A stretch of DNA of 25,849 nt from the IMG/VR virus record IMGVR_UViG_3300028146_000009, positions 1 to 25,849 of that record; one strand, 5' to 3'. The notes beneath the pieces were generated by a model, which saw only the letters and a program-made list of their open reading frames with translations, made no database searches and was not told the origin of the DNA. A program made the translations under genes and the position numbers. Positions 1 through 25,849 of this stretch are shown here, piece after piece. The first letter of the stretch is position 1, and each line of letters opens with the position of its first letter. The DNA comes from a virus.

Positions 1-230
1 ACCTCCTCGGTTGTAGCGCGGGAAAACTCCTCAGTTGAAGCGTGGGGAAACTCCTCAGTTGTAGCGCGGGAAAACTCCTCAGTTGAAGCGTGGGAAAACT
101 CCTCGGTTGTAGCGCGGGGAAACTCCTCGGTTGAAGCGCGGGGAAACTCCTCAGTTGTAGCGCTGGGAAACTCCTCGGTTGTAGCGCGGGAAAACTCCTC
201 AGTTGAAGCGCGGGGAAACTCCTCGGTTTC
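1..230 (+). repeat. 24-nt GC-rich coding tandem repeat
   Basis: Nine full units of 24 bases, each with CTCCTC(A/G)GTTG(T/A)AGCG followed by a G-run and A-run, run from the left edge. The unit is 8 codons, so copy-number change keeps the frame. Differences between units sit at few positions (GTA/GAA, CGG/TGG, GAA/GGA) and change V/E, R/W and E/G. Flanking DNA is AT-rich, so the block stands out. Confidence 0.95.
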
Positions 231-729
231 AGGTTTTGAATTTTCATTCATTTTAGTCCTTTCCACTACAGTTGTGCTGAAAAAACTATATCAATATGTA
301 ATTGTAAGGTTAAGATCAAAGGTTTCTATTCCTAAAAAACCTAAAACTGTCACAATTATTGATCATTCTAAAATTGAATTAAAACACGATAAAAAAACAT
401 TCGTAGAATATTATGAATTAGATGCCAAAAAAGTAATTCTTTATAAATCAGTTGATCCAAAAACTCTTTGTGATTTTAGAACTGGAACCATTAAGTATGA
501 AGGAATTGTAGAATGTCCCGATTTTGATTCTTCAAATAAACGCGAATGTGGAGGCGGACTTCATTTGTGTGCAAAACCTTCACAAGCTTTAAGTTTTAAT
601 CAAGGACAACTATTAAAATGTGAAGTTGATTTAAAAGATATTGTGGTTTATTCCAAAAGTATTGAAAAAGTTCGATGCAAAAAGGTTAAAGTTTTAGGAA
701 AATGTGATATTAAAGGGGAACTTTTGTGA
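1..729 (+). CDS. NSSV-repeat protein with conserved phage C-terminal domain (5' end outside window)
   Basis: The frame is open from base 1 to the TGA at 727-729, so the gene begins upstream of the window; the GTG at 274 is only an internal codon without a good ribosome site. Residues 1-80 are ten 8-residue repeats of the form NSSV(V/E)A(R/W)(E/G), which suggests a regular beta-solenoid. A short hydrophobic stretch follows (about residues 82-105), then a soluble domain with an ECGGGLHLCAKPSQALSFN segment. From memory, phage proteins combine such xNSSVxA repeats with a GGGLHL domain of unknown function. The repeat DNA is GC-rich and unlike its surroundings. The last bases overlap the next start (GTGA). 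Function unknown; a surface or binding role is a guess. The opposite strand is also open across the repeats, but no neighbour lies on that strand and only this strand leads into a conserved domain. Confidence 0.8.
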   Translation, partial: TSSVVARENSSVEAWGNSSVVARENSSVEAWENSSVVARGNSSVEARGNSSVVALGNSSVVARENSSVEARGNSSVSGFEFSFILVLSTTVVLKKLYQYVIVRLRSKVSIPKKPKTVTIIDHSKIELKHDKKTFVEYYELDAKKVILYKSVDPKTLCDFRTGTIKYEGIVECPDFDSSNKRECGGGLHLCAKPSQALSFNQGQLLKCEVDLKDIVVYSKSIEKVRCKKVKVLGKCDIKGELL

Positions 730-938
730 TAATTAAATCATTAAAGGACCCGAACTTTGAAATTGTAGTTCAGCAGTCTGAACAAAACTCGCTCTATAGT
801 GTAACTTTATTAAAAAATGACAGACAAGCAGAATTTCAAGGGAATCTAGATCTTGAAACCGCAATGCAAGTCTTTGATTATTATCTCGATAGAATGCAGC
901 ATAATGATCTAACTGGATGGCAAGGAGCGATTGAATGA
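726..938 (+). CDS. hypothetical protein (70 aa)
   Basis: Starts at GTG 726, overlapping the previous stop as GTGA, with AGGGG about 9 bases upstream supporting this start. A small acidic, mostly polar protein with no membrane segment and no motif I recognise. The strand/helix pattern (SVTLLKNDRQAEFQG, then an LDLETAMQVFDYYLD helix) suggests a compact alpha/beta fold. Coupled to the next gene by ATGA. Confidence 0.75.
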   Translation: MIIKSLKDPNFEIVVQQSEQNSLYSVTLLKNDRQAEFQGNLDLETAMQVFDYYLDRMQHNDLTGWQGAIE

Positions 939-1153
939 TTGAACTCTTAAAAATGCGTAAGGATCAATGGATTGTAAAGCGTCAAAATAAATCGTATCCA
1001 ATAAAAAATACTGAATCGGTATTTGTACATCTTATAGCTTTTGGGGTGAATTTTAAGACAATTGAAGATGCTTTTGTAAAAATGGAAATGGATAATTACA
1101 ATTATTGTCGATTTGAAAAAGGCCGGGTAATTCTAGAAAAAAGAAATGACTAA
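935..1153 (+). CDS. hypothetical protein (72 aa)
   Basis: ATG overlaps the previous stop (ATGA), with AAGGAG upstream. A basic small protein with no cysteine pairs beyond a single Cys and no recognised domain. It ends 40 bases before the lytic enzyme gene. That gap (1154-1193) holds only AT-rich sequence and the next ribosome site. Confidence 0.7.
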   Translation: MIELLKMRKDQWIVKRQNKSYPIKNTESVFVHLIAFGVNFKTIEDAFVKMEMDNYNYCRFEKGRVILEKRND

Positions 1154-1193
1154 AGTTTTAAAATAATAAACCGATAAGAATTATGAGGTAATT

Positions 1194-1571
1194 ATGACAA
1201 AACTTGTGATTTTAAAAATGATAGTATTTTATGCAAATATTTATGGCGTGGACCCAAAATTGGCCGTAAGCGTTGCACAAATTGAATCAGGATTAAATCC
1301 AAATGCAATCAGTTCAACTTCAGATTATGGTGTATTTCAATTGAACTCTAATAGTTTTCCACAATATTCAAAACAAGAATTATTGATCCCTGAAATCAAT
1401 ATTATTGAAGGAATTAATTATCTTGCTAAAATGAAAAAAGAGTGTAAATTTAAAGATAATAATGAATGGTTAGCTTGTTATAATTTAGGAAAAAGAAAAG
1501 CAAGTAAAATTCATTATCCAAAATTGTGGCCTTATACCAAAAAAGTTCTCACCGCGATGAAGGAAATTTAA
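1194..1571 (+). CDS. lytic transglycosylase-like (SLT) muralytic enzyme
   Basis: A 125-residue single-domain protein of the goose-lysozyme/SLT type. Residues 18-50 show the family signature: GVDP...VAQIESGLNPNA with E31 as the expected catalytic acid, followed by SDYGVFQLN. A later AWLACYNLG-like segment (here EWLACYNLG, about residues 88-96) is also typical. Such enzymes cleave the MurNAc-GlcNAc bond of peptidoglycan with anhydro-sugar formation. No signal peptide is evident, so it would need a holin or act in a particle; no holin next to it is certain. GAGG sits 7 bases before ATG 1194. It could be an endolysin or a virion/entry lysin; the context does not decide. Confidence 0.82.
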   Translation: MTKLVILKMIVFYANIYGVDPKLAVSVAQIESGLNPNAISSTSDYGVFQLNSNSFPQYSKQELLIPEINIIEGINYLAKMKKECKFKDNNEWLACYNLGKRKASKIHYPKLWPYTKKVLTAMKEI

Positions 1572-1572
1572 A

Positions 1573-1884
1573 ATGACAACCAGGATAAGATATAAAAAAG
1601 AATTAGATGGAACTTTAGTAACTAAAATATTTAAAACTCCGAATAATGAAGTTCATGGAATAATTGAACCAAATGGTAAAATTTTTATTCAAAGTCTTGA
1701 TGGAAAAATATTTCAGCAATCAGAGGAACATTATACAAATTTACAAAATGCTAAAAAAGTATTAAAAAAAGCGTTAATTTCATTGGGTTGTAATTTTCAA
1801 GAAGAGGTTCGCCCACAAATTAAAGATCACATAAATGAAGCAGCTAAAAAACAATATGAATCTGAAAATATGGGCGATAAATGA
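1573..1884 (+). CDS. hypothetical protein (103 aa)
   Basis: Begins one base after the lysin stop and ends in an ATGA overlap with the lipoprotein gene. The N-terminal half reads as successive beta hairpins (EVHGIIEPNGKIFIQSLDGK). The C-terminal half is helical and lysine-rich. No catalytic motif or membrane segment. No family recognised. Confidence 0.7.
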   Translation: MTTRIRYKKELDGTLVTKIFKTPNNEVHGIIEPNGKIFIQSLDGKIFQQSEEHYTNLQNAKKVLKKALISLGCNFQEEVRPQIKDHINEAAKKQYESENMGDK

Positions 1885-2279
1885 AAAAATTAGCACTTTT
1901 AATATTGCTTTTAATTCCAATCAGTCATTGCGGACCAAATCAAACCACCTTTGATCATGGAACTGTAAACTGTACGACCCAGCAAATAGCTCCTGGAACG
2001 CCGCTAGCGCTCGGTGGCGCGATGATTTCATGTCCAGACGGGACTACAAGCCTAATTTCAAATGGAACGATTATAACACCAATTCAATTTTGTCCGGGAA
2101 GTCCAAATTATCCCAATAGTTTTCCAGAAGTGGGATTTAAATTTGGAACTTCAATCTATGCGGTTTATTCGGCAAATGATGGATTTATGACTTTAATTCC
2201 ACCGGGCCTATATCAATCAAATGCAATAGGATCGAATTGTACATTTACTGTAAATCCAAATGGAACTATAACAAATTAG
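1881..2279 (+). CDS. secreted lipoprotein
   Basis: The N-terminus is a classic lipoprotein signal: MKK, a Leu/Ile-rich core, then ISHC, with Cys17 as the predicted lipidation site. The mature part is Gly/Ser/Thr/Asn-rich, with C30, C51, C71 and C119 available for disulfides. The C-terminal half (ITPIQFCPG, FPEVGF, YAVYSANDGFMTLIPPG, SNCTFTVNPNG) looks like a small beta domain; I recall similar C-terminal domains in proteins from Bdellovibrio-like bacteria and their phages but cannot verify this. A phage lipoprotein of this kind may act in superinfection exclusion or alter the host surface; this is inference. Ends with TAG, evidence that TAG is a true stop in this genome. Confidence 0.8.
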   Translation: MKKLALLILLLIPISHCGPNQTTFDHGTVNCTTQQIAPGTPLALGGAMISCPDGTTSLISNGTIITPIQFCPGSPNYPNSFPEVGFKFGTSIYAVYSANDGFMTLIPPGLYQSNAIGSNCTFTVNPNGTITN

Positions 2280-2288
2280 GAGTAAAAA

Positions 2289-2516
2289 TTGCAGACAATA
2301 GAATTCTTTTATGACGATGTGCAAGGCCGCGAATTAAATATTATCGCAACTATTGATGAAGGTCAAATTCATTTTAAAACTTATTTATTTGATAAAAAGA
2401 TTCCTAATGGAAGTTTAACGACTTTAGATTTCAAAAATATTGAAAATTTCATTCGAAAAAATGCCGAGGATAACATTGAATTTGAAAGCGATTATTTTGA
2501 TCGGCAATCAGATTAA
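2289..2516 (+). CDS. hypothetical protein (75 aa)
   Basis: Starts at TTG 2289. AGGAG at 2278-2282, overlapping the preceding stop, fixes this unusual start. Small acidic protein with an N-terminal beta-rich part (TIEFFYDDVQGRELNIIATI) and an acidic C-terminus. No recognised family. Joined to the next gene by TAATG. Confidence 0.7.
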   Translation: MQTIEFFYDDVQGRELNIIATIDEGQIHFKTYLFDKKIPNGSLTTLDFKNIENFIRKNAEDNIEFESDYFDRQSD

Positions 2517-2788
2517 TGGTAAACTATCGAGATGAAATTTTGGATCACATTACAAAAGAGCGTGACTATTACAGAGAACAAACGCAGGAAATAAGGTTTC
2601 GTCGCAATAAAATGTACAAGGAAAGTTTTACTGATGAATGGCAGGAAATTACCGATGCGTATAGGACTGCACTATTTATGAAAATGTACGATCTTTTAAT
2701 AGATAAATTAACGACTGTTCCATTTGATGAACTTTACATCGAATTAGAATCTTTAGAACTTGATAAAATTTTTGAATTGGATAATTAA
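2516..2788 (+). CDS. hypothetical helical protein (90 aa)
   Basis: ATG 2516 overlaps the previous TAA. Rich in charged residues and aromatics; residues 1-40 (EILDHITKERDYYREQTQEIR...) are probably a long helix or coiled coil, followed by a second helical region. No membrane segment and no known motif. The reverse-strand reading frame over this region is only a shadow. Confidence 0.7.
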   Translation: MVNYRDEILDHITKERDYYREQTQEIRFRRNKMYKESFTDEWQEITDAYRTALFMKMYDLLIDKLTTVPFDELYIELESLELDKIFELDN

Positions 2789-3007
2789 ATGAATTCATTC
2801 TCAATTGCAGATGTAAAGAAGGCTTTAAAACATTTAGAAGATAAATATAAATCTCTTTATGTAAAAATGGAAATAGATGAAAATAACCGATTGAATTTCC
2901 AAATAATGGATACTGAAGCAAATGCAGTAAAGATTGTAATTTACAGATCAAATGAAGAAGGGGAAGCGACGAAGTTTCCCGAGATAGTGGAGTCAAGAAG
3001 ATTATGA
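2789..3007 (+). CDS. hypothetical protein (72 aa)
   Basis: Begins directly after the previous stop (TAAATG) and ends in an ATGA overlap. N-terminal helix (SIADVKKALKHLEDKYKSLY), then beta strands (RLNFQIMDTEANAVKIVIY). No recognised domain. Confidence 0.7.
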   Translation: MNSFSIADVKKALKHLEDKYKSLYVKMEIDENNRLNFQIMDTEANAVKIVIYRSNEEGEATKFPEIVESRRL

Positions 3008-3147
3008 TTATTTTATTAATTGGAATTATTGTGGCTGCGACTTTTTTTAATTCAGCATTTTATGAGTATAGAGTACTAAAAAATACTGATCCTAAAGATA
3101 TCGTAAATGATTGGGTAAATTTGCAATTAAAAAGGAGATATAAGTAA
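3004..3147 (+). CDS. small membrane protein (47 aa)
   Basis: Opens at ATG 3004 in an ATGA overlap and ends at TAA 3145-3147, itself part of TAATG for the next gene. Residues 1-17 (MIILLIGIIVAATFFNS) form one hydrophobic segment, a membrane anchor or signal; the rest is a short charged tail ending LQLKRRYK. The AAGGAG near its end serves the next gene. Unknown function. Confidence 0.65.
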   Translation: MIILLIGIIVAATFFNSAFYEYRVLKNTDPKDIVNDWVNLQLKRRYK

Positions 3148-3269
3148 TGTGTTGGCATAAATGGACAAAATGGTCTAAAACCTATGAATATCCAAATTTA
3201 ATAATTAGATCTTTATGGCAAAAAAGAATTTGTTAAAAATGTGGAAGAGTCCAAGAAAGAATATGTTAA
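3147..3269 (+). pseudogene. mini zinc-ribbon gene with in-frame stop
   Basis: The frame starts at ATG 3147 (TAATG, preceded by AAGGAG) with MCWHKWTKWSK and reads 29 codons to TAA 3234-3236, just after RIC. In the same frame, past that stop, come KCGRVQERIC and a second TAA at 3267-3269. Read through, it would give a short zinc ribbon with C2/H4 and a C-x-x-C pair (C29 and C32), a layout found in many phage mini-proteins and echoed at 17243-17374 here. The second stop overlaps the next probable start (ATGTTAA, 3263-3269), as expected for the ancestral gene end. I infer a Lys-to-stop type change, a sequencing error or readthrough. The 29-residue product alone would lack half its metal site. Confidence 0.55.
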
Positions 3270-3412
3270 AATATTTTATTTATTCAATTTTAATAAATTT
3301 AGTTCTTTTATATTTTTATAGTATTTTGGTATTAAATCCATTAAAAGCCGCGTCAAAAATTGTAGCAAAAAATTGGTGTGAAATGATGAAAGTTGAGTGT
3401 AAATTTAAATGA
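3263..3412 (+). CDS. small membrane protein (49 aa)
   Basis: Residues 1-23 (LKYFIYSILINLVLLYFYS...) are a strongly hydrophobic membrane segment, followed by a short basic tail with two Cys. I choose ATG 3263 because it overlaps the end of the preceding interrupted gene; earlier in-frame ATGs at 3215 and 3239 would add a basic N-terminus. Ribosome site is weak. Ends in ATGA with the next gene. Unknown function. Confidence 0.55.
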   Translation: MLKYFIYSILINLVLLYFYSILVLNPLKAASKIVAKNWCEMMKVECKFK

Positions 3413-3825
3413 GTGAAATAAAATATATTGTAGAGCCAGGACAAAAATTCGGCAATCTTGAGGCCATAATATTTTCTCATTCAAATAAAAGACAGGGAAT
3501 TAGATTTTGGACTTTTAAATGTTATTGCGGAAAAGAATTTACAACAAATTTAACAAGAGTTAGAATTGGAAAAACTAAATCTTGTGGATGCTTAAAAAAA
3601 ACTATTAATAGGGAAAGGCTTCAAATTATACCAGGACAAAAAATTGGCAGGTTAACTTTAATTGACTTTTCCCATCGAGATAATAAAAAACAAAAAATAT
3701 ATAAATGGAAATGCGATTGTGGAAATGAAACTATGGCAAAACTAAGCTGCGTGTATAGAGCGCGAAAAAGAAGCTGCGGGTGTTTAAGAACTGAATATTG
3801 GCAAAAGAATAATAGGATGAAATAA
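3409..3825 (+). CDS. tandem SCGCL zinc-binding protein
   Basis: 138 residues formed by two copies of one domain, about residues 8-63 and 72-126. Each copy has PGQK(F/I)G(N/R)L, a central W-x-(F/W)-KC-x-CG, a basic loop and SCGCL. The four Cys per copy (C-x-CG ... SCGCL) should bind one zinc. In phages this module occurs in small DNA-binding proteins and beside homing endonuclease domains; no nuclease motif is present here, so a DNA-binding or regulatory role is likelier. The copies have diverged, so the duplication is old. ATGA overlap with the gene before. Confidence 0.72.
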   Translation: MSEIKYIVEPGQKFGNLEAIIFSHSNKRQGIRFWTFKCYCGKEFTTNLTRVRIGKTKSCGCLKKTINRERLQIIPGQKIGRLTLIDFSHRDNKKQKIYKWKCDCGNETMAKLSCVYRARKRSCGCLRTEYWQKNNRMK

Positions 3826-3826
3826 A

Positions 3827-4162
3827 GTGCTTATAGAGCCTATATTTGTTCTTTTTTGTAATACAATTGGAACTGAAACTCAAGGTAATGCCCAAATTCC
3901 ATGTCAAAATGCAATTAATGCAACTTCAATTGAAACTAAAACAACACAAACATTTCAGGAATTAGAATCTTACAGTCAAAATTATGTGTATAAAAATATG
4001 GACCCAACTCTAATTAAATCATTAATAGCTGCCGGGTTTTTAGTAAATTCCTATTCTACTAAAACAGTCATAGCACAATTCCCACTTCAACCTTTCGAAT
4101 TTAATTGCCATGTACAGCCAAATAATGTACAATATGGACTCAAACTGAAAATAGATTTTTAA
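3827..4162 (+). CDS. hypothetical, possibly exported protein (111 aa)
   Basis: Starts at GTG 3827 right after the SCGCL gene, with AGGA about 10 bases upstream. The first 12 residues (MLIEPIFVLFCN) are hydrophobic but short for a signal peptide. The rest is Thr/Asn/Gln-rich with C11, C25 and a late Cys, typical of small exported proteins. No family recognised. Confidence 0.55.
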   Translation: MLIEPIFVLFCNTIGTETQGNAQIPCQNAINATSIETKTTQTFQELESYSQNYVYKNMDPTLIKSLIAAGFLVNSYSTKTVIAQFPLQPFEFNCHVQPNNVQYGLKLKIDF

Positions 4163-4183
4163 ACTTATTAAAGGAGATAAAAA

Positions 4184-4447
4184 ATGAAAGTAAAAGTTAA
4201 ATGTGAAGAAATTGAAGGCGAGGGACTTTTAGCACTTTTAGGAAAAAGAGTAACACTTTTTTGTATGAATTATATTTATACGGGAGAACTTGAAGGAGTA
4301 AATGATACTTGTGTAAAACTTCGAGACGCTTATATTGTTTATGAAACTGGAGCATTTACGGATACGAACTGGAAAGATGCCCAAAAACTTTCTAAAGAAT
4401 TTTATGTTCAAACCGCAGCAATTGAAAGTTTTGGCGTTGTAAAATGA
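4184..4447 (+). CDS. hypothetical Sm/SH3-like small protein (87 aa)
   Basis: AAAGGAGAT lies 6 bases before ATG 4184. The sequence LLALLGKRVTLFCMNYIYTGELEGVNDTCVKLRDAYIVYE reads as a run of five or so beta strands, reminiscent of an Sm/SH3-type barrel (GKxVxLxxxNxxYxGxLxGV). This fold similarity is inference. Similar small phage proteins are common and uncharacterised. The gene ends in ATGA with a Gly-Ser microprotein. Confidence 0.7.
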   Translation: MKVKVKCEEIEGEGLLALLGKRVTLFCMNYIYTGELEGVNDTCVKLRDAYIVYETGAFTDTNWKDAQKLSKEFYVQTAAIESFGVVK

Positions 4448-4533
4448 CTAGAGGATTAAAACAAAAATACCGATATGGGTCGGGGTCGGGGTCGCGGTCG
4501 GGGTCGGGGTCGCGGTCGTGGTCGGGGTCGTAA
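4444..4533 (+). CDS. Gly-Ser repeat microprotein (29 aa)
   Basis: ATG 4444 overlaps the previous stop (ATGA). The frame reads MTRGLKQKYRY and then 18 residues of alternating Ser with Gly, Arg or Trp, ending at TAA 4531-4533. The second half is encoded by the GC-rich hexamer repeat. The ATGA coupling and the in-phase stop right after the repeat argue for a real gene. A basic head with a Ser/Gly/Arg tail could bind nucleic acid or be a disordered linker; function unknown. Confidence 0.5.
   Translation: MTRGLKQKYRYGSGSGSRSGSGSRSWSGS
4476..4530 (+). repeat. GGGGTC hexamer tandem repeat
   Basis: About nine hexamers of GGGTCG, with CGG and TGG variants in place of GGG at intervals, in otherwise AT-rich DNA. 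Each hexamer is two codons (Gly-Ser, Arg-Ser or Trp-Ser), so length change keeps frame. The G-run spacing is regular, so G-quadruplex formation by the + strand is conceivable. Confidence 0.9.
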
Positions 4534-4562
4534 AAGGAATCTGGTCTATTAAAAGGGTAATA

Positions 4563-4793
4563 ATGAGTAAACTAAAAGTTTTAGCAAATAATGAGACGGT
4601 TCCTGAAGAACATCCAGGTTCTGCTTTTATTCAAGGATTTATAACTGCTTTCGAATTAATTGATGAAAATCTTGCAGCTGAATTAGTAAAATTAGCAGAA
4701 TTTCAGCCTCACGGCGAAAGATTAATGACTTTAAAGCTTTATAAAGCAAAAATCGCGGGTATTTTAAAGGATATGGAACAAGATTATGATTAA
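4563..4793 (+). CDS. hypothetical protein (76 aa)
   Basis: I start at ATG 4563 (MSKLKVLANN), with an AGGG sequence about 8 bases upstream, rather than at an in-frame GTG inside the hexamer repeat. Acidic, helical (SAFIQGFITAFELIDENLAAELVKLAEF), no Cys, no membrane segment. Unknown function. Overlaps the next gene by 8 bases. Confidence 0.7.
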   Translation: MSKLKVLANNETVPEEHPGSAFIQGFITAFELIDENLAAELVKLAEFQPHGERLMTLKLYKAKIAGILKDMEQDYD

Positions 4794-5565
4794 AAGTGAA
4801 ATTGCATTAAGAATTGAAATGGTGGAAGAATTATTAAAAAAAGGACAAATTAAAACTGCTCAGGAATATTTTAATATTTTGAATCAAAGGCAATTAATGC
4901 CAATGCAAAAATTTAAAAAAGGCGACAAAGTAAAAGCATTGGTAGATGAATCAATTAGGATTCCACTATTAGTTAAAGGTCAAATATTAACAATTGATTC
5001 TTATATTCCAACACTAAATTCTGATTATTTTGTTGTTTTAGAAGAATTCAAAGCAAGCTATCCATGGCATAATTTTAAAGAAAGTGATTTTGAATTAGAA
5101 AGTTTAAATTCGGGTTCGGCATTAAGAACTTATAGTAATACAGTCACTGCAAACGGCGGGATATTACAACCAAGAACTGGTTATCAAGCAAATTCAAATC
5201 CTCAATCATATGGAACTTTAAAAACTAAAGCCGATGCTAAAAAACTTCTAAAACATGAATATGATGATAAAGGATATTCGGAAGATGAAATTCGAAATGA
5301 TTTTAAAACAGTTTTTAATTTAAGTGATGATGAAATCAAAGCGATTATAAAAGAAATTGAAGATGAAAATGCTAAATATCAATACACGTCACAATATATA
5401 AGTTTTAATCCCGGATATTCCATAACTTTACCAAATGGATTATCAGATCTTGAAGGTAAAAAACCTGAAACTAATGGGAATGTATGCATTCATCAGTGGG
5501 AAACTTATACCGGCCTAAGCCATACTGATACTTATTGCAAACTTTGTAATTTGGTTAAAAAATGA
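4786..5565 (+). CDS. KOW-like domain and zinc-ribbon protein, unknown function
   Basis: 259 residues with a modular layout. Residues 1-40 are helical. Residues 42-105 contain FKKGDKVKALVD and a strand-rich stretch like a KOW/SH3 barrel. A low-complexity Asn/Ser/Gly linker follows (about 108-150), then a charged helical segment (150-200). The C-terminus has C-x-HQW ... TYCKLCN, a likely zinc site. This barrel-plus-ribbon layout suggests nucleic acid or protein binding, but no enzyme motif is present. It overlaps the nuclease gene by ATGA. Confidence 0.65.
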   Translation: MIKSEIALRIEMVEELLKKGQIKTAQEYFNILNQRQLMPMQKFKKGDKVKALVDESIRIPLLVKGQILTIDSYIPTLNSDYFVVLEEFKASYPWHNFKESDFELESLNSGSALRTYSNTVTANGGILQPRTGYQANSNPQSYGTLKTKADAKKLLKHEYDDKGYSEDEIRNDFKTVFNLSDDEIKAIIKEIEDENAKYQYTSQYISFNPGYSITLPNGLSDLEGKKPETNGNVCIHQWETYTGLSHTDTYCKLCNLVKK

Positions 5566-6728
5566 AAAATAAACTTTCGAATTCTGCAGCAAATCTCTAT
5601 AATACCTGTGGCCGTAAATATAAATATCACTACCAAGATCGATTACGATCAAAATATATTTCCGGCGCGCTAATTATGGGGAGCGCATTCGACAAAGGAG
5701 TGAATGAACTTTTAACTTCTCGAGATTTGAAAAAAGCAACAGAAATCTTTGATTCAGAATTTGAAAATAATTGGATAAATTCCAAAAAATCATATATACC
5801 AACATCAGAATTCTTGGTTTACGCAAAAAAAGATTTTGATTATGAATTATTAAATGAAAATGATATTGTTCGGCTACAAAAGTTTTATTCTTTTGAGGAA
5901 CATAAACCATTAACTTTATTCAATTATATTTTAGAACAAAAAGAAGAAAAAGGATTTGAAAATTTAGAATTAATTGAAAAGCAATATTATAATTTAGCGA
6001 ATTGGTTATGCTTAAAAAGAAAAGCCCATCTAATGCTACAAGCCTATAATGAAAAAGTTTTACCAAAAATTAAATCAGTGATTGCAGTTCAAAAAGAATT
6101 CAACTTAGAAGGAAAATCTGGGGACACCTTGAATGGATTTATAGATTTAATTGTTGAATGGGAAGATGGTAAAAAATATGTACTAGATAATAAAACTTCA
6201 ACATATGAATACGAGCCCGATTCAGCATCTAAAAGTCAGCAGCTTATTTTATATTTTTATGCAGCAAATAAAGAAGGTTTAAAACTTGATGGCGCGGGCT
6301 TTATAGTTTGCTATAAACAAATTCAAAAGAATCGTATAAAGATTTGCGAAAAATGCGGGAATAATGGAACAGGTGGTAGGCATAAAACTTGCGATAGAGA
6401 ATTCCAAGAAATAGGTAAAATTGAAAAAGAAAGCTATCATAGTGCAGCAAAATTAATAGAAGGTAAAAAAGAAAGATGTAATGGTGCTTGGAAAGAAACC
6501 ATTAAGCCTGAGGCGCGTGTTGAAATCATTTTGAATGAAATTGCCCCCCAATCTCAAAATCTTGTAATACAGACCTTCTTGGGCGCTAACGAGGGTATCA
6601 AAATGGGACATTTCGGACCTAATTTAGATTCTTGTATGAAGTATGGCCAAAAATGCGCCTATTACGATAAGTGTTGGTTTGGGAAAGATGATGAATTAAT
6701 AACTTTGCCGGAAAAGAAAAATGACTGA
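5562..6728 (+). CDS. PD-(D/E)XK nuclease, Cas4/RecB-like
   Basis: 388 residues. The nuclease core is visible: GSAFDKGVN near residue 40, GFIDLIVEW with D195, VLDNKTS with D209 and K211, then QQLILYFYA (Q226/Q227). C16 near the N-terminus together with C358, C365 and C371 near the C-terminus matches the iron-sulfur cluster of Cas4/AddB-type nucleases. An inserted CEKC ... C ... C set (C262, C265, C277, C306) could hold a zinc ion. The family degrades or trims DNA ends; in a phage with Erf and RecA-like genes it probably acts in recombination or host DNA breakdown. Longer than plain Cas4. The motif II context (DNK rather than DxK/ExK) still keeps the lysine. Confidence 0.8.
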   Translation: MKNKLSNSAANLYNTCGRKYKYHYQDRLRSKYISGALIMGSAFDKGVNELLTSRDLKKATEIFDSEFENNWINSKKSYIPTSEFLVYAKKDFDYELLNENDIVRLQKFYSFEEHKPLTLFNYILEQKEEKGFENLELIEKQYYNLANWLCLKRKAHLMLQAYNEKVLPKIKSVIAVQKEFNLEGKSGDTLNGFIDLIVEWEDGKKYVLDNKTSTYEYEPDSASKSQQLILYFYAANKEGLKLDGAGFIVCYKQIQKNRIKICEKCGNNGTGGRHKTCDREFQEIGKIEKESYHSAAKLIEGKKERCNGAWKETIKPEARVEIILNEIAPQSQNLVIQTFLGANEGIKMGHFGPNLDSCMKYGQKCAYYDKCWFGKDDELITLPEKKND

Positions 6729-6972
6729 ACAACTTTTAATTCAATATATTAATAATCTAACAAAAGATTCAGATCTTTTAATTCGAGACAATCTTCATCC
6801 AAAACACATTGAACTCCAACAAATGGTAATTCGAGAAGATATTCCTGAAGTTATAAAGTTTTTAAAGAAAGTTTATAAAGCACTTAATTTTGAAAAATCG
6901 GCAGTCACTGGTCAAATGATGAAAGGTTATTTTGAGGGAATGGAACAAATTAAAAAAGAAATTTATGAGTAA
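6721..6972 (+). CDS. hypothetical helical protein (83 aa)
   Basis: Overlaps the nuclease end by 8 bases and the protease start by 8 bases. Predominantly helical and charged, no Cys, no known motif. Its tight placement between two enzymes suggests only co-expression. Confidence 0.7.
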   Translation: MTEQLLIQYINNLTKDSDLLIRDNLHPKHIELQQMVIREDIPEVIKFLKKVYKALNFEKSAVTGQMMKGYFEGMEQIKKEIYE

Positions 6973-7672
6973 AATTTTCTATGCTTTTATAATTACAATT
7001 ATTGTTGCCTTTTTTACATTAAAAACAAATGCCGGGCAAAAAATATTGGTGTTTGAAATTGATACGGGCACTGACGGTTATTCTCACAAAGAAATTAGAG
7101 AACATATTAATTTAAATAATGAAGATCCTTTAAATTATTTCGATGGAAACGGACATGGAACTCATATTGCAGGGCTTCTTTTAAAAGGAGTTTGTTCAGA
7201 AGTTAAATTAAAATCTTGCTCTTGGTTTAAATTAAATGCAAATGGTGATTGGAATGAATATTTAAATTGTGTAAGAATTGCGGGCAGTTTAAAACCGGAC
7301 TTTATAAACATTTCAAGTTCGGGATCAAATTATGATGCAGAAGAATTCCAAATCTTAAAAGAATTAAGCGATGGCGGAACTAAAATTATAGTAGCAAGCG
7401 GAAATAATGGTAAAGATCTTTCTAAAGAAATGAAAGTTTATCCAGCAAATTATGATATAAAAAATTTAATAGTTGTTGGGAATATTGAAGATAATGGCCA
7501 GCGAAGTCTGACTTCGAATTTTGGACTTTCAAATGAAGTTTATGAAAAAGGAGTAAAAGTTTATTCTACTTTGCCCGGAAACAAATGGGGATATATGACA
7601 GGTTCAAGCCAAAGCACAGCCCGGCACACAAATAAGTTACTTTTAGAAAAATGCCAGCAACTAAAAAAATAA
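6965..7672 (+). CDS. secreted subtilisin-like serine protease (S8 family)
   Basis: Starting at ATG 6965, the first 23 residues (basic MSK, long hydrophobic core, TNAG) form a signal peptide; an upstream in-frame ATG at 6932 would place charged residues in front and is less likely. The catalytic triad is readable: D33 in EIDTG, H64 in GNGHGTHIAG, S215 in GSSQSTA, plus the oxyanion Asn N147 in ASGNNG. The usual Pro after the Ser motif is Arg. At about 212 mature residues it is near minimal size with no propeptide or C-terminal domain. The product would act in the periplasm or outside the cell. A phage S8 protease in an early gene block is unusual; host lysis, protein processing or surface change are possible. 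Confidence 0.83.
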   Translation: MSKIFYAFIITIIVAFFTLKTNAGQKILVFEIDTGTDGYSHKEIREHINLNNEDPLNYFDGNGHGTHIAGLLLKGVCSEVKLKSCSWFKLNANGDWNEYLNCVRIAGSLKPDFINISSSGSNYDAEEFQILKELSDGGTKIIVASGNNGKDLSKEMKVYPANYDIKNLIVVGNIEDNGQRSLTSNFGLSNEVYEKGVKVYSTLPGNKWGYMTGSSQSTARHTNKLLLEKCQQLKK

Positions 7673-7860
7673 GATATATAATTGTTTGGGATAAAAATGA
7701 ACTTAATAAAGATGCGAATACAGTGGTTTTTTATAAAACTTATAAGATTGCTGAAGAAAAACGCTTGTTTGTTTCGGAAAAAGAAGGTAGTATATACAAA
7801 GTCGCAATTAATATTCCAAAAGGAGCTAGAGATGGTAAAAAAACAAATCGAAGAAGCTAA
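7651..7860 (+). CDS. hypothetical protein (69 aa)
   Basis: Starts inside the protease gene (22-base overlap) and ends past the start of the next gene, whose ribosome site (AAGGAG) lies inside it. Basic protein, beta-rich (IRYIIVWDKNE, TVVFYKTYKIAEEK). No recognised family. The start is weakly supported. Confidence 0.6.
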   Translation: MPATKKIRYIIVWDKNELNKDANTVVFYKTYKIAEEKRLFVSEKEGSIYKVAINIPKGARDGKKTNRRS

Positions 7861-8095
7861 AGCTGAAATTAATGGAAATGTAGCCCAACCTGAAGAAAAG
7901 CAAGCAGATCCAGTTCCTAAAAATAAAGCATTTAGCGTACTTTTTGATGAAAAAACTAATAAATGGTTAGCGGTCGAAGTAATTTTTGATTATCAATCAG
8001 GAACTTTAGGCGGAATTCGCGTTGTAGAACAAAATCCTCAGAAATATATTGTAGTTGAAAGACTTCAAGTTCTTGTGAGTCAAAATTTTCTATGA
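7832..8095 (+). CDS. hypothetical protein (87 aa)
   Basis: ATG 7832 is preceded by AAGGAG with 7-base spacing, which decides the start over a longer upstream frame that merely shadows the previous gene. The N-terminal 30 residues are a charged helix with a Pro/Gln linker; the rest (FSVLFDEKTNKWLAVEVIFD ...) is beta-rich. Unknown function. ATGA overlap with the membrane protein gene. Confidence 0.7.
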   Translation: MVKKQIEEAKAEINGNVAQPEEKQADPVPKNKAFSVLFDEKTNKWLAVEVIFDYQSGTLGGIRVVEQNPQKYIVVERLQVLVSQNFL

Positions 8096-8289
8096 TACCA
8101 GAATTTAAGGAGCCAAAACTTACAATTACAACATATTTAGCAGTTTTAGTTTATTTTATATTTTCAATTTTTATATGGTTTCCGGTCGGATTATTAATGA
8201 GTTTAGTAAATCCAAAGTTGACAATTATGATATTTGTAATGTATTTTGTAAAGGAAGTTTCACGAATGTATTTGGGGATTAAAGCATGA
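8092..8289 (+). CDS. small two-span membrane protein (65 aa)
   Basis: Two hydrophobic segments, about residues 15-37 (YLAVLVYFIFSIFIWFPVG) and 42-55 (LTIMIFVMYFV), separated by a short NPK turn. Between two genes in ATGA overlap. It could be a holin-like or other inner-membrane mini-protein; the lysin is 6.5 kb away so a holin call is not supported. Confidence 0.65.
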   Translation: MIPEFKEPKLTITTYLAVLVYFIFSIFIWFPVGLLMSLVNPKLTIMIFVMYFVKEVSRMYLGIKA

Positions 8290-8534
8290 AAAAATTAATT
8301 ATAATTGCCGGACTATTTTTGACCATAGGGTGCACTGATGCTAATAAACTTTCCTATCAAACATTAGGTTCTAAATTCAAAGTAGAATGCTATTCAGGCG
8401 GATCTTTAATTTATTTTGGAGAAACAACAGGACAACACTTGACTTCAGAAGGCGGAACTTTTACATTTAAAGATTCAAAAAATAGAGCAATTGAAATTAA
8501 TGCAAATTGTATTTTTAGTACGGATCTAAAATGA
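8286..8534 (+). CDS. small lipoprotein (82 aa)
   Basis: MKK, a hydrophobic core and LTIGC give a lipobox with Cys16 as the predicted lipidated residue. The mature domain of about 66 residues is beta-rich with two further Cys that could pair. Second phage lipoprotein in the window. A role in the host envelope, such as blocking superinfection, is inference. Confidence 0.75.
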   Translation: MKKLIIIAGLFLTIGCTDANKLSYQTLGSKFKVECYSGGSLIYFGETTGQHLTSEGGTFTFKDSKNRAIEINANCIFSTDLK

Positions 8535-8734
8535 CTGATACTAAATTCAAATATAATGATCATATAATCATAAAATATGGATTTCATCGAGGAATGTCTG
8601 GAAAAGTTCAAAATAGATGGACGACTAAAAAATTATTTAGTGAATTAAAAATTACCTATATGGTAAAAACAGATGTAGGAAATTTAGAAGTTTTTGTAAA
8701 TGAAGATCAAATTGAAATTGTAGGGAGAAAATAA
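8531..8734 (+). CDS. KOW/SH3-like small protein (67 aa)
   Basis: The pattern FKYNDHIIIKYGFHRGMSGKVQ followed by later strands ending in EDQIEIVG is typical of a KOW/SH3-type small barrel. It is a likely paralogue of the next gene. Such mini-proteins are frequent in phages and uncharacterised. Confidence 0.7.
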   Translation: MTDTKFKYNDHIIIKYGFHRGMSGKVQNRWTTKKLFSELKITYMVKTDVGNLEVFVNEDQIEIVGRK

Positions 8735-8938
8735 ATGTTCAAATATGGAGATAAAGTAAAAGTTAAAGATGATTTTTATAATAATCCAGTAGGTAGAATT
8801 GTTGGAAGAATAAAAAATTTAGGAATAGAGGGAAATAAATATACTGTAGAAATGATTTTTTCTGGAAATACTCCATATACTGATAAAGTTTATAATGATT
8901 ATTATAAAAAAGATTTAAAGAAAGTTGGTAAAAAATGA
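8735..8938 (+). CDS. KOW/SH3-like small protein (67 aa)
   Basis: FKYGDKVKVKDDFYNNPVGRIVG is a clear KOW/SH3-like start, followed by YTVEMIFSG and a C-terminal strand ending YKKDLKKVGKK. Same length and layout as the gene before, with which it is adjacent in tandem (GGGAG supplies the ribosome site). Suggests tandem duplication. Function unknown. Confidence 0.7.
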   Translation: MFKYGDKVKVKDDFYNNPVGRIVGRIKNLGIEGNKYTVEMIFSGNTPYTDKVYNDYYKKDLKKVGKK

Positions 8939-9540
8939 ATCGAAGTGAGTCAATTTTAAAACTAGCCCCGGCCCTTTTAAAAGTTCAAAGAGAAATGGGT
9001 GACGCAAAAAAAGGTACAGCAAATACCTACTTTAAAAGCTCTTATGCTGATTTAAATTCTGTGAGAGAAACTGCATTGCCAGTTTTAAATGCAAATGGAA
9101 TCGCATGTTTGCAACCAACGGTAGAAGTTAATATGAAAAATTTCGTAGAAACAGTTTTAGTTCATGAATCGGGAGAATGGCTTTCAAGTTTAACTGAGAT
9201 TAAGAATTCTAAAGGTGATGCTCAAACTGAAGGCTCTGGAATCTCTTATGCTCGAAGATATGGTCTTCAAAGTCTATTAAATATTGGCGCGGTCGATGAC
9301 GATGCAGAAAGTACTATGAATCGCTCTAAACCGGCCCAAGTTGAATCAAAAACAACCCAAACTGTCCAATCCACCACTGAAGTTAAAAAGGGTCCAGGTA
9401 GGCCAGCTAAAGCTGCTGTAGCAGTACCAACCCCGGCACTGGTAAAAGAAACTCCAGTAACAAAACTTCCAACTAAAGTCGCAAATGGATATTCTGGAAA
9501 TGGAACGCATAATCAAACCGTTAATGAAGATGAATGGTAA
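8935..9540 (+). CDS. erf: Erf-family single-strand annealing recombinase
   Basis: Residues 1-125 follow the Erf family: LAPALLKVQREMGDAKKG near the start, YFKSSYADLNSVRETALPVL, a loop (ETVLVHESGEW), then GSGISYARRYGLQSLLNIG and an acidic DDDAES end. Residues 130-201 are a Thr/Pro/Lys linker, including KKGPGRPAKA, an AT-hook-like GRP motif, and an acidic NEDEW tip of the kind used by annealing proteins to contact a single-strand binding protein. Such proteins anneal complementary single strands in phage recombination and genome circularisation. ATGA overlap with the preceding gene. Confidence 0.9.
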   Translation: MNRSESILKLAPALLKVQREMGDAKKGTANTYFKSSYADLNSVRETALPVLNANGIACLQPTVEVNMKNFVETVLVHESGEWLSSLTEIKNSKGDAQTEGSGISYARRYGLQSLLNIGAVDDDAESTMNRSKPAQVESKTTQTVQSTTEVKKGPGRPAKAAVAVPTPALVKETPVTKLPTKVANGYSGNGTHNQTVNEDEW

Positions 9541-9569
9541 GTTATTGCAGCGTCGTGGAAGGACACGAA

Positions 9570-9671
9570 ATGGTAGGTACAGTCGAGAAAGCCCGAAAAG
9601 GCCATGGCTTTCATTTTAGTTGGAATCAAGCCCAACCTGCAATTTTTAAGGAATTTTATGACAAAAGATGA
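9570..9671 (+). CDS. small protein (33 aa)
   Basis: The stretch between erf and the next gene is open in one frame from ATG 9534 to TGA 9669-9671. I take ATG 9570, since GGAAGGA lies 6 bases ahead of it; the earlier ATG would add 12 residues and overlap the erf stop. It ends inside the next gene (14-base overlap). Basic N-terminal half (VEKARKGHGFHFSW) with His and Trp. No family known. Confidence 0.5.
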   Translation: MVGTVEKARKGHGFHFSWNQAQPAIFKEFYDKR

Positions 9672-10047
9672 ACGACTTTATTTAAATGATTTATCCAAAA
9701 AATTATATGGAAAAACTTCACATTGGCAAAAAATGCTAAAAGGTGATAAAAAACCCATGGAAGAAATTCTAGAGGATGGAACTTCAAGGGTTTATACGGG
9801 ACTTCATTATTCAACTATTGAAGAAGTAAAAAAGATTATGGAAGATCTTTCCAAGGAAGAAGATGAATTAAAAGCTAAAAATGAATTGGAAGCAGAGGCA
9901 TTAAAACAAGCCGCTGAAATTAAAGAAAAGGCAGGCCAGCCTGGGCATTTTGTTTTAGATAATGAATCTTTTGATAAATTGGCAGAAGAATTAAAAGAAG
10001 AAAAACATGATCCAGTAATAGATGTTTTAGAAACTGTTGGGGATTAA
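9658..10047 (+). CDS. hypothetical protein with helical acidic tail (129 aa)
   Basis: AAGGA is 6 bases before ATG 9658, preferred over an upstream in-frame ATG at 9604 that only overlaps the small gene. The first 70 residues (ERLYLNDLSKKLYGKTSHWQKMLKG ...) are basic and may be a small DNA- or protein-binding fold. Residues 60-110 form a strongly charged probable coiled coil. The C-terminus is acidic. Unknown function. Confidence 0.68.
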   Translation: MTKDERLYLNDLSKKLYGKTSHWQKMLKGDKKPMEEILEDGTSRVYTGLHYSTIEEVKKIMEDLSKEEDELKAKNELEAEALKQAAEIKEKAGQPGHFVLDNESFDKLAEELKEEKHDPVIDVLETVGD

Positions 10048-10049
10048 AA

Positions 10050-10325
10050 ATGCAGACGCGTGATTTTTGTTTCTGGTTGCAAGGATTTTTTGAAATTTCA
10101 GATTGCGGGCCAAAAAAAGCTGATTCAGCACTTTCTCATAGAGAAGTTGAAATGATTCGAGATCATTTAAAATTAGTTTTCAAACACGATCCAACTATTG
10201 CACAACCAAAGCAAGAAATTTCCCAAACTCCAACAACCGGAGTACAAACTGGGCTTTCTCAAGTTATGCAACAAATTCAAGCCGGGCAATCCTATGGCAC
10301 TACTTTTCAAGGTGCTATCTGCTAA
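10050..10325 (+). CDS. conserved phage hypothetical protein (91 aa)
   Basis: The start QTRDFCFWLQGFFEI, followed by a helix (LSHREVEMIRDHLKLVF) and a long Gln/Thr/Pro-rich tail, is a pattern I recall in many phage hypothetical proteins. The helical N-terminal domain is about 50 residues. No function known. Its position beside replication and recombination genes suggests an early role. Joined by TAATG to the next gene. Confidence 0.7.
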   Translation: MQTRDFCFWLQGFFEISDCGPKKADSALSHREVEMIRDHLKLVFKHDPTIAQPKQEISQTPTTGVQTGLSQVMQQIQAGQSYGTTFQGAIC

Positions 10326-10951
10326 TGAAAGAAATTATTCCACCAAATAGAACTTTAACTCCAGAAGAATATGAAGCAAAGCTTTTGGAGATTGAAAATA
10401 AGCCAGAAAAAACTGACCCACTAGACGTTCATGCGGCAATGGTTAAATATTATATTCCTCGTTTAAAAATTCAAATTGGTAATCTTTCTAAAAAGCAACT
10501 TCTGACAATGGTTACCGATTTGGCCGGAAGTTCCTATAATGATGAATCAGATGTAAATAAAATTCTAGCAATGTCTAAAGATTTAGGTCTGGGGGCTCTT
10601 CAAAGAGTTCTAACCGGCGCCATTGTAAATCCTTTTGATGAAATTGAACTAAAACTCTCATTTGATAAAGAAAAACGATTATTTCAACTATTTGACAGTT
10701 TATTAACGAACAAGTATTTTAATTGTTTGGTGGTCGGCCTTTCAAATGCGGGTGAAAATAAAAAACAAGAATTAGAAGATTTTATCTTGCATAAAATTGA
10801 TACAAATAGTACTCTATTTAAGAAACGAACTGCTGCTGAAAAAGATAGTTTTTTTACTTCAAATAAACTTTTATGCAGTAAATTTTTAATGATTTTAGTA
10901 AAAACTAACGAATATAGAGAAAGGGAAATAAATGAAGCTATTAAAAAATGA
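10325..10951 (+). CDS. hypothetical helical protein (208 aa)
   Basis: Almost entirely helical by its pattern of Leu/Ile and charged residues, with no P-loop, zinc site or membrane segment. Acidic N-terminal third, basic C-terminus. Sits between the Erf cluster and the intergenic structured region, suggesting a replication accessory role by context only. It overlaps the next small gene by 20 bases. Confidence 0.68.
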   Translation: MKEIIPPNRTLTPEEYEAKLLEIENKPEKTDPLDVHAAMVKYYIPRLKIQIGNLSKKQLLTMVTDLAGSSYNDESDVNKILAMSKDLGLGALQRVLTGAIVNPFDEIELKLSFDKEKRLFQLFDSLLTNKYFNCLVVGLSNAGENKKQELEDFILHKIDTNSTLFKKRTAAEKDSFFTSNKLLCSKFLMILVKTNEYREREINEAIKK

Positions 10952-11099
10952 AGTAAAGCTTTTAGCAAAAGTTAGAGTTTTCTTGGATAATTATGGTAAA
11001 ATGAAATATAAAGATAAATTCTTTGATATTGAAAATAAAAAAGCTGAAGAAATATTTAAAATGACTGAATTAATTACAAAAATCTTAAAGGAGCAATAA
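10932..11099 (+). CDS. small basic helical protein (55 aa)
   Basis: Open from ATG 10932 (AGGG 7 bases upstream) to TAA 11097-11099. Lys-rich and helical (MKLLKNEVKLLAKVRVFLD ... EEIFKMTELITKILKEQ). AAGGAG of the following gene lies at its end, exactly spaced for ATG 11103. No known family. Confidence 0.68.
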   Translation: MKLLKNEVKLLAKVRVFLDNYGKMKYKDKFFDIENKKAEEIFKMTELITKILKEQ

Positions 11100-11102
11100 A
11101 AA

Positions 11103-11354
11103 ATGGCTGAAGGTCAAAAATCTGTAGCAATTGGACAATTAAGAGAAACGAAGAAAGGCACGAAAGTAATTCGTTTGGGAAATCAAAATCCTGATAAACC
11201 GGACTATGATTATACAGTTGATATTCGAGTAAAAGATCGAACGGGAAAAGTAATTGCAAAAGCTACTAATCCATGGGTAAATTTAATTAATCCTCATCCA
11301 AAAGCACCAGGTTTCATTCTTAATGATTTAAAAATTTTCGTGGATGAAGAATAA
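11103..11354 (+). CDS. hypothetical small beta-rich protein (83 aa)
   Basis: Strong AAGGAG ribosome site. The residues (KGTKVIRLGNQNPDKPDYDYTV...IRVKDRTGKVIAKATNPWVNLINPHP) read as a small beta barrel or sandwich. The position directly before the terminator, and near a single-strand annealing protein and a primase-helicase, makes an ssDNA-binding-like role thinkable, but no OB-fold signature is clear. Last gene of the left transcription unit. Confidence 0.7.
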   Translation: MAEGQKSVAIGQLRETKKGTKVIRLGNQNPDKPDYDYTVDIRVKDRTGKVIAKATNPWVNLINPHPKAPGFILNDLKIFVDEE

Positions 11355-11361
11355 AAATATG

Positions 11362-11390
11362 AAGTAAGGACTCCTCCTTCCCACTTACTT
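11362..11390 (+). other. hairpin, 7-bp perfect inverted repeat
   Basis: AAGTAAG (11362-11368) pairs fully with CTTACTT (11384-11390) around a 15-base loop that contains CTCCTCC, a pyrimidine run resembling an anti-Shine-Dalgarno. It lies between the stop of the upstream gene and the terminator. Role unknown; it may protect the 3' end or be part of the larger structure. Confidence 0.6.
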
Positions 11391-11395
11391 TGTAG

Positions 11396-11448
11396 CCCCG
11401 TTAAAAGTCACCGCTTCTAGCTTTGAACTTTCTTCGGGGTATTTTTTT
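11396..11448 (+). terminator. intrinsic terminator
   Basis: CCCCG (11396-11400) pairs with CGGGG (11435-11439). After a symmetric 3x3 internal loop, AAAGT (11404-11408) pairs with ACTTT (11427-11431). Seven T residues follow at 11442-11448. This long stem with a T-run is a convincing rho-independent terminator and would end transcripts from the left genes, so the primase-helicase unit should have its own start or depend on antitermination. Confidence 0.75.
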
Positions 11449-11453
11449 AAGCT

Positions 11454-11577
11454 AAGCCAGAACCCTGATGCATTGCTATGGGTTTAAAGTAGGGCCATAA
11501 GGACTTGATGTTTTAATAAGGTGTCATGGCGTGTGGCTAGGACTAAACCACTACTTATTAATTCGTGCTGGCTTTTT
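11454..11577 (+). ncRNA. candidate structured RNA / leader of replication operon
   Basis: A closing stem pairs AAGCCAG (11454-11460) with CTGGCTT (11568-11574). Inside are three local hairpins: AACCC/GGGTT (11461-11465 with 11480-11484), AAGT/ACTT (11487-11490 with 11503-11506), and TTAATAAG/CTTATTAA (11513-11520 with 11554-11561) with further GTG/CAC and GTGG/CCAC pairing in its loop. The closing stem runs into five T residues (11573-11577), then AAGGA and ATG 11592 of the primase-helicase. No long coding frame is present. It does not match tRNA or any riboswitch I can recognise. A stable RNA, cis-regulatory leader, or replication origin are all possible. Confidence 0.5.
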
Positions 11578-11591
11578 AACTTTAAGGAACA

Positions 11592-13523
11592 ATGATGCAA
11601 ATGGCAAATGAAAAATACATCAGATTAGCTAAAAATTTTACAGATCGAGGAATTCTAATTACACCAGATAAAATCAAAGATCACGTAAAGAATCCAGAAA
11701 TTCCACATTACATCTCTCCATATTATTATAATCAAGAACATTTTAATAAATTCAAAGAAACTGGAAGTGTTGCCGGTTTTGAGAATCTTTTTACCGATAA
11801 AATTTGGTGGGACTTTGACTCCAAAGAAAAACTCACTTTTGCTAAAAATGATACTTTAACTTTAATTGAAAGACTTTCCAAACATGTTGATCAAAATAAA
11901 ATTGAAATATTTTTTTCTGGATCAAAAGGATTTCATGTTGTTTTAAACTTAAATCGTGAATTAAATCAAAAACAAGTTAAAAAAGTTGCAATGGATTTCG
12001 CTAAAGATCTCAAAACTTTTGATACTGTAGTTTATAACGAAAATCGCTATCTAAGACTCGTTGGAACGAAACATCAAGAAACTGATTTCTATAAAATCCC
12101 ATTAACATTTGATGAACTAAAAAATCTAAAAAAACCTAGTGATCTTTATGAAAAGGCCAAATCGCCCGCAAAAGACTACAAATCACTTGAAAAAGTAGAA
12201 ATGGATGATTCCTGGTTTGAAATTAAAGAAGTTGAAGCTGAAATTAAATCTCAATCTTTATCAATGGATTTCGATCTTTCCACAAAACCAAGGAATTGGA
12301 AAGCTTCAAAATGGGCATTGATGCAAGGATTTTTCAAAGGCGGTGAAAGAGATAATTCCATGATGGTTTTGTCCGCGACTTTAAAAGCAATGGGCTACGA
12401 TGAAACTCAAACTTATAGTCTTTGTAAAGATGCACTTAAAAAGTCTTGGAAACGCTATGGAGAAGGTGAATTTTCAAAAGAAGATCTATGGAATATTATA
12501 GAGCGCACTTTTTCTAAAAAAGATCTGGGTCAATATTCTGAAAAAACTGACATGTTTCTTCAAAAGAAAGCAGAAGAACTGGGAATTAAAGAACTTACAA
12601 CTTCTGAAATTGTAGACATAAAAGGAGCTTTAAGAATCTATAAAGATTATGCCAAAAATATTTCAAAACTTACTTTAAGAACCGGCATTAAAGAGTTAGA
12701 TGAAAAGCAAAGAATAACTGTTGGAATGGCTTTTGGAATTGTGGCTGCCCCAGGAAGCGGAAAAACCACACTAGCCCTCACAATGCTCCATTCAATGTCT
12801 AAAGAAGGAGAACTTTGTATATTTTTCTCCTACGATATGTATGCACCATTAATTGTCCAAAAAATTATACAGAAGCACTGGAAAGGTAAAGAAAATATTA
12901 ATGAAGTCTTTAAAAAATACGAAGCAAATGATCAAGAATTTGTAGACAAGGTCGAGGCCTTGATAACTTCAGAATATCCTAATGTAAAATTTTGTTTTGA
13001 AACAGGTCAAAGTATTGAAGATATTTATATTGCAATTAGAAATGCAGAACAAACTTATGGAAAGAAATGTAAATTTGTCGTAATTGATTATAATGAACTT
13101 GTGATTTCAGATGTGGCCGATCCAACTCAAGGGTCAAATAAAACTGCGCAACAAGTAAGAGCTATGGCCCAAAAAGAACAACTTTGCGTCCTAAGTCTTT
13201 TCCAACCTTCAAAGGTCACAGGAGATCCTTCCTCTGAAATTATGTCTTATCGCGCAGCAAAAGGTGGCAGTGGAATTGAACAAAGCCTCCGTTTAATGCT
13301 TGGAGTTTCAAGGCCTGGATATGATCCAAATGATCCGGACAATGATAAATTCTTAAATCTTAAAGTATTAAAAAACAATATGGGTCAAATTTTTGCCGTA
13401 GATCTTCATTGGGATGGTTACAAAGGGGAAATTAGATCTTTAACTCCAAGTGAAAAAGTTGAACTTGGAACTTTAAGACAAGCAAAAAAAGATGAAAAGG
13501 CTGGGAATGATGAACCGTGGTAA
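11592..13523 (+). CDS. AEP-type primase fused to DnaB-like helicase
   Basis: A 643-residue fusion. Residues 70-165 carry the motifs of the archaeo-eukaryotic primase superfamily: DFD (D74, D76), FFSGSKGFHV (H115), and FDTVVYNENRYLRLVGTKH (D144, R152/R155). Residues 235-310 look like a helical primase C-terminal linker (PriCT-like). Residues 360-620 are a RecA-fold helicase: Walker A APGSGKTT near 386-393, Walker B FVVIDY with D499, a Q538 sensor in LSLFQPS, and IEQSLRLML. Synthesis of primers coupled to duplex unwinding at the fork is expected. AAGGA is placed for ATG 11592, first gene after the terminator and structured RNA. T7 gp4 has the same role but with an unrelated TOPRIM primase. Confidence 0.8.
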   Translation: MMQMANEKYIRLAKNFTDRGILITPDKIKDHVKNPEIPHYISPYYYNQEHFNKFKETGSVAGFENLFTDKIWWDFDSKEKLTFAKNDTLTLIERLSKHVDQNKIEIFFSGSKGFHVVLNLNRELNQKQVKKVAMDFAKDLKTFDTVVYNENRYLRLVGTKHQETDFYKIPLTFDELKNLKKPSDLYEKAKSPAKDYKSLEKVEMDDSWFEIKEVEAEIKSQSLSMDFDLSTKPRNWKASKWALMQGFFKGGERDNSMMVLSATLKAMGYDETQTYSLCKDALKKSWKRYGEGEFSKEDLWNIIERTFSKKDLGQYSEKTDMFLQKKAEELGIKELTTSEIVDIKGALRIYKDYAKNISKLTLRTGIKELDEKQRITVGMAFGIVAAPGSGKTTLALTMLHSMSKEGELCIFFSYDMYAPLIVQKIIQKHWKGKENINEVFKKYEANDQEFVDKVEALITSEYPNVKFCFETGQSIEDIYIAIRNAEQTYGKKCKFVVIDYNELVISDVADPTQGSNKTAQQVRAMAQKEQLCVLSLFQPSKVTGDPSSEIMSYRAAKGGSGIEQSLRLMLGVSRPGYDPNDPDNDKFLNLKVLKNNMGQIFAVDLHWDGYKGEIRSLTPSEKVELGTLRQAKKDEKAGNDEPW

Positions 13524-13815
13524 ACTCTTTGATATTTTTTTGGGAGAAAATGTTATAATTACAATTGACACTTTAAGTTCTGTAACTCATACTTCAGAAC
13601 ATGGAACTATAATTGAATCTTATCCAACGGAATACTCTGGAATCCTACTGGATTATGATGAAGAAAACTTTTACCTCGGCGATTTAATTTCCGGCGTCCG
13701 AGAGGCGATTCCAAAAGCGCGCAGGATTAATATAAAACTAGATGATGGAATGGAAATTGTAAATAAAGTTTTGGAACAAATGCCAGATCCCCAAACTGAG
13801 GAGGATGTAAATTGA
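13507..13815 (+). CDS. hypothetical small beta-rich protein (102 aa)
   Basis: Starts within the end of the primase-helicase gene; I take ATG 13507, with AAAAGG at 13495-13500 upstream; ATG 13492 is the longer option. The sequence (GENVIITIDTL ... YSGILLDYDEENFYLGD) resembles Sm/SH3-like beta barrels that often accompany phage replication genes. Acidic C-terminus. Unknown function. Confidence 0.65.
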   Translation: MMNRGKLFDIFLGENVIITIDTLSSVTHTSEHGTIIESYPTEYSGILLDYDEENFYLGDLISGVREAIPKARRINIKLDDGMEIVNKVLEQMPDPQTEEDVN

Positions 13816-14135
13816 AAAGAGAAGAACAAATTCAAAAAGCTGCTAAAGAAATAGTTCAACAAACTTTCAAAGTGGTTGATGAATATTTTATAAGTCATGG
13901 TGATGAAGAAATGTATTGGATAAAATTAGGAGCACAATGGGCCGATGAAAATCCAAGATGGGAATTTGAAGGCGCAGATGTACTAACTTCTTTAGATTCT
14001 AAAATTCAAAGTCTTGAAGAAAAACTATTAAAAGCAAAAGAAGCTCTAAAAGAAATATTGGAATTTCATTTTTATGGACATCACGCTAAAAAATTTAAAC
14101 AAATATTAAAAGAATTAAATGACCCCCGAACTTAA
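13812..14135 (+). CDS. hypothetical coiled-coil protein (107 aa)
   Basis: Begins at TTG 13812, overlapping the previous stop as TTGA, with a strong GAGGAGG at 13798-13804 that decides this unusual start. Contains a Trp-rich middle (MYWIKLGAQWADENPRWEFEG) and a coiled coil at residues 60-100 (SKIQSLEEKLLKAKEALKEILEF). Such WIKLGAxWAxxNP-type proteins occur in many phages with unknown role. Confidence 0.7.
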   Translation: MKREEQIQKAAKEIVQQTFKVVDEYFISHGDEEMYWIKLGAQWADENPRWEFEGADVLTSLDSKIQSLEEKLLKAKEALKEILEFHFYGHHAKKFKQILKELNDPRT

Positions 14136-14385
14136 TGAAAAACTGACCCTCGTTGAATGCGCATTAATCTCCGAAGCAGATTATCTTGAAGTTTCGTATC
14201 AGAATGGGTATATTTATATTTTACTATCAAAACGTGAGTACAAATATTATACTTTAAGTGAAAGAATTTATTCAGTGTTTGAATTATTAAAACTTACGGT
14301 GCCTGAAATTTTATATGAACATCCATTTTTGATTGAAACTTTTAGCGAACCTGAATTAACCAATTTAATGAAAATGTATTTATGA
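14119..14385 (+). CDS. hypothetical protein (88 aa)
   Basis: Overlaps the previous gene by 17 bases and the next by ATGA. Aromatic-rich beta stretch (YLEVSYQNGYIYILLSKREYKYYTL) then a helix (IYSVFELLKLTVPEIL). No catalytic motif recognised. Confidence 0.65.
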   Translation: MTPELNEKLTLVECALISEADYLEVSYQNGYIYILLSKREYKYYTLSERIYSVFELLKLTVPEILYEHPFLIETFSEPELTNLMKMYL

Positions 14386-14675
14386 AAAAATATTTAATAT
14401 CTAAAAAAGATCAAATTGAATATAAAAATGCTACCGGACTTGATTTAAAAAAAGAAAAACGCCGCACAGGGACTTCAACAGCGATTGCTTTGGAAACTAT
14501 TGCAAAATCTATTAGAAATCCAAACGAAGAAATTAGAATAATTGATCATTTTCCAACTAGACAAGCCGATAAACATTTAATGAAAACAATTTATTATATG
14601 ATTGAATCTTTAAATTTAGTTGGATTTGAATTTAATAAAACTGAATTAACTATAAAATTTAATCTTTATGAATGA
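14382..14675 (+). CDS. hypothetical basic protein (97 aa)
   Basis: ATGA-coupled before and overlapping the polymerase start by 8 bases. Contains RRTGTSTAIALETIAKSI, which reads like a Gly/Thr-rich loop followed by a helix, as in a degraded or minimal P-loop-like pattern, but no full Walker motif. Lys/Arg-rich N-terminus. No family recognised. Confidence 0.65.
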   Translation: MKKYLISKKDQIEYKNATGLDLKKEKRRTGTSTAIALETIAKSIRNPNEEIRIIDHFPTRQADKHLMKTIYYMIESLNLVGFEFNKTELTIKFNLYE

Positions 14676-16191
14676 AGAACTTCTTTATGGAAAATCTAAA
14701 ATAAATCGAATCGTAAGCCTGGAGGTTAATGATAATGAAATTGAAATCTTCATTCGTGATGAAAATGGTGATCTTCAAAAACAATATACAACTACTCGCC
14801 ATTGGATTCTAACAAATGATCCAAAATCTCAATGGAAAAAATTAAAAGGAAACAATTATTACCAATATGGATGCCAGTTTGAATGCCGCCGAGAATTTGA
14901 AAAAAAGCGAAGAGATTTAAAAAAAGCTGGTAAAGACATTTATTCCATTTATGATCCAAAAGAAAGTTCAATGGTTCTAAAAGGAATTTGCTATTACAAA
15001 GATCTAAAGCCCTCAGATTTAGCAATTCTTTCATTCGATTTAGAAACTACCGGACTTTTTCATAATAAAGATAGTAAAGTTTTATTAATTTCTAATACTT
15101 TTAGAGATTCAAAGGGGCAAATCATAAAAAAACTATTCTGCTACGACGAATTTCCATGCCAAGAAACAATGCTGCTTGCCTGGTGTGACTGGATTATGAG
15201 AATGGATCCCGATATTATTACGGGGCATAATATAAATAGTTTTGATTTTAGGTATTTAAATTTTATAGCAGATGGGCTTCCATTAAAATTAGGCCGCGAT
15301 AATTCTCCCCTTGAAATTACTCATTATGAATCCAAATTCCGCAAAGACGGGTCCCAAGATCTTCCTTATAATAAATGCAAAATTTATGGCAGGGAGATTG
15401 TGGATACGATGTTCCTCGCATATAAATATGACTTCGCTAGAAATTATCCAAGTTATGGATTAAAACCAATTATTGCTTATGAAAAACTAGAAAAACCCGG
15501 CAGAACTTTTTACGATGCTTCAAAAATCAGGGAAAATTATAAAAATCCTATAGAATGGGAAAAAATTAAGGAATATGCAAAAGATGATGCCGATGATTCT
15601 TTAGCACTTTTTGACCTTATGGCCCCAGCTCAATTTTACCTAGCCCGCAGCATACCTAAATCTTTCCAAGCAATTACTGAAAGTGCAACTGGTAGTCAAT
15701 TAAATTCATTTTTAGTTCGGTCTTATTTACAAAATGGACATTCAATCCCTAAAGCTTCTCAATTAGATAAGGTAAAAGGGGGAATTTCCTTTGGAATCCC
15801 TGGAATCTATTCAAATGTTATTAAAATCGATTTAAAATCTGCTTATCCAAGTCAAATCCTCAGATTCAAACTATTCGATCCTGAGAAAGATCCTGAAGGT
15901 AATTTTTATAAAATGGTCCATCATTTCACATATGAACGATTTGATCTAAAAGCGCAATATAAGGCCACTGGCGATAAATATTTCTCCGACCGGGAGCAAG
16001 CATCGAAAATTGTAATAAATAGCGCCTACGGGCTTATGAACACTCCAGGACTAAATTTTAATAATAGTTCAATTGCAAATAAAATCACAGAAGAAACTAG
16101 ACAAACTATAGAAATGGCATTACAATGGGCTTCAGGTAAAGGAATGGATTTTTATAAGCAATATATGAAAGAAGAGGAAATTGATGTATAA
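14668..16191 (+). CDS. B-family DNA polymerase, N-terminal part (exonuclease and motifs A, B)
   Basis: 507 residues. The 3'-5' exonuclease has all three motifs: FDLE (D124, E126), GHNINSFD (N188, D193), YAKDD (Y303, D307). The polymerase part has motif A DLKSAYPS (D388) and motif B KIVINSAYG (K447, N451, Y454), only about 60 residues apart, a compact palm/fingers. The frame ends at TAA 16189-16191 after a helix, exactly before motif C, which is encoded in the gene starting at 16318 in the same frame. The two products must assemble to make an active polymerase. Coupled to a 45-residue gene whose ATG 16184 overlaps its end. Confidence 0.88.
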   Translation: MNEELLYGKSKINRIVSLEVNDNEIEIFIRDENGDLQKQYTTTRHWILTNDPKSQWKKLKGNNYYQYGCQFECRREFEKKRRDLKKAGKDIYSIYDPKESSMVLKGICYYKDLKPSDLAILSFDLETTGLFHNKDSKVLLISNTFRDSKGQIIKKLFCYDEFPCQETMLLAWCDWIMRMDPDIITGHNINSFDFRYLNFIADGLPLKLGRDNSPLEITHYESKFRKDGSQDLPYNKCKIYGREIVDTMFLAYKYDFARNYPSYGLKPIIAYEKLEKPGRTFYDASKIRENYKNPIEWEKIKEYAKDDADDSLALFDLMAPAQFYLARSIPKSFQAITESATGSQLNSFLVRSYLQNGHSIPKASQLDKVKGGISFGIPGIYSNVIKIDLKSAYPSQILRFKLFDPEKDPEGNFYKMVHHFTYERFDLKAQYKATGDKYFSDREQASKIVINSAYGLMNTPGLNFNNSSIANKITEETRQTIEMALQWASGKGMDFYKQYMKEEEIDV

Positions 16192-16321
16192 TGTATATAT
16201 TACTTACAATAAAAAATATAATCCTACTAAATGGACTATTAATTCCTATAAAGAAGTTTTACAACAAATATTAAATTTAAATAGATATCCAGTAAAATCA
16301 ATAAAAATTGTTAAAAAATGA
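16184..16321 (+). CDS. small protein inserted between polymerase halves (45 aa)
   Basis: ATG 16184 overlaps the end of the polymerase N-part by 8 bases; its TGA 16319-16321 overlaps the ATG of the C-part (ATGA). The product (MYNVYITYNKKYNPTKW ... VKSIKIVKK) is small, basic and aromatic, with no homing endonuclease motif. At about 126 intervening bases the interruption is too short for a known self-splicing intron. It may be a relic of a mobile gene that split the polymerase, or a real linker/assembly protein. Confidence 0.6.
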   Translation: MYNVYITYNKKYNPTKWTINSYKEVLQQILNLNRYPVKSIKIVKK

Positions 16322-17025
16322 TTTATAATTTCCAAATTTGCAATACAGATACCGATTCAATCAGTTTTTGTACTGAAAATCAAAAATACATTGTAAAAAG
16401 AGCCCGAGAAGAGTTAGTGAAAGAAATTAATGAAATTAGCCCGGAATTTATGGAATGGGCCGATGATGGTTATTATAAAAAATTTATTATCCTAAAAGCT
16501 AAAAACTATATAACCCAAGATGAAGATGGAAAAGTAAAATACAAAGGTTCCGGCCTCAAATCATCCAAACTTGAACCTGCTCTCAAAGAATTCCTGTATA
16601 AAATCATCGATTCCATTTTAAATGAAACCTACAATTATTCTGAAATCTATCAAGAATATGTGAACGAAATTCTAAATTTAAAAGATATAAAACGTTGGGT
16701 GAGTAAAAAAACAATCTCAAATAAAACTATGACTTCTGAACGATCCAATGAGACTAAAATAAAATATGCAATTCAGGGAAAAGAATATGTGGAAGGGGAC
16801 AAAGTATCAACTTATTTTAAAAAAGATGGAAGTTTAAGTCTTATTGAAGATTATAAAAACGATCACGATCCAGAACAACTTCTAGGACGATTATACTCGG
16901 TTTCAAAAATATTTACTGGAAAAGACCAAAAAACACATGGAATTATTCCAAAAGAGACTTTTTTAAACTATTCATTAAAAAAGAACTTTAAATTACTTCA
17001 GGAATTTGGTAATATAAAGAAATGA
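16318..17025 (+). CDS. B-family DNA polymerase, C-terminal part (motif C and thumb)
   Basis: 235 residues starting MIYNFQICNTDTDSISF; the DTDS of motif C (D11, D13) provides the second catalytic metal site. A following ILKAKNYIT (KxY-type, binding primer-template) and the lysine-rich thumb complete the polymerase. Joined to the end of the N-part it would give an uninterrupted polymerase with no obvious missing residue. Starts at ATG 16318 (ATGA overlap), with no strong Shine-Dalgarno, so translational coupling is likely. Motif C has CNTDTDS instead of YGDTDS. Confidence 0.85.
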   Translation: MIYNFQICNTDTDSISFCTENQKYIVKRAREELVKEINEISPEFMEWADDGYYKKFIILKAKNYITQDEDGKVKYKGSGLKSSKLEPALKEFLYKIIDSILNETYNYSEIYQEYVNEILNLKDIKRWVSKKTISNKTMTSERSNETKIKYAIQGKEYVEGDKVSTYFKKDGSLSLIEDYKNDHDPEQLLGRLYSVSKIFTGKDQKTHGIIPKETFLNYSLKKNFKLLQEFGNIKK

Positions 17026-17237
17026 CTTTTTGTAAATATTGTGGTGATGAAATTAGAAGTACTGGAGGTTGTATGAAAATCAATTGTCAGCAAATTTCCA
17101 TGGGAATAACAAATCAGACGCAATATAATCAAAATCCTCATAGAACTTGTAATTGTCATCAATGTACTTGGCTTAGAGCTTCACAAATAGATAGAGAACT
17201 AGTTAAACTGAAAATTTTAGGTAATGATGGAGAATAA
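17022..17237 (+). CDS. small Cys-rich zinc-binding protein (71 aa)
   Basis: ATGA overlap with the polymerase C-part. MTFCKYCGDEI gives a C-x2-C, with further Cys at 17 and 22, and CNCHQC near residue 43-48, enough for one or two zinc sites. Ends with two consecutive TAA. Role unknown; the type is common among phage accessory proteins. Confidence 0.7.
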   Translation: MTFCKYCGDEIRSTGGCMKINCQQISMGITNQTQYNQNPHRTCNCHQCTWLRASQIDRELVKLKILGNDGE

Positions 17238-17242
17238 TAAAA

Positions 17243-17374
17243 ATTGCAAAACATGATTGGATTTGTAAAGTTCCACCATTTAAATTTCCTAGAAAATGTG
17301 TAAAATGTGGTCTAAGAGAATTAGCAACTGAAGAAAATGAATTAGAACTTGCTGAAGGTTATGATGAAATATGA
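17243..17374 (+). CDS. mini zinc-ribbon protein with non-standard start (43 aa)
   Basis: The frame is open from 17228 to TGA 17372-17374 and contains KHDWICKVPP then RKCVKCGLRE, giving H4, C8, C19, C22, a typical phage mini zinc ribbon. No ATG, GTG or TTG is available in frame; GGAG at 17229-17232 stands before ATT 17243 (10 bases) and ATA 17237. I favour ATT, as in infC. The next gene's ribosome site and start lie inside its end. The alternative is translation by frameshift from the gene upstream, or a decayed gene. Confidence 0.5.
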   Translation: MAKHDWICKVPPFKFPRKCVKCGLRELATEENELELAEGYDEI

Positions 17375-18440
17375 TTTAAGTGAATTCGAAAAACTAGTAG
17401 GATCTAGCCACCTAAGAAAGGCTGAAACTGAAGACTTGGTCCTTTATACTTATACCGAATTAACTACTTATGAAAAGTATTGGAATGATTTCACAAGAAA
17501 CTCAAGAGGTTTAATTCTAGAAAAATCTACAGGCCAAGTTGTTGCAAAACCTTTTCCTAAATTTTTCAATCTGGGAGAAATGCCTGAAACCCAACTTCCT
17601 AATCTTCCAAATGAAGCATATAAAGTTTATGAAAAGGTTGACGGATCTTTAGGAATTATTTATTTTCATAAAGGATGGAAAATTGCAACTAGAGGATCTT
17701 TCTCCAGCCCACAGGCTTTAAAAGCCACTGAATTGCTAAAAAAATACGAATTATACTATTTAAGAACCGATTGCACTTTTTTGGTCGAAATTATCTATCC
17801 AGATAATAAAATCGTCGTTAATTATAAAGGTGAAGAAAAATTAGTATTTCTGGGTGGTTATGAAAATGACACCGGAAAAGAATTAATATTCGAAGAATGC
17901 CCGATTAATGGAATGGAATCAGCAAAATCTTACAATTATACAATAAATGAAATGATTGAGTTGCAAAAAACTTTATCAAAGGATCAAGAAGGATTCGTTG
18001 TAAGATTTGAATCTGGGCTTCGATTAAAAATTAAAGGTAAAGAGTATTTAAAAATTCATAAAATTATTTCAAATTTAAGTCCTATAAGTTTCTGGGAAAC
18101 AATGATCGAAGGAAAAGTTCCAAAAGAATACCTCGTTCAAATTCCAGAAGAATTTAAAAAAGACTTTGAATCAATTGTAGAAACTTTAGAAAATAATTAT
18201 GAAATAGTTCAATCAGAATTAATGCAAGATTTTGAAAAACTTCCAATTACCCAAGATAATGATTGTAGAAAACAAATTGGATTATTTCTAAAAACGGATC
18301 ATGATCTAAAGCACCCAGATGGAATGTTCCCGTTTTATTTGGGAAATCATAAAGCTGTAAATAGTTATATAATGAAAAGAATTCGACCACATGGAAATAA
18401 TTTAGAATTAAAGAATCAATCGGACTTCCAATTAGAATGA
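17361..18440 (+). CDS. T4 Rnl1-like RNA ligase
   Basis: 359 residues (T4 Rnl1 is 374). Motif I is KVDGS with K92 as the AMP-accepting lysine; upstream RNSRGLILE is typical. TRGSF (motif Ia/II region), FLVEII (motif IIIa), GFVVRFESGLRLKIKGKEYL (motifs IV-V) follow in the expected order. Such ligases join 5'-phosphate and 3'-OH RNA ends, classically repairing tRNAs cut by host anticodon nucleases. GAAGG stands before ATG 17361; ATG 17364 is equally possible. No polynucleotide kinase/phosphatase partner is in the window, so it may lie elsewhere. Confidence 0.9.
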   Translation: MMKYDLSEFEKLVGSSHLRKAETEDLVLYTYTELTTYEKYWNDFTRNSRGLILEKSTGQVVAKPFPKFFNLGEMPETQLPNLPNEAYKVYEKVDGSLGIIYFHKGWKIATRGSFSSPQALKATELLKKYELYYLRTDCTFLVEIIYPDNKIVVNYKGEEKLVFLGGYENDTGKELIFEECPINGMESAKSYNYTINEMIELQKTLSKDQEGFVVRFESGLRLKIKGKEYLKIHKIISNLSPISFWETMIEGKVPKEYLVQIPEEFKKDFESIVETLENNYEIVQSELMQDFEKLPITQDNDCRKQIGLFLKTDHDLKHPDGMFPFYLGNHKAVNSYIMKRIRPHGNNLELKNQSDFQLE

Positions 18441-18613
18441 ATAAAATAACTGACCATAATTGTGCTTGGAAAAGTCAAGAAAAATATAATGATATATTTA
18501 ATAAACAATTTTATAAAATAAATACTTATATGTGTGATTTTTTTAAAAAACAAAAAACATATGATTCTCAGGTATATAAATATCCATTTAAAACTTTTAA
18601 AAAGGACGTCTAA
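18437..18613 (+). CDS. hypothetical small protein (58 aa)
   Basis: ATGA overlap with the ligase and TAATG with the ATPase. Basic and aromatic (Phe/Tyr/Lys-rich), with two Cys (C9, C33) and His-Asn-Cys-Ala-Trp near the start. No family recognised; its exact fit between two genes supports it. Confidence 0.6.
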   Translation: MNKITDHNCAWKSQEKYNDIFNKQFYKINTYMCDFFKKQKTYDSQVYKYPFKTFKKDV

Positions 18614-19590
18614 TGGCCGAACATTTTAAAGTGAAATTAATAACTGATTTATCAAAAATTGATAAAACTTTCACATTTCCAACTTCAGATTTCGCGACTT
18701 TAACTCCCGATGGAAAATTTATTCAACTGGAATATGTTGAAGAAGATACAAAAGTTGAACCCTATAAAGTTCGACCGGGGATCTGGGCTATTCAAAAAAC
18801 AATGCAAGGTCTCAAGCTTTTTGAAACCTCTTTCATTGAAGATAAAGTTTTAGAAGAATTCGCACAAACTAAAGATGTGCTGGATAAAATTGACTGCTTT
18901 TTTAATCGATTGCATATTTATAAAAAACGAAATATTGAAGTTCCCATCCGCCGCATGTTACTATATGGCCCCGCAGGGACTGGAAAAACAACCATACTTT
19001 CAGTTTCATCTCGAAAATATGTAAAAGATAATGAAACTGCTGTAATTCTCTGGCATACTGATAAATTTGAATCCTACCAAGTAAAGGATTTTATTAAAGC
19101 TTTTGATTATACGGAAGTTAAGAAACTTATTTTAATTGTGGAAGATATTGGAGGGGTTGAGCAAAAAGAAGTAAACAGACCTTCAGATTCAAGCCTTCTT
19201 TCCCTTTTAGACAATCAAGAAAAGACCTTTAAAATCCCCACAATGATTATTGCGACCACAAATCATCCTGAAACGTTCCTAGGGAACCTTATGAATAGGC
19301 CTGGAAGGTTCTCAGACAAGATTGAGGTCACTTTTCCGGGGTCCAAGGCACGTCAAGCCCTTTTAGCATTTTTCGCGCAAGGTGAGACCATTACGGACGA
19401 ATTAAACACTCTTATTGGATCTGAGAAATGTAAGGAATTCACAGTAGATCATTTAAAGGAAATATTCCTACGATCTGATCTTTATGGGAGAACCCCCCTA
19501 GAAGTAACCCATGAATTATTAGCTGAAATTAAAAAGTATGAAAATGCATTCTCAGGAAAAAATACTCGTATGGGATTTGCAATTGATTAA
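18613..19590 (+). CDS. AAA+ ATPase
   Basis: 325 residues. An N-terminal domain of about 110 residues is followed by an AAA+ core: Walker A GPAGTGKT (119-126), Walker B LILIVEDIGG (172-181), sensor 1 ATTNHPE (N217), and NRPGRFSDKIEV with the arginine-finger region. The NRPGRFD-type ending resembles FtsH/BCS1-like classical AAA proteins rather than clamp-loader subunits. A C-terminal helical lid follows. It probably remodels a protein or nucleoprotein complex; substrate unknown. Starts at ATG 18613 (TAATG). Confidence 0.82.
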   Translation: MAEHFKVKLITDLSKIDKTFTFPTSDFATLTPDGKFIQLEYVEEDTKVEPYKVRPGIWAIQKTMQGLKLFETSFIEDKVLEEFAQTKDVLDKIDCFFNRLHIYKKRNIEVPIRRMLLYGPAGTGKTTILSVSSRKYVKDNETAVILWHTDKFESYQVKDFIKAFDYTEVKKLILIVEDIGGVEQKEVNRPSDSSLLSLLDNQEKTFKIPTMIIATTNHPETFLGNLMNRPGRFSDKIEVTFPGSKARQALLAFFAQGETITDELNTLIGSEKCKEFTVDHLKEIFLRSDLYGRTPLEVTHELLAEIKKYENAFSGKNTRMGFAID

Positions 19591-19783
19591 ATTAAATCAT
19601 GAAGAAGCGCAAGCTTTTAATAAAAAATTTAATCGTAGAAGCTGGAAAATTGTTGAAGAAGATGATTATCGAATGAATGATCATGATTTTAGATTTCAGG
19701 GATTTGAATTTTTAATAAATGAACAAAGAGATCAAATTCAGCCTTATTCCTGCCGGGCAGATTTAGTGGATTTTAATGATTAA
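19583..19783 (+). CDS. hypothetical protein (66 aa)
   Basis: The frame overlaps the ATPase end. I take TTG 19583, giving MIKLNHEEAQAF and the usual short overlap with the stop at 19588-19590; an ATG at 19538 would impose a long out-of-frame overlap. Acidic-aromatic protein, no known motif. Start uncertain. Confidence 0.55.
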   Translation: MIKLNHEEAQAFNKKFNRRSWKIVEEDDYRMNDHDFRFQGFEFLINEQRDQIQPYSCRADLVDFND

Positions 19784-19985
19784 ATTAAATGAATATAAAG
19801 ATTCTAAAGCAATAAAAGAAACTCAGCGAGAAACGGTGAAGATTATTGAAAAATTAACTAATTGTATAGAATCATTGAAAGATTATTCAAAACATATTAA
19901 TATAATGGAATCTATTAGCATTTTACATAATTCTAGAACCCTTTTTGAAATAAAGTTAGATAAATTAAAAAAGGAAGAAAAGTGA
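19776..19985 (+). CDS. hypothetical helical protein (69 aa)
   Basis: Starts inside the end of the preceding gene and ends in GTGA with the next one. Almost entirely helical and charged (KETQRETVKIIEKLTNCIESLKDY), probably a coiled coil. No recognised domain. Confidence 0.65.
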   Translation: MIKLNEYKDSKAIKETQRETVKIIEKLTNCIESLKDYSKHINIMESISILHNSRTLFEIKLDKLKKEEK

Positions 19986-20218
19986 ACTATTGGCGTCAAT
20001 TAAATAAAAAGCAATTTTGGCTAAGCCGCCATCAAGTACAAATACCAAATGGAAAAAAAGTTCAATATACTTGTAGATGTGGAAAAAATAAAGGTATTTT
20101 AATTGGAAAATACTACTATATTATGTTTTGTAATTGCGAACCAGATGGATTTTTAGTAAAAACATTTAATGGTGAGATTAATGATTATAATATTCATACG
20201 ATAGGTTTATTAAAATGA
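19982..20218 (+). CDS. small zinc-binding protein (78 aa)
   Basis: Starts at GTG 19982, overlapping the previous stop. Two Cys pairs, CRC near residue 31-33 and CNC near 50-52, in a beta-rich setting (VQYTCRCGKNKGILIGKYYYIMFCNC), form a likely zinc ribbon. Unknown function. Confidence 0.65.
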   Translation: MNYWRQLNKKQFWLSRHQVQIPNGKKVQYTCRCGKNKGILIGKYYYIMFCNCEPDGFLVKTFNGEINDYNIHTIGLLK

Positions 20219-20394
20219 AAAGAAGTGAAATGGTTGATGAAATTCACCAATATTTGTGGAGTAATTTTCCTACTATTGAAGCATCTGATATTTTAGATAT
20301 TATTGAAAGAAAAGGAATGCTTCCTCCATCAAGAATATTTAAATCAATTCCGTGGGGATTTCAAATGGAATGGGAACCTGAAGATGAAAATTAA
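20215..20394 (+). CDS. small hypothetical protein (59 aa)
   Basis: Opens at ATG 20215 (ATGA overlap) and closes at TAA 20392-20394, overlapping the metalloprotease start by 11 bases. MKRSEMVDEIHQYLW and IEASDILDIIERKGMLPP, then an acidic Trp-rich end. Similar short proteins (helix plus ILDxIExxGMxPP) are common in phages, without known function. Confidence 0.7.
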   Translation: MKRSEMVDEIHQYLWSNFPTIEASDILDIIERKGMLPPSRIFKSIPWGFQMEWEPEDEN

Positions 20395-20692
20395 TTGGAC
20401 TAAATTAGCAGCCCGCATTCCTAAAAAACTTAAAGCGGGTAAAAATACGTTTGAAATTCAATGGGTTTCCAAATTTCCTGATGATAAAGATCAAATTGGT
20501 GAATCAGATTATAATAATAGAGTTATAAAGTTAATAAAAGGACGAACTTCAAAACAAACAGTTCATACGTATATTCATGAATGTATTCATATATTTTCGG
20601 ATGAATTTAAATTAAAAATAAGTGAAAAACAAACTGAAGGATTGGAAAAAACCTTGCAATTCTGGCTAACTAGTGGTAATATATTCAAATGA
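20384..20692 (+). CDS. HExxH metalloprotease-like protein (102 aa)
   Basis: I take ATG 20384 (inside the previous gene's end) rather than an in-frame start at 20303. The motif TYIHECIHIF places HExxH (H-E-C-I-H) in a helix near residue 70, as in SprT- and IrrE-like zinc proteases; the third ligand is not clear. Preceded by a basic, beta-rich region. Substrate unknown; a small phage variant of this superfamily. It could also be a non-peptidase relative. Confidence 0.65.
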   Translation: MKINWTKLAARIPKKLKAGKNTFEIQWVSKFPDDKDQIGESDYNNRVIKLIKGRTSKQTVHTYIHECIHIFSDEFKLKISEKQTEGLEKTLQFWLTSGNIFK

Positions 20693-21486
20693 GACCTGAT
20701 AAGGAATCTGGTAATATTTTAAATAAATATATTGAATTAGCAAAAAAATTGGGTAAATTTCCAACTCGAACTGAATTTGAACCAATTGTAAGTGAAAGAC
20801 AGTATAGAAAACATTTTAAAACTTTAACTAATTTAAAAAATTTAGTACTTAAAAATTGCCCAGAATTTGGGGGACTTCCGGAAATAGTTAAAACTCCTAA
20901 AATTTTAATATTTGACATTGAAACTGCTCCAATTTTAGCACATGTTTGGGGACTTTTTGATCAAAATGTGGGTTTAAATCAAATTGAAACCGATTGGCAC
21001 GTTTTAAGCTGGTCCGCAAAATGGCTAGGAGATCCACCATCAAAAGTTATGTATCAAGATCAAAGAAATGCTAAAGATGTAACTAATGATAAAAAAATTC
21101 TAGAGTCTATTAGAGATTTATTGGATGAAGCAGATTTAGTTGTAACTCAAAATGGAATTAAGTTTGATTCTAAAAAATTAAATGCCCGCTTTTTATTTCA
21201 TGAAATTCCATCTCCCAGCAGTTATAGGCACCGAGACACTTTAAGAATGGCCAAAAGACATTTTAATTTTACAAGTTATAAATTAGAATATATGACTGAT
21301 AAATTTTGCAAAAAGTATAAGAAATTAAAGCATAAAAAATTCCCAGGCCATGAATTATGGAAGGAATGTTTAAAAGGAAATAAAGAGGCCTGGAATGAAA
21401 TGTCAAAATATAATAAACATGACGTTTTAGCGACTGAAGAACTTTATAATGTTTTAAAACAATGGGATTTTAGAAAATATTCATGA
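20689..21486 (+). CDS. DEDD-type 3'-5' exonuclease (RNase H-like fold)
   Basis: 265 residues. Motif I ILIFDIETAP (D and E near 80), motif II VVTQNGIKFDSKKLNARF, and motif III YNKHDVLATEELY near the end make a complete RNase H-like exonuclease of the YprB/PolB-proofreading kind. Residues 20-60 (LGKFPTRTEFEP ... RQYRKHFKTLTNL) look like a small helix-turn-helix of the type also seen beside homing endonucleases and may bind DNA. It likely trims single-strand DNA in replication or recombination, next to the RecA-like gene. Separate from the polymerase's own exonuclease. Confidence 0.8.
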   Translation: MRPDKESGNILNKYIELAKKLGKFPTRTEFEPIVSERQYRKHFKTLTNLKNLVLKNCPEFGGLPEIVKTPKILIFDIETAPILAHVWGLFDQNVGLNQIETDWHVLSWSAKWLGDPPSKVMYQDQRNAKDVTNDKKILESIRDLLDEADLVVTQNGIKFDSKKLNARFLFHEIPSPSSYRHRDTLRMAKRHFNFTSYKLEYMTDKFCKKYKKLKHKKFPGHELWKECLKGNKEAWNEMSKYNKHDVLATEELYNVLKQWDFRKYS

Positions 21487-21725
21487 AAAAATATAGAAAT
21501 ACTTGGAATTCAAATAACTCTGATTCAGTAAATGAAATTGAAGATTTGAAAAATCGTTTAAAATTTGCTAATAATAAAATTAAAGATATGACCGATTTTA
21601 TAGAATCTTATTTAAAATCTCAACCAACCGATGCCAATGGAAATTATGATAAAATAAATAATTTTCAAGCTTACGAAGCAAAGCAATTACTAGATTTTTA
21701 TAAATATGGTGAAACGGATAAATGA
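21483..21725 (+). CDS. hypothetical coiled-coil protein (80 aa)
   Basis: ATGA overlap on both ends. Asn-rich N-terminus, then a coiled-coil-like helix (VNEIEDLKNRLKFANNKIKDM). No motif. Sits between the exonuclease and RecA-like genes. Confidence 0.65.
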   Translation: MKKYRNTWNSNNSDSVNEIEDLKNRLKFANNKIKDMTDFIESYLKSQPTDANGNYDKINNFQAYEAKQLLDFYKYGETDK

Positions 21726-22606
21726 AAAAAACTGAAAAAGAAGAAATTAAAGATGAAACTGTTTATAAACCACTTCAGTATGTAAATATGCCAGAAGTGT
21801 TTCAAAATGCTGCGGGTGTTCCAGGAATTCCCCTTGGATATTCTAGTATGATTTATGGGCTTTCCGACTCAGGGAAGACTGAAATTCTTCTTAAAGTTGC
21901 AAAAGAAGCAATCGCCCAAGATATAAAACCTTATTTAATAATTACTGAAAATAAAATGGATCGAGCCCGGCTTGAAGATTTTGGACTTAAAAATGGTGAA
22001 AATTGCGTAATTGAAGAACAAACTAAAACATTAGAAGCTGTTTATAATTATATTTCAATGCGAGTTCAAGATATTATAAAAGGTCGTATAAAACAAAATG
22101 TCATAGTTTTATGGGATTCTTGGGCCGGAACTTATGCCGAAGGAACTTTTTCTGTCGATGAAGAAACGGGAGAAATTACACAAAAATTTAGTGTTATGAA
22201 AAATGCCCAGGTAGGCGGACTTTATAATCCAATAGTAATGGAAAGAATTTCAAGAACTAGAGAAATTACATGTGATTATTCTTTAGGACTTCTAACTTTA
22301 AATCAAGCCTATACTGCGCCTGCAATTCCCCCAGCTACAATCCCTTCAACAGTTCCTAATGGGGGAAATAAAATCTGGTTCCCTTTAGGGCTTTCTCTTT
22401 CAATTCGAGAAGGTCAAAGATACGAAACAACTAAAGATAAAAAGAAATATAGAGTTGGATTAGTTGCAAAATTAAAAGTTGAAAAAAATCATATAAATGG
22501 AATTTATTCTGAAGGAGAAATTTTACTAGCTGGATCTGAAATGCTAGAAAATACTGAGAAAAATATTAAAGAAATTAAGGAAAAGTTTAAAAATGTCATT
22601 ATTTAA
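21722..22606 (+). CDS. RecA/UvsX-like recombinase
   Basis: 294 residues. Walker A GLSDSGKT (46-53), then TENKMDRARLEDFGL, matching the RecA stretch that carries the catalytic Glu (E76), Walker B NVIVLWDSWAG (D132), and a C-terminal LGLLTLNQAY loop region with KVEKNHINGIYSEGEILL, as in RecA proteins. This order and size fit UvsX/RecA-type strand-exchange proteins better than a plain AAA_24 (Sak4-like) ATPase, though Sak4-like is the main alternative. It would form filaments on ssDNA and pair homologous DNA. The phage thus has both this and Erf. Confidence 0.75.
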   Translation: MKKTEKEEIKDETVYKPLQYVNMPEVFQNAAGVPGIPLGYSSMIYGLSDSGKTEILLKVAKEAIAQDIKPYLIITENKMDRARLEDFGLKNGENCVIEEQTKTLEAVYNYISMRVQDIIKGRIKQNVIVLWDSWAGTYAEGTFSVDEETGEITQKFSVMKNAQVGGLYNPIVMERISRTREITCDYSLGLLTLNQAYTAPAIPPATIPSTVPNGGNKIWFPLGLSLSIREGQRYETTKDKKKYRVGLVAKLKVEKNHINGIYSEGEILLAGSEMLENTEKNIKEIKEKFKNVII

Positions 22607-22988
22607 AACTCCAATTTATTCAGAAGAAGATTTAGAAATATTAAAAAAGCAAGCTAAGGAAAATGCAAAATTAATAGGTAGATTTTTTAAACCTGAGGAT
22701 TTTTTACAAGAAAATCCTACTGAATTTGCATTCAATGTTCCTCAAAGAGAACTTATTGCTAAAATTGCTAATATGAAAATAGTTCAAAATTTCGAACCCA
22801 ATGATTATCAAGATATTGATGAAGAATTACAAAAAGAAATTAATCTTTATGTTTTAGTGGATTCTAGTGGATATATATGCTATACTGGATATTCAGAAGA
22901 ATTAGTTAAATCTTATAAAGAATCTAATGGTTTTAATGATAAAACTGTTATAAAATTAACCGGCTTTTTGCCAGAAAAGGAAAAATAA
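22593..22988 (+). CDS. hypothetical protein (131 aa)
   Basis: Overlaps the recombinase gene by 14 bases. The N-terminal half is helical and charged; the C-terminal half (INLYVLVDSSGYICYTGYSEELV) is beta-alpha. No known motif. It may partner the RecA-like protein, by context only. Confidence 0.65.
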   Translation: MSLFKTPIYSEEDLEILKKQAKENAKLIGRFFKPEDFLQENPTEFAFNVPQRELIAKIANMKIVQNFEPNDYQDIDEELQKEINLYVLVDSSGYICYTGYSEELVKSYKESNGFNDKTVIKLTGFLPEKEK

Positions 22989-22989
22989 A

Positions 22990-23196
22990 ATGTCTACAAC
23001 TCCCGCTTCTACCCAATATTATGCAGTCGAACATTCCCTTTTAGTTGAAGTTTTGAATCATTTAGCAAAAGATCCAGCAGCATCTTTGTATTCGAGATTG
23101 AGTCAAGCTCCGAAGGTAGTAACTCAAGAAGCACCCGCTGTAACTCCAGCAACTGAAACTAACACTCCAGCCCAAGGAACAACACCAGCTAATTAA
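22990..23196 (+). CDS. small protein with Ala/Pro/Thr tail (68 aa)
   Basis: ATG 22990 follows the previous stop directly. Helical N-terminal 40 residues (VEHSLLVEVLNHLAKDPAASLYSRL) and a low-complexity tail of Ala, Pro, Thr and Gln. Such Leu-Asx-His-type mini-proteins are seen in many phages; function unknown. Confidence 0.65.
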   Translation: MSTTPASTQYYAVEHSLLVEVLNHLAKDPAASLYSRLSQAPKVVTQEAPAVTPATETNTPAQGTTPAN

Positions 23197-23207
23197 AAGG
23201 AATTTAA

Positions 23208-23600
23208 ATGTCCGGCATAAGGCACAATGAAGGAAAACCTCCAGTTAATTTAATTTTATCAAAAGCTTTATTAGAAGTTGCAAAAGTTGCTCAATTTGGC
23301 GCCCAAAAATATAACCCCCATAACTACCGTAAAGGAATGCGGTGGTCTTTTTTTATAGATTCAATGTTGAGGCATTTAATAAAGCGGGGGACCGGACAAA
23401 TTATTGATTTTGATGAAACCTGTGAGGGTTGTCAAAATAAAAATTGTAAAGATCATTCAGGATTAAAGCATACAAGTCATATCGCATGGAATGCTTTAGC
23501 ACTTTGTGAATTTGAAGTTGAAAAAATAGGAATTGATGATATTTTTGTCGGTTATAATAAAGAAAATGAAGAGCACTCAGAAAATGCGGCGGGAAGTTAA
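23208..23600 (+). CDS. dATP/dGTP diphosphohydrolase-like (MazZ/DUF5664)
   Basis: 130 residues with the family pattern: NEGKPPVNLI, VAKVAQFGAQKYNPHNYRKG, MLRHL, then HTSHIAWNALAL. Members hydrolyse dATP/dGTP to monophosphates, and the MazZ type occurs in 2-aminoadenine phages, but most phages with this domain are not such phages, and no PurZ is in this window. A Cys-rich insertion (CEGCQNKNCKDH) before the last helix could bind a metal. AAGGA precedes ATG 23208. Confidence 0.78.
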   Translation: MSGIRHNEGKPPVNLILSKALLEVAKVAQFGAQKYNPHNYRKGMRWSFFIDSMLRHLIKRGTGQIIDFDETCEGCQNKNCKDHSGLKHTSHIAWNALALCEFEVEKIGIDDIFVGYNKENEEHSENAAGS

Positions 23601-24149
23601 ATGAAGTCTTGTAAAATAGTAAACCGGATCGCGGTAGTCGGCACTCATGGGGCCGGGAAAAGTACTTTAAGCTATCACCTAACTTCTCTTCTAAAGCAGC
23701 ACAATCCGGCTAAATCTGTAATTTGTTTGGAAGAAAATGTAAGAAGTATCGCAAAACTTACAAATAATGATTTAACTTCTTATGATTTTACAAAATTAGC
23801 ATTTCATGAACAAATTTGTAGGGAAATTAAAGCAGCACTCTTATACGATGTAATGGTGGTTGATAGAACTTTACTAGATTATGCAATTTATGGTAAATTA
23901 AATGGACATCATGGATTTTTAGATCAAACTTATACACCATTATTTAGTTTTAATAAAATTTACTTTCTGCGACCTGATAAAAATGATGCTCCAATTGCAG
24001 ACGATGGATTTCGGGACACAAATTTAGAATTTCGTAATAAAGTGGATCAAGAGTTTGAAAAGTTTTTTAAAGAGGGGAAAGAATTTCATCCAATTGAAAT
24101 AAAGACTTCTGAAATTTTTAGCCATGATTATTTAAAGGATTTACAATGA
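23601..24149 (+). CDS. P-loop nucleotide kinase-like protein
   Basis: 182 residues with Walker A VGTHGAGKST (13-22), a central VMVVDRTLLDY with DR as in nucleoside/nucleotide kinases, a later YFLRPD segment, and FRDTNLEFRNKVDQ resembling a lid. The AAA_28/NadR-kinase-like family fits best; a deoxynucleotide kinase is the main reading. Placed between two pyrophosphohydrolase genes, so it plausibly works in nucleotide-pool management. Confidence 0.72.
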   Translation: MKSCKIVNRIAVVGTHGAGKSTLSYHLTSLLKQHNPAKSVICLEENVRSIAKLTNNDLTSYDFTKLAFHEQICREIKAALLYDVMVVDRTLLDYAIYGKLNGHHGFLDQTYTPLFSFNKIYFLRPDKNDAPIADDGFRDTNLEFRNKVDQEFEKFFKEGKEFHPIEIKTSEIFSHDYLKDLQ

Positions 24150-24460
24150 AATTTAAAAAAGGACAACAAGTTATCAGATATTCCGGTCAATCAAGCGGAA
24201 ATGAAACTAAAATGATCATTGGGGATATAGGAATTATTTCTAAAGATCAAGAATTTCCAGGTAAAGTAGAAATTAATGAATTCCCCGGAACTTGTGGACA
24301 TGATCCCTATAGATTATTACGAATTGATAATTTACCGATAAAATTAAAAAAATATATTATTAAAAATGTCAAAGAATTAAATCATGAAGAAACCTATGTG
24401 AGACTTCAAATTCTTTCATCTTTTATTGAAGGATATAAATTAGGAAATGAAAATGCTTAA
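24146..24460 (+). CDS. KOW/SH3-like small protein (104 aa)
   Basis: ATGA overlap. MKFKKGQQVIRYSG starts a KOW/SH3-like strand set (GDIGIISKDQEFPGKVEINEF). The C-terminal 40 residues are helical. Related in style to the pair at 8531-8938. Unknown function. Confidence 0.65.
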   Translation: MKFKKGQQVIRYSGQSSGNETKMIIGDIGIISKDQEFPGKVEINEFPGTCGHDPYRLLRIDNLPIKLKKYIIKNVKELNHEETYVRLQILSSFIEGYKLGNENA

Positions 24461-24773
24461 TAAATTAGCAAAAGAAATTCATGAAAATAATAAAGCTAAA
24501 GGCTTTTATGATGGACCTGAAAGAACGCCTTTAGAATATCATATGCTAATAGTAACAGAACTTGCAGAAGCTTCAGAATCAGTTAGAAAAGGAGAATCTG
24601 ACTATTATTTAGTTGATAGAAAGCCAGAAGGGGAAGCAGTTGAAATCACCGATGCTTTAATTAGAATTTTAGACTACGCCGCATTTAAAAATTGGGACCT
24701 TGATTTTATTATAAAACAAAAACTAGATTATAATAAAACCCGAACTTATAGACATGGTGGAAAGAAACTTTGA
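24453..24773 (+). CDS. MazG-like nucleotide pyrophosphohydrolase
   Basis: 106 residues. LIVTELAEASESVRKGE and GEAVEITDALIRILDYA are the two helices with the metal-binding Glu/Asp residues of the all-alpha NTP pyrophosphatase (MazG) fold, followed by a typical KxxYNKTRTYRHGGKKL tail. It would hydrolyse (d)NTPs to monophosphates. AGGA lies 7 bases before ATG 24453; the ATG at 24447 is the alternative. Ends in TTGA with the next gene. Confidence 0.85.
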   Translation: MLNKLAKEIHENNKAKGFYDGPERTPLEYHMLIVTELAEASESVRKGESDYYLVDRKPEGEAVEITDALIRILDYAAFKNWDLDFIIKQKLDYNKTRTYRHGGKKL

Positions 24774-25216
24774 TCCATTTGGATTCTGTTATATTTTATT
24801 CTATAGGAGCTGCGATTTGTTTTGTGATGGCGGAAATTATAAGACCTAAACCAGTAAATGATGATGTTTTTAATTTAAAACCCGGACAAATGATGGTTCC
24901 AACTTCTTGGAAACAAGATGATCATGAAACACATTCAAAATTACGTCAAGCTTATGAAGAAAAATGGAAAAAAGCAGCTTTAGAAACAATTGAATTAGCA
25001 AAAGAAATGCAAAAACCCCGAACAATAGCGGTGATTAATGACAAAAACACGCCACGCAAAGCCCGACGAGTTTCAAAAAGAACAAATACGCCACTTAAAA
25101 AAAGAAATCAGGCGAAAAGATCAGCAAATTCGAAGCCTAGAAAAGGAACTAGGGTACTCACAGAATACGAGCAAGCGGCAGCAAAACATAAAAGAAACCA
25201 AAGAGTTAGATATTGA
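24770..25216 (+). CDS. membrane-anchored basic protein (148 aa)
   Basis: Starts at TTG 24770 overlapping the previous stop. Residues 6-24 (SVIFYSIGAAICFVMAEII) form one membrane segment; the middle is helical and charged; the last 60 residues are extremely Lys/Arg-rich (TPRKARRVSKRTNTPLKKRN...). That last part is encoded by the same DNA as the next gene in another frame, so its basic character may be a by-product of the overlap. Function unknown. Confidence 0.6.
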   Translation: MIHLDSVIFYSIGAAICFVMAEIIRPKPVNDDVFNLKPGQMMVPTSWKQDDHETHSKLRQAYEEKWKKAALETIELAKEMQKPRTIAVINDKNTPRKARRVSKRTNTPLKKRNQAKRSANSKPRKGTRVLTEYEQAAAKHKRNQRVRY

Positions 25217-25319
25217 CCAATGTCAAAATTGTGGCAAAGGCGTTCTAAAATATTCAGATTTAGGAATTAGAACTATAACCATTTGTACAATTTGTTCTTA
25301 CCGGAAAGTAAGTAAATGA
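25038..25319 (+). CDS. coiled-coil zinc-ribbon protein (93 aa)
   Basis: ATG 25038 lies deep in the previous gene (179-base overlap). Residues 10-40 (QIRHLKKEIRRKDQQIRSLEKEL) are a coiled coil. Residues 62-90 have CQNCGKGVLKYSDLGIRTITICTIC, a standard phage C-terminal zinc ribbon (CxxC ... CxxC) after a coiled coil. I recall this two-part layout in many phage hypothetical proteins, which supports this frame. ATGA overlap to the next gene. Confidence 0.78.
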   Translation: MTKTRHAKPDEFQKEQIRHLKKEIRRKDQQIRSLEKELGYSQNTSKRQQNIKETKELDIDQCQNCGKGVLKYSDLGIRTITICTICSYRKVSK

Positions 25320-25564
25320 AATTATTTATAGCACATTTAGCAATCATTATTTTAAATTGGGCGCAACCCTTAAATACAGTAACATGGCTAGGTCAAGTTT
25401 CTGATAGAGAAAATGTATTTGAATATGATGGTTATTATAAAGGATGTATAATAGGCTTTACTCATGATATGGAATTGGAAAATCATAAACAAGCTATGAG
25501 TTTTTGCAGAAATAATTTAAAAGAAAAAAAAGAGTACGATAAAGCGCATAAAAATGGCCCTTAA
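25316..25564 (+). CDS. small exported protein (82 aa)
   Basis: ATGA overlap. The first 18 residues (MKLFIAHLAIIILNWAQP) form a signal peptide. The mature part is acidic and aromatic with two Cys (C44 and C64) that may pair. Overlaps the HNH gene by 11 bases. Role unknown; another envelope-directed product. Confidence 0.65.
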   Translation: MKLFIAHLAIIILNWAQPLNTVTWLGQVSDRENVFEYDGYYKGCIIGFTHDMELENHKQAMSFCRNNLKEKKEYDKAHKNGP

Positions 25565-25849
25565 AAAACCGAAGTTAACTCAAAAAGAGAAATTTAAGCT
25601 TCTGGAACAAAATGAAGAAGCCTTTGAAAAATACCGCTTAAACTTCGTAAAAGCCCAACTACGCCGCGCAAGTGTATGGAAATGGCCCGCAGCTGGAATT
25701 GCAATGGATAAGGCCAAATTAGACGGTATGTATAAATGTTCGGGTTGCGGAAAGTACTTTTCCCCTAAAAAAGTCAATCGGGACCATATAGAACCAGTAG
25801 AAAATCCAGTCACTGGTTATACTGATTTAGATAATTATGTGAAAAGATT
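25554..25849 (+). CDS. HNH endonuclease (3' end outside window)
   Basis: Open from ATG 25554 to the right edge, 98 complete codons seen. Residues 30-48 (RRASVWKWPAAGIAMDKAK) and CSGCGKYFSPKKVNRDHIEPV give the metal-ribbon Cys pair and the DHI core of an HNH nuclease of the common phage type. It may be a free-standing homing-type or a genome-processing nuclease. The reverse-strand frame here is a shadow. Confidence 0.82.
   Translation, partial: MALKKPKLTQKEKFKLLEQNEEAFEKYRLNFVKAQLRRASVWKWPAAGIAMDKAKLDGMYKCSGCGKYFSPKKVNRDHIEPVENPVTGYTDLDNYVKR

Follow-up and report, generated by a model that had tools for sequence, protein, structure and literature searches.

The 237-nt gap upstream of the primase-helicase gene analyzed here appears, on balance, to be a transcription boundary that accommodates a rapidly changing slot for structured RNAs. 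By computation, this gap lacks coding capacity, contains an intrinsic terminator and occupies a conserved slot which, in relatives of the phage, harbors genuine structured RNAs; one of these RNAs, denoted R1, is a firm new element that lies outside the window (the complete analyzed stretch of 25,849 nt). Transcripts of the upstream early genes would stop at 11448, where the terminator ends, just behind a hairpin with a pyrimidine-rich loop, and 11449-11591 would be the untranslated leader of the primase-helicase mRNA. This leader most probably adopts a lineage-specific RNA structure, with 11454-11574 as the putative structured part, and might act in cis on the primase-helicase gene, through terminator read-through or access to the ribosome site; alternatively, it could be released as a stable small RNA.

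A non-coding gap with elevated GC content

The window covers positions 1-25,849 of an IMG/VR virus record of 89,917 nt. The record represents a tailed phage, the genes of which include those for terminase, tail and baseplate-like proteins as well as a nicotinamide phosphoribosyl transferase. The gap (11355-11591) contains no plus-strand open reading frame (ORF) of at least 30 aa, and the minus strand has just one, a TTG frame of 38 aa; accordingly, the claim of an earlier, sequence-only reading that 237 non-coding bases precede the primase-helicase gene is borne out by the ORF scan. The same reading described this as the only real intergenic gap, which is nearly right, although 3008-3214 and 16192-16317 are also free of ORFs of at least 50 aa (ORFs of 27-47 aa are present in both), and 17238-17348 is likewise largely bare. 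The GC content of the gap is 0.41 compared to 0.33 for the record, that is, about 8 points higher, and is similarly raised in the relatives with a filled slot; about 4% of the 237-nt windows across the 26-kb stretch match this value.

The gap is flanked by a small upstream gene and the primase-helicase gene (Table 1). The small gene has no match in Pfam or PHROGs, and its AlphaFold model is beta-rich but of low confidence (pLDDT 67), without a significant fold match, so that its identification as a single-stranded DNA-binding protein (SSB) was rejected. For the primase-helicase, the ATG at 11595 is the likelier start because the homologs in the relatives begin at MQM.

Table 1. Features of the gap and its surroundings in the window, and R1 loci in related phages
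Feature	Coordinates	Strand	Remarks
Upstream small gene, 83 aa	11103-11354	+	similar small gene at the same position in relatives
Hairpin, 11-bp stem (7-bp Watson-Crick core)	11358-11394	+	pyrimidine-rich loop GACTCCTCCTTCCCA; begins 4 nt past the stop codon
Intrinsic (Rho-independent) terminator	11395-11448	+	outer stem GCCCCG (11395-11400)/CGGGGT (11435-11440), inner stems, T7 tail
Candidate multi-branched RNA	11454-11574	+	closing stem AAGCCAG/CTGGCTT (11454-11460/11568-11574); hairpins AACCC/GGGTT, AAGT/ACTT and TTAATAAG/CTTATTAA (11513-11520/11554-11561); then T5 (11573-11577)
GCCAT, second hairpin loop	11494-11498	+	possible kiss with ATGGC 11526-11530; speculative
ATGGC, third hairpin loop	11526-11530	+	possible partner of 11494-11498; speculative
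Shine-Dalgarno AAGGA of primase-helicase	11584-11588	+	TTTTTAAC just before
Primase-helicase	11592-13523	+	primase-small-subunit-like domain and DnaB-like helicase; likely start 11595
R1 loci	L081:3580-3740, L082:3572-3736, L083:3248-3415, L084:2651-2818, L085:3245-3418, L089:3248-3415		

The terminator and a recurrent hairpin

The identification of 11395-11448 as an intrinsic terminator of the ordinary kind is well supported. The segment 11394-11448 has a minimum free energy of -17.7 (z-score of -4.34, with none of 300 dinucleotide shuffles folding as well), and the stem is followed by a single A and then seven T (11442-11448). Thus, the two-stage terminator with a T7 run that had been proposed at 11396-11448 is upheld by the folding energy, and terminators are also present in the same gap in four relatives (L081, L082, L086 and L088). 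It resembles the intrinsic terminators found between phage operons in combining a GC-rich stem with T7, and differs from the typical case in its long two-stage stem with internal loops; a simple terminator scan that allows loops of 3-8 nt misses it.

The terminator is preceded by the hairpin originally described as a 7-bp stem at 11362-11390, the arms of which (AAGTAAG/CTTACTT) are indeed found at 11362-11368 and 11384-11390; G-T pairs lengthen the stem to 11 bp, enclosing the loop GACUCCUCCUUCCCA. The pyrimidine-rich loop drew no comment in the sequence-only reading but is recurrent: similar hairpins occur in the syntenic gaps of L002, L072, L086 and L088, so that, together with the terminator, this is one of two recurrent features of the slot. 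The importance of this hairpin is no more than a suggestion: the loop was spotted post hoc, and comparable hairpins, usually shorter in the stem, are found at other places in these genomes. Sequestration of the ribosome site by the loop is not claimed: the complementarity amounts to 5-6 nt in the window phage, L002 and L072, no more than expected of any pyrimidine tract, and inspection by eye of L086 and L088 revealed none.

Contents of the slot in related phages

Relatives at graded distances were gathered by searches with the primase-helicase; a search of genome contigs yielded no relatives. The primase-helicases of L065, L072 and L002 are, respectively, 61%, 57% and 47% identical to that of the window phage, whereas those of the clade of L081, L082, L083 and L085 show 34-37% identity to it and 78-88% among themselves; L086 is 65-67% identical to the members of this clade. 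Bounded by a similar small gene on one side and the primase-helicase gene on the other, the slot is non-coding in the window phage, L065, L072, L002, L081, L082 and L086. The syntenic gaps span 87 nt in L065, 95 nt in L002, 115 nt in L088, 157-179 nt in L086, 247 nt in L081, 256 nt in L082 and 299 nt in L072, compared to 237 nt in the window, and the window gap has no alignable sequence in any of them, including the nearest relatives (47-61% identity). The sole sequence common to the gaps of the window, L065 and L002 is TTTAAC (in the window, within 11575-11591), located at a similar distance from the primase-helicase ribosome site in all three.

The contents of the slot are diverse. L086 carries a tRNA-Asn gene (3640-3714) followed by the pyrimidine-loop hairpin and a 12-bp terminator. 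In L072, a 173-nt multi-branched RNA (4238-4410; z-score of -4.06, 7-bp closing stem) precedes the pyrimidine-loop hairpin and includes two T-arm-like hairpins, GTGAG-TGCAAAT-CTCAC and ATCG-TTCGAGT-CGAT; neither ARAGORN nor Rfam detects a tRNA in it. The slot holds the pyrimidine-loop hairpin and a terminator in L088, a 15-bp hairpin with a pyrimidine-rich loop in L002, and a C-terminal fragment of endonuclease VII in L067 (1258-1455). The L067 primase-helicase (1445-4456) itself contains an intein-like insert at the Walker A motif, with Hom_end_hint and LAGLIDADG domains.

R1 occupies the same syntenic slot in six records, with five distinct sequences (L083 and L084 are identical across R1). 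Its core has the form GUGWCACCUACC - P1 - GUAA - P2 - UGAGARUGGUGWGUUC - P3. The loops of P1 and P2 are complementary and would kiss (GAUCAAA with UUUGAUC in L083, UGAUGG with CCAUCA in L081; the contact is weaker in L082), and a later hairpin loop forms a second pseudoknot with the 3'-end strand (GGCGGC/GCCGCC in L083 and L085, GUGGA/UCCAC in L082, and GUAGA/UCUAC in L081, where the automatic alignment shifts it by one). In the R1 alignment (A8), 20 of the 43 pairs, with the two pseudoknots included, are changed on both sides and 90.6% of the cells pair, values that none of 500 shuffles reach. When the partners are slid by 1-3 columns, the paired cells drop to 36-48% and the double-sided changes to 2-9, a control that is partly favored since the structure was drawn from the same sequences. 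Within a sample of five distinct sequences, two of them near-identical (96%), the structure is strongly supported by the shuffle control and by compensatory changes distributed across all nine helices. Comparison of R1 with Rfam 15 gave no match at the gathering score; L085 had none even at an E-value of 1, and the sole match of L082 was a snoRNA attributed to chance. R1 is apparently an undescribed family of structured RNAs. GOLLD and ROOL are much larger than R1 or the window candidate. As phage-linked structured RNAs, they nevertheless share kissing loops with R1, and neither R1 nor the window has an Rfam match. The ornate architecture of GOLLD and ROOL, with their kissing loops, and their link to phages have been described (PMC12286853).

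The arrangement around R1 varies. In L081 and L082, a terminator comes after R1, with the primase-helicase ribosome site immediately behind it; in L083/L084, L085 and L089, R1 spans about 170 nt and an extra gene intervenes ahead of the primase-helicase, with the last pseudoknot strand ending shortly before a ribosome site in L083, L085 and L089. The window gap, like R1, lies between the small upstream gene and the primase-helicase gene but is outside the R1 family: run with filters off, the R1 covariance model scores it at 3.1 bits, compared to 122-186 bits for the members. A match to the model at 18877-18956 of the window (22 bits, E-value of 0.0002) falls within a coding gene (ORF 18613-19590), leaves out most of the model and was dismissed as chance. 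R1 and the window candidate share the syntenic slot, the GC enrichment, the serial hairpins and a possible loop-loop contact, and differ in topology and in the order relative to the terminator, the window being devoid of any R1 sequence. Whatever holds for the window, R1 is by its looks a new family with direct covariation support, and offers a concrete model to search with and to probe.

The segment between the terminator and the primase-helicase gene

All the arms of the multi-branched set noted downstream of the terminator exist, but the set folds no better than shuffled sequences (11454-11574: minimum free energy of -32.6, z-score of -0.84 on the plus strand and -2.2 on the minus strand), and neither does the gap as a whole (z-score of about -1.0). 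The energy does not settle the question, and the weak z-score is not enough to refute an RNA, because z-scores between -0.9 and -1.6 are seen in four of the five gaps that carry R1. The GC content of the segment is 0.41 compared to 0.33 for the next gene; the speculative GCCAT/ATGGC loop contact is equalled by 7% of shuffled loop pairs. No homolog of 11454-11574 usable for covariation was found, the nearest relatives being those with 47-61% primase-helicase identity. Structured-RNA content, as originally envisaged for the gap, thus finds support in the slots of the relatives, with R1, the tRNA-Asn and the L072 RNA, but not in the window's own segment, with its z-score of -0.84 and no alignable homolog. 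By position, GC content and analogy, the downstream RNA of the window is a plausible candidate, with about an even chance of being real.

Searches against known RNAs agree with the initial impression that no known riboswitch or tRNA is present: the gap has no Rfam match at the gathering score (riboswitches, ribozymes, introns, 6S RNA and tmRNA included) and yields chance matches alone on a short stretch even at an E-value of 10, ARAGORN predicts no tRNAs in the window or the whole record, and the group I intron model has no match in the four genomes searched. A blastn search of the gap against phages and four genomes returned either nothing or matches of 19-34 nt that were judged to be chance, as were 50 scattered matches in IMG/VR to an exact DNA pattern around TAAGGACTTGATG. 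A boxA-like sequence of L065, TCTTTAAC, is, by eye, too weak in the window.

The preferred reading, in which a transcription boundary carries a rapidly changing RNA slot, draws on the terminator (z-score of -4.3, T7) and its recurrence in four relatives, the conservation of the slot, R1, the L072 RNA, the tRNA-Asn and the raised GC content. Against it count the unexceptional energy of the multi-branched fold, the absence of Rfam matches and of similarity to the gaps of relatives, and the gaps of just 87-95 nt in L065 (61% identity) and L002 (47%), which imply that the group can do without the segment. A search for a sigma-70-like promoter between the terminator and the primase-helicase gene gave none, so that the leader would have to be transcribed by read-through or from a non-sigma-70 promoter.

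The same short gaps, in which 87-95 nt suffice, also fit a different and rather less probable account, namely, that only the hairpin and the terminator matter and that 11449-11591 is an unstructured leader, or a decaying one, remaining after turnover of the slot, such as the loss of a tRNA, an RNA gene or a mobile endonuclease. The shuffle-like fold, the lack of similarity to any relative and the endonuclease VII fragment in L067 are compatible with decay; the GC content, however, is raised across the entire segment, and 143 bare nucleotides would have been kept in a compact genome.

A specific form of the preferred reading, which we consider unlikely, is a put-like or attenuator-type RNA acting in cis on the RNA polymerase, the terminator or the primase-helicase ribosome site. 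The put RNA of phage HK022, which suppresses termination on its own, is a known precedent (PMC9378689); the shared traits are a structured phage RNA before early genes and a possible link to termination. The position of R1 ahead of the terminator and ribosome site in L081 and L082, and the last pseudoknot strand lying a short way ahead of a ribosome site in L083, L085 and L089, would suit such a role. In the window, by contrast, the terminator comes first and the candidate RNA second, a poor fit to an RNA that is needed before the terminator it suppresses; moreover, the next gene varies among the R1 carriers, and a stable RNA gene fits equally well. A bolder proposition, that the slot must hold some structured RNA, with lineages filling it with unrelated RNAs (R1, the L072 RNA, a tRNA and the RNA of the window), and that the three-hairpin kissing RNA of the window is a new class controlling replication-gene expression, is doubtful; if the slot does have to hold a structured RNA, this would suggest that the switch to phage replication involves an RNA step.

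The proposal that the gap is a replication origin with iterons is highly improbable. The gap adjoins the primase-helicase gene, and the three WAGGACT copies (W is A or T) taken for iterons do exist, at 11366, 11499 and 11538; none of 5000 gap shuffles contains three, for a motif that was chosen post hoc, and 748 of 2000 gap shuffles contain some 6-mer three times. The copies, however, are irregularly spaced (133 and 39 nt), one of them overlaps an arm of the hairpin, the motif is common record-wide (26 copies across both strands of the 90-kb record), and the gaps of the relatives contain no counterpart. Furthermore, the cumulative skew climbs steadily across the gap, with no turn, and the gap, being GC-rich, includes no AT-rich unwinding stretch; the origin candidate is therefore not supported.

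Several other features of the record were observed. Tandem 24-nt repeats encoding NSSV-type octapeptides are found at both ends (9 copies at 1-228 of the window and 15 copies at 89549-89917) and probably represent a single array cut in two where the contig ends, the genome being circular or terminally repetitive. A GC-rich 6-nt repeat, GGGTCG, is located at 4477-4530 of the window, between genes or at gene starts of this AT-rich genome. The gap between divergent genes at 81909-82178 (G000) contains a TTGACA-type promoter-like site and has a moderate fold (z-scores of -1.8/-2.7), and the gap at 67338-67509 (G000) has a z-score of -5.6 against shuffles and contains a strong terminator-like hairpin, AAAAAAGCGCCTAGATTAATAGGCGCGTGTTTTTTT.
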